Assembly: GCA_018242725.1 (NCBI GenBank)
Contig: JAFEBI010000001.1
Span: 129,008 to 193,007 of the forward strand
Source of the DNA: Nitrospira sp.
GTDB lineage: Bacteria; Nitrospirota; Nitrospiria; Nitrospirales; Nitrospiraceae
DNA: 64,000 nucleotides
Direction: 5' to 3'
Below are positions 1 through 64,000 of the stretch, piece by piece. Numbering within the stretch: position 1 is the first letter of the stretch; every line of letters starts with the position of its first letter. Made by a program: the position numbers and the translations under genes. A model generated the notes under the pieces. That model was not told the DNA's origin. It searched no databases and saw only the letters and a program-made list of their open reading frames with translations.

Positions 1-2306
1 TCGAGCTTTGCTCTGAGCTTTCCGTTAATCTGAATCGGAATCGTCACACGTTCGCTGACCGTCAAGGCTGGATCAAACCCCGGCCAGGGCTGATGGGAAA
101 CGCTGGACTGATGCCCAAGGAGCCCCCAAAGTTCCTCTGCCACATGCGGCGCAAAGGGCGAGAGTACCAGCACAAATGGTTCGATCACCGCGCGAGGCCG
201 CTCGGACGCCTTCGTCATCTCATTCGTAAAGATCATCATCTGCGAAATCGCCGTATTGAACCGAAGCGCCTCAATATCTTCCGTCACCTTCTTGATCGTC
301 TGATGCAGCAACCGTTGGTGCGCGGGGCTCGGCCCTGTTGAGACGATGGCCGGCGAGAGCTGCCCTTGTTCATCAACCATCATCCGCCAAACTCGCTCCA
401 AAAACCGGGTGACGCCTTCGACGCCTCTAGTACTCCAGGGTTTCATCGCCTCCAGTGGTCCCATGAACATTTCATAGAGCCGGACGGCGTCAGCGCCGAA
501 TTGGTCGATCATGTCATCTGGGTTGACGACATTGCCGCGGGATTTCGACATCTTCTGATTGTCTTCTCCCAACACAATGCCTTGGTGCACCAATTTCATA
601 AAAGGCTCAGGCGTACTCACCACCCCGATATCAAACAACACCTTGTGCCAAAATCGCGAGTACAGGAGATGCAGCACGGCATGCTCGCTACCCCCGATAT
701 ACAAGTCCACCGGCATCCAGTAACGTTCTTTCGCCGGATCGACCAACTTGGTGGAATTCTTGGGATCGATGAATCGCAGATAGTACCAGCAAGAACCGGC
801 CCATTGCGGCATCGTGTTTGTCTCACGTCGGGCCGGCTGACCGGTGGCGAGGTCGGTCGTGGCCAACCAGGATTCTAAGTTCGCGAGCGGGCTTTCACCG
901 GTACCTGATGGCTTAAAATTGCTCGTCTCCGGTAAGACCAGAGGAAGCTGCTGTTCCGGAATTGGGCGTACTTCACCATCAACCCACATGATTGGAAAGG
1001 GTTCGCCCCAATAGCGTTGTCGAGCGAAGAGCCAGTCACGCAGTTTGTAGTTGACCGCTTTGGTGCCCTTCCCCTGCTTTGCAAGCCACTCCGTCACTTT
1101 GGGAATAGCCTCTGAGGGGAGCAGCCCGTTGATCGAGAAGCTGCCGTCGCTGGTCGCCGAATTGACGACGGTGCCACGCCCAGTGTCGGTGAATGCCGCC
1201 TCCTGAACATGGCCGCCGGCAATGACCTCGCGAATCGGGAGCTGATATTGTCGTGCAAAGGCCCAGTCGCGCTCATCATGCGCCGGCACAGCCATAATGG
1301 CGCCGGTCCCGTAACTCATCAGCACATAGTCGGCGATCCAGATCGGCAATCGCTCTTGATTCACGGGATTCACGGCATAGCCGCCGGTGAAGACCCCGGT
1401 CTTCTCCTTCTCAAGCTCTTGCCGTTGCAGATCGCTCTTTCTCGCCGCCGTCTCACGGTACGCGTGAACCGCCGCTTTCTGTTCTTCACTCGTCACGACA
1501 TCGACCAGCGGATGTTCCGGCGCCAGCACCATATAGGTCGCCCCGAACAGAGTATCGGGTCTGGTGGTGAATACGCGGATTGCGCCCGTTCGATCGGCAA
1601 GGGCGAAGTCCACCTCCACACCGATTGAGCGTCCGATCCAATTCTTTTGCATCTCAAGCGTACTGGCAGGCCAGTCAACCAGCTTCAAGTCTTCCAGCAA
1701 TCGATCGGCGTAGGCGGTGATCTTCAGCACCCACTGCCGCATCGGCTTACGGATCACATCGAACCCGCCGACTTCGCTCTTGCCGTCGATGATTTCTTCG
1801 TTCGCCAACACCGTCCCAAGCTGTGGGCACCAATTCACCGGCACTTCCGCCACGTAGGCCAATCCCCGCTCGAAGAGCTTGAGGAAAATCCACTGCGTCC
1901 AGCGATAGTATCCGGGATCCGTCGTACTAAGCTCGCGTTCCCAGTCATACGAGAGCCCCACGCGCTTCATCTGCCGCTTGAACGTGGCGATGTTGTCCGC
2001 TGTCGTCTTGGCCGGATGGATGCCGGTTTTCACCGCGTATTGCTCGGCCGGCAAGCCGAACGCATCCCACCCCATTGGATGCAGTACATTGAACCCCTGC
2101 ATCCGCTTATAGCGCGAGACGATATCCGTGGCGGTATACCCCTCAAGATGGCCGACATGGAGCCCGGAGCCGGAGGGATAGGGGAACATATCGAGGCAAT
2201 AGAATTTGGGTTTACTGGAATCATCCGGCACGCGGAACGTCGCATGCTGAGCCCAATACTGCTGCCACTTGGCCTCGATCGCGCGATGATCGTATCCTTT
2301 GCTCAT
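1..2306 (-). CDS. leuS: Leucyl-tRNA synthetase, C-terminal end cut by the window edge
   Basis: Class I aminoacyl-tRNA synthetase that charges tRNA-Leu in the cytoplasm. About 768 codons are visible from the ATG at 2306. The HIGH-type motif reads HVGH at about residues 50-53, after PYPSGSGL. The KMSKS motif (QKMSKSRGN) is at about residue 585 (540-554). The editing domain ([20 protein letters not shown]) lies between them. The visible part ends in the C-terminal domain at [11 protein letters not shown], so roughly the last 50 residues of an ordinary LeuS lie outside. It is divergent from the methyltransferase gene at 2414. The long plus-strand reading frames inside it are shadows. Confidence 0.97.
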
Positions 2307-2413
2307 TGCTCGCTACTCACTCCCTCTGTCAAAAAAGACGAAGGACTCTAACATAGCGCCTCAGGGGTCACAAGATTTCTGCCCGGCGCAGGGTTTGCTA
2401 TACTGCACCACTG

Positions 2414-3034
2414 ATGGGGCTCTATTGCAAACATGTCTTCCCTCGCTTGATGGACCACATCATGCGTGGAGAAGAGTTTCAGCAATTACGAACGGGAGTC
2501 CTCCAATCGGTGGCCGGCGAGGTGCTCGAAATTGGGATTGGAACGGGGCTCAACCTGGCTCACTATGGCCCCAACGTGTCGCGGGTGCGGGCCGTCGATC
2601 CCACCCCGATGCTTCCCACGCGGATGGCGAAACGGCGTGCAGCCGTGCACTTTCCGGTTGAGATTACCCATCAAAGCGCCGAACGGCTGCCCTATGAAGA
2701 CCAGACATTCGACTGCGTGGTCAGCACCTGGACGCTCTGTACGATCCCCGATCCGGTGCGCGCGCTGCGGGAAGTGCGACGTGTGCTCACACCGAACGGC
2801 ACATTCCTCTTCCTGGAACATGGGCGGAGCGACGACCAGCAGACCGCGGCCTGGCAGGATCGGCTGAACCCGATTCAGAATGTGATCGGCTGCGGATGTA
2901 ATCTGAATCGTCGGATTGAGGATTTGATCGCTCAAGCCGGACTGAATATTACTCAGCTCGATCGATTTGCCATGCAAGGCGTACCACGACTAGGCGGTGA
3001 AATGTACCGCGGCACAGCCGTCGGACAGGGCTAG
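2414..3034 (+). CDS. Class I SAM-dependent methyltransferase
   Basis: A 206-residue Rossmann-fold methyltransferase of the Methyltransf_11 type. SAM-binding motif I is VLEIGIGTGLN (about residues 36-46), followed by the acidic loop VRAVDPT, motif II FDCVVSTWTLCTI and motif III FLFLEHG. The C-terminal part has a Cys pair (GCGCNLNRRIEDLI) also seen in METTL7-like and phospholipid-methyltransferase-like members. The substrate cannot be told from sequence. The gene is convergent with the nucleotidase gene; the two stop codons share the tetramer CTAG (4-bp overlap). Family assignment is firm; function is open. Confidence 0.85.
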   Translation: MGLYCKHVFPRLMDHIMRGEEFQQLRTGVLQSVAGEVLEIGIGTGLNLAHYGPNVSRVRAVDPTPMLPTRMAKRRAAVHFPVEITHQSAERLPYEDQTFDCVVSTWTLCTIPDPVRALREVRRVLTPNGTFLFLEHGRSDDQQTAAWQDRLNPIQNVIGCGCNLNRRIEDLIAQAGLNITQLDRFAMQGVPRLGGEMYRGTAVGQG

Positions 3035-3753
3035 CCCAGCGATCGGCCGTTCAGCAACGGCGCGAATCCGGTGATTGAGAAAAAGTGTGGGAGCGGAGTT
3101 GGTGGCAATTGCGAGCTCGACTTCGCACTATGCACCAAGTGGGCAACCCCGAATGCTTTCGCAGCCGTCAGACAACCTTCGTCATCATCCATAAATAGAG
3201 ATCGTGAGGGGTCGAATCCTACCACCTGCTGACACGTCGGCCAATACTCCGGCCGCATCTTGAGATAGCCGACCTCAAAGGCATCCACAATGCGATCCAC
3301 GTAGCAATCGAGTCCCGTCTTGGCCACTTTGACGGAAACTCCCGTCGTATGGGCATTCGTCACGATCGTCACGCGTTTTCCCAGTTGCCGCAGGTGGCGT
3401 AAGAATGCCTCCGCGCCGGGCAAAAAACCGATCATGTGATCCAGTTCCTTATGCATCGCCACCACATCGAGTCCAACCCGCCTGGTCCAATAGTTCAGGT
3501 CCGTCCAAGCCAACTCTCCTTCGACCGATCGGTACATCGCCATGAGACGATCGCGGGACTCCTGGAATGAGAGCCGGTGCAACGCGGCATATCGACGTGG
3601 CAATTCTTCTTCAAAAAAGAAGTTGTCAAAGTGGCGGTCCAGCAACGTGCCATCCATATCGAGGAGCACGTCGTCGATCTGCGACCAGTCGGGAAAGTCC
3701 TGAGCGTTGAGTGCTGAGTGCTGAGTCACATCGGCAGTATACCGGAAGGCCAC
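3031..3753 (-). CDS. yrfG: HAD-superfamily GMP/IMP nucleotidase-like protein (YrfG family)
   Basis: 240 residues. HAD motif I is DMDGT at 32-36, within the arrangement LLDMDGTLLD-HFDNFFFEEELP that typifies YrfG proteins. Motif II is VTNAH, the motif III lysine lies in GYLKMRPEYW, and motif IV is LFMDDDE. YrfG of E. coli dephosphorylates purine 5'-nucleotides; the same role here is inferred from family resemblance. The first 25 residues before the domain are poorly conserved and the real start could be slightly downstream. It is divergent from der, with about 60 bp between them. Confidence 0.8.
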   Translation of the reverse strand: MAFRYTADVTQHSALNAQDFPDWSQIDDVLLDMDGTLLDRHFDNFFFEEELPRRYAALHRLSFQESRDRLMAMYRSVEGELAWTDLNYWTRRVGLDVVAMHKELDHMIGFLPGAEAFLRHLRQLGKRVTIVTNAHTTGVSVKVAKTGLDCYVDRIVDAFEVGYLKMRPEYWPTCQQVVGFDPSRSLFMDDDEGCLTAAKAFGVAHLVHSAKSSSQLPPTPLPHFFSITGFAPLLNGRSLG

Positions 3754-3811
3754 GCGAGAAGACGAGGCAGGTTGTGTTTATGAAAAACCATGTGTTACGG
3801 TCCGATTCACC

Positions 3812-5194
3812 ATGCCGCGCACAAAATCTGTCTCGAAACAAGAACCGACTCTGCCCTTGCTCCCGACTGAGGGCGGTCCACCACCGCTTGTTGCCATCAT
3901 CGGTCGACCCAACGTCGGGAAGTCGACGTTGTTCAACAAGATCCTCGGTCAGAAGATTGCGATTGTGGATGACGTCCCTGGCGTGACGCGCGACCGCAAC
4001 TATGCCGATGCCAGCTACCGCACCCGAAAGTTCAGACTGGTCGACACGGGGGGATTGGATCTGTCTTCATCGGACAGCATGCTGACCTTGATCCGACGAC
4101 AGTCAGAACTCGCCATTGCGGAAGCCGATATCCTCATCATGCTGCTGGACGGCCGGTCAGGATTGACCCCGCCGGACCATGAGGTCGTGAAACTCTTGCG
4201 CGGCGTGACGAAACCGTTGTTCTACGCAGTCAATAAGATCGATACGCCGAAATCCGAGCCCTTACTTGCCGACTTCTATAAATTGGGCGCCGACGAGCTC
4301 TATCCCATTTCCGCCGAACATGGTCTCGGAGTCGCTGAACTCTTGGACGCCCTCTACCCCCTGCTTCCCTCAACCGAGGAATCAGACGAGCTACAACAAC
4401 TCCCTCGTGTGGCCATCGTCGGCCGTCCGAACGTCGGCAAATCCACGCTCGTAAACGCGCTGCTCGGAGAGGAACGCGTCGTGGTCAGCAATGTGCCGGG
4501 AACGACGCGCGATCCGGTCGATTCACTGGTCACCCACCAAGACCAATCCTACGTCTTCACCGATACCGCAGGGATCAGACGACGCGGCAAGATCGACCGA
4601 GGAATAGAAGGCTACAGCGTCCTCCGATCGCTCCGTGCCATCGGACGATCCGACATTGCCGTGCTGCTCTTGGATGGAGTGGAAGGCGTCACAGAACAAG
4701 ATACCAAGATCGCTGGCGCGATTCTCAAGCAGGGCCGGGCCTGTATTCTCGTGATCAACAAGTGGGATCTGCGGGACGGAGACCAGAACGCGCGACAAGC
4801 GTACGAACTCGAGTTCCACCGCCGTTTTCCCTTTCTGGCCTGGGCCCCCGTCCTCTATGGTTCAGCCCTCAAGCCGGAATCTATTCGCCGCCTCTTCCCG
4901 CTCCTCAAAGATGTGCACGGGATGTTTACCAAGCGCGTCTCCACCGGCGCGTTGAATATCTGGCTGCAAAAGATCCTCCTCACTCACCCCTTACCAGCGC
5001 GCAAACACAAACCAACGGCCGGCACAAAGTCGGCCTTTATTACCCAAGTGGCCACCAAACCTCCTGTCTTTGTACTCTTCGTCGGCCATCCCGAAGACAT
5101 CACCCCGGCCTACCTGAAATATCTGGAGAACCAACTCCGCGAGACGTATCTCTTCACCGGCACCCCGCTCCGCCTCATGGTCAGAAAGAAGTAA
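3812..5194 (+). CDS. der: Ribosome biogenesis GTPase Der (EngA)
   Basis: 460 residues with two tandem GTPase domains and a C-terminal KH-like domain, the Der signature. The first G1 loop is GRPNVGKST at 31-39, with DTGGLD (G3) and NKID (G4). The second G1 loop is again GRPNVGKST near residue 204, with DTAGIRRRGKI and NKWD. The N-terminus carries about 25 extra residues before domain 1. Der acts in late 50S subunit assembly. It appears monocistronic; about 190 bp of non-coding DNA separate it from the convergent esterase gene. Confidence 0.97.
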   Translation: MPRTKSVSKQEPTLPLLPTEGGPPPLVAIIGRPNVGKSTLFNKILGQKIAIVDDVPGVTRDRNYADASYRTRKFRLVDTGGLDLSSSDSMLTLIRRQSELAIAEADILIMLLDGRSGLTPPDHEVVKLLRGVTKPLFYAVNKIDTPKSEPLLADFYKLGADELYPISAEHGLGVAELLDALYPLLPSTEESDELQQLPRVAIVGRPNVGKSTLVNALLGEERVVVSNVPGTTRDPVDSLVTHQDQSYVFTDTAGIRRRGKIDRGIEGYSVLRSLRAIGRSDIAVLLLDGVEGVTEQDTKIAGAILKQGRACILVINKWDLRDGDQNARQAYELEFHRRFPFLAWAPVLYGSALKPESIRRLFPLLKDVHGMFTKRVSTGALNIWLQKILLTHPLPARKHKPTAGTKSAFITQVATKPPVFVLFVGHPEDITPAYLKYLENQLRETYLFTGTPLRLMVRKK

Positions 5195-5381
5195 CCACTC
5201 GTCGATGACCCTAACCTCCTCACCTTGCTTTTGCTTGCCTTTTACTCAGATCTAGCGAGAGTTCGAACGTGTGTCGTGTGCGTGAGCGCAAGTCCTCTTG
5301 CTCACTTTCCTCAACCCAATTCCAGAATATGTCCGAAAAGCGGTGATGGCCAGGATGACCATCCCTATTTTTCGCAATCAA

Positions 5382-6320
5382 TTACAAGACGTCAGCCAAA
5401 TAGCCCATTAGCCGTTCGTTGAACTTTCTCGCCGTTTCGCTGGGTATAAAGTTGAATCCGTGAACGGCACCAGCAACGACTTCCATATAAATAGGCACGC
5501 CGGCCCGGCTGAGGCTTTTTGCATACTCAAGACTTTCTTCAAGCAATAAATCGAGACTGCCGACGGCAATATAGGTGTTCGGCAGGCCCGCAAAGTTCGG
5601 CGCGTGTGACGGCGAGTAATACTGTATGTCGATGTCAGTGATCTTTTTCTCGCCAAGAAGATATGTCCATCCGAAATTGTTCAGCTCGTGGGTCCATACA
5701 TACTCGCCGACATACTTGTTCGTGTATTCTGCAGGATTGATCGATGTCTTATAGTCCAGCATTGGGAATAGCAAGACCTGGTTCTTTGGTTTTATGGGCG
5801 AAGTATCCCTGAGGTAGTGGCAGAGCGAGGCGGAAAGACCGCCGCCAGCGCTTTCCCCCATCACGGTTATTCTTGCCGCATCGACACCGATTATCTCTGA
5901 GTTGTCATGAACCCAGGATATCCCAGCCGCACAGTCATGCAGTGGCGTTGGATGTGGGTGTTCTGGCGCCACTCGATACTCTACTGCCGCCACGATGCAG
6001 TTTAGCTTGGTGGCCTTTTCATAATGTTCATTGTCGTATAGATCCGCGGATCCCGATACATACCCTCCTCCATGGATATAATATATCGTCGGTAACGGCG
6101 TATTCTGTCTCGATTCTTTTGGCCGGTATAGCAACAAGCTTACATCTTTATTGACTGACACTCTTTTGCCGAAAAACGTGTCATCCGTTTTAGAGCTGAA
6201 CAGGCGCACGGATTTTCTTGTTTCGGCGATATCCTCTTTCGTCTGTAGCTTGAGGATAAGGGGCGATTCAGTGACGGCCTGTACTTGGTCTTTCGCAATT
6301 AGATCTCGTGACTGACTCAT
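5382..6320 (-). CDS. Alpha/beta hydrolase, HSL-type (bacterial lipolytic family IV) esterase
   Basis: 312 residues with no signal peptide. The oxyanion motif HGGG is at 83-86 and the nucleophile motif GESAGG places the serine at 157. The likely acid is D257 (GSLDLL) and the histidine H287 (AVHGF), a complete triad. These features define the hormone-sensitive-lipase family of carboxylesterases; the natural substrate is unknown. Base composition is clearly more A+T rich than in the flanking genes, which could mean recent acquisition. It is flanked by non-coding stretches on both sides and is likely a single-gene unit. Confidence 0.88.
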   Translation of the reverse strand: MSQSRDLIAKDQVQAVTESPLILKLQTKEDIAETRKSVRLFSSKTDDTFFGKRVSVNKDVSLLLYRPKESRQNTPLPTIYYIHGGGYVSGSADLYDNEHYEKATKLNCIVAAVEYRVAPEHPHPTPLHDCAAGISWVHDNSEIIGVDAARITVMGESAGGGLSASLCHYLRDTSPIKPKNQVLLFPMLDYKTSINPAEYTNKYVGEYVWTHELNNFGWTYLLGEKKITDIDIQYYSPSHAPNFAGLPNTYIAVGSLDLLLEESLEYAKSLSRAGVPIYMEVVAGAVHGFNFIPSETARKFNERLMGYLADVL

Positions 6321-6767
6321 GATGATTACTCCTGTATAGAGAGGTGAACTTGTCCTGGTCCTTGTGGAACTTGCCGGGAGATGACCGTTTTGCCTCCAAC
6401 AGTGAAATTCCTCGCCGGTCGAGGTCCAATATTTCCAAGGCCGACTATTACCATACCCATGATGGGTTCTTTGCGACGATGACGTTGATCAACTGCGCGA
6501 GGCCGTCAGAGTGGTCGTGGCTCAGCATTCCAGCTTCGAGTCTTCTTCATACACAAACAGATCGACGGCAATCACGACCAGAAACCTCCCTTGGGTATAC
6601 TCGCTTTCAGGTTGACTCCCATTCTGACCTCATGTTATTCGCATAGAATAGCTTCCGATCATTTAAGAGGCTGATCACCTCAGTGACCCGTTCGCACGAG
6701 AGGAAGTCTCTATAAGAAGTAAACAGACCTCAACGCTCACCGCAATCCATAACCCAACCACCTTGCT
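6321..6767. other. Intergenic region between divergent genes
   Basis: 447 bp between the divergent esterase and lipoprotein genes. A 100-codon plus-strand frame starting at 6344 has no ribosome-binding site, atypical composition and no recognisable domain, so I do not call it a gene. A TATAAG -10-like hexamer lies near 6710, but no convincing -35 was found. Confidence 0.5.
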
Positions 6768-7994
6768 ATGGATCAATTCGGACCGACTCGACAATTATTA
6801 CTCGCCGTGTTCCTGATGGGAATCGTCAGCGCCGGCTGTGCTACAGCCAGTCACGCAGACAGCGACAAACCCCAGGAACAAGCTTCTGACCCGCTCCCCT
6901 TCGAAGCTCAACTCGACACCTCGACAATTCTCCAGGCCCAGGCTGACGAGCCTGCCCCCAAACAACCGGAGGAAGAGGAAGTCCTCCCACCACAATTGCA
7001 GAACGAGCTACCACCGACCGTTCAGCCCCAAGAGCCTGAGATACCACCGCCCACGCAGTCCACAGACACAGCCCCGACCGTTCAACTACCAGCGGACAGT
7101 CCGCCGATGGAAAGCCAGCCGGCGGCTCAACCAGAAATCGTGGAACCGGCACCCGCTCGCGTTGACGTCAACCCATCCATCGAGCTCACAGGTCGCGTCT
7201 GGCGAGCCAAACCGGGAATCGTCTTTCTGAAAACGCCGATCGGGCTCATGTCACTCAGTTCAAAGACTACGCTTAAAACGCTCCCCGCTTCGCAAGAAGT
7301 GTCCTTCATGGTCCACGACGACTATGTCGTCATCGATATCGTGCGGCGGACTGATGGGACCTTCGTCCACCGCTACCTCTCTGGTCCGTTTAAGCGAGAC
7401 ATCGGAGACAATACAAAGTTACTGCTGTGGACGCCGAACAGTGGGTTGAACGCGTTCCACATGGGTTCCTACGAATCTGCACTCACGGCCCCCAAAAGCG
7501 GCGATTCTGTGACGGTGGAAGTAGACGGGACCGGTAACGTCATCGGTGTGCACGACCTCCAGTTCGATCTTCAGATCGGCCAGATCGCTCCCCGGGGAAG
7601 TAAGGCACATCTGTTACTCACTGGCACGATCTCTAAGATGAAGTCGAATTTTATCTTCTTCAAGACGCCCATCGGAATCGTCAACGTCAACACCAAGATC
7701 GGCATCAAGAATGCCAAGATCGGGCAAACCATGACCCTGCATATGCATAACGACTCCATGGTAGCGGATCTTGCAGCCGCCGGCGATTCGACTCTGCTCC
7801 GCCGTTTCGTCACAGGACCATTGGACTTCACCGCTCCGGATCATGCCACGATCCGACTCTGGACCCCTGAGGGAGAACAAACCTACCCCGCCGAGATCGG
7901 GAAATCCGCGCTGAACGGGGCACGAGAAGGAACTCCCATTACCGTGGAGTTCAACGGCCAAGGCGAGGTCGTCGAACTGCATCGGATGAAGTAG
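6768..7994 (+). CDS. Predicted lipoprotein with a duplicated C-terminal domain
   Basis: 408 residues. A lipoprotein signal peptide ends in IVSAGC (Cys24), followed by a Pro/Gln/Glu-rich low-complexity linker to about residue 140. The rest is two copies of a roughly 120-residue beta-rich unit. Each opens with LTG-(R/T)-(V/I) and contains an F-(L/F)-KTPIG motif (residues about 150-158 and 298-306), then a module ending in an LWTP motif and V-(E)-V/F-x-G-x-G-x-V. I do not recognise the domain. Its position directly upstream of the ECF sigma gene, with about 70 bp between, suggests but does not prove a link to envelope signalling. Confidence 0.75.
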   Translation: MDQFGPTRQLLLAVFLMGIVSAGCATASHADSDKPQEQASDPLPFEAQLDTSTILQAQADEPAPKQPEEEEVLPPQLQNELPPTVQPQEPEIPPPTQSTDTAPTVQLPADSPPMESQPAAQPEIVEPAPARVDVNPSIELTGRVWRAKPGIVFLKTPIGLMSLSSKTTLKTLPASQEVSFMVHDDYVVIDIVRRTDGTFVHRYLSGPFKRDIGDNTKLLLWTPNSGLNAFHMGSYESALTAPKSGDSVTVEVDGTGNVIGVHDLQFDLQIGQIAPRGSKAHLLLTGTISKMKSNFIFFKTPIGIVNVNTKIGIKNAKIGQTMTLHMHNDSMVADLAAAGDSTLLRRFVTGPLDFTAPDHATIRLWTPEGEQTYPAEIGKSALNGAREGTPITVEFNGQGEVVELHRMK

Positions 7995-8067
7995 CCAGAC
8001 TCGTGTCTGTATAGCTCCGTCCTTCGTCTTGACTCTCTTTTGAATCCCCCCGTAGACTGCGCAGCGT

Positions 8068-8697
8068 ATGAATACATCGCCCACAACACAGCGCCTCTCA
8101 GAGCAGTCCTCCGCTCGAACCCACTCGGCAAAGGACTTTGAGACACTGTACAGAGATCATGTGGATCTCATGTACCGTTTCGCCCACCGCTTGTGCGGGG
8201 AAGCGGAGGCTGCCAAGGATTTGGTTCAGGAGACCTTTTTGAATGCCTATCGAGGCCTCGACCGGTTCCGTGGGGATGCCCAGATTTCGACGTGGTTGTA
8301 TACAATCGCCTCGCGGGCTTGTCTCCGCATGCGCCGGAAACGGAAAGGGGCTCCCGAGCGAGAGTTATCTCTCGAGGAATTCATCCCCACGGACGACGGC
8401 GAGTTTCGGTTACAGATTCCGATCGATGGCCTGAGCCCAGAAGCCGCACTTCACAATAAGCAGTTGCGAGAAGCGCTCGACAACGCGATCGATCAACTGC
8501 CGAAGAAGTATAAAATGGTCTTGGTGCTCCGCGATATGGAAGGACTCAGCGCCAAGGAGGTAGGAACCATCATGGGGTTGAATGAACGAGCCGTGAAATC
8601 ACGTCTCCACCGAGCGCGACTATTTGTCCGTCGTCACCTCAGCGCACGAGGGCTCGGGGAACCGCTCAGTGACCATGATCACCACGGAATGAGGTAG
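8068..8697 (+). CDS. ECF-type RNA polymerase sigma factor
   Basis: 209 residues. Sigma region 2 spans about 25-90 (FETLYRDHVDLMYRFAHRL, then DLVQETFLNAYRGLDRF, then TWLYTIASR). Region 4 spans about 135-190 (LPKKYKMVLVLRDMEGLS, then VGTIMGLNERAVKSRLHRAR), the helix-turn-helix that contacts the -35 element. There is no region 1.1 or 3, which makes it an extracytoplasmic-function (group 4) sigma factor. The next gene, 17 bp downstream, is a zinc-finger anti-sigma candidate, so the pair is probably co-transcribed and autoregulated. Confidence 0.93.
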   Translation: MNTSPTTQRLSEQSSARTHSAKDFETLYRDHVDLMYRFAHRLCGEAEAAKDLVQETFLNAYRGLDRFRGDAQISTWLYTIASRACLRMRRKRKGAPERELSLEEFIPTDDGEFRLQIPIDGLSPEAALHNKQLREALDNAIDQLPKKYKMVLVLRDMEGLSAKEVGTIMGLNERAVKSRLHRARLFVRRHLSARGLGEPLSDHDHHGMR

Positions 8698-8714
8698 CAG
8701 AGGGGCTGTTCCAT

Positions 8715-9020
8715 ATGGCACAACGTCGCACGTCTACACAACAACAACCGGCATCATCGACACGGCGGAAACCGGCTCACGGGAAAGCCCGTTGCCTGCG
8801 TATCCTTCGCCAGCTGTCCGCCTATATCGACGATGAACTCTCTAGAAATATTTGCCACGAAATTCGTCGACACCTCGGTGCCTGTCCGAATTGCGAAACC
8901 TTCGTGATATCACTGCGCCAAACCGTGTCACTCTGTCGCCATAGCCCCTCGCCGCCATTATCGGCAGCGAGCCGAGCGCTGATGCGGAAAAAAATCCTGG
9001 GAACCACTCACACTCGCTAA
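8715..9020 (+). CDS. Zinc-finger (ZAS-type) anti-sigma factor, soluble
   Basis: 101 residues. The centre has the anti-sigma zinc-finger arrangement: a helix with AYIDDELS, then CHEIRRH, then the HLGACPNC motif (H-x3-C-x2-C). Unlike RseA or RsiW types there is no transmembrane helix, so it would act in the cytoplasm, possibly as a redox- or zinc-responsive inhibitor of the sigma factor encoded just upstream. The N-terminal 20 residues are low-complexity and basic. The assignment rests on motif plus neighbour. Confidence 0.8.
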   Translation: MAQRRTSTQQQPASSTRRKPAHGKARCLRILRQLSAYIDDELSRNICHEIRRHLGACPNCETFVISLRQTVSLCRHSPSPPLSAASRALMRKKILGTTHTR

Positions 9021-9046
9021 CCTCCAACAGCTTGATTAATGCCCAT

Positions 9047-10756
9047 ATGACCAAGACACATTTTCGTACATTGCTCCTCCTCTCCGGACTCCTGACCACT
9101 GTTGAGATGAACCTACCGGATATGGCCGGCGCCGCGCCGAAAGCGTCCCGCACGGCGACACAACACAAATCCGTTCATCCCTCTAGCGTCGACACCGCGT
9201 TGCGTTATGCCACGGCACTTGCGAACGGTGACAAGACCACGGTCGGCCAACTCGACTTTGCATGCCAGTACGGTTCGGTGACGGCTCTCTCTGCAAAAGT
9301 AAAATCTTCCGTTGCAAAGGAACCTTCCTATGACGAGTGTTGGAAAGCGCTCACCGTGGGACATGTTCCATTCTTGAATCGGTCGGATATCGGAATGGAT
9401 GTCCTCTGGCCCAGCACAGGTCCTCTTGTATTTTATGGAGATACGCTGGCCGGCACGCATGCCTCGGCCTTTGTCATGGATGTGCTTGGAACCTCCCCCC
9501 CAGGGACCGGCCTAGATCTGGCCGTCACCGGGAACCGCGCCATCCCAAGCGGATCCTTTCGATTGAAACCAAACGGGACGGTGATCGGAGTGCCCGCAAC
9601 GCTGGTCGACCTGACCGTTCACTACCATGACCCGCTCACCTCCCCGGTTGCGTACGGACCGGGCACGGTTCACTGGACCAGCACCATCAAGCGTGAACGC
9701 CGCGCCATCAAATCCATTACCACGCAATGGGTGGTGCTCAGCGGACTCCGATCCCATGGGTTTCCGCGCGACACCGCCGTCGTTCATCTTCCTGTGGACG
9801 CAAAATCTGATACTCCGGGTATGGTCCCCGAACGCATTCCATTCACCACTGAAAGGAGCCGAGCCCTTCCTGACTCCATCGTCTGGTGGGGTCCCACCGA
9901 CCAACCAGGCACACTGACTGCGGCAGCAGCGCGAGCTGCGACGTTTCCCGAACTCCGCGATCGTGTCGCTCTGCTCAATCGCATCCTCCTCATTGACCCA
10001 CAACAGACGGAGGCGCTCACTGTCTTAACCAAGAATCTTTATACCGTGTTGCTGCAGGACGCGGCTCGGAACCACAAGCTCCTCATCAAGGATCCTGTAC
10101 TCTCCCAGACAGTCAACGAATTCTATTGGACGATTGCCGCCGCCTCAGACCGCCTCGACCTCTCGTTGGGGATGGAGGTCGGTGGGTTTTCACAACCGAC
10201 GTCCGCGGATCTGCTGTACCGACTCTTACCGGCACTACAAACCCTCGCACGTACCCATCCTGAGCAACTGGAGCACCGCTTTCGGCTTGGAATGGCCTAT
10301 AGGTGGAACAACGATCAAGTACCGATGATTGAAACCTTTGAAGCCTTGGTCAATGAGATTCCGGCTGACCGAAAGACTCCCAAGGCTGAAGCCCTCTTAC
10401 AACTGGCCTGGTCCCGCATCAATAAGGTGGCATGGAATCGAATCCTGCATGATCCCGATAGTGTCCGAGCGTATGAAAACGCGAAGGCTTCGCTGGAACT
10501 CACTGAACGGCCGCTCGACAAGTTTCTCGCCGAATACACCATGGCCTACAGCATGATCTTCATGCCGAACTATGACGACAAAGGACAGATGCTCCACCAT
10601 CTGACCGAGGCCAAACGCTGGTTCGACGAGATCCCCGGAAAAGACGACGACGTCTGGCGCTATTTCCTCCACAGCGAGTTGCTGAAGGCCGTGCTCGACG
10701 CCGATCCAGTGTTCCAGCCGATTCTAGTGACGGCGGAGAAACCGAAGGAACAGTGA
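9047..10756 (+). CDS. Exported protein of unknown function with helical-repeat C-terminus
   Basis: About 569 residues from the ATG at 9047; an in-frame TTG at 9032 is the alternative start. A signal peptide (TLLLLSGLLTTVEM, cut near MAGAAPKA) directs it to the periplasm. The middle of the protein is beta-rich. From about residue 290 it is alpha-helical with TPR-like character (RVALLNRILLIDPQQTEAL, then HPEQLEHRFRLGMAYRW). It follows the anti-sigma gene by 26 bp and is probably in the same transcript. No enzymatic motif was recognised. It may be an envelope component controlled by the sigma factor. Confidence 0.7.
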   Translation: MTKTHFRTLLLLSGLLTTVEMNLPDMAGAAPKASRTATQHKSVHPSSVDTALRYATALANGDKTTVGQLDFACQYGSVTALSAKVKSSVAKEPSYDECWKALTVGHVPFLNRSDIGMDVLWPSTGPLVFYGDTLAGTHASAFVMDVLGTSPPGTGLDLAVTGNRAIPSGSFRLKPNGTVIGVPATLVDLTVHYHDPLTSPVAYGPGTVHWTSTIKRERRAIKSITTQWVVLSGLRSHGFPRDTAVVHLPVDAKSDTPGMVPERIPFTTERSRALPDSIVWWGPTDQPGTLTAAAARAATFPELRDRVALLNRILLIDPQQTEALTVLTKNLYTVLLQDAARNHKLLIKDPVLSQTVNEFYWTIAAASDRLDLSLGMEVGGFSQPTSADLLYRLLPALQTLARTHPEQLEHRFRLGMAYRWNNDQVPMIETFEALVNEIPADRKTPKAEALLQLAWSRINKVAWNRILHDPDSVRAYENAKASLELTERPLDKFLAEYTMAYSMIFMPNYDDKGQMLHHLTEAKRWFDEIPGKDDDVWRYFLHSELLKAVLDADPVFQPILVTAEKPKEQ

Positions 10757-11236
10757 TCTCTTAGGCAAGAGTCGCCAGCTACCAACGACTGAAGTTCGGC
10801 ACCTAGAAGCCGTCCTTTTCCATACGCATTCCGATGCCTAACTAGCATCCCTCTCGAACGCGAAGTCAGGGCTATATCACACCACATAAGACCCTCTTTT
10901 TTTTAGATAATTCATATCCCTATTCCACTACCCCTCCTGCTAGACTCATTCCGACGAGCGGAGAACTGCCTATCACAGAACACAGCGATTGAACGGCCGC
11001 CTTTCATTTCGATGGTCGATCAGTTGGGTCGCGTGGAGGCTATCCGACATACCTCAAGTCCCATTCATCCGTCCTGTGCTTATCAGCCCCTTCACCCATT
11101 CGGTGTAACCGAAAATTCAATCCTCCGGGCGATGGTGAAGGAACCTTCCGCTGATTAGCATGTAGCAAGCACAGAGGACGGTCCAAACACTCTTCTAAGG
11201 AATAAACATAGGACGTTTTACACAAGGAGGTGCTCT
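10757..11236. other. 480-bp gap with no protein gene
   Basis: No reading frame with a credible ribosome-binding site was found. The main content is the nested palindromic fold at 11069-11181, described separately, followed by a 55-bp leader with the ribosome-binding site of the small membrane peptide gene at 11237. Confidence 0.6.
11069..11181 (+). ncRNA. Putative structured RNA element (nested long-range stems)
   Basis: Read on the plus strand, a nested set of helices closes this 113-nt segment. CCGTCC (11069-11074) pairs with GGACGG (11176-11181), TGTGCTT (11075-11081) with AAGCACA (11167-11173), ATCAGC (11082-11087) with GCTGAT (11150-11155), and CCTTCACC (11089-11096) with GGTGAAGG (11134-11141). 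The apex is the hairpin TTCGGT/ACCGAA (11099-11113). The 5' side is nearly continuous; the 3' side has 2-, 8- and 11-nt bulges. It ends 55 nt before the start of a small membrane-protein gene, a position compatible with a cis-regulatory leader. No known riboswitch class fits well, and the strand is uncertain. Confidence 0.45.
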
Positions 11237-11365
11237 ATGAGTGATCTACATTTAAAGGAAGTCAAGGACGATCTCACTCACGAGCCAGGATGGGTGTATG
11301 TGTATGGCGCGCTTCTTGTCGGGATCGTTGGATTTGCGCTCTATTTCGGCGGTTTCATGAGATGA
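11237..11365 (+). CDS. Small single-span membrane peptide (42 residues)
   Basis: The start ATG follows a strong ribosome-binding site (AAGGAGG, 7 nt spacing). The first 17 residues are polar and acidic (LKEVKDDLTHEPG). Residues 19-40 form one hydrophobic helix rich in Gly and aromatic residues, and the protein ends in MR. It is below the usual length cutoff for gene callers but has the form of a genuine small membrane protein, for example an accessory of a respiratory or transport complex. Function is unknown. A strong hairpin lies about 70 bp downstream. Confidence 0.65.
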   Translation: MSDLHLKEVKDDLTHEPGWVYVYGALLVGIVGFALYFGGFMR

Positions 11366-11433
11366 GCAATGTGTGGCTGATTGCCGCAACTGGAGCGTGA
11401 AGAAGCGAATGCCTACTGCCGAAACGGGAGGAC

Positions 11434-11465
11434 GGGCCGGAGCCGTGTTCAAACGGCTCCGGCCC
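11434..11465 (+). terminator. Perfect 12-bp hairpin, possible terminator
   Basis: GGGCCGGAGCCG (11434-11445) and CGGCTCCGGCCC (11454-11465) form a perfect G+C-rich stem with an 8-nt loop. No U-tract follows on either strand, so classical intrinsic termination is doubtful. It may stabilise the 3' end of the small membrane peptide mRNA. Confidence 0.45.
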
Positions 11466-11566
11466 CGGTGATTCACCTGTAAACTCAGCGAGCTTCACAT
11501 GTTCTCAATCTCTCCTGAAGGGCCCCTTCAATGTCTGAAACTTGGCGCTACCTTGATCGTGTTGAA

Positions 11567-11677
11567 TCAGATTGCAGATATATTCGCTGTCGTTCGTGAA
11601 TTTCCCATGATCGATCTAAAGCCATCATCCATTGATCCTGCTGTTCTGTGATAGTGCTCGTCTTTCGTGTCGTTCAT
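11567..11677 (-). CDS. Possible small ORF (36 residues), weak
   Basis: The ATG at 11677 is preceded on the minus strand by GGAGG with 9 nt spacing. The encoded peptide is polar with no hydrophobic segment or known motif. The support is essentially the ribosome-binding site. It fills part of the 430-bp space between the hairpin at 11434 and aat. It may be chance. Confidence 0.2.
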   Translation of the reverse strand: MNDTKDEHYHRTAGSMDDGFRSIMGNSRTTANISAI

Positions 11678-11794
11678 CTCGTGAGACCTCCGGTTTATTC
11701 ATACCGTTGATACAGTTCGCACTGTTGTGAGCATACGAAAGCCCGTTGTGCCCTGTCCGATGGCCTTTTCGCTGTGCTTCACGTATCGTACGTG

Positions 11795-12907
11795 ATGATG
11801 TATCGGTTGAATCGGCACGATCTTCGTTTCCCACCCATTGAGCAGGCCACTCCTGAAGGCCTGCTTGCCGTCGGTGGAGACCTGCATCCTGAGCGATTAC
11901 TCGAAGCGTACCGACACGGCATTTTCCCTTGGTACAACGAGGACGATCCCATTCTCTGGTGGTCGCCGGATCCGCGTGCCGTGTTGTTTCCTGAGAAACT
12001 TCATGTCCCGCGTAGTCTGAAGAAAAGACTTCGCTCGACTGTATTCACTGTCACGCTCGATACCTGTTTTCGACGGGTCATGGAACAATGTGCGGGCCCG
12101 CGTCCTCAATATCCGGAAGGTGGCACGTGGATCACGGATGACATGCTGGACGCCTACACGCGCCTGCACGAACGAGGCTATGCCCATTCCGTCGAGACAT
12201 GGCAGGATGGTCGTTTAGTCGGCGGACTCTACGGAGTAGCACTCGGCAGCGCCTTCTTTGCCGAGTCGATGTTTACCAGAGTCGATGACGCATCAAAGAT
12301 TGCGCTCGTACGGCTTGTCCGGCAACTCCAGGCCTGGGGCTTCCGTCTCATAGACTGCCAACAATCCTCCCCCCATGTCATGCGGTTCGGTGCGGTAGAG
12401 ATTCCACGGTCGGATTTCATAGATCAGCTCACCGCAGCACTCACGCTTCCCGATCGGCGGGGACAATGGCAATTCGATAGGGCAACGGAAGGGTTAAAGA
12501 AACATGGGCCACCAGGCAGCACAGCGTATTTGACAGCCTTTTCTTCAGTCGCTTATGATTTGCCTCAATTAAAAGGAGGCGGTCACATGAGTTTTACGAT
12601 TACACCAAAAGAGCTGAAGGCTCGGATCGATAAAGGGGATCAGTTGGTACTCTTGGACGTCCGTGAGCCCTGGGAGAACCAGTTGGCCAGGCTGGATAAC
12701 TCGGTCCTGATCCCACTTGGTACGTTACCTCAGTCACTCTCCAAATTGGATAGGGATACCGAGATTATCGCGTACTGCCACCACGGCATGCGCAGCGGCG
12801 ATGCGACGGGATTCCTGCTTCAACAGGGATTTTCCAACGTGAAGAATTTGATCGGTGGGATCGATGCCTGGTCGATCCAAGTGGATGGGACGGTCCCCCG
12901 GTACTGA
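11795..12907 (+). CDS. aat: Leucyl/phenylalanyl-tRNA-protein transferase reading in frame into a rhodanese domain
   Basis: Residues 1 to about 235 are a full-length Aat, the N-end-rule enzyme that adds Leu or Phe to N-terminal Arg/Lys. Evidence is FPWYNEDDPILWWSPDPRAV, GGTWIT, HSVETW, GGLYGVALG, FFAESMF and DCQQSS. Normal Aat proteins (about 235 residues) end here, but no stop codon occurs. The frame runs through a roughly 30-residue linker into a single rhodanese domain ending at 12907. The linker DNA contains a promoter and ribosome-binding site for a separate rhodanese gene, so the stop may simply have been lost. Two adjacent ATGs (11795, 11798) and upstream GTGs are possible starts; none has a clear ribosome-binding site. 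Confidence 0.85.
   Translation: MMYRLNRHDLRFPPIEQATPEGLLAVGGDLHPERLLEAYRHGIFPWYNEDDPILWWSPDPRAVLFPEKLHVPRSLKKRLRSTVFTVTLDTCFRRVMEQCAGPRPQYPEGGTWITDDMLDAYTRLHERGYAHSVETWQDGRLVGGLYGVALGSAFFAESMFTRVDDASKIALVRLVRQLQAWGFRLIDCQQSSPHVMRFGAVEIPRSDFIDQLTAALTLPDRRGQWQFDRATEGLKKHGPPGSTAYLTAFSSVAYDLPQLKGGGHMSFTITPKELKARIDKGDQLVLLDVREPWENQLARLDNSVLIPLGTLPQSLSKLDRDTEIIAYCHHGMRSGDATGFLLQQGFSNVKNLIGGIDAWSIQVDGTVPRY
12530..12559 (+). promoter_or_regulatory. Sigma-70-type promoter inside the aat reading frame
   Basis: TTGACA (12530-12535), an 18-bp spacer and TATGAT (12554-12559) closely match the sigma-70 consensus. A start near 12566 would give a leader of about 20 nt carrying AAAAGGAGG directly before the ATG at 12587. 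This points to independent expression of the rhodanese gene. Confidence 0.6.
12587..12907 (+). CDS. Rhodanese-like sulfurtransferase, probable independent start
   Basis: 106 residues from the ATG at 12587, preceded by AAAAGGAGG with a 7-nt spacer, a stronger ribosome-binding site than that of aat. It is a single rhodanese domain with LLDVREPWE, then IPLG, and the active-site loop CHHGMRS (Cys, then Gly-x-Arg-Ser) before GFSNVKNLIGGIDAW. It would carry persulfide sulfur in the cytoplasm. It is nested at the 3' end of the long aat frame; whether the fused form, the short form or both are made cannot be seen from sequence. Confidence 0.8.
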   Translation: MSFTITPKELKARIDKGDQLVLLDVREPWENQLARLDNSVLIPLGTLPQSLSKLDRDTEIIAYCHHGMRSGDATGFLLQQGFSNVKNLIGGIDAWSIQVDGTVPRY

Positions 12908-13007
12908 TCCAAATAGGAACGCCAACCACGGAACACCCGTGCGTAACTCGGGAAAGGCTAGAAGTGAACCGCGATTGACGGATGCCTCCTGTGTGTGGAG
13001 TGACCGG

Positions 13008-13931
13008 TTATCGAACTTTCCCTTGGAAGAACTCCACTGTCTGCTTGAGCCCCTCTGCGAGATCCATCTTGGTTTCCCAGCCAAGCTCCTGCTTGATTCT
13101 CGCCGCGTCAACAACACTCCGGATCTGCTCGCCGGCTTTGGCCGGCCCATGAACTTCTTTGGCACTCGAACCAGTTAATGTGGCCAGCAAACGGAACAAC
13201 TCGTTCACGGATGTTTCCGTTCCGGTTCCGACGTTATAAACTCCATGCGCATCCTGCCCCATGGCGGCAAGATTGGCTTGGGCTACATCTTCAACGAATA
13301 CAAAATCTCGAGTTTGCCGGCCGTTTCCGTTAATAATGGGCTGCTCTCCGTTCAACATCTTTTGAATGAAGATCGCCACCACACCCGCCTCGCCTTCTGG
13401 ATCCTGTCTCGGTCCATAGACATTGGCGTAGCGGAGGCTGACCACCGGAATCCCGCCGACTCGCTGGAAGTACGATAAGTAATGTTCACCGCACAGCTTG
13501 CTGATGCCATAGGGCGACAAGGGGTTGGTGACATGCGATTCAGGGGCCGGGAAGGCCTCTTGTTCGCCGTAAATCGCCCCGCCGGACGAGGAGAACACCA
13601 CTTTTCGGCACCCGTACCGAACCGCTTGTTGCAGCACGTTCATGGTCCCCAACACATTGACCTGAGCATCAAAGACCGGGTCGGCCACGGAATTGCGCAC
13701 GCTGACCTGCGCCGCAAGATGCAGCACGATGTTCGGCCGCTCATTGCGAAAGATCCGTTCGAGGCGCCAGCTGGTAATGTCGGTTTTGTAGAGGCTGGCA
13801 GCACGATTGACATTCTTCCGCTTCCCGGTCACTAGATTGTCGACGATGACGACTTGATGTCCCTCCTCGATCAGTCGATCCACCACATGAGATCCGATAA
13901 ATCCTGCACCACCCGTGACGAGTACTTTCAT
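13008..13931 (-). CDS. NAD-dependent sugar-nucleotide epimerase/dehydratase (UDP-glucose 4-epimerase type)
   Basis: 307 residues of the extended short-chain dehydrogenase fold. The nucleotide-binding motif GGAGFIGSH is at 7-15, followed by DNLVTGKRKNV. The catalytic SSSGGAIYG and YGISK (Tyr-x3-Lys) motifs lie near residues 120-150, and SLRYANVYGPRQ follows. It resembles UDP-glucose or UDP-N-acetylglucosamine 4-epimerases; the precise sugar is not determinable. It is convergent with the rhodanese gene and is followed on the minus strand by about 80 bp of non-coding DNA. It probably supplies surface polysaccharide precursors. Confidence 0.88.
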   Translation of the reverse strand: MKVLVTGGAGFIGSHVVDRLIEEGHQVVIVDNLVTGKRKNVNRAASLYKTDITSWRLERIFRNERPNIVLHLAAQVSVRNSVADPVFDAQVNVLGTMNVLQQAVRYGCRKVVFSSSGGAIYGEQEAFPAPESHVTNPLSPYGISKLCGEHYLSYFQRVGGIPVVSLRYANVYGPRQDPEGEAGVVAIFIQKMLNGEQPIINGNGRQTRDFVFVEDVAQANLAAMGQDAHGVYNVGTGTETSVNELFRLLATLTGSSAKEVHGPAKAGEQIRSVVDAARIKQELGWETKMDLAEGLKQTVEFFQGKVR

Positions 13932-13970
13932 TGGCCCTCCTGAATCAATACTCTCCGTTCTCGATGCTCC

Positions 13971-14741
13971 TTACATACCATGAATCGGCGCATTGTACCC
14001 AAAGATTGCGAATATCTCCTGATTCCCCTTCTTCCCTTTGACGGGAGAAAGAACGGTGTGCAGGGTCTGTAACCCCAGCTCCTCGGCAAAGCGTATCACT
14101 CGTTGAACGACTTCCGTTCGTTGCCCCTCATCCCGTACGATCCCCCCCCGACCAACCTGACCTTTACCGACTTCAAACTGCGGCTTGATCAAAGCCACGA
14201 CCTGAGCCTGCGGCCGGAGAAACGGCGTGATAGCCGGAAGGACCTTCGTCAACGAAATAAAGGAGACATCGATGACGACCAGCTGAATCGGGTCTGGAAC
14301 GGCGGAGCGCTCCATATAGCGGATGTTGGTCCGCTCAAGCAGCACGACACGCGGGTCATGACGGAGCCGCCAGTCGAATTGCCCATAGCCGACATCAACA
14401 GCATAGACCTTCAGCGCTCCCCGTTGGAGCAAGCAATCGGTGAACCCGCCTGTCGAACAGCCGACGTCGAGACACATCCACCCCTGCGGATTGATCGTTC
14501 CTGCGTTCAGCGCCGCGTCGAGTTTCTCCCCACCTCGGCCGACAAAGGGTTGGTCCTCTCCGGCAATCTCGATGGAAGCATCGATAGGGATCAGCCTAGA
14601 CGGTTTATCGACAAGCACTCCGTCGCTCTTGACCTTTCCCGCCAGAATCATCCGTACGGCGGCATCACGACTCTGGACGAGACCTTGAGCCGTCAACACC
14701 TGATCACATCGATGCTTCTCGCGTCGCACTTGTGTCGCCAT
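13971..14741 (-). CDS. tlyA: TlyA-family 16S/23S rRNA 2'-O-methyltransferase
   Basis: 256 residues. The N-terminal S4 RNA-binding domain (residues about 7-70) is followed by an FtsJ-like methyltransferase with LDVGCSTGGFTDCLLQRGA and VVIDVSFISLTKVLP. KPQFEVGK and VKGKKGNQE near the C-terminus complete the TlyA pattern. TlyA proteins 2'-O-methylate cytidines in rRNA (C1409/C1920 in mycobacteria). It lies 54 bp downstream of xseB and is likely in its operon; the tlyA-xse grouping recurs in many bacteria. Confidence 0.92.
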   Translation of the reverse strand: MATQVRREKHRCDQVLTAQGLVQSRDAAVRMILAGKVKSDGVLVDKPSRLIPIDASIEIAGEDQPFVGRGGEKLDAALNAGTINPQGWMCLDVGCSTGGFTDCLLQRGALKVYAVDVGYGQFDWRLRHDPRVVLLERTNIRYMERSAVPDPIQLVVIDVSFISLTKVLPAITPFLRPQAQVVALIKPQFEVGKGQVGRGGIVRDEGQRTEVVQRVIRFAEELGLQTLHTVLSPVKGKKGNQEIFAIFGYNAPIHGM

Positions 14742-14794
14742 GCGGTCAAGAGAGGGAGGTCAAAAAAGGAATTGAGAATCAGCGGAACAACTGA

Positions 14795-15052
14795 CTAGGA
14801 CTCTTCGGCAGAGCCGACGACATCAATGTCATCCGAGGTGAACGCCCGCAGCTGCTTCTTCCCGTTCTTATCTTGGACAAGCACTTCGACCTTGCGTTCG
14901 GCATCTTCCAATACCTTGAGGCAACTCTTTGACAGTCGAATACCCTCCTCGAAAATCTTCAACGATTCATCGAGGGGCAGATCTCCTTTTTCCAACTCCC
15001 CCACGATGACTTCCAATCGAGCCATCGCCTGTTCAAATTTCACCCCAGCCAC
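14795..15052 (-). CDS. xseB: Exodeoxyribonuclease VII small subunit
   Basis: 85 residues. FEQAMARLEVIVGELEKGDL and LDESLKIFEEGIRLSKSC form the two-helix XseB core that binds the large subunit. The C-terminal 25 residues are a variable acidic tail. It lies 49 bp downstream of xseA on the minus strand. With XseA it degrades single-stranded DNA from both ends in repair and recombination. Confidence 0.93.
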   Translation of the reverse strand: MAGVKFEQAMARLEVIVGELEKGDLPLDESLKIFEEGIRLSKSCLKVLEDAERKVEVLVQDKNGKKQLRAFTSDDIDVVGSAEES

Positions 15053-15101
15053 AACCTTCTCCTTTCAAGAGCGATCATTATAGCGAAGCTCCGGTACGAT
15101 T

Positions 15102-16499
15102 TTAAACCGATGGATTCGATGTCACGTCATTCACCGTACAACGAACCTGCCCATTGGCCAGACAGGCAACCACCTCGTCTCCGACAGCCACCTGCTGGAC
15201 ATCTCGTATGATCTGATGGCTCGGCACCGTTTCGAGAATCGCATATCCACGTTCCAGAATTGCAAGCGGACTCAGCCCATTCAATCTCCAGAGGGTGCCG
15301 CGTGTCAGTTGCATCTTCTGGGTCAGGACATGATCCATCGCCGCGGCCAAACGCGACCGCAGCTGCGGGATAATCCCCAAATCTCGACGCACGTGGAAGA
15401 CCGGATTATGCGACATCAGCGCTTGTGTCCATGCTTGAGCATCGACCATCGCGCTTCTCAGCTTGGCCTGTGTCGCTTCTCGCATACCCGCCACAGCCTC
15501 ATCCACCCGCTGGGCTTCTTTGAGAATCCGTAGCCGAATGTGGCCCATCTCGGCCAACACAAGATCAAGGCGCTGATGCTGATCCAAGCACTGTACGGTG
15601 ATGGCTTGCCGAGCGCGCGCGATGAGCATCTCAAGTCGTTCGACAAGCTCCGCTAAGACCGGAACAACCAGCTCGGCAGCAGCAGAGGGTGTCGGAGCTC
15701 GGACATCCGCGGCAAAGTCGGTCAGCGTCACATCCGTCTCATGTCCGACGGCTGATACGATAGGCACCGCGGAGGAGGCGACCGCCCGTACGACAATCTC
15801 TTCGTTGAAGCTCCATAGATCTTCCAATGACCCGCCACCTCGTCCGACGATGATGACATCGACGGCCTCCAGCCGATTCAACGCGTCAATGGCAGCCACG
15901 ATCTGTTCCGCCGATCCGTCTCCCTGTACTGAGACCGGGACGAGAATAATGCGCACGATGGGACATCGACGATGCAGGACCGCCACCATGTCTCGAACCG
16001 CCGCCCCAGTGGCTGAGGTCACAAGGCCGACTATCCGTGGAAATGCCGGAAGTGAGCGTTTGCTGGTGACATCGAAGAGCCCCTCGTCTTCCAGACGGCG
16101 CTTCAGTTGCTCGAACGCCAACTGAAGAGCGCCCAGTCCTCTCGGCTCAACATGATCCAAAATGAGCTGATATTCCCCCCGCGGTTCATAGACCGACACT
16201 CGCCCACGCACGATGACATGGAGACCGTCCTCCAGGCCAAACCGCAATCGAAGGGCGGTTGATCGAAAGATCACCGCGCGGATCTGACTCGTCTGATCCT
16301 TCAGGGTACAATACAAATGCCCCGACCCTGGCGCCCGTAGGTTCGAGATTTCTCCCTCAAGCCACACCTCCGAAAAGGACGTCTCGAGGGTGGCCCGCAC
16401 CCTGGCCGTCAGTTCTGAGACAGTGAACACCTGTCTTGACGGAGAATCGAGAGGAAAAAGAGATGAAGACGATTTGGTATGGGTGAGTCCGCTCTTCAT
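15102..16499 (-). CDS. xseA: Exodeoxyribonuclease VII large subunit
   Basis: About 465 residues from the ATG at 16499; an in-frame TTG at 16535 would add 12. The N-terminal OB-fold reads [20 protein letters not shown] and [18 protein letters not shown]. The catalytic domain includes [26 protein letters not shown] and [27 protein letters not shown]. A long coiled-coil C-terminal half follows. All family hallmarks are intact. The first gene of the xseA-xseB-tlyA group, it begins about 70 bp after ymdB on the same strand. Confidence 0.95.
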   Translation of the reverse strand: [465 protein letters not shown]

Positions 16500-16569
16500 G
16501 AAGCCCGTGAGGCACTCAGCATGACCAGGAAGCAACTAGCGGCACGTGACACATCGGGTGACGCTTCGT

Positions 16570-17349
16570 TTAATCGATCTGACGAATCCGTTCGAACGCC
16601 ACGGCCTTGCCCAAACGCACATCCAGTTCGAGCAAGACGGCGCAAAACACGGAAGGCCCTGAGGCCACCTCAAAGCGCTTGGGCATGCCGGTCAAGAACT
16701 TCTCGATGGCGAGTTCCTTTTTGACCCCGATGACTGAATGAAACGGTCCTGTCATTCCAATATCCGTGATATAGGCCGTGCCTTTCGGAAGGATCTGTTC
16801 ATCGGCCGTTTGCACATGGGTATGTGTTCCAACGACGGCCGTGACCTCCCCATCCAAAAAATGCCCCATCGCCATTTTTTCAGATGTGGTCTCCGCATGC
16901 ATATCGACGATGATAGCGGATGTCTCTCGCTTTAACCGAGACACCTCGCGTTTGGCTGTTTGAAACGGACAGTCGAGGGTCGGCATGTAGACCCGTCCCA
17001 TCAGTTGCAGGACGGCGAGCCGTTCTCCGCTTGCCGCCTCGAAGACAACACTGCCGTTTCCTGGAACCCCCGGAGGATAATTTCCCGGTCTCAACAGACG
17101 CGGCTCACGAGAAAAATACTCAACCGCCTCTTTTTTATCCCATGCATGGTTGCCGGTCGTAATGACCGATACCCCCGTTTCAAAGAGTTCCTCCGCCAAC
17201 TCCCGCGTAATCCCGAACCCTCCCGCGACGTTCTCGCCGTTGGCGATCACCGCATCGATCTGACGTTGAGCGACCAGCCGAGGCACCATGCGGGCAAGCG
17301 TTCGACGGCCCGGCTCCCCCATGACATCGCCGATGCATAACACCTTCAT
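16570..17349 (-). CDS. ymdB: YmdB-family metallophosphoesterase (TIGR00282)
   Basis: 259 residues. Metal-binding motifs are GDVMGEPGR (7-15), NGENVAGGFGI, TGNHAWDKKE, DMHAETTSEK and GTHTHVQTADE, the full set for this calcineurin-like family. Bacillus YmdB hydrolyses 2',3'-cyclic nucleotides and influences biofilm gene expression. The start codon overlaps the rny stop by 4 bp (ATGA), a translational-coupling arrangement also seen in Firmicutes, where ymdB follows rny. Confidence 0.93.
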   Translation of the reverse strand: MKVLCIGDVMGEPGRRTLARMVPRLVAQRQIDAVIANGENVAGGFGITRELAEELFETGVSVITTGNHAWDKKEAVEYFSREPRLLRPGNYPPGVPGNGSVVFEAASGERLAVLQLMGRVYMPTLDCPFQTAKREVSRLKRETSAIIVDMHAETTSEKMAMGHFLDGEVTAVVGTHTHVQTADEQILPKGTAYITDIGMTGPFHSVIGVKKELAIEKFLTGMPKRFEVASGPSVFCAVLLELDVRLGKAVAFERIRQID

Positions 17350-18926
17350 TTGGCGTATTCCACGTACCGGCTTTCCCGAATCACCGTCACCTTGATCTGG
17401 CCGGGATAGGTCAATTCCTGTTCGATCTTTTTGGCCAGCTCTCGCGACAATTGAAACGACTCCGAATCCGTAATATCTTCCTGTCGGACGATGACCCGAA
17501 TTTCACGCCCCGCTTGGATGGCGTACGCCTTCTGGACCCCTTTGTGCCCGGTTGCAAGCGATTCCAACTTCTCCAACCGCTTCACATACGACTCAAGTGC
17601 CTCGCGCCTTGCTCCCGGTCGTGCGGCCGATAAGGCCTCAGCCGCCGCTACTAATACGCTCTCCGGACAAATCGGCTCCACTTGCTCATGGTGAGCCGCA
17701 ATGGCATTGACGATCTTTGCCGATTCGCCGTACTTCTTGGCAATCTCTGCCCCTAACATGGCATGCGGCCCCTCCTCTTCATGACTGACGGCTTTGCCGA
17801 TATCATGCAGGAGAGCTCCACGCCGAGCCAATTTGACATCAAGCCCCAACTCCGACGCCATGATGCCGCAGATGTAAGATGCTTCGCGGGCATGATAGAG
17901 ATTGTTCTGGCCGTAACTCGTTCGATATTTCAGGCGGCCTAAAACTTTGATCAACTCCGGGTTAAAATCGGAGAGGCCCAGTTCAAAGATGATCTTTTCG
18001 GCCTCTTCGTACATCAACTTATCGATGTCGACCTTGACCTTTTCGACGATCTCCTCGATACGCGTGGGATGGATGCGGCCATCGTGCATCAGACGTTCCA
18101 GGGATACTTTGGCGATCTCCCGTCGCAAGGGATCAAACCCGGAAATAATCACGGCTTCAGGCGTTTCGTCGATAATGAGATCAATGCCGGTTGCGGCTTC
18201 CAAGGCGCGGATATTGCGCCCTTCACGACCGATGATCCGCCCCTTCATCGCATCATTCGGAATCGGGACGACTGAAATCGTCGACTCCGAGACATAATCG
18301 CGAACCACGCGTTGAATCGATGAGGTAATGATTTCCCGCGCCTCTCGTTCGGCATTCTCGCGAGCCTCTTCAATGGTTCGCTTGGCGATCCCGACGGCAT
18401 CCAGCTTCGCCTGCGACTCCATCTCGACGATCAATTGCTTCTTGGCTTCTTCGGCCGTCATGCCTGCGACACGCTCCAAGGCCTCACGGTGCTCACGCTC
18501 GGCCTTGGCGCAGGCAGCCTCTTTCCCCGCCAACCCTTCCTCGCGTTTTGCAAAATCCTGTTCGCGCTTCCGGGCTTCGCTCTCGCGTTTTTCTACGGCC
18601 GTCACCTTTCCATCCAACACCCCTTCCCGCTGGATAAGCCGTTTTTCCATCCCTGACAGTTCACCGAGTTTCGCCTTTTGTTCTTGCTCGAACTCAGACT
18701 TTGCTTTAAACGCAAGATCCTTGGCCTCAAACCTGGCTTCCTTGAGCACATTGTCGGCTTCTCGTTGTGCATTCTGCACAACCTGCTTCGCGAGTTCTTC
18801 TGCTTCAGCCTGTTTGGCACCCGTCACACGACGTCGCAACAGCTCAAATACTCCCGCCCCAACCACGGCTCCGACGATCAGAGACAACACGATGGACACA
18901 ATCGTTGCAGTAGAAATGGGAGTCAC
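17346..18926 (-). CDS. rny: Ribonuclease Y
   Basis: 526 residues. One N-terminal transmembrane helix (residues about 7-27) anchors the protein. A long charged coiled coil runs from 30 to 200. A KH domain (PNDAMKGRIIGREGRNIRAL) follows, then an HD domain with RRGALLHDIGKAVSHE supplying the metal-binding His-Asp. RNase Y initiates mRNA decay at the inner membrane face. Length and architecture match the family. A non-coding stretch of about 530 bp lies upstream, between it and zapA. Confidence 0.96.
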   Translation of the reverse strand: MTPISTATIVSIVLSLIVGAVVGAGVFELLRRRVTGAKQAEAEELAKQVVQNAQREADNVLKEARFEAKDLAFKAKSEFEQEQKAKLGELSGMEKRLIQREGVLDGKVTAVEKRESEARKREQDFAKREEGLAGKEAACAKAEREHREALERVAGMTAEEAKKQLIVEMESQAKLDAVGIAKRTIEEARENAEREAREIITSSIQRVVRDYVSESTISVVPIPNDAMKGRIIGREGRNIRALEAATGIDLIIDETPEAVIISGFDPLRREIAKVSLERLMHDGRIHPTRIEEIVEKVKVDIDKLMYEEAEKIIFELGLSDFNPELIKVLGRLKYRTSYGQNNLYHAREASYICGIMASELGLDVKLARRGALLHDIGKAVSHEEEGPHAMLGAEIAKKYGESAKIVNAIAAHHEQVEPICPESVLVAAAEALSAARPGARREALESYVKRLEKLESLATGHKGVQKAYAIQAGREIRVIVRQEDITDSESFQLSRELAKKIEQELTYPGQIKVTVIRESRYVEYAK

Positions 18927-19039
18927 CCCCTTCTTAAATTTGGCCTAGTCGGATCCACTTGGACCGAGCCAGGCACACAAGACGCATTACAGACAACGGG
19001 TACGATTTGGACAAGTGCGGCGATGATGAAGGAAGGGCC

Positions 19040-19371
19040 TTAAGAGACTGGAAATCGCTTCACGTGAAAGCACAGGCGTTCATCAGGGTAAACTTCCTAA
19101 CCTGCCGGGTTCCACTGTTTGCCACACGCCGCCTCAGTCATCGAGACATACGGCGGTGCACAACGCAGCTACTGCCTCGGGGACCATCACTCTGTCCGAC
19201 CGGCATGCGCCGCGATCGTGGTACGCCTTGAGTCTCCGCCCATCCCAAGGCAAACTGACATGGTTGACCACCCACGATCCGCAAATTGGGCACCCATTGG
19301 ACGAACACTTCGTATCCCTTCAGAACAACACTGCCTGTGGCTTTCTTGACACGTATTTCCAAGTCATTCAA
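19040..19371 (-). ncRNA. Putative structured RNA between zapA and rny
   Basis: The 535-bp gap has no gene but contains a 332-nt segment whose ends pair over about 30 bp. Going inward on the minus strand, TTGA, GACT, GGAAAT, ACGTG, AAAG and CACAGGC (19371 down to 19333) pair with GCCTGTG, CTTT, CACGT, ATTTCC, AGTC and TTAA (19077 down to 19040), with small bulges. Inside are local stems such as GATCGTGG/CCACGATC (19272-19279 with 19214-19221) and GCCTTG/CAAGGC (19246-19251 with 19225-19230). The position just downstream of zapA is where 6S RNA (ssrS) sits in proteobacteria, but it is longer than typical 6S and multibranched. A decayed inverted-repeat element is the alternative. Confidence 0.45.
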
Positions 19372-19461
19372 CGATTCAATACTGTACCCTTACTTCATCC
19401 ACCGACACTCACTTATCTATACGATAACAAAGGGACTCTTTGAAAGCAAGGCGAATCACCG

Positions 19462-19758
19462 CTATCGAAAGAGCGACGACGGCATCTGTTCCTCGATCGA
19501 TTCCATTAAGGTCACCATCCGGCGTTCGACATCGGCCTCTCCTTGGACCCGTTTCTTTTCGGACTCAAAAAGCTGATGAGCAAGATTAATCGCGGTGAGC
19601 ACGGCCAATTTCGAGGGCGTAGTAGTTTTCATTCCCTCGGCCAGATGCTTCATATGGTCGTCGACGAAATGAGCCAGCCGCCTGACATAGACATCATCGC
19701 TGTCTCCGGTGATGGTATACCGTTGACCATAAATTTCCACATCGATGGTCTTAGTCAA
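19462..19758 (-). CDS. zapA: Cell division protein ZapA
   Basis: 98 residues from a TTG start at 19758, chosen because AAAGGAGG precedes it closely; the frame extends upstream but without a start signal. The ZapA core is visible: VEIYGQRYTI, a globular head with DDVYVRRLAHFVDDHM, then a helix with KLAVLTAINLAHQLFE. ZapA binds FtsZ and promotes ring bundling. The start overlaps the upstream coiled-coil gene by 8 bp, so the two are translationally coupled. The first 16 codons of the longer frame are not part of the family. Confidence 0.9.
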   Translation of the reverse strand: MTKTIDVEIYGQRYTITGDSDDVYVRRLAHFVDDHMKHLAEGMKTTTPSKLAVLTAINLAHQLFESEKKRVQGEADVERRMVTLMESIEEQMPSSLFR

Positions 19759-20005
19759 TGCCCACCTCCTTTGGATCCTCGATACACTCGAGCAGCTCAA
19801 TCTCACTCATGACTTTTTCGATCCGCGCCTTGATATCAGTTCGCTCTACTTCCCACTTACGATTCATATCATCCTGCTGGGCCAACTGCTGGCGAGCCGT
19901 CTTGAGTTCCTCCTCCAAGAGTCCGTTCTTTCGTTTGAGCTCTTGAACGAGCTTGACCAGGTCACGAATTCGCGTTTCGAGCGCATCCATTCGATCCAGC
20001 GACAT
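19751..20005 (-). CDS. ZapB-like coiled-coil cell-division protein
   Basis: About 84 residues from the ATG at 20005, chosen for the GAGGGG site upstream; in-frame ATGs at 20011 and 20032 are alternatives. Almost the whole protein is predicted coiled coil (LETRIRDLVKLVQELKRKN and onward), as in ZapB and other Z-ring accessory proteins. It is directly coupled to zapA. The C-terminus is short and acidic. The name rests on coiled-coil character plus neighbour; sequence identity to ZapB is inherently weak. Confidence 0.7.
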   Translation of the reverse strand: MSLDRMDALETRIRDLVKLVQELKRKNGLLEEELKTARQQLAQQDDMNRKWEVERTDIKARIEKVMSEIELLECIEDPKEVGID

Positions 20006-20072
20006 AATCATCCCCTCTTTGTTAGAGGCCACACCAGATTGTGGCGCACTATAAAAATTTCACAAGACCCTG

Positions 20073-22355
20073 TCAAGAAACGGTTTTAGGGGCGCCAAAT
20101 AAGCGCAGATACTCCTTGTAACTACGGAGCACCCGTTTGACGTACTGCCGGGTCTCTTGGTACTGAATCAGCTCTACGAATTCATCCTCGTTTCGACCTC
20201 GATACGTGGCCGCCCAAGTCCCCACGACGACCGGGCCGGCGTTGTATGCTGCGATCGCTTGAACGACATTGCCGGAAAACTGTGCCAGGAGCTGCTCCAC
20301 ATACCGCACACCGATCCGAATGTTGATTTCTTGGTCGAAGAGATCCTCTCGAGACACATTCGGCAAGTGATGTTGTTGCGCCACGGCAGTAGCCGTGGTC
20401 GGCATCACTTGCATCAACCCAATGGCGCCGACTCGGGAAACCGCCTTCCAATCATACTGGCTTTCCTCTCGGATGATCGCAGCAACCAGAAAGGGGTCAA
20501 CCCCGTTGGTTACCGACATTTTAATCGTTGGGATCAATCCGGTTGGATAGGCCACATTCCACAGGCCGTCGGCGATGGTTCCCCCGGTCCGCTCCAATTT
20601 CTCTCGGAATCGTGATCGCACGAGGCGTAACGCATGATGGTACGCGCCGACTTCATTCAGCATGATGGATAATGCCGCCAACACCTCAGGCTCTCGGCTA
20701 TGCCGATCCGTCAAGGCACTCAACTCCCTCGCGGCATCTTGCTCTCGGCCTAGCAGCCTCAGTTCAACCGCTCGCCGGAAGGCTGGCTGTTGTTCGATCT
20801 GTGCCCGATTCGTCACCTGGCTCTCTTGTACCGGTGCGTGAGCGGCTTCAGAAATGGGTTGGACGGCTGCTACAGGTGAAACGGCCGGCTCCTGTTCCGG
20901 TCGTGGGAGCAGCAGCATGTTCCCCTGCTCACGTGCCATCTGACAATAGTAGGTGTACGGGAACCGTTGACAGAGTTGCGCAAACAGATCTTTCGCCTTG
21001 GTATCCCCAAGCTGCCCGTGGGCGCGCGCGATCCAGTAAATCGCTTGCGGTTCAATGTCGCTGTCTTTTTGATCGACGATCTGTTGCCACACATGAATCG
21101 CTTCCCGTTGACGCTCCGTTCGATAGAGCAACCACCCTTCCCGCCACTGCGCCTCGGTCCGTTGAGAAGCAGGCTCACCCATCTTAGCAACATGCCGATA
21201 TCGTTCAGCTGCTTCGTCGAAGCGAGCTTGATCCTCCAGCCAGATTCCAGCGAACAAATTGACCTGTCCCTTCTGCTCCGACGTCAAGGTCCGCTTGGAC
21301 AGCGCGCGACACAAGTCCAACAGCTTCTCCCCCGCCCCCTGGCGGAGATAGACCCTCGCCAGCCAAACCGTCGCCTCATCTCCCCGAGGTCCTTGGTCCT
21401 CAGTCAGCGCGGAGAATGTGTCGCGCGCCTGGTCGTAGGTCTTGAGCCGAACCTGCGCAATCCCCAATTTGAGTTTGGCATCCGAGCGTTGCGGAGAGGA
21501 CGGATCGAGAGTCATAAACTTTTTGAGCTCATCGATCGCTTCCGAATGAAGGGACTGTGCCAGAAATGCCTGGGCGCGCTCATAGTGCAGGTCGGGAGAC
21601 GCGCTCCATGATGTGCCTCCGCTGTTGCCCGCCAACAGCGCCTCCGCCTCCTTCGCTTCCTTCGTTTGCGGAAACTTCACCCAGAGCTGCTTCAATGTGT
21701 CTCGAGCTTCGGTCAACTGGTTTTCACGGAGATAACACGAGGCCAATCGCAGCCATGCCTGCGCGACCTGAGGGTCTTTATCATTTCCACTCACCGCCTT
21801 CAGAGACCAAGCGATGGTCTCAGGGCAACTGGCGGCCCGGTACCAGGCTTCCCCGGCACGGAGCGCGGCCAAGTTGAGCAGGTTGGAATCAGGGACCGCT
21901 TGCGGCACTCCTTCGAACATCGCCGCAGCCTCCTTGACCTCCCCCAGGCGTAAGTGAGCCTCGCCGATCCAGAATCGAATGTAATCGTCGAGGACCGGAA
22001 CGTCTTGTTGGGCAGCTCGAAGATACGGCATTGCAGCGGCAGGATTGCGATCAGCCAGAATCACGCCGGACAGCAAGCCGGCGCGCTTGGCCCAGATCGA
22101 GGCTGGAAACCCCTCCATCACCTGACGGAGACGCTCGAGTTTCAGCGCAACGACTTGATCCTTCGTCAGCGCATTGCCTAATCGTTCCTTCGGCCAGACG
22201 GCTGCCAAAAAACACTCTTCGGGAGACGCACAGGTTTCCTTATTCGGTTGGTCCAGCGCAGCGACCTGCGCGGCATGCGCGTCATACGAGGGCGCAAACA
22301 CACCGAGCAGCGTCACATAGATACCGACGATAGCCCACACATTATGGCTTCTCAT
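20073..22355 (-). CDS. slt: Soluble lytic murein transglycosylase (Slt70 type) with TPR-like superhelix
   Basis: 760 residues with an N-terminal signal peptide (residues about 1-28, AHAAQ). Residues 60 to about 600 are helical repeats forming the Slt superhelix. The C-terminal catalytic domain begins near 620: catalytic Glu631 in REESQYDW, then SRVGAIGLMQVMPTTA, AIAAYNAGP and YQETRQYVKRVL. The enzyme cleaves peptidoglycan to 1,6-anhydro-MurNAc products in the periplasm. It lies upstream of the zap genes in the same orientation (67 bp away). Confidence 0.92.
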   Translation of the reverse strand: MRSHNVWAIVGIYVTLLGVFAPSYDAHAAQVAALDQPNKETCASPEECFLAAVWPKERLGNALTKDQVVALKLERLRQVMEGFPASIWAKRAGLLSGVILADRNPAAAMPYLRAAQQDVPVLDDYIRFWIGEAHLRLGEVKEAAAMFEGVPQAVPDSNLLNLAALRAGEAWYRAASCPETIAWSLKAVSGNDKDPQVAQAWLRLASCYLRENQLTEARDTLKQLWVKFPQTKEAKEAEALLAGNSGGTSWSASPDLHYERAQAFLAQSLHSEAIDELKKFMTLDPSSPQRSDAKLKLGIAQVRLKTYDQARDTFSALTEDQGPRGDEATVWLARVYLRQGAGEKLLDLCRALSKRTLTSEQKGQVNLFAGIWLEDQARFDEAAERYRHVAKMGEPASQRTEAQWREGWLLYRTERQREAIHVWQQIVDQKDSDIEPQAIYWIARAHGQLGDTKAKDLFAQLCQRFPYTYYCQMAREQGNMLLLPRPEQEPAVSPVAAVQPISEAAHAPVQESQVTNRAQIEQQPAFRRAVELRLLGREQDAARELSALTDRHSREPEVLAALSIMLNEVGAYHHALRLVRSRFREKLERTGGTIADGLWNVAYPTGLIPTIKMSVTNGVDPFLVAAIIREESQYDWKAVSRVGAIGLMQVMPTTATAVAQQHHLPNVSREDLFDQEINIRIGVRYVEQLLAQFSGNVVQAIAAYNAGPVVVGTWAATYRGRNEDEFVELIQYQETRQYVKRVLRSYKEYLRLFGAPKTVS

Positions 22356-22496
22356 AGTGCCCCATCAAAACCCACCCGGTCTCATTATATACAGAGCGAC
22401 TCTCAATGGAAAAAGAATTGAAAGTCGGTGAGCGACCCGAATCATATGCGAGGTGATACGCGCTATGGTAGGCTGCTCACCCAACGTGGGGAACAT

Positions 22497-23597
22497 ATGG
22501 TCAACCCATCAGGCTCGCACCTGAATGCAACGGTTCATCTTTTAGCGCTCACCGAACTTCAGATGGCCCGGTTTGTCCGCACGCAACACTGGCCTGCGTA
22601 TCGAACCGAACAAATTCTGCGCTGGTTATACCAACGACGTCTTCGAACGATCATGGACATGACCGATCTGCCGATGCAGGATCGAGTCGCGCTCTCGCAA
22701 TCGGCCTCCATCGGTCGTTCGACACAGGCGACCGTTCTCCGGTCCCAAGATGGCACACGTAAAGTACTCTTGACGCTCGAAGACGGGATGACGGTCGAAT
22801 CCGTACTGATCCCGGACGACACCAGGCTGACACTTTGTGTGTCGACACAGGTAGGATGCATGTTGGACTGTGGGTTTTGCTTGACCGGACAGATGGGGCT
22901 GAAACGTAACCTCAAGCTCCATGAGGTCATCGATCAGGTCCTGACCTCCCAAGACCTCCTGACGTCTGATGAACACATCACGAATCTCGTCTTCATGGGA
23001 ATGGGAGAACCCCTCGCCAATGTGGAGACCCTCAAGGCCGCCGTAGTTGGTTTAACGAACAAACCATGGGGCCTAGGGTGGTCGCGAAGACGCATTACGG
23101 TCTCAACGGCCGGTCTGGCATCCCGCCTCTCAGACGTCGCGGCAATGGGCGTGAATCTCGCTATTTCTCTGAATGCCACCACAGAAGAACAACGTCGCGA
23201 CTTGATGCCTGCCGCCAGTGACATCGCGTCCCTGAAATCGCTCTTGGCTGCTTGTCGACGGTACCCACTTGCACCTCACCGACGGTTGACGTTCGAGTAC
23301 GTCCTGCTGGCCGGAGTCAACGATCTTCCCGTCGATGCTCGGCGCCTGGCGCAGTTGCTAAAATCCTTGCGCTGCAAAGTCAATCTGATCCCGTTTAATG
23401 AGTTCCCTGGAAGTCGTTTTCATCGTCCGTCCGACAAGGACGTGCTTCGTTTTCAATCCAATCTCCGGAAGGCGGGACTCGATGCGTATGTCCGTAAGAG
23501 TCGCGGGCGCGACGTATACGGCGCTTGCGGACAACTAGGTGATGTCTCCGGCAGCCAACCTCCTGTTACCTTGACAGCTATTGAAACTCGTTGTTAG
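22497..23597 (+). CDS. rlmN: Dual-specificity RNA methyltransferase RlmN
   Basis: About 366 residues from the ATG at 22497 (GGGGA upstream); a GTG at 22428 gives a longer frame with an unconserved extension. It is a radical-SAM enzyme with the CxxxCxxC cluster motif GCMLDCGFC (Cys121, 125, 128), then GMGEPLANVETL, ISLNATTEEQR, PFNEFPGSRFHRP and the C-terminal catalytic Cys in YGACGQL. RlmN makes 2-methyladenosine at A2503 of 23S rRNA and A37 of some tRNAs. It is followed after one base by a peptidase gene. Confidence 0.95.
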   Translation: MVNPSGSHLNATVHLLALTELQMARFVRTQHWPAYRTEQILRWLYQRRLRTIMDMTDLPMQDRVALSQSASIGRSTQATVLRSQDGTRKVLLTLEDGMTVESVLIPDDTRLTLCVSTQVGCMLDCGFCLTGQMGLKRNLKLHEVIDQVLTSQDLLTSDEHITNLVFMGMGEPLANVETLKAAVVGLTNKPWGLGWSRRRITVSTAGLASRLSDVAAMGVNLAISLNATTEEQRRDLMPAASDIASLKSLLAACRRYPLAPHRRLTFEYVLLAGVNDLPVDARRLAQLLKSLRCKVNLIPFNEFPGSRFHRPSDKDVLRFQSNLRKAGLDAYVRKSRGRDVYGACGQLGDVSGSQPPVTLTAIETRC

Positions 23598-23598
23598 C

Positions 23599-24999
23599 AT
23601 GCCATATCCAACGTCCATCATGATCAGGCCGATTATCACACGCACTTGGTTTGCCTGCCTGGTAGGGATTTTCCTGATCCTGGGCACTCGCTCCCCTTCC
23701 ATGGGAGCCGACCCTAACGAATACATCCTCACAAACGGCATGAAGGTGCTGCTGATCGAGGTGCCGAAAGCCCCAGTGGCCACGGTTCAAGTCTGGTACA
23801 AGGTAGGCTCCCGCAATGAAGTCATGGGTCACGCGGGACTCTCACATATGCTCGAGCACATGATGTTCAAAGGGACGGCCCGGTATCCCAAAGGCTCATT
23901 TTCCCGCATCATTCGAAAAAACGGTGGGATCGACAACGCCTTTACGGGCCAGGACTTTACCGCCTATTTTGAAAATGTGGCGGCTGACCGTGTCGGACTC
24001 GCCTTGGAACTAGAGGCCGACCGGATGCAGGGGTTGCTACTCGATCACAGCGAGTTTCAGACCGAGCGCGACGTCGTGAAAGAGGAACGCCGTTTGCGGT
24101 CCGAGGACGATCCCCAAGGCGCCTTAGTCGAGGCGTTGTTTGCCCAAGTCTTCATGAGCCATCCTTATCATTGGCCGGTGATCGGTTGGTTCGCAGACCT
24201 CGACGCGATGGCGATCGAAGATTTACAGCGCCACTACGACACCTTTTATTCGCCCAACAACGCCACGTTGATCGTGGTGGGCGACATCAAGGCCGACGTA
24301 CTGCTCCCCACAATCAAACATTTGTTTGAGCCGATTCCACGAGGCCCATCACCGAAGCACATTCTGCCGCCCGAACCGGAGCAGCGCGGCGAACGTCGGT
24401 TTCTCCTCAAACGGGAAGCACAGGTCCCGTTTGTGATGATGGGATTTCGCATCCCCAATTACTCGAGCGAGGACAGCTATGCCCTGGACCTCCTTGAGTC
24501 GATCCTTTCGCATGGGAAGAGTTCCCGCCTGTACCAGAGCCTGGTCTATGACCAGAAAATGGCGCTCGCAGTCGGTGCGGACTACAGCTTGCTGCAAACC
24601 GATCCCGGCCTCTTCTATTTTTATGCGCTGGTCAATCCCGGAACGAAGGTCGAGGCTGTAGAAGAAGCGCTCCAACGAGAGGTCTTGCGTCTTCAGAATG
24701 AGCTCCCATCGGAGCTGGAACTCCAACGAGCCAAGAACCAGGTCGAAGCATCGCGCGTATTTGAGCAAGACTCGAATTTTCGCCATGCCATGCTCATGGG
24801 ACAAGCGGAAACCGTCGGCGCAGGGTGGCGACGAGTCAATCAGTTCGTTGAGCGTATTCGTACGGTCACTGCCCATGACATTCAACGTGTCGCGAAGCAG
24901 TATTTGACCCCTGACAGCCGGACTACTGGGATTCTCATCCCCTTGCCACCAAAGCCACCCGAATCACCTTCCTCAGCGACCCATGATGGAAAGCCCTAG
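23599..24999 (+). CDS. M16-family zinc metallopeptidase, catalytic subunit
   Basis: About 466 residues from the ATG at 23599. A signal peptide or signal anchor (FACLVGIFLILGTRSPSMGA) points to the periplasm. The inverted zinc motif HxxEH is intact: HMLEHMMFKGT, with His83, Glu86 and His87, and the distal Glu in ELEADRM. A second M16C domain follows. It is paired with an M16 protein lacking the zinc motif, 6 bp downstream, an arrangement like mitochondrial processing peptidase and bacterial two-subunit M16B enzymes. It is probably in one transcript with rlmN. Confidence 0.92.
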   Translation: MPYPTSIMIRPIITRTWFACLVGIFLILGTRSPSMGADPNEYILTNGMKVLLIEVPKAPVATVQVWYKVGSRNEVMGHAGLSHMLEHMMFKGTARYPKGSFSRIIRKNGGIDNAFTGQDFTAYFENVAADRVGLALELEADRMQGLLLDHSEFQTERDVVKEERRLRSEDDPQGALVEALFAQVFMSHPYHWPVIGWFADLDAMAIEDLQRHYDTFYSPNNATLIVVGDIKADVLLPTIKHLFEPIPRGPSPKHILPPEPEQRGERRFLLKREAQVPFVMMGFRIPNYSSEDSYALDLLESILSHGKSSRLYQSLVYDQKMALAVGADYSLLQTDPGLFYFYALVNPGTKVEAVEEALQREVLRLQNELPSELELQRAKNQVEASRVFEQDSNFRHAMLMGQAETVGAGWRRVNQFVERIRTVTAHDIQRVAKQYLTPDSRTTGILIPLPPKPPESPSSATHDGKP

Positions 25000-25005
25000 G
25001 ACGCC

Positions 25006-26403
25006 ATGAATCACACTGCATGCCCTGCGGAGCACTCCGATTCCAGCCCCCGATTCGTTCGAAGGCAAGTACGTCTGCAGCCGATGTGCTGGGCTCTCGG
25101 TGCCGCTTTGGCGATGAGCGTCCCCCTGGGAGCGACCGCCGCCGACATCGCACCTGTCAAGTTCACCGCGCCGAATGGGATGACGGTCGTCGTGTTGGAA
25201 CAACATTTCCTTCCCATTGTGGAACTCCATGCCCTCATCAAAGCTGGCTCGTCGCAGGATCCTCCGGAGAAGGCAGGTGTTGCGAATCTCGTTGCCAGCC
25301 TGCTTGATGAGGGCACGACGTCACGATCGTCCAAGCAACTCGCCGAACAGATCGACTTTGTCGGAGGATCACTGGGCGCGCAAGCCGGTGAAGATTTTAC
25401 AACCGCGTCGGCCCGTATCCTAAGAAAGGATATTGAGCTGGGGTTTACGCTTCTCGCCGATATCCTTCAGCACCCGGCATTTCCCAAACAGGAATTTGAG
25501 CGGATTCGATCACAGATCCACGGTGAAATCGCGAGCGACAACGATGACCCCGGCCATGTGGCGATGAAAGCCTTTAATCAGCTGGTCTATCAGACTCACC
25601 CCTATCGCTGGCCGGTGCAGGGGACTGAGGAGACGCTCAACAAGATCACCTTGTCCGATATCCAAAGCTTCTACGCGAAAGAATACCTCCCTAACCAAGT
25701 CATCCTGACCATTGTCGGTGACGTGACGGTCGAACAAGCGACGTCGCTCGTGCAGATACATTTCGGGTCTTGGAAGAAAGGCCTTACGCCACCTCGGCCG
25801 GTCAGGAAACCACCCAGCGTCGAGAAGAAGGCCGTCCAATTCGTTGAAAAAGACTTAACTCAGTCGACCATTGTGCTGGGTCACTCCGGAATCACCCGAA
25901 CGAACCCTGACTTTTATGCGGTCACCGTCATGAATCATGTTCTAGGGGCCGGCGGATTTTCCTCGCGACTGATGGATTCCATTCGTGACAAGCAGGGTCT
26001 GGCCTATGGGATTACGAGCCACTATGACGCGAGAGCTATGCCGGGATCGTTCTGGATCAGCCTCCAGACTCGCACTGAGACCACCAACCAGGCCATCACC
26101 AGCGTCTTAGCTGAAATGAAGGCGATCCGTGAGACACCAGTGACCGACCAGGAGCTAGCCGAAGCCAAGTCGTTTTTGATGGGGAGTTTCCCATTACGAC
26201 TGGACTCCACGGCGAAATTGGCTCAAGTCTTGGGTCAGGTGGAGTTTTTTGGCCTCGGATTCGACTACTTCAGCCAATACCCCAAGTGGATCGACCGCGT
26301 CACGAAGGATGATGTCCACCGCGTAGCCAAACAATACCTCAATCCTCAGCTCTACGCCCTCGTGGTGGTGGGGAATATTACCAAAGCGAAAGTCCGTCAC
26401 TAG
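25006..26403 (+). CDS. M16-family protein, non-catalytic partner
   Basis: 465 residues with a signal peptide ending near ATAAD (about residue 46). The M16 fold is clear: FTAPNGMTVVVLEQHFLPIV, the HPYRWPVQGT motif and an Arg/Tyr-type C-terminal domain with GGFSSRLMDSIRDKQGLAYG. The position of the zinc motif reads VANLVASLLDEGT, so the HxxEH ligands are missing. It likely forms the substrate-binding half of a heterodimer with the upstream peptidase. It is six bases from it and is probably co-translated. Confidence 0.9.
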   Translation: MNHTACPAEHSDSSPRFVRRQVRLQPMCWALGAALAMSVPLGATAADIAPVKFTAPNGMTVVVLEQHFLPIVELHALIKAGSSQDPPEKAGVANLVASLLDEGTTSRSSKQLAEQIDFVGGSLGAQAGEDFTTASARILRKDIELGFTLLADILQHPAFPKQEFERIRSQIHGEIASDNDDPGHVAMKAFNQLVYQTHPYRWPVQGTEETLNKITLSDIQSFYAKEYLPNQVILTIVGDVTVEQATSLVQIHFGSWKKGLTPPRPVRKPPSVEKKAVQFVEKDLTQSTIVLGHSGITRTNPDFYAVTVMNHVLGAGGFSSRLMDSIRDKQGLAYGITSHYDARAMPGSFWISLQTRTETTNQAITSVLAEMKAIRETPVTDQELAEAKSFLMGSFPLRLDSTAKLAQVLGQVEFFGLGFDYFSQYPKWIDRVTKDDVHRVAKQYLNPQLYALVVVGNITKAKVRH

Positions 26404-26458
26404 GCAGGCGTGCGAACATCATCGGGATCTATTGCGCGACATTAGAAGTGAAGTACCT

Positions 26459-27268
26459 ATGAAAGCGGCTGTTCTCCAAGACAAACTTCTTCGGCTCCGA
26501 ACCTTACTGACGGAGTTGGGTTCCGTGGTTGTTGCCTATTCCGGTGGAATCGACAGCACCTTCGTACTGAAGGTTGCGCATGAGCAACTTGGAGCAAAGG
26601 CGATCGGCATCACAGCCGTCTCGCCGACATTCCCAGTACTGGAACTCGAAGCAGCCAAGCGAGTCGCTCAAGAAATTGGCGCCCGGCATGAACTGGTGCA
26701 AACGGACCAATTGGCCATTGACGATTTCGTCAAGAATGACGCCAGCCGGTGCTTTCACTGCAAAACAGATTTATATCAGCTGCTTGGGAATGTCCGACAA
26801 GCAAAAAACGCCGCATATGTCGTGGATGGTACCAATCTGGACGACCTGGGTGATGATCGCCCTGGCATGAAGGCGGCACGGGGATTGGGCGTCCGCAGCC
26901 CGCTTGTCGAGGCTGAACTGTCAAAATCCGACATCCGCATCTTGGCCAAGGAACTCGGGCTCTCGAACTGGGACAAGCCTGCGGCAGCCTGCCTGTCGTC
27001 ACGCATCCCACGTGGGATGCCCATCACTCTTGAAAAACTGAGTCGAGTCGAGGAAGCTGAAGCCATGCTTCAACGCGAGGGGCTCCGCCATTTTCGAGTC
27101 AGAAACCATGGCGATATTGCCAGAATTGAAGTGGCCCCAAGCGACATCCCCTGGCTCATTGAACCAGCTCGGTGTACCAGAATCAGCGCACGGCTGAAAG
27201 AACTGGGATTTCGGTTTGTGACGGTGGATCTGGATGGGTATCGGCCAGGGGGAGTCAGCCTGAGCTGA
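26459..27268 (+). CDS. larE: ATP-dependent sacrificial sulfur transferase LarE
   Basis: About 269 residues from the ATG at 26459; an in-frame TTG at 26432 is weaker. The PP-loop is YSGGIDSTF (27-35). The CxxC motif RCFHCKTDLY follows, and the sulfur-donor cysteine lies in AAACLSSRIPRG, corresponding to Cys176 of Lactiplantibacillus LarE. Three cysteines in these positions suggest the iron-sulfur-dependent form of LarE. LarE sulfurates pyridinium dicarboxylate for the nickel-pincer cofactor. larB and larC are not in the window, so the enzyme may serve another pathway or its partners lie elsewhere. It is convergent with atpF. Confidence 0.88.
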   Translation: MKAAVLQDKLLRLRTLLTELGSVVVAYSGGIDSTFVLKVAHEQLGAKAIGITAVSPTFPVLELEAAKRVAQEIGARHELVQTDQLAIDDFVKNDASRCFHCKTDLYQLLGNVRQAKNAAYVVDGTNLDDLGDDRPGMKAARGLGVRSPLVEAELSKSDIRILAKELGLSNWDKPAAACLSSRIPRGMPITLEKLSRVEEAEAMLQREGLRHFRVRNHGDIARIEVAPSDIPWLIEPARCTRISARLKELGFRFVTVDLDGYRPGGVSLS

Positions 27269-27299
27269 CACCCCTCTGTAAAATCCCGATGGAAATAGA

Positions 27300-27806
27300 T
27301 TAGCGCTGTTGTGATCGAGAGAGGGCTTCAAGCGCTTCGTCGGCGAATTTCCGTTGATCAGCTTCGGTCAAACTCCGCTGTACAACTTTCTCCGCAACCA
27401 TGAGTGCCAATTCCGTGGTCTGGGTGCGGATGTCCTGAAGGGCCTTGCGCCGTTCTTGTTCGATTTCTCTCGTCGCATCGCCTTTAATCCGCTCAGCGTC
27501 GGCAGTCAACCGTTGTTCGTTTTCATCAAGCAGGCGCTGCGCTCGTTCTTTTGCCGCTGCGAGGATGCCCTCCGCTTCCTTGCCGGCTGCACTGAGCTTC
27601 GCCTCATAGTCCCTCAGCCGACTCTCGGCATCTGCCCGATGACGTTCGGCCTGATCAAGGCTGTCCTTAATTTTCTTTTCTCGTTCCTCAAGGACGCTGA
27701 GTATTCCCGGGAATGCATACTTATACAGGATGAACAATAAAATGCCGAAAGATATGACTTCCCAGAAAATCAGGGACGAGAAAAAGTGCGATTCAAACTG
27801 TGGCAT
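27300..27806 (-). CDS. atpF: ATP synthase F0 subunit b
   Basis: 168 residues. An N-terminal membrane helix (LIFWEVISFGILLFILYKYA) is followed by a long amphipathic alpha-helix of the peripheral stalk (VLEEREKKIKDSLDQAERHR and on). It ends in AEKVVQRSLTEADQRKFADE, the delta-binding end. It is the last gene of the F0 cluster; the gene beyond it is on the opposite strand. The F1 genes (atpHAGDC) that usually follow are absent here. Confidence 0.93.
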   Translation of the reverse strand: MPQFESHFFSSLIFWEVISFGILLFILYKYAFPGILSVLEEREKKIKDSLDQAERHRADAESRLRDYEAKLSAAGKEAEGILAAAKERAQRLLDENEQRLTADAERIKGDATREIEQERRKALQDIRTQTTELALMVAEKVVQRSLTEADQRKFADEALEALSRSQQR

Positions 27807-27895
27807 ACGCGCGTTCGTAAAACGTTACACGTGACACGTCGGACGAGAATGACCTCTCGATAAACGATCAACGAGTAACGGTTAACGCTCCCTAG

Positions 27896-28126
27896 TTATT
27901 TACGGAATCCCATGATGATAAAGGCAATGACCAGGCCGTAGAGCGCAATGGCTTCCACCAATGCGAAACCGATCCACATGTACTTCGTGACGCGTGCTTC
28001 CGCCTCCGGTTGACGGGCCACCACCTCGATCATCTTTCCAAAGATAAACCCGATACCGACACCCGCTCCGGCAAACCCTGCCGCGGCACATCCCATACCG
28101 ATCAACCCTGCTGCTGCTGAATCCAT
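27896..28126 (-). CDS. atpE: ATP synthase F0 subunit c
   Basis: 76 residues forming a two-helix hairpin. The first helix is Gly/Ala rich (GMGCAAAGFAGAGVGIGFIF), the polar loop is ARQPEA, and the ion-binding carboxylate is the Glu in FALVEAIALYGLV. The binding site lacks the Gln/Ser-Thr set of sodium-specific rings, so proton coupling is likely. It lies between atpB and atpF at usual spacing. Confidence 0.96.
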   Translation of the reverse strand: MDSAAAGLIGMGCAAAGFAGAGVGIGFIFGKMIEVVARQPEAEARVTKYMWIGFALVEAIALYGLVIAFIIMGFRK

Positions 28127-28162
28127 TATGTCTTACTCCTCTCTTGTCTAAACTGGCATGCG

Positions 28163-28912
28163 CTAATGCGCGTGCTCATCGTGGCCATGTAAATGAAACG
28201 CGTCACCCAGGTAGACGCAGGTCAAGATACTGAAAATGTAGGCTTGAATAAATGCGATACCGAATTCCAATCCATAGATGGCGACCGTAAACGCAAAAGG
28301 CAACCATCCGACCAGCAACCCGCCGCCGATCGTGAGGCTGAACAAGACCGCGAGCATCACATGGCCTGCCGTCATATTGGCAAATAACCGAACCGCCAGC
28401 GAAACCGGCCGCGCCACCTGGCTAATGATCTCAATCGGAATCATCAAGGGCACCAACCAGCCTGGAGTCCCAGGCGGAACCAGGATGCCGAGGAACTTTG
28501 CGCCATGTAACATGAACCCCATGACCAGGCTCAATCCATAGACCACAAAGGAGAAGACGGCCGTCACGATAATCTGGCTCGTCACCGTGTAACTCCCAGG
28601 AATCAAACCGATCAGATTACTGAAGAGAATGAACACGAAGAGGGTAGCGACCAGGGGAAAAAATCGCATCCCTTCCTTCCCCATGGTGTCCAAGATCATG
28701 CTGCGAATGAAATCTACCATCATCTCTGCCAAGCTCTGCAATTTTCCCGGGACCAACTTCCTTGCAGACCCCGCCATTACCATGAGCACCGCCGCGACCA
28801 GCACGACGATCCACATAAAGACAACGGCCTTATTGATGGAGATATCAAATCCGCCCAGCGAAATGGGAATCCAATTCTGAAGCTCGAATTGATGAAGGGG
28901 GCTTTCTTCCAC
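28163..28912 (-). CDS. atpB: ATP synthase F0 subunit a
   Basis: 249 residues with five to six membrane helices. The conserved Arg that faces the c-ring lies in the ARPVSLAVRLFANMTAGH motif, and ISQVARP precedes it. The C-terminus has GLEFGIAFIQAYIFSILTCVYL and a His-rich tail (HLHGHDEHAH). Together with subunit c it forms the proton path. It belongs to the atpZ-B-E-F group. Confidence 0.95.
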   Translation of the reverse strand: MEESPLHQFELQNWIPISLGGFDISINKAVVFMWIVVLVAAVLMVMAGSARKLVPGKLQSLAEMMVDFIRSMILDTMGKEGMRFFPLVATLFVFILFSNLIGLIPGSYTVTSQIIVTAVFSFVVYGLSLVMGFMLHGAKFLGILVPPGTPGWLVPLMIPIEIISQVARPVSLAVRLFANMTAGHVMLAVLFSLTIGGGLLVGWLPFAFTVAIYGLEFGIAFIQAYIFSILTCVYLGDAFHLHGHDEHAH

Positions 28913-28967
28913 GATGTTCTCGTCTGTCCTTATAAGGTTTTAGTTATGGAATCATCCGGCTGAAACA

Positions 28968-29201
28968 CTATGTCTTCGGCCACCGTTGAATCGATCGATA
29001 CGCATTTCTCATCCCTGCCACGATCCCCATCAGAAGCCCGATGATCATGCTCCATGGGGTCGAGTCGAACACATACGTATCACAGACCCACCCCAATGCT
29101 CCTCCCACAATCAAGGCCGCGAGCAGATCAGTTGCGATCCTGATCGCTTGGCCGAGCCCCGCATATAAGGGATCTTGTGGAGGGGCCATCCTGAAACCCA
29201 T
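28968..29201 (-). CDS. atpZ: AtpZ/AtpI-family protein
   Basis: 77 residues with two hydrophobic helices (IATDLLAALIVGGALGWVCD and PWSMIIGLLMGIVAGMRNAY), the AtpZ/AtpI hairpin that precedes F0 genes in many bacteria. These proteins assist c-ring assembly or magnesium handling. The ATG at 29189 is a possible alternative start. It is the first gene of the F0 operon, divergent from pabB with about 160 bp between. Confidence 0.85.
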   Translation of the reverse strand: MGFRMAPPQDPLYAGLGQAIRIATDLLAALIVGGALGWVCDTYVFDSTPWSMIIGLLMGIVAGMRNAYRSIQRWPKT

Positions 29202-29362
29202 GGGAGGCGGAGCACGCAGTCACAACCCTGCCGTTGATGGGCGTGCAATTTAAGCAAAGGTCCGCTTGTAATGTCAAGCCGTTAGGCATCTATCTCCCCA
29301 GAAATCTCTGCGGTATAGTGAGCCGACGTTACTTGCAGGACTGATCAAGGCATTCCCAATCC

Positions 29363-30829
29363 ATGCGAGAAGCCATATCATCAAAGTTTTTGCATGGCCC
29401 CCCTGCACCGCTTATCGTTACTCGCCCTTGCCCATCGACGACCCCCTTGGACCTATATGCAAACATCGCTTCGACCAGGCAACCGTCTTTTCTATTGGAA
29501 AGTGGCGGTGGGCGATCAATGGGGCGATATTCATACCTTTCCACAGACCCCTATTATCGGCTGTCCGGGATGGGCAGTCACCTGGTAGAACAATCGGATG
29601 GGAGGTGCGGAACCTCACAATTGGTTCCCTTTCAGCGGTTGGCTCAACTGTTTGCCGACCAGCACATCGCCCGCCCGCCCGACGCTCCTCCATTTTTTGG
29701 AGGGGCCGTGGGTTACTTCAGCTATGACCTCGTTCGCCAATTCGAGACATTACCGTCGCTCGCCTCAGCACATCCCATCGTTCCTGACTTGGAATTCGCA
29801 TTTTTTGATCTCGTCGCAGCAGTCGACCATGAGCAGAACCGTCTGATACTGATGTTCTGTCCGCCACTGACCAGATTTTTAGGGGAGTCGCGAGAACAAC
29901 TACTCCGCGAAGGAAGGGACCGGCTTGCTGCATTCGAAGCCCTCTTGACCCAGCCGGATACAGGCGATACGCATCCAGACGATCTGGGCCCCCTGACCTT
30001 TACCCCGGAGCAGGAACAATCCGTCTATATGCAGAGTGTCCGCCGGTGCCAGGATTACATCGCCGCCGGTGACATTTACCAAGCAAATCTCTCTCACCGC
30101 TTCACCGTCAATTGCGAAACGCTCCGGCAAGGACAGCCGCAAGCCGATCTCTCCGCCTATCGTCGCCTACGAACCCTGAACCCCTCGCCCTTTTCAGGGT
30201 TACTCAGGCTCGATACCGTCCGCCTCATCAGCTCATCACCGGAGCGCCTTGTTCGCCTTGATGGTCGTCGAGCGGATACCAGGCCAATCGCGGGAACCAG
30301 GCCCCGAGGGAAAACATCGCTCGAAGATCAACGACTCGCCGGGGAACTGCGGACCAATGAGAAGGAGCGCGCGGAACACATTATGCTCGTCGATCTCGAG
30401 CGAAACGATCTCGGTCGTGTCTGCCGGTTTGGGAGCCTCCAGGTCGATGAAGTCATGACCTTGGAGCAGTATTCGCATGTCAGCCACTTGGTGTCTCATA
30501 TCGCCGGCACGCTCACGGAGCAGGCGACCGGGTTCGATCTACTACGAGCCATGTTTCCGGGAGGCACGATCACCGGTGTTCCGAAGATCCGCTGTATGGA
30601 GATCATTGAGGAATTGGAACCGGTCCGCCGCGGTCCCTATACCGGTTCCATGGGGTACCTCAGCTGGAGCGGCGATCTTGACTTCAATATCTTGATTCGT
30701 ACGCTCACGCTGATACACGGCGCTGGATATCTTCAAGTCGGCGCCGGGATTGTGGCCGATTCCGACCCGGCACGCGAGTATGAAGAAACCATTCATAAGG
30801 CCCAGGCCTTTTTCAGCGCGTTTGAGTAG
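29363..30829 (+). CDS. pabB: Aminodeoxychorismate synthase component I
   Basis: 488 residues. An anthranilate-synthase-I N-terminal domain (FLLESGGGRSMGRYSYLSTD) precedes the chorismate-binding domain with PIAGTRPRG, TNEKERAEHIMLVDLERNDLGRV, FPGGTITGVPK, PYTGSMGYLS and VGAGIVADSDP. PabB and TrpE are similar; the class IV aminotransferase gene starting 4 bp later (a pabC candidate) favours PabB, which makes 4-amino-4-deoxychorismate for folate. No glutaminase subunit gene is adjacent. Confidence 0.9.
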   Translation: MREAISSKFLHGPPAPLIVTRPCPSTTPLDLYANIASTRQPSFLLESGGGRSMGRYSYLSTDPYYRLSGMGSHLVEQSDGRCGTSQLVPFQRLAQLFADQHIARPPDAPPFFGGAVGYFSYDLVRQFETLPSLASAHPIVPDLEFAFFDLVAAVDHEQNRLILMFCPPLTRFLGESREQLLREGRDRLAAFEALLTQPDTGDTHPDDLGPLTFTPEQEQSVYMQSVRRCQDYIAAGDIYQANLSHRFTVNCETLRQGQPQADLSAYRRLRTLNPSPFSGLLRLDTVRLISSSPERLVRLDGRRADTRPIAGTRPRGKTSLEDQRLAGELRTNEKERAEHIMLVDLERNDLGRVCRFGSLQVDEVMTLEQYSHVSHLVSHIAGTLTEQATGFDLLRAMFPGGTITGVPKIRCMEIIEELEPVRRGPYTGSMGYLSWSGDLDFNILIRTLTLIHGAGYLQVGAGIVADSDPAREYEETIHKAQAFFSAFE

Positions 30830-30833
30830 CACG

Positions 30834-31721
30834 ATGTGGATCTACTTGAACGATCGATTTGTGCAAGACCACGAAGCCGTCCTCTCCGTCTTCGATCATG
30901 GGTTTCTCTACGGCGACGGAGTCTTTGAAACGATGCGCTCGTATGGTCCTCGCTTCTTCATGCGAGACCGCCATCTAGCACGACTGTTTCAGTCCGCTGA
31001 TGCCATCGGCTTGAGGGTTCCGATTCCGCTCGCACAGTGGGCCGACATTCTTCAGGAAGCTCTGGTACGCAACGAGCTGGGCACTGATCAACGAGACGCC
31101 TATGTGCGAATCACGGTTTCGCGTGGAGTCGGGGACATTGGGCTGGATCCGGCCCTGTGCTCCTCGCCGACCGTCGTCGTGATGGCGAAACGGCTGGTGC
31201 CTCCGGCATCCCACTTCTATGACCAGGGCGTCGCCGTGCTGGTCGCGTCGACCAAACGTAACTTGCCGAGTGCCCTCCCACCAAGCATCAAGACCACGAA
31301 TTTCCTCAACAACATCTTGGCCAAGCACGAAGCCATCGCTGGGAACGCGTTCGACAGCCTTCTGCTCAATTGGCAAGGACACCTAACCGAAGGCACGATC
31401 AGCAATCTTTTCTTCATCCAAAAAAGCCGGCTGCGTACGCCTGCCTTGGACTGCGGCCTTCTCGACGGCATCACCAGACAAATCGTGATTCAAATGGCCC
31501 AAGAACTGCGCCTGCCTATCGAGGAAGGACATTTTACCGTCGACCAACTCTATCAGGCCGATGAGTGTTTCTTGACCAACACCAGCATGGAAATCATGCC
31601 GGTGGTGGCGATCGACAACAAACGAGTCGGGAATGGCACGCCAGGCCCACTGACCCGCAAACTACACGCACGGTTTATTGAGTCTCGAGGCCGGCTCTCA
31701 GAACCCCCTGCATTACGCTGA
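30834..31721 (+). CDS. pabC: Class IV PLP aminotransferase, probable aminodeoxychorismate lyase
   Basis: 295 residues from the ATG at 30834, 4 bp after the pabB stop. It is a PLP fold-type IV protein: FDHGFLYGDGVFETMRSY, PSIKTTNFLNNILAKHEA (PLP lysine in the SIKTTN segment), LTEGTISNLFF and FLTNTSMEIMPV. Branched-chain and D-amino-acid aminotransferases share this fold. The coupling to pabB supports release of 4-aminobenzoate from aminodeoxychorismate. Confidence 0.85.
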   Translation: MWIYLNDRFVQDHEAVLSVFDHGFLYGDGVFETMRSYGPRFFMRDRHLARLFQSADAIGLRVPIPLAQWADILQEALVRNELGTDQRDAYVRITVSRGVGDIGLDPALCSSPTVVVMAKRLVPPASHFYDQGVAVLVASTKRNLPSALPPSIKTTNFLNNILAKHEAIAGNAFDSLLLNWQGHLTEGTISNLFFIQKSRLRTPALDCGLLDGITRQIVIQMAQELRLPIEEGHFTVDQLYQADECFLTNTSMEIMPVVAIDNKRVGNGTPGPLTRKLHARFIESRGRLSEPPALR

Positions 31722-31819
31722 CCGTCGAATTCTTGCTGTTTCACCAGGTCCTATCAAAGCCGAGCAGCAGAAGATCTGCAAATTCTTGACAGCTCGCTAG
31801 AGACTGCTATCGTGTGACC

Positions 31820-32518
31820 ATGCTGAATCACAGAGACCCATCCGCCGCTCCATACCTGCGCACCGCCCTGGCAGCTGTAATCTTGCTTGGCGGCTGTTTC
31901 CTGGGTCGGGTGCAACCCCTACACGCGGAGATCTATCAGTATATTGACTCCAAAGGGACCATTTCTCTGACCAATGTCCCTTCTGATATCCGATATCGAC
32001 GAGTCGACATCCGTCCGAATCGGCTGCACCCGGTCATATCCGAGCAAGAGTTGGAACCGATGATCAAGCGATTCTCGCGGCAACATCAACTCCACCCGGC
32101 TCTCATCCGTGCCGTGATCAAGGCCGAGTCTAACTTTGATCCCCGCGCCGTTTCACGATCCGGTGCGATCGGGTTGATGCAGCTCATGCCGCAGACCGCG
32201 CTTCAGCTGGATGTTCGGGATCTCTACGATCCGGAGGATAATATCGGTGGGGGGACGAAGTATCTCCGTCACTTGCTGGATCGATTCCGAGGGAATCTCC
32301 CCCTCGCACTGGCTGCCTACAATGCCGGAGAGCGCGTGGTCGACCGGTATCGTACCCTTCCACCCATCGACGAAACACGGCAATATGTCCGGAAGGTCCT
32401 TCGCTACTACCGAACTTTTCTCGCACGTGACCTGGCGTCGACCGGCCATGTCATCCCGTCTTCGGAGTACGCAATGGCACCAGTTTCCCCTGTAGTCGCG
32501 ATCCCACCTGCCCAGTAG
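31820..32518 (+). CDS. Periplasmic lytic transglycosylase with N-terminal DUF4124
   Basis: About 232 residues from the ATG at 31820. A signal peptide (AAVILLGGCFLGRVQPLHA) is followed by a DUF4124-type segment (EIYQYIDSKGTISLTNVPSD). An SLT domain then follows: catalytic Glu in AVIKAESNFDPRAVS, RSGAIGLMQLMPQTA, ALAAYNAGERVV and ETRQYVRKVLRYY. It cleaves peptidoglycan glycan strands. Its 3' end overlaps the convergent nadB coding region by 68 bp. Confidence 0.9.
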   Translation: MLNHRDPSAAPYLRTALAAVILLGGCFLGRVQPLHAEIYQYIDSKGTISLTNVPSDIRYRRVDIRPNRLHPVISEQELEPMIKRFSRQHQLHPALIRAVIKAESNFDPRAVSRSGAIGLMQLMPQTALQLDVRDLYDPEDNIGGGTKYLRHLLDRFRGNLPLALAAYNAGERVVDRYRTLPPIDETRQYVRKVLRYYRTFLARDLASTGHVIPSSEYAMAPVSPVVAIPPAQ

Positions 32519-34085
32519 TCCGATCCGTGAGACGCAGTCTACTATGCGTCTTCCATCCAGGACGTCGCGTCCCAGGAAAGTCGGATCTATAGTGGGCCCC
32601 CACACTGTTCTCTCTCCACAAGGCCGCTTCCGCCACACAATGTGCCACCTGAACCATGTTCTTCACCTCGAGATCGGCTCTACTCGAAAAGGATCGCGAA
32701 ACCATCCGTTCCCATCGGACCAGTTGCGCTGTGGCTCGCACTAATGACTCTCTGGATCGAATCAGCCCGACCTGTCCCCACATAATCCGACGCAGAGAGT
32801 TTCGCACCTTTTCCGCATCCTCGAGCCGATCACCGTGACCGCGTGGTAACGGCTCACGGGATTCGATCACGCTCGAAACCGAGCCGTGAGCAGCCGACGC
32901 AATAGCCGCCACGCCGGCCCGCCTCCCGAACACAAGCCCTTCCAACAATGAGTTGCTTGCCAACCGGTTGGCTCCGTGTACCCCGCTGCAGGCCACCTCT
33001 CCAGCCGCGAACAAACCCGGCAATGTCGTTGCTCCGTTGACATCGGTCGTGACCCCTCCCATCATGTAATGGGCACTTGGCGAGACCGGAATCCACTCTT
33101 CCGTAATGTCGATATCGTGACGAAGGCAGGTTGCATAGATCGTGGGAAAGCGGCGTTTCACAAAATCCGATCCCAAATGCGTGACATCGAGATAGACATG
33201 CCGAGCACGCGTCGCCGCCATTTCCGCCCAGATAGCGCGTGCCACGATATCTCTCGGAGCCAGCACACCGAGCGGGTGATATCGCGGCATAAACGACTCG
33301 CCCTTATTATTGCGCAGCTGACCACCTTCCCCGCGCATGGCCTCCGACAGCAAGAACGGTGGGCTTGACGGCAGATAGAGCGACGTCGGGTGAAACTGAA
33401 CGAATTCCATATCTTGCAGTTCCGCCCCTGCGCGAAAAGCCATGGCCATCCCATCGCCCGTGGCATTGGGAGGATTCGTCGTTCTGGCAAAAATCTGGCC
33501 GGCGCCACCGGTCGAGAGCACGACCGCTTGTGCCGGAATGATGAACTGCTCACCGGAGTTCTCATCAAGAACCACCGCGCCGGAACATCGACCTCCCTCG
33601 ACGACGAGATCCACCGTAAAGTGGTAATCCAAGCGGGCGATCCGCTGCTGCCGAACCGCCTGCGCCATGAGGGCCCGGACCATTTCATTTCCCGTGGCGT
33701 CGCCTCGCGCGCGAAGAATGCGGCTGCGGCTGTGGGCCGCTTCCCGCGCAAAAGCGAACTTTCCCCCAGCCTTGTCGAACTTCGCTCCCCACTGGATGAG
33801 CTCCTGAATTCGATCCGGCCCTTCTTCCACCAGCACACGGACCGCTTCTCGACGGCACAGCCCATGGCCCGCCTTCACCGTATCCGTCAAGTGGATGGAG
33901 ACATCATCTTCTTCACTCAACGCAACGGCAACGCCACCTTGCGCGAAGATCGAATTGCTCTGGAGAGGATGGCCTTTGGTGAGCATGATCACTCGCCCGA
34001 CCCTGCAGAGCTCCAAGGCGGCACGCAGCCCGGCCACTCCGCTGCCGATGACAAGAAAATCTGCTTCCGGCACAGATCGCGGCAT
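32451..34085 (-). CDS. nadB: L-aspartate oxidase
   Basis: 544 residues. The FAD-binding motif GSGVAGLRAAL is at about 13-23. SNSIFAQGGVAVAL and RRFPTIYATCLRHDID are followed by the catalytic-region segment VSPSAHYMMGGVTTDVNGAT and GLFAAGEVACSGVHGANRLASNSLLE. It oxidises aspartate to iminoaspartate in NAD synthesis. The C-terminal about 30 residues are encoded over the convergent transglycosylase gene. The long plus-strand frame opposite it is a shadow. Confidence 0.95.
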   Translation of the reverse strand: MPRSVPEADFLVIGSGVAGLRAALELCRVGRVIMLTKGHPLQSNSIFAQGGVAVALSEEDDVSIHLTDTVKAGHGLCRREAVRVLVEEGPDRIQELIQWGAKFDKAGGKFAFAREAAHSRSRILRARGDATGNEMVRALMAQAVRQQRIARLDYHFTVDLVVEGGRCSGAVVLDENSGEQFIIPAQAVVLSTGGAGQIFARTTNPPNATGDGMAMAFRAGAELQDMEFVQFHPTSLYLPSSPPFLLSEAMRGEGGQLRNNKGESFMPRYHPLGVLAPRDIVARAIWAEMAATRARHVYLDVTHLGSDFVKRRFPTIYATCLRHDIDITEEWIPVSPSAHYMMGGVTTDVNGATTLPGLFAAGEVACSGVHGANRLASNSLLEGLVFGRRAGVAAIASAAHGSVSSVIESREPLPRGHGDRLEDAEKVRNSLRRIMWGQVGLIRSRESLVRATAQLVRWERMVSRSFSSRADLEVKNMVQVAHCVAEAALWRENSVGAHYRSDFPGTRRPGWKTHSRLRLTDRTTGQVGSRLQGKLVPLRTPKTG

Positions 34086-34088
34086 TGG

Positions 34089-34595
34089 TTATCGTGGTGG
34101 AGAGGACGGTTCGGACAACATCTGCTTGGTCTGCATCCCGAAGGGCAAGTCACCCTGCGCCCCGCGCAACAAAATCGAGGGCGTCCCGACCCATTGCAAT
34201 CGGGCATGGCCACGCTGCCGCGTGCCCGAGTCATTGGCGTCTTTTTTCCATGTCCCCTGCCAATTGACCAGCACATCGAAGTCGTCCTTTGCCAGCATGA
34301 CCCGCTCGATCCTGAACTCGAGCGTAATCGCATGGAACGCCGCAAAATCCATCTCCGCTTGTCGTTGCAACTCTTCTGTCTGATCGACCGGGGACAGCAT
34401 CGCTCGAAACCCTGCCTGATCCTTTCGCTCATACGCGCTTCGGAGGGATTCCAGGGCTTGATCAAGACGAAGCAGTTTCTCGTGCTCGGCGGGGTACTGA
34501 ATCGTCTTCGACGGGCAGCCTGTGACAAGAAAAGTCAACAACAGAAGCCATCCCATACGCAGAATTGGCGAAAAACAGGCTCTCCTGACAAACAT
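34089..34595 (-). CDS. Predicted lipoprotein of unknown function
   Basis: About 168 residues if begun at the ATG at 34595; the ATG at 34556 is also possible. A hydrophobic helix and lipobox (LLLLTFLVTGC) mark a lipoprotein. The mature part has an Ala/Glu-rich helix (LLRLDQALESLRSAYERKDQ) then a beta-rich region (FHAITLEFRIERVMLAKDDF), like SnoaL/NTF2-type proteins with a W-x-G-x-W motif (NWQGTWKKD). It lies 3 bp upstream of nadB on the same strand and is probably co-transcribed. A TATACT -10-like box lies just before 34595. Confidence 0.65.
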   Translation of the reverse strand: MFVRRACFSPILRMGWLLLLTFLVTGCPSKTIQYPAEHEKLLRLDQALESLRSAYERKDQAGFRAMLSPVDQTEELQRQAEMDFAAFHAITLEFRIERVMLAKDDFDVLVNWQGTWKKDANDSGTRQRGHARLQWVGTPSILLRGAQGDLPFGMQTKQMLSEPSSPPR

Positions 34596-34689
34596 AGAAA
34601 GGCAGTATAGCATAGGGGAAAAGCGTGCCGTGAGCTTGCATTTTTCCGAAAAAGCTTTTAGACTCCCTCCTTCTTTGGAGATACTAAGC

Positions 34690-34785
34690 ATGTCAAGCGT
34701 CTTGAAAAAACGACGGAAGAAGATGCGCAAGCACAAGTACAAGAAGTTGCGCCAACGTCAAAAGTTCCTTCGCCGGAAAAGCTAA
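34690..34785 (+). CDS. bS22-like basic ribosomal peptide (AURKAIP1/COX24 family)
   Basis: 31 residues, more than half Lys/Arg: it begins MSSVLKKRRKKMRKHKYKKL. The pattern SV-(I/L)-KKRRK-(K/R)-M with following K/R-rich helix matches mycobacterial bS22 and the C-terminal part of mitochondrial mS38 (AURKAIP1), which lie near the decoding centre of the small subunit. The homology is by my reading; the ribosomal role is inferred. The start ATG gives the family N-terminus exactly; the open frame upstream is not conserved. It is followed 30 bp later by a 74-residue gene. Confidence 0.75.
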   Translation: MSSVLKKRRKKMRKHKYKKLRQRQKFLRRKS

Positions 34786-34815
34786 GCTCAGCCTGCATCG
34801 CGGGAGGACAAAGCC

Positions 34816-35040
34816 GTGTCCGAGGGTAAGGGCAAAAAGGTTCGCATCCGCGTACGGACGGTCAGTTGTACCTACGTGGGAGATTTCCTGGTACCCCCAA
34901 TGCGAAATCGCGTCTCCGACGCGATTAACGAAGAGGCTCGTCTGTTCATTAGCCTCACCGACGTGGTCATCAATGATAAGGAACAGTCGGATTTCGTCGC
35001 CGTCAACAAAAACCTGATCGAGTCAATCGTTCAGATCTAG
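34816..35040 (+). CDS. Conserved 74-residue protein, unknown function
   Basis: GTG start with GGGAGG upstream. The sequence is a short basic N-terminus then a small beta-rich domain (VRIRVRTVSCTYVGDFLVPP, SDAINEEARLFISLTDVVIN). The spacing of strands suggests a small beta-barrel that could bind RNA or another protein. It resembles small conserved proteins I associate with Nitrospirota (a DUF-type domain), but I cannot name the family with certainty. It follows the bS22-like gene and may share its transcript. Confidence 0.7.
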   Translation: MSEGKGKKVRIRVRTVSCTYVGDFLVPPMRNRVSDAINEEARLFISLTDVVINDKEQSDFVAVNKNLIESIVQI

Positions 35041-35135
35041 CCAAAACCATCGCCTGCCGCTCCTCGCTCCGATATCGCGTAACAAGGCTGACCCGACCAC
35101 CCAATGTCACAGTCACCCGAACCACCTGACTTGCC

Positions 35136-36863
35136 ATGGTGATCTTTCAGCGATTCCTGCCGTTCGTTCGCCCCTACGTCCATCGCCTGCTGCTGGCCGG
35201 ACTTCTCGTGACCGGGGTGGCCCTCATCAACCTCACCTTGGTCCGGCTGGCCGGGACACTCTGGGACGTGATCACCGTTCAACATGACGCCGACAAGATG
35301 ACGCGCTCCATCGGGCTGTTCCTCGGCCTGGTGATTCTCCAGGGACTCTGCTCGATGGGCCATAGTTACCTCACCGCCTGGGTCTCCCAGACCGTCGTCG
35401 CCGACTTTCGCAAACATCTCTTCGGACACCTCCAAAAACTGACGGTCAGTTTTTTCGCCCGCCGGCGCACAGGAGAATTGCTCTCCCGGCTGATGTCCGA
35501 TGTCACCGTCATTCAATCCCTCGTCACAGAAGCTCCCATCGACGGGGTCAAACAGCTTGTGACCTTCGTCGGCGGTATTACGTTTCTCCTCTTGATGAAC
35601 TGGCGGCTCTGCCTCCTCATTCTTGTCCTGCTCCCGCTGTTGGTGGTCGTCTCAAAAATGTTCGGTCGACGGCTGAAATCCCTGTCGACCTCGATTCAAG
35701 ACCACACGGCTGCGCTCAGCACCCTCACCGAAGAAGTCATTTCCGGCATTCGCATCGTCAAGTCCTTCGTTCAGACAGAACGGGAACGGACCCGTTTTGC
35801 TGATCAAGTCGAGCAGACACTGCGCCTGACGCTCCGTCGAGCCGGCATCATGGCCGTCTTCATTCCGGTGATCAGCCTGCTGACATTCTCATCGGCCACC
35901 GCCGTCCTGTGGTACGGAGGTCGCCAGGTCATCGACGGGATGGTCACGCCGGGTGATCTCTTCGCCTTTGTGCTCTTTGCCGGCATCTTGATCGGTCCCT
36001 TCAGCGCAGCAGCCAAGATCTTTACCCAGATCAAGGAGGCACAGGGTGCGACACAGCGAGTCTTCGAGATTCTGGATGCCAAGCCGGAGATCGACGATCG
36101 ACCAGACGCACAGCCGCTCGAGACAATCGCCGGACACGTGCGGATGGAAAATGTAAGCTTCAGCTATGACACCCGTCATCCGGTGCTTGTTCATCTATCG
36201 TTTGAGGCGAAGCCTGGCGAATTGGTCGCCTTCGTCGGGCCTACCGGCGCCGGGAAGACCACAGTGATCAATCTCCTGCATCGGTTCTACGATCCAACAG
36301 AAGGGCGCCTGACCATCGACGGACGAGATCTGCGGGATGTGACCCTGAATAGTTGGTATCGACAGATCGCGCTGGTCCCGCAAGAAACTATCTTGTTCGG
36401 AGGCACCATCCTCGACAACATACGCTATGGGAACAGAGAAGCGAACGAAGCCGCCGTCGTAGAGGCAAGCCAAGCGGCTCATGCGCACGACTTCATCACG
36501 AACTTGCCGGATGGGTACCACACCGTGGTGGGCGAGAAAGGGGTCAATCTGTCAGGCGGGCAGCGCCAACGAATCGCGATCGCTCGAGCCATTTTGAAGA
36601 ATCCCCGCATCCTCTTACTCGATGAGGCCACGTCCTCGCTCGATACCGAATCGGAGCGACTGGTGCAGGAAGCCCTCCAACGTCTCATGGAAGGCCGGAC
36701 GACCTTCGTCGTCGCCCACCGATTGTCGACCATCCAACGTGCCGACCGAATTCTGGTCTTGGACAAGGGACAGTTGGTGGAAGAAGGCACGCACGCGCAA
36801 TTGATGGAACGCAACGGACTATACCACTACCTCTACACCATCCGGCTCAACGAGCCTGCATAA
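35136..36863 (+). CDS. msbA: ABC exporter, MsbA type (permease-ATPase)
   Basis: 575 residues. Six membrane helices form the N-terminal half (residues about 15-310). The ATPase domain is complete: Walker A GPTGAGKTT, Q-loop VPQETILFGGTI, signature LSGGQRQRIAIARAIL, Walker B ILLLDEATSSLD and switch VVAHRLSTI. The protein works as a homodimer in the inner membrane. Lipid A core flippase is the likely role by similarity, but multidrug exporters of this form cannot be excluded. Confidence 0.88.
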   Translation: MVIFQRFLPFVRPYVHRLLLAGLLVTGVALINLTLVRLAGTLWDVITVQHDADKMTRSIGLFLGLVILQGLCSMGHSYLTAWVSQTVVADFRKHLFGHLQKLTVSFFARRRTGELLSRLMSDVTVIQSLVTEAPIDGVKQLVTFVGGITFLLLMNWRLCLLILVLLPLLVVVSKMFGRRLKSLSTSIQDHTAALSTLTEEVISGIRIVKSFVQTERERTRFADQVEQTLRLTLRRAGIMAVFIPVISLLTFSSATAVLWYGGRQVIDGMVTPGDLFAFVLFAGILIGPFSAAAKIFTQIKEAQGATQRVFEILDAKPEIDDRPDAQPLETIAGHVRMENVSFSYDTRHPVLVHLSFEAKPGELVAFVGPTGAGKTTVINLLHRFYDPTEGRLTIDGRDLRDVTLNSWYRQIALVPQETILFGGTILDNIRYGNREANEAAVVEASQAAHAHDFITNLPDGYHTVVGEKGVNLSGGQRQRIAIARAILKNPRILLLDEATSSLDTESERLVQEALQRLMEGRTTFVVAHRLSTIQRADRILVLDKGQLVEEGTHAQLMERNGLYHYLYTIRLNEPA

Positions 36864-36942
36864 GATAGAGTTCTTTCTTTTCCCCATCCTTTCAACCTCC
36901 AGCTCACACATCACTGTTCTTAAATCTACGGTAGAATGAGGC

Positions 36943-37584
36943 ATGACTGTTTCTCATCGGATGCTCCTCCTCATCCTCGTCGTCTGCCTTCACATTCACT
37001 TCCTATGGTTATGGATCGCTCAAGCACTGGAGACGGGCACGGAGGTCACTCTGTGGTTGGAGTCCGACCACGCTGTGGCCACCAGCCCTTTAAGTGGCCG
37101 AAGGGAAATTCGCTTGGAGGCTCAAGAGCGAGTCATCGGCTCGGGAGCGAACGGTATCAATGGGATTGTGGTGACCTCGCGGCGGCTATTGGGATTTTCG
37201 AGCCGCAGCCTGACCTGGAGCAAAACAGATCTGGATCTGAGTGAAACGGTGTTGGAACGAAAGATCCTGGCGGCCTTCAGCCTGGTTCGAACCGACCGAA
37301 ACCTGTACGCTTTCCGTGGCGCCAACGGTCTGTGGTTTGAGGACGCGTTGGGAGTGCGAGAACAGGTCAATCGCTTCCACAGTAATGACTACGGCGCCGT
37401 GTTCATCACGAACGAACGAGTCATAGGATTCACCTCGCTGCTCGGCAGCTTTTCTTCGAAGGCTTTGGATGTGCACGAACGTATCGTGGAGATCGAAAAC
37501 GGCAATGGACTCATTCTTGTGTCCACAACCAGACGCACGTTGGTCTTGGGGAGTCGACTGAGCGGATGGGAAGAGTTTGAGTAA
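36943..37584 (+). CDS. Membrane-anchored or exported protein with repeated beta motif, unknown
   Basis: 213 residues. An N-terminal hydrophobic segment (MLLLILVVCLHIHFLWLWIA) acts as signal or anchor. The rest contains two similar units with the pattern NG-x-(V/I)-(F/V)-x-T-x-(R/E)-R-(L/V)-(L/I)-GF (about residues 65-110 and 145-190), as in a short beta-propeller or PH-like fold. No known domain was recognised. It lies 79 bp after the ABC exporter gene and may belong to its transcript. Confidence 0.65.
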   Translation: MTVSHRMLLLILVVCLHIHFLWLWIAQALETGTEVTLWLESDHAVATSPLSGRREIRLEAQERVIGSGANGINGIVVTSRRLLGFSSRSLTWSKTDLDLSETVLERKILAAFSLVRTDRNLYAFRGANGLWFEDALGVREQVNRFHSNDYGAVFITNERVIGFTSLLGSFSSKALDVHERIVEIENGNGLILVSTTRRTLVLGSRLSGWEEFE

Positions 37585-37628
37585 GCCGCCTTCGTTCTCA
37601 TCTTTCACGACATACGCTATGGGATGTC

Positions 37629-39395
37629 TTATTCCTGACGGCGAAGGATATTGTCCAGCCTGGCCCTCGCTCCCACGTAGAAATGTCGACGCTCTTCCTG
37701 GGCGCGAAACGGATCGACAAAGGTCTGGTCAGACGGTGCCATCGGCGCGAGGGTGAACATACGAAGCCCCGACCGTTTGACGGCCGGCTGCGTCCTCCAC
37801 GGGTTGTAGAGCGGATCTCCAACGAGCACCATACGCCAGCTCACCCAGCGGCTGGTGAGATAATAGGCTTCGACCAGGGAATATTGACCGGTCATCAGCA
37901 GCGCGGCAAACTCCAACGGTTCGGGGAATGTGTCCAGATAGGGCTCTCCTACCGAACCAAGCGTGGCGGTAATGCCGTGATCTAACGCGTTCTTACACCA
38001 GCCCGTCTCGCCAGATTGATGCAGACTGACCGCCTCGGCCGAGGCCATGTGATATCCGACGGCACCAGGCCGAAAGACAAAGGCATCCTCATAATGCCTC
38101 AATCGGTACCACCCAATATACAGTGCCACATCAGGGGCCTGGCCAGGACGGTCAAATCGTGCTTTGGTATTCTCCAAGACGGATCCATACCCACTCTGTT
38201 CCTTGATAAACATATCAAGTTGCTGGAGGCTCTGATCGTATTTCGTGTAGGTGTCCGGTCGTTCCTTGGCAGGCATCCCTTGCGCATCCAAATACATCGA
38301 TCCGGTTAAACCGTTCGCCTCCGCCTCCATCGCACGATCGACCAACTGTGCAGCCAACTCAGCTGTCGGCGCATCCAGACGGCTGACCATCAAAACAGGA
38401 GACTCTCGAATGAATTTATTCTTCGAAGCAGGACCTGCATGATAAAAAGGGCTCGGATGCCGCCAGGCGACCGGGTAGTCCCCCCGTTCCCACCAGAGCA
38501 GGCTCAGTTCGCTATCGACACTGGCGTCGCTCGATTCATCGGAAAGCAGTTTCGATTCCATCGCCGCCAGTACAAAGACCCCATACTGTCCGTAAACCAA
38601 TTCGATTCGCCGATAGAGATCATCTCGGTTCTGCCGAACCGGAAGTTCCAGCGATCCCACCAATAACTGCAACCCTTCACGTTGTTGCGCTCGTCGTTCT
38701 TCGTGGGTACGGTCTGACCCTTGGACTGATGACGGCACCTCATGGTGCAACTCGGCCACACCTGCCTGCCCCTTATAGCGTCGAAACAGGGACTCCAACC
38801 TGGCGTAGACCTGAGGATCCATCGGCGAGTGTTGTCGAGCCCATTCCAGCGAACTGAAGACGACGCGATCCACGCGGAAAACCATCCCCATATTCCGCTC
38901 ATAGGTCGGCAGGTTCTGATTCTGGTCGTTACTCAGCGCGCCCCCTGCATCGGATGGGACCACGAGCGCCCGAACCTGCTGCTCCACGTCAACCAGGTGA
39001 GTACACGCACCTTCCAATCTTCCGACAGCATCACGACGCAGCGTTCGTTCGGCTGCTGTAAAATCGGAAGGTCCCACATGAAGCGGAACTCCATAGACGG
39101 TCACCAACACGCGAACCCGTTTGTGCAGATTCTGTTGTCGCAGCACCTCTCGAATCGGCGCCACTATTTTCCGGTCATATTCGCTCCGGCTGATTGTTTC
39201 ACCCTCCGTCAGATCCAATTTCACAATCTGCTGGGATGGGACACCGCGGCGTGCCGCATAATGTTCGGCGACTTTGACACTTTTACGACTATTACCATTG
39301 GCCACAATCATGACCTGATCGGAATGAAGCTCAGCCCTGGCGGAAGAGGCTGTGACGACCCAGACCATGCTCAACAGCAGAAATACTAACGGCAC
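37629..39395 (-). CDS. TIGR03790-family exported protein
   Basis: 588 residues with a signal peptide (residues 1-22, ending ASSARA). Characteristic segments are VMIVANGNSRKSVKVAEHYA, VRVLVTVYGVPLHVGP, MYLDAQGMPAK, VALYIGWYRLRHY and GAVGYHMASAEAVSL, and the C-terminal GHGITATLG-like piece DHGITATLGSVGEPYLD with VLVGDPLYNPW. The family is widespread in Planctomycetes, Acidobacteria and Nitrospira with no established function. The fold resembles a cysteine-peptidase-like (gingipain/caspase-type) C25 protein, but no catalytic dyad is assured. Convergent with the preceding gene. Confidence 0.82.
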   Translation of the reverse strand: MPLVFLLLSMVWVVTASSARAELHSDQVMIVANGNSRKSVKVAEHYAARRGVPSQQIVKLDLTEGETISRSEYDRKIVAPIREVLRQQNLHKRVRVLVTVYGVPLHVGPSDFTAAERTLRRDAVGRLEGACTHLVDVEQQVRALVVPSDAGGALSNDQNQNLPTYERNMGMVFRVDRVVFSSLEWARQHSPMDPQVYARLESLFRRYKGQAGVAELHHEVPSSVQGSDRTHEERRAQQREGLQLLVGSLELPVRQNRDDLYRRIELVYGQYGVFVLAAMESKLLSDESSDASVDSELSLLWWERGDYPVAWRHPSPFYHAGPASKNKFIRESPVLMVSRLDAPTAELAAQLVDRAMEAEANGLTGSMYLDAQGMPAKERPDTYTKYDQSLQQLDMFIKEQSGYGSVLENTKARFDRPGQAPDVALYIGWYRLRHYEDAFVFRPGAVGYHMASAEAVSLHQSGETGWCKNALDHGITATLGSVGEPYLDTFPEPLEFAALLMTGQYSLVEAYYLTSRWVSWRMVLVGDPLYNPWRTQPAVKRSGLRMFTLAPMAPSDQTFVDPFRAQEERRHFYVGARARLDNILRRQE

Positions 39396-39551
39396 GCCAT
39401 ACCTTTCCCCTCAAGCAATAGCCCCGACCGTCGACGTACTCGTACCTGTCAGCCAACGCTCCGGACAACCACGCAACGTACACACCACCGCCCTACTATC
39501 ACACAATCCTCAATGACTGAACCAGTGATCGCTCCAACCGCTCCTATAACT

Positions 39552-39565
39552 TTACATACTTGTAA
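39552..39565. promoter_or_regulatory. FNR-geometry palindrome upstream of the CBS gene
   Basis: TTACATACTTGTAA: two perfect 5-bp half-sites TTACA and TGTAA with a 4-bp centre, the half-site spacing used by FNR/CRP-family regulators (TTGAT-N4-ATCAA). A near-copy lies at 40227-40240. The CBS gene starts 74 bp downstream. The regulator is unknown. Confidence 0.4.
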
Positions 39566-39638
39566 TAGACCCATAACACTCCGGCAACAGACTGTTGCTA
39601 CCCTGACAGCAATACATCATCTTAAAAAGGAGGATCAG

Positions 39639-40022
39639 ATGGTAACAGTCGGCAACTTAATGCAGACGGAACCGGCAACCGTGGAGGCCGGCACATCAGT
39701 CATCGAGGCAGCAAAACTCATGAGAGCCTGCAATGTAGAAAGTGTATTGGTGACGCACAAAGCGAAGATCATCGGGATCGTCACCGAGTCGGACATCGTC
39801 AAGAAATTCGTAGGAGCCGAGAAGGCATCTTACTTTGTGCCGGTTGATGCCATTATGAGCAGTCCCGTTCCTGGTATCGAAGAGCGGCGGCCATTAACAG
39901 AAGCCGCCGATCTCATGGATAAGCATCGCACGCTCCACCTCGGAGTGACCAAAGGGGGCGCACTCGTCGGGCTCGTGTCTGTCCGAGACTTTCTCAGACC
40001 GGTCTCTATCGACGAGTTTTAA
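39639..40022 (+). CDS. CBS-domain pair protein
   Basis: 127 residues from the ATG at 39639, chosen because AAAAAGGAGG lies 6 nt upstream; the frame is open for 42 more codons but they look non-coding. Two CBS motifs fill the protein (VGNLMQTEPATVEAGTSVIE and VDAIMSSPVPGIEERRPLTE, each ending in a VGLVS-RDF or IGIVTESD motif). Such stand-alone CBS pairs bind adenine nucleotides and regulate partners. A palindrome like an FNR site is upstream. Confidence 0.88.
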   Translation: MVTVGNLMQTEPATVEAGTSVIEAAKLMRACNVESVLVTHKAKIIGIVTESDIVKKFVGAEKASYFVPVDAIMSSPVPGIEERRPLTEAADLMDKHRTLHLGVTKGGALVGLVSVRDFLRPVSIDEF

Positions 40023-40296
40023 GCACCCCTCCATTCGTGAGCTGCCTGCCTAGGCAACGCGGACGTTCCGCCCCGTTCTTCAACCCCTCCCAAGCACATC
40101 TCTACCTCTTCTTCAAACGAAGGCTTCCTCTCAGGCCCTTCCCACACCTCAATCCACTCCCTCGCCATCCCTGCACTTCAGATCATACGAGCCTGCCACC
40201 AAGTGGCCCGGCAGTTAACATAGATTTTACATATTTGTGATCTCGTTGGAATAAGCATCCGATACCCTGACCGTGAAGGAGAACAGGAAAGAAGCG
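40023..40296. other. Intergenic region with regulatory palindrome
   Basis: This 274-bp stretch holds no gene. Its main feature is the palindrome at 40227-40240, followed at 40264 by a CCCTGAC-type block that also occurs before the CBS gene (39601). The rest is pyrimidine-rich on the plus strand. Confidence 0.5.
40227..40240. promoter_or_regulatory. Second copy of the FNR-geometry palindrome
   Basis: TTACATATTTGTGA: the same layout as at 39552-39565 with one base changed in the right half-site. The 16 bp TTTACATAYTTGTRAT is shared by the two sites. The 45-codon ORF at 40297 begins 57 bp downstream. Confidence 0.4.
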
Positions 40297-40434
40297 ATGG
40301 TAACACTCGAAATCGGGATTCCTTCTGGTTCCAGCGTTATTCCTGTCATGGCCGTCCGCTGGAGCCCAACAACACAAACCAGGCTTCACAAGACTGTACC
40401 TATTGATTTCAACCACAAGGAGGGTGCGCTATGA
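40297..40434 (+). CDS. Small ORF (45 residues) coupled to the next gene
   Basis: The ATG at 40297 follows AGGAAAG at 5 nt. The peptide begins MVTLEIGIPSGSS with no known motif. The stop overlaps the start of the following gene (ATGA at 40431), typical of translational coupling. Its first codons (ATGGTAACA-TCG) are the same as those of the CBS gene at 39639. It may be a leader peptide or a degraded paralogue start. Confidence 0.4.
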   Translation: MVTLEIGIPSGSSVIPVMAVRWSPTTQTRLHKTVPIDFNHKEGAL

Positions 40435-40625
40435 CTGAATCACCGGTAACGAAACTACTGTCCATCGTGCAGGAGCGGAAACGTATTCCACTCGAAGAAC
40501 TTCTGGACTGCTGTCCCGAACTCACCTGGAACCAGGTCTTCTCACTCGTGGATAACCTCAGCCGTCATGCCTTGATTTGTTTGCACCGACGTGGGGTTGA
40601 CTACGAACTACGAGCGGTTTCGTAA
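40431..40625 (+). CDS. Small winged-helix-like protein (64 residues)
   Basis: The ATG follows AAGGAGG at 8 nt. The sequence shows three helices then a beta wing: SIVQERKRIPLEELLDCCPE, LTWNQVFSLVDNLSRHALI and CLHRRGVDYELRAV, the outline of a minimal winged helix-turn-helix. It could be a small DNA-binding regulator; no specific family was recognised. Confidence 0.6.
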   Translation: MTESPVTKLLSIVQERKRIPLEELLDCCPELTWNQVFSLVDNLSRHALICLHRRGVDYELRAVS

Positions 40626-40636
40626 TTCCCTAATCG

Positions 40637-40810
40637 ATGGATCTCCTACTTGGATGCGAGCCCTTTCTCCTGACCCAGCTCGGACATCTCCCCAATTGGG
40701 TCATAATCGAAAGTACAGACGAGGCTCTCAGAAAGGTCTGCTGGACAAGTGGACCGAGCATTTCCTGCGCCATGCACAACTCAAGATCCAACTCTTTTTC
40801 TCGTAGCTGA
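40637..40810 (+). CDS. Possible small or decayed ORF (57 residues)
   Basis: It starts 11 bp after the preceding stop. The first 35 residues read like real protein (FLLTQLGHLPNWVIIESTDE). The remaining part looks frameshifted; another plus-strand frame gives LLDKWTEHFLRHAQLKIQLF over the same DNA. There is no ribosome-binding site. It may be a gene remnant. Confidence 0.25.
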   Translation: MDLLLGCEPFLLTQLGHLPNWVIIESTDEALRKVCWTSGPSISCAMHNSRSNSFSRS

Positions 40811-41149
40811 ACGAGCGCTGCAATGAGAAGACGGCGACCAGCGCCACTGTTCACCCCAAGCAGCTATGATAGGACCGTCGCGTGGAGGGAGATTGACTAC
40901 GGTTCCCAGGGAGCCGAGGGCTAGCGAACAAGAGGAGGCGTATCTATGTTCTGTTGAAGCAGAGATGAGGTTGCCGATGCTGCGAGATGCAGATTCCGAG
41001 TGTGTGGTAATGCACAAGGCGAAATCCGATCCCGACTGAATCGCGATGACCGAGATACTGCCATAACCAGGTCTTGCTCAGACATCAGAAACGGTATCCG
41101 TCCCGTACCGTTAAGGTAACACTCATTTAACAACGTCCTAAATGTTCCA
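40811..41149. other. Non-coding stretch at the entry to the accessory region
   Basis: No supported gene was found. Composition becomes more A+T rich from here to about 46.5 kb, marking the left side of the variable region. Confidence 0.4.
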
Positions 41150-41827
41150 TTACTTCTTTTCATTATTCTGATTCTTACATGCACCGCGATATCCTTCTGT
41201 TCCGCGTGTGACTAACAGCCATGCGACCTTGCTCTGTTCAAGTCGAACAGCTGTTGAGGCAAAAACCATGAGACACGCTGGTTCATTTTTGAATGTCGTG
41301 GCTGCTTGGTAGTCATAGTCAAGAATGAGATGTCCATTCGTCTCAGTCATTGGCGCACGCATGATATTTTTCACGGTCTCGGCATTGAGACCAAGTCTAA
41401 GGCCGCTATCCGTTTCTGCCACTTTTGAGACAAGTGGTGATGGCGAACATTCTTCCTTACCCTTAAAAGGCTGTTGACCGGTCATCAGTTGAAAATTAAT
41501 CAGCTTCTGGTCGCCATGGAGGTCAGAACCAAAGGCAATCAATGTGTCATCCTTGCTGTTACTTGAGTGATAACAAATCACCACACCATCATGGCCTACA
41601 CTGATAGGTTCTGTTTCACCAAACCGCAGACGTACATCAGAAAGAGTACTTTCACCCAATGTTAGCCCCAATAACGTAAGATGTTCTTGCCGGATTTGCT
41701 CCTTCAACACTGCGACATTCTTTGGCCGTGCTGTTTCAAGAAGGAAATATTCTTTCTTGTGCGCCAATGCCGAACTATCGAAAGACCACCACATCATTGG
41801 TATGAGCAGAGCTATGCTTATCCGCAT
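41150..41827 (-). CDS. Exported hypothetical protein
   Basis: 225 residues with a signal peptide (SIALLIPMMWWSFDSSALA). After a 35-residue charged stretch there is LTLLGLTLGESTLSDVRLRF, an SmpA/BamE-like opening in which a short helix pair is followed by beta strands. A repeat of the idea (SGLRLGLNAETVKNIMRAPM) lies near residue 145, suggesting a duplicated small domain. It is moderately A+T rich. No function can be assigned. Confidence 0.65.
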   Translation of the reverse strand: MRISIALLIPMMWWSFDSSALAHKKEYFLLETARPKNVAVLKEQIRQEHLTLLGLTLGESTLSDVRLRFGETEPISVGHDGVVICYHSSNSKDDTLIAFGSDLHGDQKLINFQLMTGQQPFKGKEECSPSPLVSKVAETDSGLRLGLNAETVKNIMRAPMTETNGHLILDYDYQAATTFKNEPACLMVFASTAVRLEQSKVAWLLVTRGTEGYRGACKNQNNEKK

Positions 41828-41897
41828 ATGAATTGCTCCTTCTCATTCTCTCGGATTAGGAACTGCGTAAAGAGAGCAGTTCAGATTCATCGATCTA

Positions 41898-41979
41898 ACT
41901 TCCATCCCGTCTTACTGCCATGACTCAGCATCGTGCTATTCATTGTAGCGAGGATCGTCATGAATGCAACGTGAACCAG
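41898..41979. repeat. 82-bp direct repeat, left copy
   Basis: About 90% identical to 43074-43155, with the last 58 bp differing at only one position. Both copies end in CGTGAACCAG. They bracket the DUF4160/HTH pair and an HxlR gene remnant. On the minus strand the repeat can encode the tail-like segment LVHVAFMTILATMNSTMLS ending at a stop, so it may be a duplicated gene 3' end. Confidence 0.8.
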
Positions 41980-42029
41980 CGGAAAAGCAGCGTGGAGGCT
42001 GACCCCGAATCTTTTACCCGAAAACCCCG

Positions 42030-42512
42030 TTAGGCTGCCGGCCTCGACGAACTCTTGCTCCTGACATGCAGATCGACATCACACTCCAGGACATGCAGCA
42101 ATGAGAGCAGCTGATCGACCGATTTACGGTAGTTGGTCTGATCGAGCAACCGATATAACTGCGTCGCCGATGTCCGCAATCGCCTGACGATTTCCCGTTT
42201 TGAGAGCGGACTCTTCTCGATCCGCTTCTGCGCTTCCATCGTCAGTTTGTAGAGCAGCGCGTCTCTCAGGAAAGAAGGATCTTGATTATATTCCAATACT
42301 TGCTCGCTATGAACCGTGCCTTCCTTCCCGGATGCCAAGACATAGGTAAAACCCTCTCCTCCCAATTCCCGATCCACGGAGATCCTGGCAACTGGATCGC
42401 TGTTGCTCGGACGAACGTCGACCTTTGAATAGGGCAACAGCAAGCTGCCCTTTGAGCACTTCACCTGAAACGCCTTCTTGCGGTTATTACACTTCACCGA
42501 TCGCATCTTCAT
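42030..42512 (-). CDS. Helix-turn-helix protein, probable antitoxin of a DUF4160 pair
   Basis: 160 residues. The N-terminal about 85 residues are beta-rich (SVKCNNRKKAFQVKCSKGS, GEGFTYVLASGKEGTVHSEQ). The C-terminal half is helical with an Xre-like motif: SPLSKREIVRRLRTSATQLY, RLLDQTNYRKSVDQLLSLL. Its start overlaps the DUF4160 gene by 4 bp. Putative autoregulatory role: the palindrome over the promoter upstream could be its operator. Toxin-antitoxin function is inferred. Confidence 0.65.
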   Translation of the reverse strand: MKMRSVKCNNRKKAFQVKCSKGSLLLPYSKVDVRPSNSDPVARISVDRELGGEGFTYVLASGKEGTVHSEQVLEYNQDPSFLRDALLYKLTMEAQKRIEKSPLSKREIVRRLRTSATQLYRLLDQTNYRKSVDQLLSLLHVLECDVDLHVRSKSSSRPAA

Positions 42513-42703
42513 AGCACCCCCTCGGCTTCTAATTCTTCAATCAAGGCACGAACTCGCCTTGATGCCTTTCCAATCATCGGTTGGTTGCCGTCCAGATCCC
42601 ATTTCACGATAAGAACACCATCCCGATAGACATGCACATGGCGAGGAGAATGATCGCCCTTCCAGGTGATGAACACATACCCAGCCCGACGCACCTTCCC
42701 CAT
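42509..42703 (-). CDS. DUF4160-family small protein
   Basis: 64 residues: GYVFITWKGDHSPRHVHVYR, then DGVLIVKWDL and GKASRRVRALIEELE. The HxPxHVHV-type motif in the first strand is characteristic of DUF4160, a family usually paired with a small partner (often DUF2442) and suspected to be part of toxin-antitoxin loci. It is the first gene of the operon. The -10 element lies 7 bp before the ATG, so the mRNA may be leaderless. Confidence 0.75.
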   Translation of the reverse strand: MGKVRRAGYVFITWKGDHSPRHVHVYRDGVLIVKWDLDGNQPMIGKASRRVRALIEELEAEGVL

Positions 42704-42709
42704 GCTAGA

Positions 42710-42738
42710 GTGTTACCTTCCAAGGTATCACCTGTCAA
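42710..42738 (-). promoter_or_regulatory. Promoter overlapped by an inverted-repeat operator
   Basis: On the minus strand a TTGACA -35 (42738-42733) is followed at 17 bp by a TAACAC -10 (42715-42710). A palindrome at 42710-42731 with arms GTGTTACCTT and AAGGTATCAC around CC (one mismatch) covers the spacer and -10. This is the standard layout for autorepression by an antitoxin. Confidence 0.6.
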
Positions 42739-42918
42739 ATCGATGGGGTAAGAATGGCCGGACCTGAGGCCTCCAGACCACTACCCCAATCCGGTGAGAT
42801 ATTGGCCCGCCAGCATGCACAGAACAAGACTTGATCCTACGCGACCTCATGAGAGCAGCGTGAATGCCTTTCCTAACTATGCCATTGGGTAGAGAGCCTC
42901 ACGGAATGACAACCCGCC

Positions 42919-43036
42919 TTACAACCGGGTGGTGACGGCAACAATCTGTTTCCTCGACTGGTGCTTATCTCCCCACTTCTTCAGTGCTTTCAGCACAGGA
43001 CCAAGATCTTTCCCCTTGTTCCGTGAGTCGGTATTC
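42919..43036 (-). pseudogene. 3' fragment of an HxlR-family regulator gene
   Basis: Translation on the minus strand gives EYRLTEQGKDLGPVLKALKK and WGDKH, then a stop at 42919-42921: the C-terminal end of an HxlR winged-helix protein. Upstream sequence is unrelated, so the N-terminal two-thirds are missing. It is nearly identical over about 55 bp to the HxlR pseudogene at 46.1 kb. Confidence 0.75.
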
Positions 43037-43073
43037 CTACCGCGTGGAGAGTAGGGTCAGGTCTGTTAATCAT

Positions 43074-43155
43074 ACTTCCATACTCTCTTACTGTTACGAC
43101 TCAGCATCGTGCTGTTCATTGTAGCGAGGATCGTCATGAATGCAACGTGAACCAG
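43074..43155. repeat. 82-bp direct repeat, right copy
   Basis: Partner of 41898-41979, in the same orientation 1176 bp away. Changes between the copies cluster in the first 25 bp. Confidence 0.8.
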
Positions 43156-43440
43156 GGAATATCAGCAAGATTGGATGATCATCGTGAATAGAACATACCA
43201 AGACCACTAGGCAGCGCGGCCTCACAAATGCTTGATTGTTAGACTTGCCCCTTTCTCCCGGAACCCTATTCCCGAACTGGACGGGAAATCGCATGAGACG
43301 CGTGTTGCAGGATCACCTCGCATTACCCGCGCCAGGCACATTCCGTATGCAGTCGCTGAGGTGCGACTCGGTTTGTATACTCTCCAAATGAATTCGATCT
43401 CTGTTTAGATCATGACCTCCCGTGTCCCTCCGCTGATCGG
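43156..43440. other. Non-coding A+T-rich spacer
   Basis: Between the right repeat copy and the transposase remnant. No gene is supported; stop codons are frequent in all frames except one minus-strand frame that enters the repeat and lacks a ribosome-binding site. Confidence 0.4.
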
Positions 43441-43629
43441 ATGCGCCGGTCGATCGAGGACTCTGTACCCTGGCACAACGCGATTGTTGAACCGGCCTTT
43501 AATTAGATCAAGCAAGTCCACGGCTATCGACGACTCTCGTTACGTATGAGACGACAGGTATCTGGAGAATAGGTGCTCATCTCCACCGTACTCGCAACAG
43601 AATCTGAATCTAAAAAGATACACAGGTGA
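43441..43629 (+). mobile_element. Decayed transposase C-terminus (IS1182-like)
   Basis: One frame reads SIEDSVPWHNAIVEPAFN, a stop (TAG 43504), IKQVHGYRRLSLRMRRQVSGE, a stop (TAG 43570) and VLISTVLATES. Replacing the stops by Q and W gives the VEP-x-F-x-QIKQ-x2-G-x-RR-x2-LR-x7-GEW-x-L pattern at the end of IS1182-family DDE transposases. Neither the 5' part nor inverted repeats remain. Confidence 0.6.
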
Positions 43630-43925
43630 ATCCAAACCGATACCACGGTAGTTCCCCTTCAAGAATCTCTCGTTAGAATACCGTGCCAATAATAAAAGTT
43701 TTGCGTTGGCACATCTCTTGCTTTACGACATATTCGTTATCCTATTTAGTTTGTTTCAGCGCGGCAACTCGGCCAAACTCCAATCAGGAAATGTACATAA
43801 GAGTGAGACAAGAGCGGCCTAACAGAAAAAGCAGAGCGCCCCCAATATATTGCCGACCATCATCTATAGACGTTCTGATTAATTCGACGATCTAACCAAG
43901 AACCAAAGATTCGAGGAGGTAGTCC

Positions 43926-44792
43926 ATGAAACATATTGGTCTGATCTGTGCGGTTCTCTTGTATGCGGCTCAAGTCAATGCGACCGTTGTCCCGTATAAG
44001 AACCTGGATAACCTTATTGAAGAGTCTGACGGAATTGTCATTGGCACCGTACGCAGCGTGGAATCGCATTACGATCCCTCAAAAGACATTTATACGTTCG
44101 TCAAGTTGGATCAACTGGAGGTACTTCATGGAAATTACCAGCAAAGGACACTGACGCTCAGGTTGAAGGGGGGCCAAGTCCAAAACGATTTCCTGCATGT
44201 AGAAGGGGGGCCGGAGTTCTCTCAGAACGACCGCGTCATCTTATTCGTTCGAAACAATGGGTACGAAATCGTTCCACTGGTGGGATGGACGCAAGGGCTA
44301 CTGAGAATCGTCACTGACCCTGCCACGGGACGGGAAATGATTCACGATCATGATGGAAATCGTGTCGTCGGGGTGAAGGACGGACATATCGAGAAACATG
44401 TTACTCGTCAATCAGAGGTTAAAATTATCCCCGGTCACAAGCAAGGTCCTAGCTCTCAGAAATCCGCTGCCCTCGACGGTTTTGCAGGGCATACGGATGA
44501 TGGTTCACCGTCAGAGCTTCTCCAGAAGTCCGAGATGTTGAACGTAGAAACTGTATCGGCCCCTACCTTTATCGAGGCCATCAAAAACTCCATTCCCTCC
44601 CACGCCAAACACGGACGGTCAATCAAGAATGTCGGCGTCTTAGACTTTAGCTCCACAGCAAGCCTAAAAGACACTATCTCAACGGATCCCGAGAATTCTG
44701 CCCCAGGAGCAGGGCCGGAAACAGGCATGACGAAACCTGTCCTGCCACAACCGGCGCCATCACAGCACAATTCAACGGACTCCCAGCAATGA
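43926..44792 (+). CDS. Secreted protein, companion of the matrixin protease
   Basis: 288 residues, ATG preceded by GAGGAGG. A signal peptide (LICAVLLYAAQVNA) is followed by a domain of about 130 residues (VIGTVRSVESHYDPSKDIYT, LTLRLKGGQVQNDF, FSQNDRVILFVRNNGYEIVP), which looks like an OB/beta-barrel module found with predicted metalloproteases. A hydrophilic, low-complexity region follows to the C-terminus (PQPAPSQHNSTDSQQ). It lies 120 bp upstream of the matrixin gene and is probably co-transcribed. It may be an inhibitor, chaperone or substrate-handling partner; this is inference. Confidence 0.7.
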   Translation: MKHIGLICAVLLYAAQVNATVVPYKNLDNLIEESDGIVIGTVRSVESHYDPSKDIYTFVKLDQLEVLHGNYQQRTLTLRLKGGQVQNDFLHVEGGPEFSQNDRVILFVRNNGYEIVPLVGWTQGLLRIVTDPATGREMIHDHDGNRVVGVKDGHIEKHVTRQSEVKIIPGHKQGPSSQKSAALDGFAGHTDDGSPSELLQKSEMLNVETVSAPTFIEAIKNSIPSHAKHGRSIKNVGVLDFSSTASLKDTISTDPENSAPGAGPETGMTKPVLPQPAPSQHNSTDSQQ

Positions 44793-44912
44793 CGTCCGGT
44801 GCCGAATAGGGTTGAGGTATGTGGGGAATCAGAACGAATTCCGAGCAAACATCGGATTCATAAAACATCGAACTGAGTTAGTCATATCATCATCGCAAGG
44901 AGATAGGCTCAT

Positions 44913-45977
44913 ATGAAAACTCGACGAAGTGAACCACACAGTACAGTCGGAGCTGCCAGCATCGTATTAATGGCGATTCTGTGGTTGCTTGTTTCTGCTT
45001 CCACCGGTCAGGCTGCTACGTGGCAGGAGTGCAGCGGGAACAAGATTCGATGGAATAGCGGCTGGACCAATATGTTTATCAGCACGACATCATTCCCGGC
45101 AGGAAGTGCTTGGGATACGAGACTCCAAAATGCCATGTGGCATTGGAACAACGTCAAAGGAGCCGGTTTTAATTTTTACGTCGGGAGAGACACGGATGGC
45201 ACTCATTCCTCCTCTAACGGAGTGAATGAAGTGTATTGGTCAAGCACGGAGGTCGGGAGTGCTTTGGCAGTAACATTCTCACGCTACCATTGCTACTGGC
45301 TGTTCGGGTACAACTACGGGTTGGATGAAGCTGATATTGCGTTTAACAGCAATTTGTCTTGGTCGACCGGAAGCGTGACCTACAGCAATCTGGGGTCTCC
45401 GTATAACTTTGAGCTTGTTGCCCTCCATGAGTTAGGGCACGCATTAGGATTGAAGCACGAGGATCAATGGATGGCAACCATGAACTCGTATTATCCCAAC
45501 AGCGGTCCGTTTGGCTACTACAAGGACGCCGATGCAAATGCAGACGACCGCGCTGGGATTCGGAGCTTGTATCCAGACGGCACGACTGAAACTGACGTGG
45601 CAGGTTCTGCCTTCAAACGCACCGGAACCGGGACCTCTGGCTTAGTCAGCAGCCCTGCCTGGGCATACAGAGGAACAAACGTTACCATAGAGTTCTCGTT
45701 TGCAAATCTCAGTACAGCAACCCAGACTTTTGACATAGGGTTTTATTTGTCGACAAACGATTTCATCAGTACCTCTGATACATTATTAGCGACGAATTAC
45801 GGTGCGTGGGGATCTGCCGGATTCGCAGGTACGTTTTCGCGAACTCTGTACATCCCCAGCTGGATCACGCCAGGAACATATTATCTTGGGTTTTTAATTG
45901 ACCCTAGTAATGTGAAGGCTGAAAGCAACGAGAGCAACAATAATCAACCCATGCCTCGAACCATTACTATCTATTAA
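44913..45977 (+). CDS. Secreted matrixin-type zinc metalloprotease with CARDB-like domain
   Basis: 354 residues; ATG preceded by AAGGAGAT. A signal peptide runs to about residue 35 (STGQAA). The catalytic domain has the metzincin motif HELGHALGLKH (zinc ligands His172, 176, 182; Glu173) and a Met-turn (ATMNSYYP). The C-terminal 115 residues (TNVTIEFSFANLSTATQTFD, LYIPSWITPGTYYLGFLIDP, NESNN) form a CARDB-like Ig fold. No pro-domain cysteine switch is obvious; the single Cys near residue 40 could serve. Predicted to act outside the cell. Confidence 0.9.
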   Translation: MKTRRSEPHSTVGAASIVLMAILWLLVSASTGQAATWQECSGNKIRWNSGWTNMFISTTSFPAGSAWDTRLQNAMWHWNNVKGAGFNFYVGRDTDGTHSSSNGVNEVYWSSTEVGSALAVTFSRYHCYWLFGYNYGLDEADIAFNSNLSWSTGSVTYSNLGSPYNFELVALHELGHALGLKHEDQWMATMNSYYPNSGPFGYYKDADANADDRAGIRSLYPDGTTETDVAGSAFKRTGTGTSGLVSSPAWAYRGTNVTIEFSFANLSTATQTFDIGFYLSTNDFISTSDTLLATNYGAWGSAGFAGTFSRTLYIPSWITPGTYYLGFLIDPSNVKAESNESNNNQPMPRTITIY

Positions 45978-46022
45978 GAACTCATCCAAAGCTCTACTTT
46001 AGCGTGACAAGTTCCTCGACAT

Positions 46023-46060
46023 GGCGGAGGGGAGAACTTAAACCAGATCTCCCCTCCGCC
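46023..46060. terminator. 13-bp perfect hairpin after the matrixin gene
   Basis: GGCGGAGGGGAGA (46023-46035) pairs with TCTCCCCTCCGCC (46048-46060) around a 12-nt loop. There is no T-tract, but the position 45 bp after the matrixin stop suggests a transcription or mRNA-stability boundary. Confidence 0.5.
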
Positions 46061-46420
46061 GCTCGTCAAGAGCTTGACTCAATATCAACTCTTCACCTCT
46101 CTTATCCATACTGATATCCCCGCTTTTCAACGCTTTCAGCACAGGACCAAGATCTTTCCCCTTTTCTGCGAGTCGGTATTCCAGCTTCGGGAGGGGTGTT
46201 CGCCATAGCGTCGACGTTCGATCACGCCCTGAGTTTCAAGAGTTTTCAACCATGCAGACAGCGTGCTGGAGGCGACGCCGACCAGCGAGTCTTGAAAATC
46301 CTGAAACCGTCGTGGTCCATGCAGAAACAAATCTCGCAGAACAAGAATGGACCATCGCTCTCCGATCACATCCAAGGCTCGAGCAACGGGACAGTTTGTT
46401 TGGCGGTAGGACTTTGCCAT
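46038..46420 (-). pseudogene. Frameshifted HxlR-family transcriptional regulator
   Basis: From the ATG at 46420: YRQTNCPVARALDVIGERWS, ILVLRDLFLHGPRRFQDFQD, STLSAWLKTLETQGVIERR, a full HxlR helix-turn-helix core. At RRYGEH (about 46190) the frame breaks. A shift of one base restores KLEYRLAEKGKDLGPVLKAL. After LKALK the sequence differs from the 42.9-kb copy, and the frame ends at 46038. The break lies in a C-rich run, so a sequencing error is possible. HxlR proteins are redox/aldehyde-sensing repressors often next to dehydrogenases, as here. Confidence 0.75.
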
Positions 46421-46584
46421 ATGCCATACCCATCCCTGGTTCGCCCCCATGACCACTCACGACTGGCACTGCCTTGCGGCCGTTCATCACTGTGTCCATC
46501 GTCGGCAATTAGAACGAATTGTTGAGAAGCTGACAAAAGAGCTGCGGACCGAGGGGTCAAGGGGCACGCAGGCTTGTTGGATTG

Positions 46585-47304
46585 TCACCAATCCGCGCCA
46601 AGCCGATCGATGACGATCTGATGGACGACCGTGTGCTTCCCCAAGGTTGAGAGGTACACAGCGGCCTCGGCTACATCAAACGGGTTGATCTTTTCACTGC
46701 GCTCGATCTCCGCGTGAGGCGCATCCACCAATTCGTCGACCACAGATCCTGGACAGATAGCGCTGACCTTGATGCCATAGGGCCTGCCTTCATCAGCCAA
46801 GGATTTGGTCAGAGCCATAATGCCGTGCTTCGATGCGCTGTAGGTTCCCGTGCCTCCCCAGGCTTGCAGGCCAGCGACACTCGACATGTTGAGAATCACC
46901 CCGCCGCCCTGCTGCTTCATCTGTCGGAAGCCCGCTCGGCAACACAAGAAGGTGCCACGTAAGTTGATGGCCATCACCTCATCGAATGTCTGGGTGCTCG
47001 TTTCAGCGATTCGTCCACCGCCGCCGATGCCGGCATTGTTGACGAGAACGTCGATCCGACCGTAACGAGCGACCGATTCAGTGATCAATCGTTCCACCTG
47101 CCGCTCGTCGGCCACGTCTGTTTGGACGGCTATGGCTTCTCCACCATTCTGTTGTATCTGTTGCACTGTTTGCTGACAGAGCGCCGTTCGCCTGGCCGCG
47201 ACGATAACCTTCGCGCCTTCCTGACCAAACCGAAGGGCGATGGCTTTACCGATTCCGCTGCTACTCCCCGTGACAATCGCGATTTTATCTTTTAGTCGTG
47301 GCAT
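46585..47304 (-). CDS. Short-chain dehydrogenase/reductase
   Basis: 239 residues of classical SDR type: cofactor motif VTGSSSGIGKAIA (12-24), NNAG (about 88-91), catalytic Ser in ILNMSSVAG and YSASKHG (Tyr-x3-Lys). The Arg-Arg after the second strand (AARRTA) favours NADPH. Substrate unknown. It lies between the HxlR remnant and an alcohol dehydrogenase gene on the same strand, a grouping that suggests a former HxlR-controlled aldehyde or quinone reduction operon. Confidence 0.9.
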   Translation of the reverse strand: MPRLKDKIAIVTGSSSGIGKAIALRFGQEGAKVIVAARRTALCQQTVQQIQQNGGEAIAVQTDVADERQVERLITESVARYGRIDVLVNNAGIGGGGRIAETSTQTFDEVMAINLRGTFLCCRAGFRQMKQQGGGVILNMSSVAGLQAWGGTGTYSASKHGIMALTKSLADEGRPYGIKVSAICPGSVVDELVDAPHAEIERSEKINPFDVAEAAVYLSTLGKHTVVHQIVIDRLGADW

Positions 47305-47505
47305 GTTTCACCTATAGGGTGCTGGCTGACCGTGTGAACCAGCGCTCGATTTGAGTATCCCAGGTCAACCGCAGGGGCATCGCTCACCGAACAGCCCTCC
47401 AGGAAACATTGAGTGAGATGAGGGGGCAATGCTACGCCCGTTCGTGAACTGAACCAATAATCACTTTCACGATCACCAACCCCCTTATACGACCTAGACC
47501 GACCC

Positions 47506-48498
47506 TTACAGCTGTACCACCATCTTACCGATGTTGGTGTGTTGTTCCAGCATGGTGTGGCCGACACGAATATTTTCGACGGTCAATCCGTGTAACACCT
47601 TGTTCGCCGTCGTGCGCATCTTGCCGGCCTCAACGAAATCCTTCACCTCCGCAAGAATGCTCCCCTGAGACTCCATACGATAGTCGAACATTGACTTGGT
47701 AAACATCAGTTCCCAATGGAGACTCACGGCTTTTCGTTTAAAGATGGATATATCCAGACCATCGGTGTCGTCAATGAGCCCAATGTCACCGAAGGGCCCC
47801 ACGATCTCAGCCATGTTGGTCCAGTGCTGGCCGGAATGGGTTGTACTGAAGATGCAGTCGACGAACTGTACTCCGAGTGCCCGAATGTCTGAGACGAAGT
47901 CCTGATGCGACACCACATGATCGGCACCCAGACTGGTCGCCCACTGTCGGCTCTCCGAACGAGATGCGGTGGCAATGACCATCACCGATGTTTTCATCTT
48001 GAGCAGCTGGATTGCCTGAGATCCGACGCCACCGGCACCGCCGATGATGAGCACGGTCCGACGGTCAGAATCGATGAGGCGCATCTTTTCGAAGAGCATC
48101 TCGTAGGCTGTGAGGCTCGTCAGCGGAAGAGCTGCAGCTTCGGTAAACGAAAGGTTCTTCGGCTTCATCGCCACGAGCCGTTGATCAACCAGTTGCCTAC
48201 TCGCGTAGCATCCAGCTCGATTGAGGTCTCCGCTATAGAACACTTCGTCGCCGACCTTGAAGTGCGTCGCATCATTACCGCAAGCCTGTACAATCCCCGC
48301 CGCATCCCACCCTAGAATGACCGGTTGGCCGTCTGTTCCAGATCGTCGTGATCGAATCTTGTAGTCAATCGGATTCAACCCAATGGCCTTCACCTCAATC
48401 AGGAGGTCCCTTCCCGTTGGAGTCGGGTCCGGTAACTCCATGAGCCGAAGATTGAACGCTTCCAGTGTATGTGCCTGTGTGTAGCCAAGTACGTTCAT
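47506..48498 (-). CDS. Zinc-binding-type alcohol dehydrogenase / quinone oxidoreductase (MDR family)
   Basis: 330 residues from the ATG at 48498, with GGGAGG upstream. Segments are GLNPIDYKIRSR, PVILGWDAAGIVQACG, VGDEVFYSGDLNRAGCYAS, the NADPH loop IIGGAGGVGSQAIQLLK and GADHVVSHQDF. The pattern is that of the zinc-binding alcohol dehydrogenase family TIGR02817, whose members in fact lack zinc. It probably reduces quinones or enals with NADPH. A spacer of 200 bp without a gene separates it from the SDR. Confidence 0.88.
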   Translation of the reverse strand: MNVLGYTQAHTLEAFNLRLMELPDPTPTGRDLLIEVKAIGLNPIDYKIRSRRSGTDGQPVILGWDAAGIVQACGNDATHFKVGDEVFYSGDLNRAGCYASRQLVDQRLVAMKPKNLSFTEAAALPLTSLTAYEMLFEKMRLIDSDRRTVLIIGGAGGVGSQAIQLLKMKTSVMVIATASRSESRQWATSLGADHVVSHQDFVSDIRALGVQFVDCIFSTTHSGQHWTNMAEIVGPFGDIGLIDDTDGLDISIFKRKAVSLHWELMFTKSMFDYRMESQGSILAEVKDFVEAGKMRTTANKVLHGLTVENIRVGHTMLEQHTNIGKMVVQL

Positions 48499-48650
48499 TG
48501 ATACCTCCCGTTTAATACCTACCATAGAGATCTGCTGGCTAGGAAGACCCGTCTAGCGATGATCGTGCACCGCTAGTAAATAGACCGCATCAGGCAACAG
48601 AAGTTCCGTCGATTTGAACCAGAACATCAAGGCGGGGAGATGAATCGAGC

Positions 48651-48717
48651 TTACTTCATTTTGGAGAACTCGGCAGGGATGCGGATCTCGTTGCCGTCTT
48701 GGAGATTGACGACAAAC
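48651..48717. repeat. 67-bp direct repeat, copy of a gene 3' end (left)
   Basis: About 90% identical to 49393-49459, the 3' end of the hypothetical gene that follows. The two copies flank the HigBA module. Confidence 0.8.
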
Positions 48718-48770
48718 TCGGAGACACAATCGGTCAGGACGCAACCTTCAATGCTTTCGACCCGGCCCAT
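48651..48770 (-). CDS. Small ORF with a duplicated gene tail (39 residues)
   Basis: The ATG at 48770 lies inside the higA coding region in another frame. The last 22 codons (FVVNLQDGNEIRIPAEFSK) match the C-terminus of the protein at 49393-50040. Seven base differences separate the two copies over 67 bp; most are synonymous, so coding function seems to have been kept for some time. There is no ribosome-binding site. It may be an expressed small protein or the relic of a partner gene. Confidence 0.4.
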   Translation of the reverse strand: MGRVESIEGCVLTDCVSEFVVNLQDGNEIRIPAEFSKMK

Positions 48771-49048
48771 GGTTTGATTTTTGATAGCTTCGAGCCTAGT
48801 GCGCGTTCGGCAACTTCCGTATCATAGGCGGCTTGCGCACGCAGCCAGTACCCGTTCGAAAGCCCAAAAAACCGGCAGAGGCGTAGGTCAGTATCGGCAG
48901 TAATAGTACGTCTCCCTGCTACTATATCGCCGATCCGCTGCGCCGGCACACCGATTTCTTTCGCCAATCGATACCGACTAATCTCCATTGGTTTCAGAAA
49001 TTCTTCCAGTAAGAGGTCTCCGGGCGTGACAGGCTTGAATTTACGCAT
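48734..49048 (-). CDS. higA: HigA-type antitoxin
   Basis: 104 residues: VTPGDLLLEEFLKPMEISRY, RLAKEIGVPAQRIGDIVAGR, ITADTDLRLCRFFGLSNGYW, the standard HigA-family Xre helix-turn-helix. It lies 12 bp downstream of the toxin gene, the toxin-first order usual for HigBA. It neutralises HigB and represses the operon. It overlaps the small ORF at 48651-48770 in another frame. Confidence 0.93.
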   Translation of the reverse strand: MRKFKPVTPGDLLLEEFLKPMEISRYRLAKEIGVPAQRIGDIVAGRRTITADTDLRLCRFFGLSNGYWLRAQAAYDTEVAERALGSKLSKIKPWAGSKALKVAS

Positions 49049-49060
49049 CGGTCTCCTCGC

Positions 49061-49339
49061 TCAATGATAGTCCACGATCTCGACATCTTCAGGTCCCGTG
49101 TCTGTCCAACGGAAACAGAGACGGAACTGATCATTAATACGGATGCTGTGCTGTCCCGCACGGTCCCATTTCAAGACTTCCAGTCGATTTCCAGGAGGAA
49201 TCCGCAAATCATTGAGCTGAGCCGCGATCTCTAATTGTCGCAGCTTGCGCCGCGCCACGGTTGCGATACTTGCGAATCGCCTGACCGGCGATCCCTTTGA
49301 AATCGCCTCCGTCTCGGCACACTTAAACGACTTGATCAC
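49061..49339 (-). CDS. higB: HigB/RelE-type mRNA interferase toxin
   Basis: 92 residues of the RelE superfamily: MIKSFKCAETEAISKG, RRKLRQLEIAAQLNDLRIPP, LEVLKWDRAGQHSIRINDQF and RLCFRWTDTGPEDVEIVDYH. It begins and ends as type II HigB proteins do. It cleaves mRNA on translating ribosomes in studied homologues. It is the first gene of the pair, with an operator-like palindrome just upstream. Confidence 0.93.
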   Translation of the reverse strand: MIKSFKCAETEAISKGSPVRRFASIATVARRKLRQLEIAAQLNDLRIPPGNRLEVLKWDRAGQHSIRINDQFRLCFRWTDTGPEDVEIVDYH

Positions 49340-49346
49340 AGACGCT

Positions 49347-49377
49347 GATAGTAACGCGTGGCGTGATTATCGGTCAA
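49347..49377 (-). promoter_or_regulatory. higBA promoter with overlapping palindrome
   Basis: TTGACC (-35, 49377-49372), an 18-bp spacer and TACTAT (-10, 49353-49348). A palindrome at 49347-49371 with arms GATAGTAACGC and GCGTGATTATC (9 of 11 positions pair) overlaps the spacer and -10. The toxin ATG is 8 bp beyond, so the mRNA has almost no leader. Confidence 0.55.
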
Positions 49378-49392
49378 GAACGCGGACGATGC

Positions 49393-49459
49393 CTATTTCA
49401 CTTTAGAGAACTCGGCGGGGACGCGGATCTCGTTGCCGTCTTGTAGATTGACGACAAAC
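49393..49459. repeat. 67-bp direct repeat, copy of a gene 3' end (right)
   Basis: Partner of 48651-48717; this copy is the actual 3' end of the gene at 49393-50040. Confidence 0.8.
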
Positions 49460-50040
49460 ACCGATGAGGCAGTGGGATCAAACTGTTCATACGCGAAGAG
49501 CGCCGTAAAGCGAGACCGGTAGGCCGGGCCGTTGGTTTCGTTTTTTCTCCCCCGCTCGGCTTTGCCGATGTCGATGGCCTTGATCCGCTTGGACCCTTGC
49601 TGCAGCTCGATCAGCGCACCCTCGGCAAAATACTCGTCATCGCCACAGAGCTGCACCTCGATCTCCATGTTCGGCATGTCCATCACTTTCTTGATGAACT
49701 CTTCAGGCATACGAACGTCCGTTTTGCGTTTCTTCGATTCCGCTGCCTCCTGACGGCCGAATGCTTCAAGCCGATACCGCTTCGTACGGAGGACGGCGCT
49801 TGCTCCGCAGGGATCCGTTTCTGGATCGGCGCCGACACGAGTCTCCAGCGACGCTTGCTGCAGAACCTTCTTCACCTCGTCTTGGGAATTTGCTTTTTCC
49901 ATCGGAATGCGCCCGGTTTCGAGCGCCTTGTGGGCCTCCTCAGAGGACAAATTCACATCGATCGCCCATACCGCACTCGTGCTCGCGATCAGAACTCCGA
50001 TGAGCCCACACATCAGTGTCATCTGTTTACGACAAGTCAT
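49393..50040 (-). CDS. Exported hypothetical protein
   Basis: 215 residues from the ATG at 50040 (AGAGGA upstream). A signal peptide (LMCGLIGVLIASTSAVWA) is followed by a mixed domain with a conserved Cys pair (DPCGAS and VQLCGDDEYF). The C-terminus is VFVVNLQDGNEIRVPAEFSK. No family was recognised. The ending is duplicated 740 bp away, on the other side of higBA. Confidence 0.65.
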   Translation of the reverse strand: MTCRKQMTLMCGLIGVLIASTSAVWAIDVNLSSEEAHKALETGRIPMEKANSQDEVKKVLQQASLETRVGADPETDPCGASAVLRTKRYRLEAFGRQEAAESKKRKTDVRMPEEFIKKVMDMPNMEIEVQLCGDDEYFAEGALIELQQGSKRIKAIDIGKAERGRKNETNGPAYRSRFTALFAYEQFDPTASSVFVVNLQDGNEIRVPAEFSKVK

Positions 50041-50136
50041 GGTGTCCTCTGAGTGTGTTGACGGTTGAAATCCAGCGGCTATTCTCAATATCCGACGACC
50101 AGTGAGCATTGTAGGGGAACCATTGTACCTTTGCAA

Positions 50137-50769
50137 TTACACCGCGAACCGGGGCCAGTTCGCGTAGGGCTTCCGTTGATAGAGAGATTCCACGTTTACC
50201 GGAATTTGATATGAAGCCGATTGAAGTAAGTCCGCGACAAGTTTCAACGGTAAGCCCACCACGGTGGTATAGTCGCCCTCTATTCGTTCCACTAACTCTC
50301 CACCGAGCCCTTGAATGGCATAGGACCCGGCTTTTCCGAGCGATTCCCCTGACTCAAGATACCGTTCATACCGCTCCCCTTCGTCGGGTTTCATATGGAC
50401 CGTTGCCGTTGCCACCTTGACCGTCTCGTGGTTGTGTTCACCGTTGATGAGCGCAACAGCGGTATGGACATGATGAGATCGACCGGCCAGGCCCCTCAGC
50501 ATGACCCACGCATCACCAAGGTCTCGAGGCTTCCCCAACAATCGCCCATCCAGCTCAATGACGGTATCACTGCCCAGCACGTAGGCGTGTGGATGAATCT
50601 TAGCCACTGATCGCGCTTTTTCAAGAGCGAACTGCTTGACCTGCTCGAATGGCGATAGTCCTATCGACGGATGCTCGTGGAAGTCCGACGGATAGATCTT
50701 AAAGGCCAGTCCCAGAAGGGCAAGAAGCTCGTTCCGGCGCGGTGAACTCGAGGCTAGGATCAGCTGCAT
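50137..50769 (-). CDS. maf: Maf-family nucleoside triphosphate pyrophosphatase
   Basis: 210 residues: LASSSPRRNELLALLGL (4-20), VLGSDTVIELDGRLLGKPRD (about 64-83), GRSHHVHTAV and GKAGSYAIQGLGGELVERIEGDYTTVVGLPL. These are the substrate-binding loops of Maf, which hydrolyses dTTP/UTP or modified nucleotides and is linked to septum control. The C-terminus is about 15 residues longer than usual. The start overlaps dus by 10 bp. Confidence 0.93.
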   Translation of the reverse strand: MQLILASSSPRRNELLALLGLAFKIYPSDFHEHPSIGLSPFEQVKQFALEKARSVAKIHPHAYVLGSDTVIELDGRLLGKPRDLGDAWVMLRGLAGRSHHVHTAVALINGEHNHETVKVATATVHMKPDEGERYERYLESGESLGKAGSYAIQGLGGELVERIEGDYTTVVGLPLKLVADLLQSASYQIPVNVESLYQRKPYANWPRFAV

Positions 50770-51938
50770 CGCGAAGTCAGGAGCATCGTTTCATCGACCG
50801 ATTCTTCAGATGATGACTCAAGCCCCTTCTGCGCGCTGTTCTGAAAATCTGAGAGAACTTGGTTGAGCTCCTCAACGGATGACACGCGCACCATTCGTGC
50901 GCGGAGCGCCGCGGCATGGGGGAAGCCCTTACAGTACCACCCCAAATGTTTGCGCATCCGGTAGAACTGCCGCTCTCCAAACATCGCGTGAAACTGACGG
51001 GCATGATCACGCAGTACCGCAAAGCGTTCGTCTAGCAAAACCTTCTCAGCCAGACCTGAGAGACCTTCCGTCTCAGTTGTTGCTTGGGAACGTGCGCGGA
51101 ACCGCTCCTTTGAGCGAAAGAGCCACGGCGCTCCGAGAGTCCCTCGTCCCACCAACACTCCATCAACGCCGGTCTCGTGCACGCGCATCGCAGCTTCTTC
51201 AAGGTTCTGAATATCGCCGTTTCCCAGCAGCAACGTTCCGGTCCCTTGTAGGAACGCCGCAGCACGGGCAATGGCAGGCCAGTCTGCTGCGCCACGATAC
51301 ATTTGCTTGAGCGTGCGACCATGGAGCGAAATCACCGTTGGCTTTTCCAGCAAGAGCTGCTCCAGCCAGGCTTCCACTGTCACATCTTCGTACCCGAGAC
51401 GGGTTTTCACTGAAAGCGGCACCTGTCGCCGTGGCACGGGACTCGTGGCGCCACGCTGTTGATTCATTCGTTCAAACGCGACAACCCGTGAAGACTTGAA
51501 ACCGGCCTGTCCCAGCGTGTGTCCGCTTGCCCAATCGTCAATTCCACGTCGAGCCGCCTGCATGATGGAACGGGCCAGTTCAGGAGTTCGAATGAGACCC
51601 GCGCCGGAACCGGAATTGGCCACACTTTTTGATGGGCAGCCCATGTTGATGTCCAGTCCGTCGAACCCGAGCTCGCACACGGCCTGCGCCGCGAGATAGA
51701 ACAATTCTGGATCTTTCCCATAGAGTTGAGCCACGATGGGACGCTCGACATCGCTGTAGAGAAGCGTCTCCAAATGAATCTCAGGGCCGCGGCAGACATC
51801 ATGCACGTGCGTGAATTCGGTAAAGGCAACATCCGGCTTACCTTGGCCCGCGATCACGGACCGAAATGCCGCATCGGTCACGCCGTCCATCGGTGATAAC
51901 CCGACGAGTGGTCTGGGAAGTGTCGACCAAAAGTTCAT
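50760..51938 (-). CDS. dus: tRNA-dihydrouridine synthase
   Basis: 392 residues. FMN-binding TIM barrel: LSPMDGVTDAAFR, QLYGKDPELF, DINMGCPSKSVANSGSGAGL (catalytic-region Cys-Pro loop), VPLSVKTRLGYED, ISLHGRTLKQMYRGAADW, GNGDIQNLEEA and [17 protein letters not shown]. An insertion of about 30 residues near 145-170 (SSRVVAFERMNQQRGATSPV) separates two core strands. It reduces uridines in the tRNA D-loop. It overlaps maf and follows the MNIO gene by 1 bp on the same strand. Confidence 0.93.
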   Translation of the reverse strand: MNFWSTLPRPLVGLSPMDGVTDAAFRSVIAGQGKPDVAFTEFTHVHDVCRGPEIHLETLLYSDVERPIVAQLYGKDPELFYLAAQAVCELGFDGLDINMGCPSKSVANSGSGAGLIRTPELARSIMQAARRGIDDWASGHTLGQAGFKSSRVVAFERMNQQRGATSPVPRRQVPLSVKTRLGYEDVTVEAWLEQLLLEKPTVISLHGRTLKQMYRGAADWPAIARAAAFLQGTGTLLLGNGDIQNLEEAAMRVHETGVDGVLVGRGTLGAPWLFRSKERFRARSQATTETEGLSGLAEKVLLDERFAVLRDHARQFHAMFGERQFYRMRKHLGWYCKGFPHAAALRARMVRVSSVEELNQVLSDFQNSAQKGLESSSEESVDETMLLTSRCS

Positions 51939-51939
51939 C

Positions 51940-53451
51940 TTAATTTACCTGCACTGCGTCGTGAGGAGTATTGGCCGTACGATAGCCCTGTCGAAGCACT
52001 TCGGCCTCTCGCTCGGCAATCGCTTCCAACGTCGGGGCCACCTCGCGGACAAACTCTACAAATCGGTCCACCTTGAGCAAGAAGAAGTCATAGGTCCCTG
52101 AGAGCGATCGTGGTTCCTGAAACCAGAACGCGACAAGCTCAGCAAGTGGCACATGCACCTCCGTGAGTCCTCGGTAGGACTCGGGGAACATTTCCGTAAT
52201 CTCCCCACCCCAATGAAGAATCTCATGCGGAAGATAGACCGACCGATAGAGATCCAGCTCATCGACATTCGCGTGGCTTTGACTCCATTCTTTTCCATTG
52301 GGCTCTGTCCTGCCGACTACAACTCGCGCATACCGATCATAGGCTTCTGCAAGCGCCAGTTTGTCAGCGAGCGAAAGGTTGTTTCGCTCGCTGGATACGG
52401 CCGAGGATTCTGATGCTGCATCGTTCTTCACGTTCATACATCGAACGCCGGTGGAATAGCGCCGGGTGAACCGGACAAACTCCTCGACAATCAATTCCTC
52501 TGATTTCATATCAACCTCCAAGGCTATGCCCTTGAGGTTGGTCAGCTGAGGCTGAGCTAAAATCTGATCCAGCATCTCGAATAAGACCGGAGGAATGGGC
52601 GCTGCATGGGCATCCGTCCATGCTGGAAGGACACCATTGGAGTCTGACCGGACCTGTGCGGGTACGGTGTCTACCTGTGACTCATGGATAGCCACTCCCG
52701 CTACATGAATCTCAACAACACGGTCCAGAGGAAACTCGTCGAGAAAGGCTTGGACGAATGTCTCCAATGATCTCGTTCGATACGCCCCCGAATACCGAAA
52801 TACGGTCCAGAGATGACCCACATCCAAAACGAGCCCGCAGGGAGCCAATTCAGTTATAAGACGAAAGTACGTGGGGATCGGGAGAGTCCCCGCCACAAAA
52901 TAGGTGAGCGGTGGCATCTCTAGCAACAGCAGCGGCACACCCCCATTCCCTAACGCACACCGTTCATCTAAGAGCAGCTGAATCTGCCACGCATTCTCCG
53001 CCACCATTTCAGCACTGGCTGGCGTATAGAGAGGGGGGAGATAGGTTCCGAACGAATAGCCTGCCAGGTATTTTGTCGCACATTCATGATTGAGCCATGC
53101 GCTCTGAAGAATCTGCAGATGGGTGATCGCATCATCCAGCTCCTGCCGACCGGCCCAAGCACCAGCCATTTCAGGCCGAGTTATCCACAGCCCTTCACCG
53201 TGATAGGCAAGGAGACGTTGACCGACCTGCTCTCTCACCGCCTGTAATGCCGCCGGCTCCGTATAAAATACTTCAAAATAGCCGGGTGGCACTTGACGTG
53301 CTTGTAGACTTCGCAGCAAGCTAGTGAGCTCTGGGGCGTGGACATCCACGGACAGCCCTAACCCATGAACCGGAATGCGCCTCACACGACGAATAAATTC
53401 TTTGTGAGACAGGCTTGTCACCCTCATATATCCCATTTTGTCGATCGGCAA
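51940..53451 (-). CDS. DUF692/MNIO-family multinuclear iron enzyme with C-terminal extension
   Basis: 503 residues. The first 330 form an MNIO (DUF692) TIM barrel: VHGLGLSVD (28-36), His84 in AYHGEGLW, Glu178 in LLLLEMPP, Asp210/His213 in LVLDVGHLW, EIHVAGVAIHE (248-258), the DAHAAPIP loop (280-287) and ALEVD (310-314). These are the ligand positions of the two or three irons used by MbnB, TglH and other MNIOs to modify cysteines in peptides. Residues 340-503 are an extra helical domain (SVYLPHEILHWGGEITEMFP, FFLLKVDRFVEFVREVAP) of unknown type, perhaps replacing the usual separate partner protein. No precursor peptide gene is evident nearby. Confidence 0.8.
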   Translation of the reverse strand: MPIDKMGYMRVTSLSHKEFIRRVRRIPVHGLGLSVDVHAPELTSLLRSLQARQVPPGYFEVFYTEPAALQAVREQVGQRLLAYHGEGLWITRPEMAGAWAGRQELDDAITHLQILQSAWLNHECATKYLAGYSFGTYLPPLYTPASAEMVAENAWQIQLLLDERCALGNGGVPLLLLEMPPLTYFVAGTLPIPTYFRLITELAPCGLVLDVGHLWTVFRYSGAYRTRSLETFVQAFLDEFPLDRVVEIHVAGVAIHESQVDTVPAQVRSDSNGVLPAWTDAHAAPIPPVLFEMLDQILAQPQLTNLKGIALEVDMKSEELIVEEFVRFTRRYSTGVRCMNVKNDAASESSAVSSERNNLSLADKLALAEAYDRYARVVVGRTEPNGKEWSQSHANVDELDLYRSVYLPHEILHWGGEITEMFPESYRGLTEVHVPLAELVAFWFQEPRSLSGTYDFFLLKVDRFVEFVREVAPTLEAIAEREAEVLRQGYRTANTPHDAVQVN

Positions 53452-53592
53452 ACTGACGTCCTAGTGTATGCCTTCAAACCATTGAATGACAAGGATTTCA
53501 CGTCACTAAGGCCTGCAAAAACCGTCTGCTATACTTGGCATACATTGCGGCCGGGCGCGCAGATTCGTGAGAAGAAAGGACCTGGCTGAGCG

Positions 53593-54369
53593 ATGCTGGA
53601 GCAGGATATTCCACGGCTGACAGAGGGGGATCCACAGACCATCCTGGTTGGCCATATGATGACACCCGGTGTAGTCCAGATTCCCGGAGATGTATCGGTC
53701 ACTGAAGCGGCCTCACTACTAGAGCGCGAGCGGATGCCCTGCCTGTTGGTCAAAGATACCGAATGGCGTTTCGGACTCATGACTCCGACCGACATCGTCA
53801 AGAAGGTCGTGGCTCAAGGACTTGAGCCGGACGATGTTGAAGTACGGACCATCATGACTCGGCCGGTCCAATTTATTGAGTACGATCGAGCCATTGAAGA
53901 GGCCTCTACCCTCATGATGTCCTCGGGGACGCCAATCCTCATCGTCACCAAAGAAAATCAGCCGGTCGGGGTATTGACCGCTCGAGACCTGGTGCTGTCA
54001 CCCAAGCGATGTGCGGCCAATATTTCGGCAACCATCAGTGTGATGGAGAAAGAGGGTGCGGGAGCAGCCTATCAGAGCACCATCACCCAACTAAGCCACG
54101 CCGGTGCATCGCTGGTCTCTTCCGCCCTACTATTACCCGGGGCCCGAGTTGTTTTGGGCTTCTCTCTCTCAGAAACCATGAGCCCTCTCACCATCAGAGG
54201 CACCGTGTTGAATAACGCCGGCCTTGAAGCCGTATCGGGTGTGACCCGACCGATTTTGTCCACACCTCCCGCCGTAGAAGTCCAGTTTCTCGATCTTTCT
54301 CCTGCAGATCAGTCTCGAATCAAAGCCTGGGTGCTCGGGCGCCTTCCTCCCTCGCTCAGTTCATCGTAG
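53593..54369 (+). CDS. CBS-domain pair fused to a PilZ-like domain
   Basis: 258 residues. The two CBS motifs are VGHMMTPGVVQIPGDVSVTE with FGLMTPTDIVKK, and VRTIMTRPVQFIEYDRAIEE with VGVLTARDLV. Residues 145-255 are a beta-rich domain (GARVVLGFSLSETMSPLTIR, VEVQFLDLSPADQSRIKAWV), the outline of PilZ, though the Arg-rich cyclic-di-GMP motif is not obvious. It could sense adenylates and a second ligand. It is divergent from the MNIO gene with 140 bp between. Confidence 0.75.
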   Translation: MLEQDIPRLTEGDPQTILVGHMMTPGVVQIPGDVSVTEAASLLERERMPCLLVKDTEWRFGLMTPTDIVKKVVAQGLEPDDVEVRTIMTRPVQFIEYDRAIEEASTLMMSSGTPILIVTKENQPVGVLTARDLVLSPKRCAANISATISVMEKEGAGAAYQSTITQLSHAGASLVSSALLLPGARVVLGFSLSETMSPLTIRGTVLNNAGLEAVSGVTRPILSTPPAVEVQFLDLSPADQSRIKAWVLGRLPPSLSSS

Positions 54370-54448
54370 ACTGTCCTGTTTGCATCAATCTTTGACCTGG
54401 ATCCATTCCATTGGTAAGCTCTCTTATCATTCACACACAAGGACAACC

Positions 54449-55504
54449 ATGACGATGTCCAGCAAGCCTGCATCGCTCCGATCCCGCCCCGCCTTATCGC
54501 GAGAGGATATCCTCCATCAAATCAGCCTCCTCCTCGATAGCCCGGAAGACGACCTCCATGCCGCACTCATGCGTGAGCTCATGACAGGACTATTGAAGCT
54601 GCATGAGGCACAGTTGGATCTGTTGGACGTCAAGATCGTCAACCGCGCGGTCAAAGAGCTCCGCCATGCCTTCGGTGTATTCCATGGGTATCGCGATCGA
54701 CAAAAAGTGAGTATTTTCGGCTCGGCACGGACTCCCTCCGACGATCCCAATTATCATCTGGCCCACCAATTCTCCCAGGCCATTGTGCGAGCGGGATTCA
54801 TGGTCATTACCGGAGGTGCCGACGGCATCATGCGTGCCGCGCAGGAGGGCGCGGGACGTGAGCACAGCTTCGGCGTCAACATCATGTTGCCGTTCGAACA
54901 GGGACCGAACTCGACGATCGCCGACGACCCGAAACTGATCACCTTCAAGTATTTTTTTACCCGCAAGTTGATGTTCCAAAAGGAAGCCAATGCCATCGCG
55001 CTGTTCCCTGGAGGGTTCGGCACACATGACGAGGGATTTGAAATCCTGACGCTCGCTCAGACAGGGAAGAGCGATCCGCAGCCGATCGTCTGCCTGCAGG
55101 CTCCCGGCTGTGACTATTGGGACGATTGGGCGGCATTCATCACGAGACAACTCTTGCGCCGCAACCTGATCAATGAGGAAGACCTGGCTCTCTTCACCAT
55201 CGTGACCTCCGCCGATGAAGCCGTGAGCCACATTCTCCGCTTCTATCGGCGCTATCACTCCATGCGATTTGTGGGTAGGCAACTGGCCATGCGACTGAAA
55301 CAGCCCATTGCTGCCGAACAACTTGAACAAATTCGAGAACGCTTTTCCGATCTACTCTCCGACGGCACCTTTGAACAGAGCGGCCCACTGCAAGAAGAAC
55401 TCGATGAACCGGCCATACGAGAGCTCCCACGGCTAGTATTCAGCTTCAATCGACGCAGTGCCGGACGGCTCCGCCAACTGATTCACCACCTCAACGACTT
55501 GTAA
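54449..55504 (+). CDS. LOG-family protein (lysine-decarboxylase-like nucleotide phosphoribohydrolase)
   Basis: 351 residues from the ATG at 54449; the upstream TTG start is unlikely. The central domain has VSIFGSARTPSDDPNYH, ITGGADGIMRAAQEGA (GGG-like nucleotide loop), FGVNIMLPFEQ and the PGGFGTHDEGFEIL motif, the PGGxGTxxE signature. LOG enzymes release ribose 5-phosphate from nucleoside 5'-monophosphates. The protein has extra N- and C-terminal helical regions, like the larger LOG forms of bacteria. Role in the cell unknown. Confidence 0.88.
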   Translation: MTMSSKPASLRSRPALSREDILHQISLLLDSPEDDLHAALMRELMTGLLKLHEAQLDLLDVKIVNRAVKELRHAFGVFHGYRDRQKVSIFGSARTPSDDPNYHLAHQFSQAIVRAGFMVITGGADGIMRAAQEGAGREHSFGVNIMLPFEQGPNSTIADDPKLITFKYFFTRKLMFQKEANAIALFPGGFGTHDEGFEILTLAQTGKSDPQPIVCLQAPGCDYWDDWAAFITRQLLRRNLINEEDLALFTIVTSADEAVSHILRFYRRYHSMRFVGRQLAMRLKQPIAAEQLEQIRERFSDLLSDGTFEQSGPLQEELDEPAIRELPRLVFSFNRRSAGRLRQLIHHLNDL

Positions 55505-55570
55505 GACACTCCGATTCCATGTACAGTTGACCTGTCGTTCTACGCTAGGCATAGGTCCTCGCCGAAGTCT

Positions 55571-56449
55571 ATGGCTCCCGTATCAACCGCTCCACCATTC
55601 CACGGTCCCCCTGATATCGTCCTATACCATGCGGACTGCTTTGACGGGTTTGGAGCCGCCTGGGCCGTCTGGAAGAAGTTTCCGAACGCCAGATTTCTCC
55701 CCGTTAAACACGGCCAGCCTCCGCCTCCAGACCTCAATGATCGGCGGGTATTGATCGTCGACTTCAGCTATGCACGACCGATTCTGGAGACGATGGCCGT
55801 GGAAACTAAAGAACTCCTGATCTTGGACCACCATATCACCGCCGAACGAACCTTGGCTGGCTTTCCCCATGCCTACTTTGACCAGACCAAGTCCGGAGCA
55901 GTCTTGAGCTGGGAATGGGTTCATCGAACGACAGCACCGTGGCTGCTTCAGTACGTACAAGACAAGGACTTATGGACGTGGGCATTATCCGGCAGTCGTG
56001 AAATCAGCGCGGCATTAGCCTCCTATCCTCTTGACTTCAACTTGTGGGACAAGTTTTCGCAATCGACACTCGAGCAGGAAGGTCGAGCCATTCTCCGCTA
56101 CGAACAAGAATTAGTTGGGAAGCTGGCGGCACAGGCCGTGATGGTCTCCTTCCAGGGAGAAATCGTTCCGTCCGTCCAGAGTGCGATCCTTACGAGCCAG
56201 ATCGGCGAGCGGCTTTCTCCAGAGCATCCGTTTTGCGTCATCTGGCACGATCGGGATGGCCGTCGCTATTTCAGCATGCGTTCTCGAGCAGATGGGACGG
56301 ATGTGGGCGCGATTGCCGCCTCATTCGGCGGTGGAGGCCATACCCATGCCGCCGGATTTTCAGTTCTGTTGAGTCACGATGGATACCCCTCAAGTGACGA
56401 TCGATTGCCTCGATTGGCCACTGATCGACGCCAACACCTACAACTGTGA
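55571..56449 (+). CDS. DHH-family phosphoesterase
   Basis: 292 residues. DHH domain: VLYHADCFDGFGAAWAVWKK (18-37), VLIVDFSYARP and LLILDHHITAER (Asp86-His87-His88). The DHHA1 end is SRADGTDVGAIAASFGGGGH then THAAGF. The size and the first motif (HxDCFDGFGAAW) resemble NrnB-like oligoribonuclease or cyclic-nucleotide phosphodiesterase proteins; a nucleic-acid or small-nucleotide substrate is likely. The rhomboid gene begins 6 bp after its stop. Confidence 0.88.
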   Translation: MAPVSTAPPFHGPPDIVLYHADCFDGFGAAWAVWKKFPNARFLPVKHGQPPPPDLNDRRVLIVDFSYARPILETMAVETKELLILDHHITAERTLAGFPHAYFDQTKSGAVLSWEWVHRTTAPWLLQYVQDKDLWTWALSGSREISAALASYPLDFNLWDKFSQSTLEQEGRAILRYEQELVGKLAAQAVMVSFQGEIVPSVQSAILTSQIGERLSPEHPFCVIWHDRDGRRYFSMRSRADGTDVGAIAASFGGGGHTHAAGFSVLLSHDGYPSSDDRLPRLATDRRQHLQL

Positions 56450-56455
56450 AGAGTC

Positions 56456-57160
56456 GTGATTCCACTCCACGACGATAATCCGACCAGATTAACCCCTCTC
56501 ATGACGATGGTGTTCATCGCCATGTGCGTCGTCGTGTTTCTTTATCAGAACAATCTGTTAGAAGGACCAGCTCAGCTCTTTGCCATTCGCTATGGTGCCA
56601 TTCCATCCGTGATTTTTGGCCACGCCTCCCTCCCAGAGGAAGTGGCGGTCTCGTTTCCCGCCGTATTTACTCTCGTGACCAGCATGTTTCTGCATGGAGG
56701 CTGGATGCATCTCCTGGGGAACATGCTCTACCTATGGATTTTCGGTAACAATATTGAAGACGCCATGGGCCATGCCAAGTTCATCGCCTTCTATATCCTG
56801 TCCGGGATTCTGGCGGCACTCAGCCATGCGCTCACGGATCCCTCCTCCGAGATCCCGATGGTCGGTGCCAGCGGAGCCATTTCTGCGATACTGGGCGCAT
56901 ACCTCTTGCTTTATCCGCACGCGCGTGTCTTGGTGATGCTCCCGGCAATCGGAATGACCCGCGTGCCAGCCGGCATCGTCCTAGGCATGTGGTTCGTGAC
57001 TCAACTCATCAGCGGAGGCATGAGTGTAGGATCCACGGGCGGTGGGGTCGCGTTCTTCGCTCACATCGGCGGATTTCTTTCGGGCATGGCGTTAATCGGA
57101 CTATTCAAGCGGAAAGACGTACGGTTCTTCGCTCCTGGACGGTCAACCTGGGATCGATAG
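56456..57160 (+). CDS. Rhomboid-family intramembrane serine protease
   Basis: 234 residues with a GTG start. Six or more membrane helices are visible. The catalytic serine is Ser139 in MVGASGAISAILGAY and the histidine is His203 in AFFAHIGGFLSGM. The HxxxN motif (HLLGNMLYLWIFG, residues 85-89) supplies the oxyanion hole. All catalytic elements are intact. The first 14 residues (MIPLHDDNPTRLTP) match the usual bacterial rhomboid start. Substrates unknown. Probably co-transcribed with the DHH gene. Confidence 0.93.
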   Translation: MIPLHDDNPTRLTPLMTMVFIAMCVVVFLYQNNLLEGPAQLFAIRYGAIPSVIFGHASLPEEVAVSFPAVFTLVTSMFLHGGWMHLLGNMLYLWIFGNNIEDAMGHAKFIAFYILSGILAALSHALTDPSSEIPMVGASGAISAILGAYLLLYPHARVLVMLPAIGMTRVPAGIVLGMWFVTQLISGGMSVGSTGGGVAFFAHIGGFLSGMALIGLFKRKDVRFFAPGRSTWDR

Positions 57161-57344
57161 CTACGCAATCTAGACGCCGCCGAAGAACGTTCGCCGGCAT
57201 CCAACATTTCTCTACTTTTTCCGATCAACCAGGTTTGGCGATACGACTGTTGCCGGACAAACCGCTGATCAATGGGCCTACAGTAAGATGCACGGTCCTC
57301 TGATACTGTTGCGTCAGCACCAGCGCCTCAACCGGTGAGGCAGC

Positions 57345-57600
57345 TTACAGGACATGGTAGCGGTGCCGCTGTAATCCTGACTTCGCTAACGTTCGTTCAA
57401 TTTCGTCTTCTTTCACCAGTAGGATGGTCTCTTCTCCCCTGGCCAACATAGACTTTGGAAGTGATTCCTCTTGTGTGTCTGGTACGGAAGCAGCTGGAAA
57501 GACGGACGACCTTCCCTTTGCCCATGGTGAATTTTTCGGTTTTCTTCCTGTACCCTTCTCCCTTGGACCGATTCCAGACCGTCAAGGGACAAATCCTAAA
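57345..57600 (-). pseudogene. Remnant of a hybrid sensor kinase (kinase tail plus receiver start)
   Basis: In the 485-bp gap, the minus strand encodes SLPKSMLARGEETILLVKED followed by EIERTLAKSGLQRHRYHVL and a stop. This is the beginning of a response-regulator receiver domain (compare ETILLVEDE). A different frame just upstream gives GKGKVVRLSS, like the GKGT-x-V-RL end of a kinase ATPase domain. At least one frameshift and truncation on both sides show that it is decayed. Confidence 0.6.
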
Positions 57601-57646
57601 GGACACATCGGTCAAGAACGAACATTGGAAGGAAATAGTGGCGCCT

Positions 57647-58831
57647 TCAGCCTATTGATGGAATGACGGAGGGAGGTTTGCGGACTCGCGACAGGAATTG
57701 CTGAGCCGATGCGACTGCGGTTTCACTTTCTGCGGCCGTAAACGTTACATGACCCATCTTCCTTCCCGGACGAATCACCCGCTTACCGTACAGATGCACC
57801 GAGGCACCTGAGGTGGAAAATATTTCCTGGCCTCTCTCACCGGACAGCACGGCGGTCACCTCGTCACCAAGGAGATTCACCATGACGGCAGGGGACAGCA
57901 GCCTCACTTCACCCAATGGAAGACCACAGATCACGCGAACTTGCTGTTCAAACTGAGAAACCGTACAGGCATCCAATGTGTAATGGCCTGAGTTATGTGG
58001 ACGTGGCGCAATTTCATTGATGAGAAGGCGACCGTCTTTGGCCTGAAAGAGTTCGATGCAGAAGATTCCTATTCCATGCAACTCAGCCACAGCCCGGACG
58101 CTAAGCTCACGCGCGGCCTTGGCGTCACTGGAAGAGATGGAAGCAGGAACGACGCTATCCCGTAAAATCCCTTGCTCATGTCGATTCTCAACTACGGGAT
58201 AGACACAGGTTTCCCCACTTGCACTCCTGACGACTAGGACCGAGAGCTCCCGCACAAATGTGACAAACTGTTCGGCAATCCACCTGACTCTGGAAGATGA
58301 TGTGGTAAGGATGCGCTCGAACTGCGGGATATCAGAGGACTGCCTGATCAGCCATTGTCCTTTTCCATCGTAACCACTTCTTGCCGTTTTACAGATCAGC
58401 GGAAGGCCAAGACGACTGATCACCTGATGAAGTTGATGCTCTGATTCCACTTCAGCGAAGTCAGGAACGGGAAGCGAACAAGATGACAAGAACTCCTTCT
58501 GTGTAAGCCTGTCTTGAAGGATTTTCAGGACGGCACTGGATGGACGCAGCGTCCGATATTGCTCAAGCCATTGGCAGAGCTCGGCCGGGATATTTTCCCA
58601 TTCGAGCGTGATGGCTTGGACCGTGTCGACGAACCGGTCCCTGGTATCATGATCTGCGAAGGGTGTAGAGAATGATTGGTCCGCAACTCGATGGGCCGGT
58701 GCATCGGGATCGGGATCCCAAATGGCAACCCGATAGCCCATACGGCGAGCCGCTCCGGTAAACATTGCTCCAAGTTGTCCCCCGCCAAGCACCCCCAGCA
58801 TAGCCCCTGGTTCAAGTATCGGGTGCATCAC
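57647..58831 (-). CDS. purK: 5-(carboxyamino)imidazole ribonucleotide synthase
   Basis: 394 residues of the ATP-grasp fold: [20 protein letters not shown] (13-32), [30 protein letters not shown] (ATP-binding), [20 protein letters not shown] and [20 protein letters not shown]. It makes N5-CAIR from AIR, ATP and bicarbonate in purine synthesis. The start overlaps the purE stop by 4 bp (ATGA), so the two are coupled. Confidence 0.96.
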
Positions 58832-59418
58832 AGTCGCCGTTTGGTCGATGACAGCTTGGTCGTGTCACGACCGACTCCATTCGCTTCAGGGGAGTGGAGA
58901 ACCGTCTCTGTCTGACTACGCCGGTACGCAATCAGCCGCTCCTCTATGTCTGGACGGCTTCCTGAAAGGATCTGTGCGGCCAGGAGACCGGCATTTTCTG
59001 CACCGCCGATCGCCACCGTTGCCACAGGGATGCCTTTGGGCATCTGAACGATGGAGAGCAATGAATCCAGGCCACGAAGGTTTTCTGTCGGAATCGGCAC
59101 ACCGATCACGGGAAGATGCGTCTTCGCAGCGAGCATTCCCGGAAGATGAGCAGCGCCGCCTGCCCCGCCGATAATAACTTGAATACCTCGTTCTGAAGCT
59201 GTGGTGGCATATTCAAAAAGTCGGTCTGGTGTCCGATGCGCTGAAACAACAAGAAGTTCATATGGAATACCCAACTCAGCTAAGATCGCCCCGGCTTTTT
59301 CAAGTATAGGAAAGTCGGACTTACTGCCCCCCAATACTCCGACAATCGGCCGACCACCCGGCGCTTTCCCACGGGTGCTGACCTGAGACTGTCGTACCGG
59401 CAGCTTGCTCTTGCCCAT
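58828..59418 (-). CDS. purE: N5-CAIR mutase
   Basis: 196 residues. The [20 protein letters not shown] region binds substrate, the catalytic region is [15 protein letters not shown], then [19 protein letters not shown] and [20 protein letters not shown]. The start ATG follows AGGAGG at 8 nt. The N-terminal 22 residues and C-terminal 25 extend beyond the usual core. First gene of the purE-purK pair, with a promoter mapped just upstream. Confidence 0.95.
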
Positions 59419-59474
59419 ACCATCCGCCTCCTTTGACTAAACTGAACTCACCCAATTGCCAGCTTGATGGCGGC

Positions 59475-59503
59475 ACCATAGCGAGTCCGCAGGACCGGGT
59501 CAA
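59475..59503 (-). promoter_or_regulatory. Probable purEK promoter
   Basis: TTGACC (-35, 59503-59498), a 17-bp spacer and TATGGT (-10, 59480-59475), 57 bp before the purE start. Confidence 0.5.
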
Positions 59504-59615
59504 GACAGTCCGGTTAAGCCTGAACTCCAACGATAAATCCATGGTAACGCTGACACGTTTTAGCGTTATGATCGACCTGGACGGGTTGGTTCACATTTGC
59601 TTGGAGGCTAAAAAC

Positions 59616-59647
59616 AAAGGGCCCAGGGGAGTTTCCCTGGGCCCTTT
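59616..59647 (-). terminator. Intrinsic terminator of the secretion operon
   Basis: AAAGGGCCCAGGG and CCCTGGGCCCTTT form a perfect 13-bp stem with a 6-nt loop, 33 bp after the hlyD-like stop. On the minus strand the stem is followed by TTTGTTTTT. On the plus strand only TTTT follows, so it may work both ways. Confidence 0.85.
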
Positions 59648-59679
59648 TCTAAGGAGCTTCGCGCTGCGGCGCCATTCAC

Positions 59680-61125
59680 TTACTTAGAGGCAGGCGCTGC
59701 CACCTTAGGCGCGAACATTTCAAACAGACTTGGTTCACGCTCCATGTAGTCAGGCGGGAAGAAGTTGAACCGCCGCCACAGTTCGTACCAGAGTGGAACG
59801 CGATTCATGATGACCCAACCCAGCACCTTTGTCCCCTGTCTCACTTGAGCTTGGTCTGGCCATGGTTGAGGATCATCGGGATCCGGGACGACCCAGAATC
59901 GATAGTTGCCCTTACCGTCATCGATCTGATCAACCACTTTGATGATACCCCCACGGGTACCCGCCATTAAGCCAGGCCATGCCGGCAATGGAATAGCAGG
60001 AACCCCGAAAAAGAGGATCCGAACCTTGCGTCCAGGCTTCAGAAGAGGAGAATCCAACCCCTCAGCCTTCATTTCAATTGCCGGATCAGCAGCAAGGGGA
60101 GAAATAGTGACCAAATTCTCTCCCTGCTTCACGGTCTCATTGATACCGACTTTTGCCATCTTGACGACCGTGCCGTCCATAGGGGCAAAGAGTTTTGCGG
60201 CTTCAATACGTTGCTGAACCCCCTGTTGCCGATAAGCGATGTCCGCTAACGATTCGGTTGCCTTCGCGGCTTCAGCAACAGCGGAATCACGGGACGCAAT
60301 CGCGTCCATCAACCTCTGGTTCACATCCGCTGAGACTTGATCACGACCAAAGCTCAACGATGACCTGGCCTGCTCCGCAGCCATAAGACCAGCCTGAGCC
60401 GCCTGTAAGCCAGCTTTGGTACCGATTTCAGTTTGAATCGTCAACTCAAGTTCACGTTGCGAGACCAACCCATCTCGGACCAGCTGTCGATGGCGGTCGA
60501 CATTGAGTTGGGCTGTATGCACATCGATCTTGTACTGCTCAACCTTCTGTTGAGCCTCACGCACCTTATTATCTGCTTCAACCACGCGAGCCTCCGCCGA
60601 AGGCACCGCAGCCTGGACCAATTTTTTCATTTCACCGATCCGTTTGTTCAATTGGTCTGCTCTGGCCAACGCCGCCTGACGGGTTTTCTCCAATGCCTCT
60701 TTTCGCTGTTCGAATAGAGGAAGGATCTCAGGCGCCATGAAGGTCGGATCGTAGTCCTCCAGCTCACCGACGAGTTCGCCCTTCTTGACTTTCACACCTT
60801 CATAAATATGCCAGACCTTCACTCTACCTGTGATCCGCGACTCGATGTTCTGAGGCCGATCATAGGGGGTATAGGCTGAAACCTTTCCTGATGCTTGAAT
60901 CGTTTGCGTCCAGGGAACAAACTCAAGAACGATCAAAAACAAGAGAAGAATTGTGAGAATGGCACGGGACGCCGTGAACATGCCTCTCGGTATTTGTACG
61001 GCCTGCCAGCAAGGCAACTTTGCCAATGCCGGACCTTGTTCAATTGTGATCGCTTGCAAGCCGACCCCTCGTTGAACCAGCGCACGCTCTTCACCATTAT
61101 CATGACCGCGACCTAGGCTAGCCAT
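59680..61125 (-). CDS. HlyD-type membrane-fusion (periplasmic adaptor) protein
   Basis: 481 residues. One membrane helix near residues 54-72 (ILTILLLFLIVLEFVPW) is followed by a barrel/lipoyl region (IESRITGRVKVWHIYEGVKV), a long coiled coil (residues about 130-310) and the second lipoyl half (KLFAPMDGTVVKMAKVGINE). It links an inner-membrane transporter to a TolC-type channel. The C-terminal part (PDYMEREPSLFEMFAPKVA) is longer than in HlyD. It is the last gene of the operon and lies 48 bp after the ABC gene. Confidence 0.88.
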   Translation of the reverse strand: MASLGRGHDNGEERALVQRGVGLQAITIEQGPALAKLPCWQAVQIPRGMFTASRAILTILLLFLIVLEFVPWTQTIQASGKVSAYTPYDRPQNIESRITGRVKVWHIYEGVKVKKGELVGELEDYDPTFMAPEILPLFEQRKEALEKTRQAALARADQLNKRIGEMKKLVQAAVPSAEARVVEADNKVREAQQKVEQYKIDVHTAQLNVDRHRQLVRDGLVSQRELELTIQTEIGTKAGLQAAQAGLMAAEQARSSLSFGRDQVSADVNQRLMDAIASRDSAVAEAAKATESLADIAYRQQGVQQRIEAAKLFAPMDGTVVKMAKVGINETVKQGENLVTISPLAADPAIEMKAEGLDSPLLKPGRKVRILFFGVPAIPLPAWPGLMAGTRGGIIKVVDQIDDGKGNYRFWVVPDPDDPQPWPDQAQVRQGTKVLGWVIMNRVPLWYELWRRFNFFPPDYMEREPSLFEMFAPKVAAPASK

Positions 61126-61173
61126 GGAGCCTCCATTATAAAAATACTGCTATAAATTGGCCGTTTCAACGAC

Positions 61174-62856
61174 TTACGCATGAGTATGATGCAACATGAT
61201 ACGACGATCGGCATGATCCGTCAGGTTTGGATCGGTCGACACAAAGATCACCGACCAGGCCTCATCCTTCGAGCAAAGCCGTCGTAAAATCCGCTCGCGC
61301 AATGATGGCTCAAGGGAATGAATCAACCCATCAAACACAAGCACTTGCGGGCGACCGAGAATCGCACGGGCCAGAAGAATCTGTACCACGTGCGTCGGCG
61401 ATAATGACTCGCCGAGGGTAGAGATATCGGACTTCACCCCGCGAGGAAGGCCCTCGATATCCTCTTCCAACTCAGTGAAGCGGAGCGCCCAGTTCACATC
61501 ATCATAAGTGACGTAGGAGCGACCCATCACGATATTTTCTTCGATCGTGCCCTTGACCAAGGACAATTGCGAGTCAATCATCACACTGCGACACTGATTG
61601 ATCGCACTGGGGTCAATGTAGCGAAGATCGACGCCATTGTACTGCACCACGCCACCGGTCGGCACTTCAAGTCCACCAAGGACCCTCGCGAGTGCCGTTT
61701 TCGCGGCCGTGGTTTTGGCGTAAATTCCAAGCTTCTCACCAGGGGCCACATCCAGGTTGAAGCCGTCGAATACGGCCGCACCACTGTGAACCAGACTCAC
61801 CCCTTTGCAGGTTACGCGAATCCCTTGACCCAGATGCTTTGGCAGAGTCACGGCAGATTCGGATGAGACGTAATCTTGCTCCTGACTAAACACCTCATCA
61901 AGATGGGTCAGCGAGGCAAAGAAATAGTAGATGTACCCCATGTTCTTGATCAGCGAGTCAAAATTGATGACCAGGGCGCTGACCACCGCTTGGACTGCGA
62001 CCAGCTGGCCAAGCGTCAACTGTCCAGAGGCCAAGAGCGAACCTGAGATGGAGAGCGCACCCGCCTGTGCGATGGCTTGCCCTGCTACGGATCCGATATA
62101 CTGTCGCACCAGCACGGCAAACCGCGCTTTGCGAGCTTCGACATACCGACTGACCAGAGCATCGGTCTTCTGTATGAGAAATGGCTTACTGTCGGTCGCC
62201 TTTAATTGTAAGGCATTCCGCGAAACCTCTTGGATGAAATTGAAAACGTCGTACTTGGCATGCGACATTGCGAGTGTCTTTTTCAGTGCGCCACGGGAGA
62301 GCACGAAAAACGTGATCCCAAACCCAGCCATGAGCATAAGGTTGTACATGAGAAAATAGGGGTGGTAGACAATCAGCATGATCATCCCGACCGTCCCTCC
62401 CACCACTACGTTCAACAGATCGATCAGCAGTGTTGAAAGCGCCCGCTGCATGAAGACCGTTTCGATAAAATAGTTGGCGATTTCCGGGCGAGCCCCTTTA
62501 AATCGATTGCGGGGCAGCTGTTCAACCATCGCCACAGCAACCCGCGCAAAGAGTCGGCGCTGGACGACGTCCACGGCATAAAAATGAAAGGTCTTGAATA
62601 GACCGACGAACAGGAGCACCGAGAACATCACCCCCGTCAAGGTCCAAATCATGACCGGTTGAATCGCATAGGAAAAGGTGCTGACCAATTCCTGTACGGT
62701 CAACGGAATGATAAGCGAGAAGAAGCCAACCGCGAGGGCGTAAGAGAAAAGCAGACTCATAATCTTTTTCTCAGCCCGGATGGCCACGGACAACTGCTTC
62801 ATCAGCGCTTCGAACAAGCCCTGATAACCTTCGCCCTGAGGTTCTTTCATGAGCAC
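61174..62856 (-). CDS. ABC-transporter-like protein with degenerate ATPase domain
   Basis: 560 residues. The N-terminal half has six predicted membrane helices (LFSYALAVGFFSLIIPLTVQ, LLIDLLNVVVGGTVGMIMLI, MYNLMLMAGFGITFFVLSRG) of the exporter fold; there is no C39 peptidase. The ATPase half keeps the fold but not the motifs. The Walker A position reads AKTTAAKT (380-387, glycines lost, Lys and Thr kept), the signature SLSPTH (484-489) replaces LSGGQ, Walker B VLVFDG (505-510) lacks the catalytic Glu, and VSTD (539-542) replaces the switch His. The reading frame is intact and well composed, so it is not a pseudogene in the usual sense. Confidence 0.85.
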   Translation of the reverse strand: MLMKEPQGEGYQGLFEALMKQLSVAIRAEKKIMSLLFSYALAVGFFSLIIPLTVQELVSTFSYAIQPVMIWTLTGVMFSVLLFVGLFKTFHFYAVDVVQRRLFARVAVAMVEQLPRNRFKGARPEIANYFIETVFMQRALSTLLIDLLNVVVGGTVGMIMLIVYHPYFLMYNLMLMAGFGITFFVLSRGALKKTLAMSHAKYDVFNFIQEVSRNALQLKATDSKPFLIQKTDALVSRYVEARKARFAVLVRQYIGSVAGQAIAQAGALSISGSLLASGQLTLGQLVAVQAVVSALVINFDSLIKNMGYIYYFFASLTHLDEVFSQEQDYVSSESAVTLPKHLGQGIRVTCKGVSLVHSGAAVFDGFNLDVAPGEKLGIYAKTTAAKTALARVLGGLEVPTGGVVQYNGVDLRYIDPSAINQCRSVMIDSQLSLVKGTIEENIVMGRSYVTYDDVNWALRFTELEEDIEGLPRGVKSDISTLGESLSPTHVVQILLARAILGRPQVLVFDGLIHSLEPSLRERILRRLCSKDEAWSVIFVSTDPNLTDHADRRIMLHHTHA

Positions 62857-62993
62857 CCCCAGTAATATGTCAGGATGTGAATCATCGGCCCCCTGCTAAC
62901 TTTGTATACAACGGAACTTAGTCTATTTTTGGATCAATATCCAAGCCCACTGAATGAACTATGCAAGACTACGAAGCACAGCCCCACCTAATC

Positions 62994-64000
62994 CTAATCC
63001 CGTCCGATAAGCTTTTTACCAGATGCCCCTGCTGAATGAAGCTGGTCACCATATTTGGCAAGCACGCTGTCAGCAAGCGGTTTCGCTAAGGCGCCCCTTG
63101 CCCACAGCATTCCTCCTCGCGAAACCACGTAGTCGGCTTGAGCACGGTAGAGCTCGTAAGCCGCTTGGACCACCGCACGTTCACGGAGGTTGACGAAGAG
63201 CACGCTCGTTGCCCCCATGTTAAACCGAGCCCGTTCACCTTCTTCCAATGTCTTAGCTAAGCGCAGTGCTTCCGTCGCCGCTTTCACCCGGTCTCTCGCC
63301 CGCACTTGAGCCGAGAGCCAGTTATCAACGTCGATCTGAACTTGTCGCTCGGTATAGGCTTGTTTATATGCCAATCGTTCCTGCTCCGCTTCTGCATGAA
63401 GGACCTTCCCTCGGGCGGTCCGATTGAACAACGGCATACTGAAGAGAGTAGCCATTCGGTAACCGACACCCCCAACCCAATAGATTGAACCGATGGCCGG
63501 CCCCCCCTCAACTGTAAGCTTGGGAAGCAAGCTATTCTTCGCTAGTTTGATTTCAATATTGTTCAACTTGGCTTCGATGTAGAGATCGCGCACTTCCGGC
63601 CGGTCCTCCGTGGCTTCCACTTTGAAGGCCGCCACATCCTCCTCACTCGGTAACGGCATATCCCCGTGAAACTCCGGCGCCCACTCCGGACGAGGCGTCA
63701 CCGGCTCACCATTCTCCCAGAGAAAGAGCGCCAGCTTATATTGCTCATACTCCACCTTCCGCTGCGCGGCAATGGCTGCCTCTCGACGCCGCTGAACTTC
63801 TTCTCGGGCTTCGACCGCGTCGATCGGAGCGACCGCGCCAGCCTTGGCTTTGCCCTCAACCATGCGATAGCGGTCTTCCGCGACGGCCAGTGCCCGCTTC
63901 ACCACATCGGCCTGCTTGACGGCGACCTGCCAATCCCAGTACTGAACGGCACCCGCGAGATAGAGGTCTTGCCGTTTCTGAGCCACCTTCACCTCGGCTT
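62994..64000 (-). CDS. TolC-type outer-membrane channel protein, N-terminus outside the window
   Basis: 335 residues are visible to the stop at 62994; the frame is open to the window end. Two long coiled-coil repeats are visible (YWDWQVAVKQADVVKRALAV and NWLSAQVRARDRVKAATEAL), each followed by beta segments (LTVEGGPAIGSIYWVGGVGY), the pattern of the OEP/TolC repeat. It lies 137 bp upstream of the ABC gene on the same strand and completes a three-part export system. The family call is good; substrate unknown. Confidence 0.85.
   Translation of the reverse strand, partial: AEVKVAQKRQDLYLAGAVQYWDWQVAVKQADVVKRALAVAEDRYRMVEGKAKAGAVAPIDAVEAREEVQRRREAAIAAQRKVEYEQYKLALFLWENGEPVTPRPEWAPEFHGDMPLPSEEDVAAFKVEATEDRPEVRDLYIEAKLNNIEIKLAKNSLLPKLTVEGGPAIGSIYWVGGVGYRMATLFSMPLFNRTARGKVLHAEAEQERLAYKQAYTERQVQIDVDNWLSAQVRARDRVKAATEALRLAKTLEEGERARFNMGATSVLFVNLRERAVVQAAYELYRAQADYVVSRGGMLWARGALAKPLADSVLAKYGDQLHSAGASGKKLIGRD

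Follow-up and report, generated by a model that had tools for sequence, protein, structure and literature searches.

To our knowledge, the multinuclear iron oxygenases (MNIOs, DUF692) that have been characterised act on peptides encoded beside them. As a rule these systems use a separate partner protein, but there are exceptions: in MovX a winged-helix domain is part of the enzyme itself, DybH works without a partner (PMC12452194, PMC12636315), and ChrH is extended by a helical bundle that Cyanobacteria encode as a protein of its own (PMC12636315). When HvfB and HvfC are joined artificially, the product is active, and the active mixed-valent cluster depends on HvfC (PMC13419390). A sequence-only reading of the locus described here had assumed a separate partner for all known MNIOs. 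This is too strict, since additional domains are built into MovX and the enzymes of the ChrH family (PMC12452194, PMC12636315, PMC13419390). Among the papers searched, none links MNIOs or DUF692 with Nitrospira.

Bacteria of the genus Nitrospira are the main nitrite oxidisers. In the window, i.e. the stretch of 64,000 nucleotides from a Nitrospira genome that was analysed, an intact ORF of 503 amino acids encodes an MNIO barrel followed by a second, C-terminal domain (Table 1). The proposal that an MNIO is fused here to an extra domain was upheld: the ORF is real, and a PF05114 match is followed by a remainder that matches no Pfam family. The gene is the only PF05114 gene that we found in its own genome. 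Among its three candidate starts, ATG 53427 is the best conserved; residues are numbered here from ATG 53436, and adding 5 gives the numbering of the 503-residue ORF.

Comparison with the described systems gives the following picture: (i) TglHI of the Pseudomonas 3-thiaglutamate system provides the best barrel fold, the best (weak) whole-domain match in TglI and seven of nine shared ligands, but the protein here is a single chain rather than two, lacks an RRE domain and has no TglA-like precursor, and His107 is replaced by Glu and Asn187 by His; (ii) ChrH, DybH and MelH likewise have a fused C-terminal helical domain, which some members encode separately (PMC12636315), whereas the extra domain here is twice the size, the protein falls below the ChrH cut-off and no CPxCGxG precursor was found in its own genome; (iii) the bufferin and oxazolin maturases BufBC and HvfBC, which use a DUF2063 partner, share the MNIO superfamily (E 2.2e-17 against BufB by hhalign profile comparison) and work as an artificial HvfBC fusion (PMC13419390), whereas our locus has ligand changes and no linked precursor, and its genome has neither DUF2063 nor DUF2282; and (iv) MovX also lacks a separate partner, but its fused winged-helix/RRE domain contrasts with the all-helical domain found here, which has no RRE strands. 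The fusion protein is a natural counterpart of the engineered HvfBC design; its extra domain is another and larger one, and its iron site is altered. Related fused or split helical domains are already known from ChrH and MelH.

Table 1. Coordinates of the fusion gene, its domains and ligand positions, and its neighbours in the window
Feature	Position	Strand	Basis or remark
MNIO-partner fusion gene	51940..53451	-	start uncertain: TTG 53451 / ATG 53436 / ATG 53427
MNIO TIM-barrel domain, residues 22-335	52432..53373	-	PF05114 match; AF2 model; TglH Z 25.5
C-terminal all-helical domain, about residues 351-493, proposed fused partner without RRE	51958..52386	-	domain model; TglI N-terminal-domain match; separate gene in L187
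H79 = TglH H71 (Fe1 ligand)	53200..53202	-	alignment
E118 at position of TglH H107 (iron-ligand His)	53083..53085	-	alignment
E173 = TglH E151 (bridging ligand)	52918..52920	-	alignment
D205 = TglH D184	52822..52824	-	alignment
H208 at position of TglH N187 (site 3)	52813..52815	-	alignment
H244 = TglH H216	52705..52707	-	alignment
D275 and H277 = TglH D229 and H231 (site 3)	52606..52614	-	alignment
E307 = TglH E258	52516..52518	-	alignment
Promoter-like pair TTGTCA-18-TACACT	53463..53492	-	consensus match only; just 5' of fusion gene
Dus, tRNA dihydrouridine synthase	50760..51938	-	next gene, same strand; operon with fusion gene presumed
Maf nucleotide pyrophosphatase	50137..50769	-	operon with fusion gene presumed
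Secreted protein, two invariant Cys, highly conserved	49393..50136	-	last gene of presumed operon

Barrel domain and iron-ligand positions

The fusion protein matches PF05114 with 42.9 bits against a cut-off of 25 over residues 63-315, and its AlphaFold2 model, built on 55 sequences, has a pLDDT of 86.7 and a pTM of 0.89. The PDB folds closest to the barrel are those of TglH and MbnB (Foldseek E 1.1e-10), with Z-scores of 25.5 for TglH, 20.6-25.5 for all MNIOs and 16.3 for the next TIM barrel; a sequence search of solved structures with the single fusion protein gave no match. By its modelled fold and its profile, the fusion protein is a divergent member of the MNIO superfamily (PF05114).

In TglH the irons are bound by H71, H107, E151, D184, N187, H216, D229, H231 and E258 (PMC10880893). 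The earlier statement that all metal-ligand motifs are present stands in that seven of these nine residues are identical in the fusion protein (H79, E173, D205, H244, D275, H277 and E307) and that all nine positions, with E118 and H208 added, carry residues capable of binding metal, but it does not stand for H107, which has become an invariant Glu (E118), or for N187, which has become an invariant His (H208). E118 is Glu in every intact member of the family and His in 16 of 16 BufB proteins, and the invariant H208 corresponds to Asn in the same 16. hhalign and two MAFFT alignments concur on the register of E118; the quicker of the two MAFFT alignments shifts the E173 and E307 columns by one relative to BufB, and the finer one places both. 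H117, beside E118, is replaced by Gln or Leu in some members of f3, and two residues past H79 there is an invariant Glu/Asp where TglH has N73. The resulting ligand set differs from those of the characterised enzymes with which it was compared, i.e. TglH, MbnB and the Histophilus protein 3BWW.

Identical ligands at all nine positions are common to the characterised MNIOs and lie outside the profile definition of PF05114, and given the fold and the profile we read the identity at seven of nine as divergence within the superfamily. Because two of the nine positions are altered, the iron content and activity of the fusion protein are not assured. In the explanation that we favour below, Glu118 and His208 would still bind iron and give a more carboxylate-rich diiron site. 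The natural exchange of His for Glu bears on the question which irons and ligands MNIOs need.

The C-terminal helical domain

The C-terminal domain comprises about 150 residues (pLDDT 84.3 when modelled separately) and is all helical with zero strands both in the model of the whole protein and in that of the domain alone; having no strands, it has no RRE (winged-helix) fold. As had been surmised, the region matches no known sequence family: none of 55 members gave a Pfam match above chance, DUF2063 included. The comparison with DUF2063, the PME-type 1 partner family, that had been proposed as a check thus returned no match; likewise, hhalign against BufC gave an E of 0.41, i.e. no sequence homology to DUF2063/BufC, and a search of the PDB by sequence found no relative.

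At the level of structure, TglI ranks 4-5 when the domain model alone is searched with Foldseek over 350,542 chains, with a weak E of 1.9, and it comes first by Z among 152 re-aligned chains with 5.7 over 126-131 of 152 residues, a weak score within the chance range for helical bundles. The other leading structural matches span about half of the domain. The part of TglI that aligns consists of residues 1-162, which is the location of its N-terminal helical domain. We think it unlikely that TglI comes out at the top for the domain by luck when TglH is the best match for the barrel; this reasoning starts from what one would expect beforehand and does not rest on a statistic of the tools. A match to a described partner family, which the sequence-only reading had named as evidence against its own proposal, was accordingly found weakly by fold (TglI) and not by sequence.

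In one relative (G068, locus L187) the two domains are split: the barrel occupies 8001-8945, and the domain is a separate overlapping gene of 156 amino acids that runs from ATG 8915 to 9385 with GGAG directly 5' of the ATG. The gene order there is MNIO followed by partner; elsewhere the two are fused. From the separate downstream gene and from TglI as the best whole-domain match, we suggest that the C-terminal domain is most likely a fused, RRE-less partner of the TglI/PME-type-2 kind and, in agreement with the earlier proposal, probably replaces the partner protein, a conclusion that is probable but not proven.

Gene neighbourhood and distribution

As the sequence-only reading had noted, Dus and Maf lie on one side of the fusion gene, downstream of it, and a CBS-PilZ gene lies on the other, upstream and divergent. 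The order CBS-PilZ/MNIO-Dus-Maf-secreted protein is almost invariant in 80 named loci of Nitrospira and relatives. Outside the family the neighbours vary, with gltBD in f3, a lipoprotein gene and cheZ in f24 and unrelated genes in f2 and f7. This variation by clade argues that the gene is not part of a portable biosynthetic cluster, and the differing neighbours (dus-maf, gltBD, lipoprotein and cheZ) argue that it has no linked precursor. Downstream of the operon, a HigBA-like toxin-antitoxin pair (window 48734-49339, minus strand) is at the same place in only one of the other Nitrospira loci checked (L084).

The fusion gene is present in 34 of 34 other sampled genomes of the genus, two of which (G020, G029) hold it in pieces, and occurs as a single copy in 107 of the 296 sampled Nitrospirota genomes. 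All sampled members of the family carry it except G294, and two others hold only part. The orthologue of N. moscoviensis is at about 4,036,437-4,037,885 of NZ_CP011801.1. Beyond the family it is found in some genomes of two further families of the order, in a single genome from another family of the class, and in the divergent clade f24. Sister genomes can differ in it: G055 and G307 bear the MNIO and G287 lacks it, and likewise G048 and G297 bear it and G058 lacks it. Outside the Nitrospirota, sampling was confined to plasmids, phages and one pattern scan; on plasmids no full-length fusion covering 80% of the query was found, and phages gave no match. Against the nearest relative, dN/dS of the fusion protein is ~0.24 (0.089/0.368), and the separate values for the barrel (0.20) and the C-terminal domain (0.28) show that both domains are under purifying selection. 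In the explanation that we favour below by a small margin, the gene would encode a core enzyme that Nitrospira and its relatives have inherited vertically.

The survey also returned loci of other kinds. In one genome of the order (G042:C31, locus L039) the fusion gene is split into two frames, by pseudogene formation or assembly error. Besides the fusion, a few Nitrospiraceae (L130, L131, L132, L133) have a canonical BufB-like MNIO with the gene of a DUF2063 partner behind it; L130 also has a small Cys-containing secreted ORF upstream and a membrane protein downstream. On a plasmid of Piscinibacter gummiphilus (L222) an MNIO gene without annotated partner lies between moeB and a carbamoyltransferase gene in what looks like an uncharacterised natural-product cluster.

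Candidate substrates and models of function

That no precursor is visible upstream was confirmed: there is none in the 141 bp in front of the gene or nearby in the window, and the window holds no credible Cys-bearing precursor gene beside the MNIO. An ORF of 74 codons on the plus strand (53365-53589) has two Cys, ends 3 nt before the CBS-PilZ gene and is similar in many relatives. It was rejected as a precursor on the grounds that dN ~ dS, that substitutions fall across codon positions and that start and frame are not kept, and we read it as conserved non-coding DNA. The conservation that mimics it is that of the intergenic region between the MNIO and CBS-PilZ genes (53452-53592), which is probably a promoter or leader. 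Neither a DUF2063 gene nor a DUF2282 bufferin precursor is present in the own genome; the latter scored above the cut-off in 4 of 39 genomes searched. Our best guess is that the gene of the substrate lies at another place in the genome. The search yielded no substrate, and for this reason the suggestion of a modifying system of a new type is not established.

Combining the structural, comparative and genomic data, we favour, by a little over even chances, a model in which the fusion protein is a one-chain MNIO holoenzyme with a fused helical partner that oxidises a peptide or protein whose gene lies elsewhere. The single chain would comprise an oxygen-dependent multi-iron TIM-barrel enzyme and, on its C-terminus, a helical partner domain; the C-terminal domain would do the job of TglI or BufC, i.e. 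hold the substrate against the barrel and tune the iron site; and the enzyme would oxidise a residue, perhaps a cysteine, in its target. A bolder version, which we put forward only tentatively, is that of a core Nitrospirota MNIO with a carboxylate-rich iron site created by the His-to-Glu change and a built-in RRE-less partner, by which a housekeeping protein would be modified in trans, outside a RiPP cluster.

Alternatively, the protein could be an MNIO-derived metalloenzyme that no longer modifies peptides and has a small molecule, RNA or nucleotides as its substrate, with the helical domain serving only as a lid or for oligomerisation. The changes from His to Glu and from Asn to His at iron-ligand positions, the conserved Glu/Asp two residues past H79, the lack of a precursor and of an RRE, and the housekeeping neighbours dus and maf would fit such a role. 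We nevertheless consider it rather unlikely, given that metal-capable residues are kept at all nine positions, that the nearest folds are by far those of peptide-modifying MNIOs, that the best match of the C-terminal domain is an MNIO partner and that the gene neighbours vary between clades.

The substrates could also be secreted two-Cys proteins that are specific for each clade. MNIO lipoprotein substrates are known (PMC12636315), and in most f24 loci the gene of a small two-Cys lipoprotein, both Cys invariant, overlaps the MNIO stop or lies closely behind it; in L180 the start of this gene (9290-9691, plus strand) overlaps the stop of the fusion gene. Clear homologues of this lipoprotein are found in f24 only, so that it was rejected as a general substrate; in the g48 genomes it lies elsewhere on the chromosome, and Nitrospira has no counterpart except the disfavoured operon protein, which makes this explanation improbable.

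That operon protein is the secreted protein encoded last in the presumed Nitrospira operon, which could be modified before export like the bufferins. It has a signal-peptide-like start, two invariant Cys and an extremely conserved mature part without Pfam match, and the order MNIO-Dus-Maf-secreted protein recurs in nearly all of the 80 Nitrospira loci. It is present in 97 of the 296 Nitrospirota genomes, and both the protein and its two Cys are kept in relatives that lack the MNIO (G036, G039, G045, G052, G058, G287 and G299), on which ground it was rejected as a dedicated substrate; in MNIO-bearing members outside the family it is encoded far from the MNIO. We therefore regard it as very improbable. 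Least plausible of all is an enzyme of the ChrH/DybH type whose precursor would have CPxCGxG at its C-terminus: although a helical bundle is likewise fused to the C-terminus of ChrH and stands alone in Cyanobacteria (PMC12636315), the ChrH model (NF050165) scores 12.6 bits, where the cut-off is 600, and does so outside the C-terminal domain, the extra domain of ChrH has ~7.8 kDa as against about 150 residues here, and the sole match to CPxCGxG followed by a stop in the DNA of the own genome (CPQCGMGL-stop) lies in no ORF of at least 30 amino acids ending there.

The one-chain model has consequences for work on the enzyme and for the view of the family. As a natural fusion, the protein offers a one-chain holoenzyme of fixed stoichiometry for structure determination and spectroscopy. 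If the bolder version of this model is true, the protein would be a constitutive protein-maturation enzyme and not a natural-product enzyme. That almost every sampled Nitrospira genome and a second clade of Nitrospirota keep an MNIO with no precursor gene linked to it suggests a general protein-modifying role.
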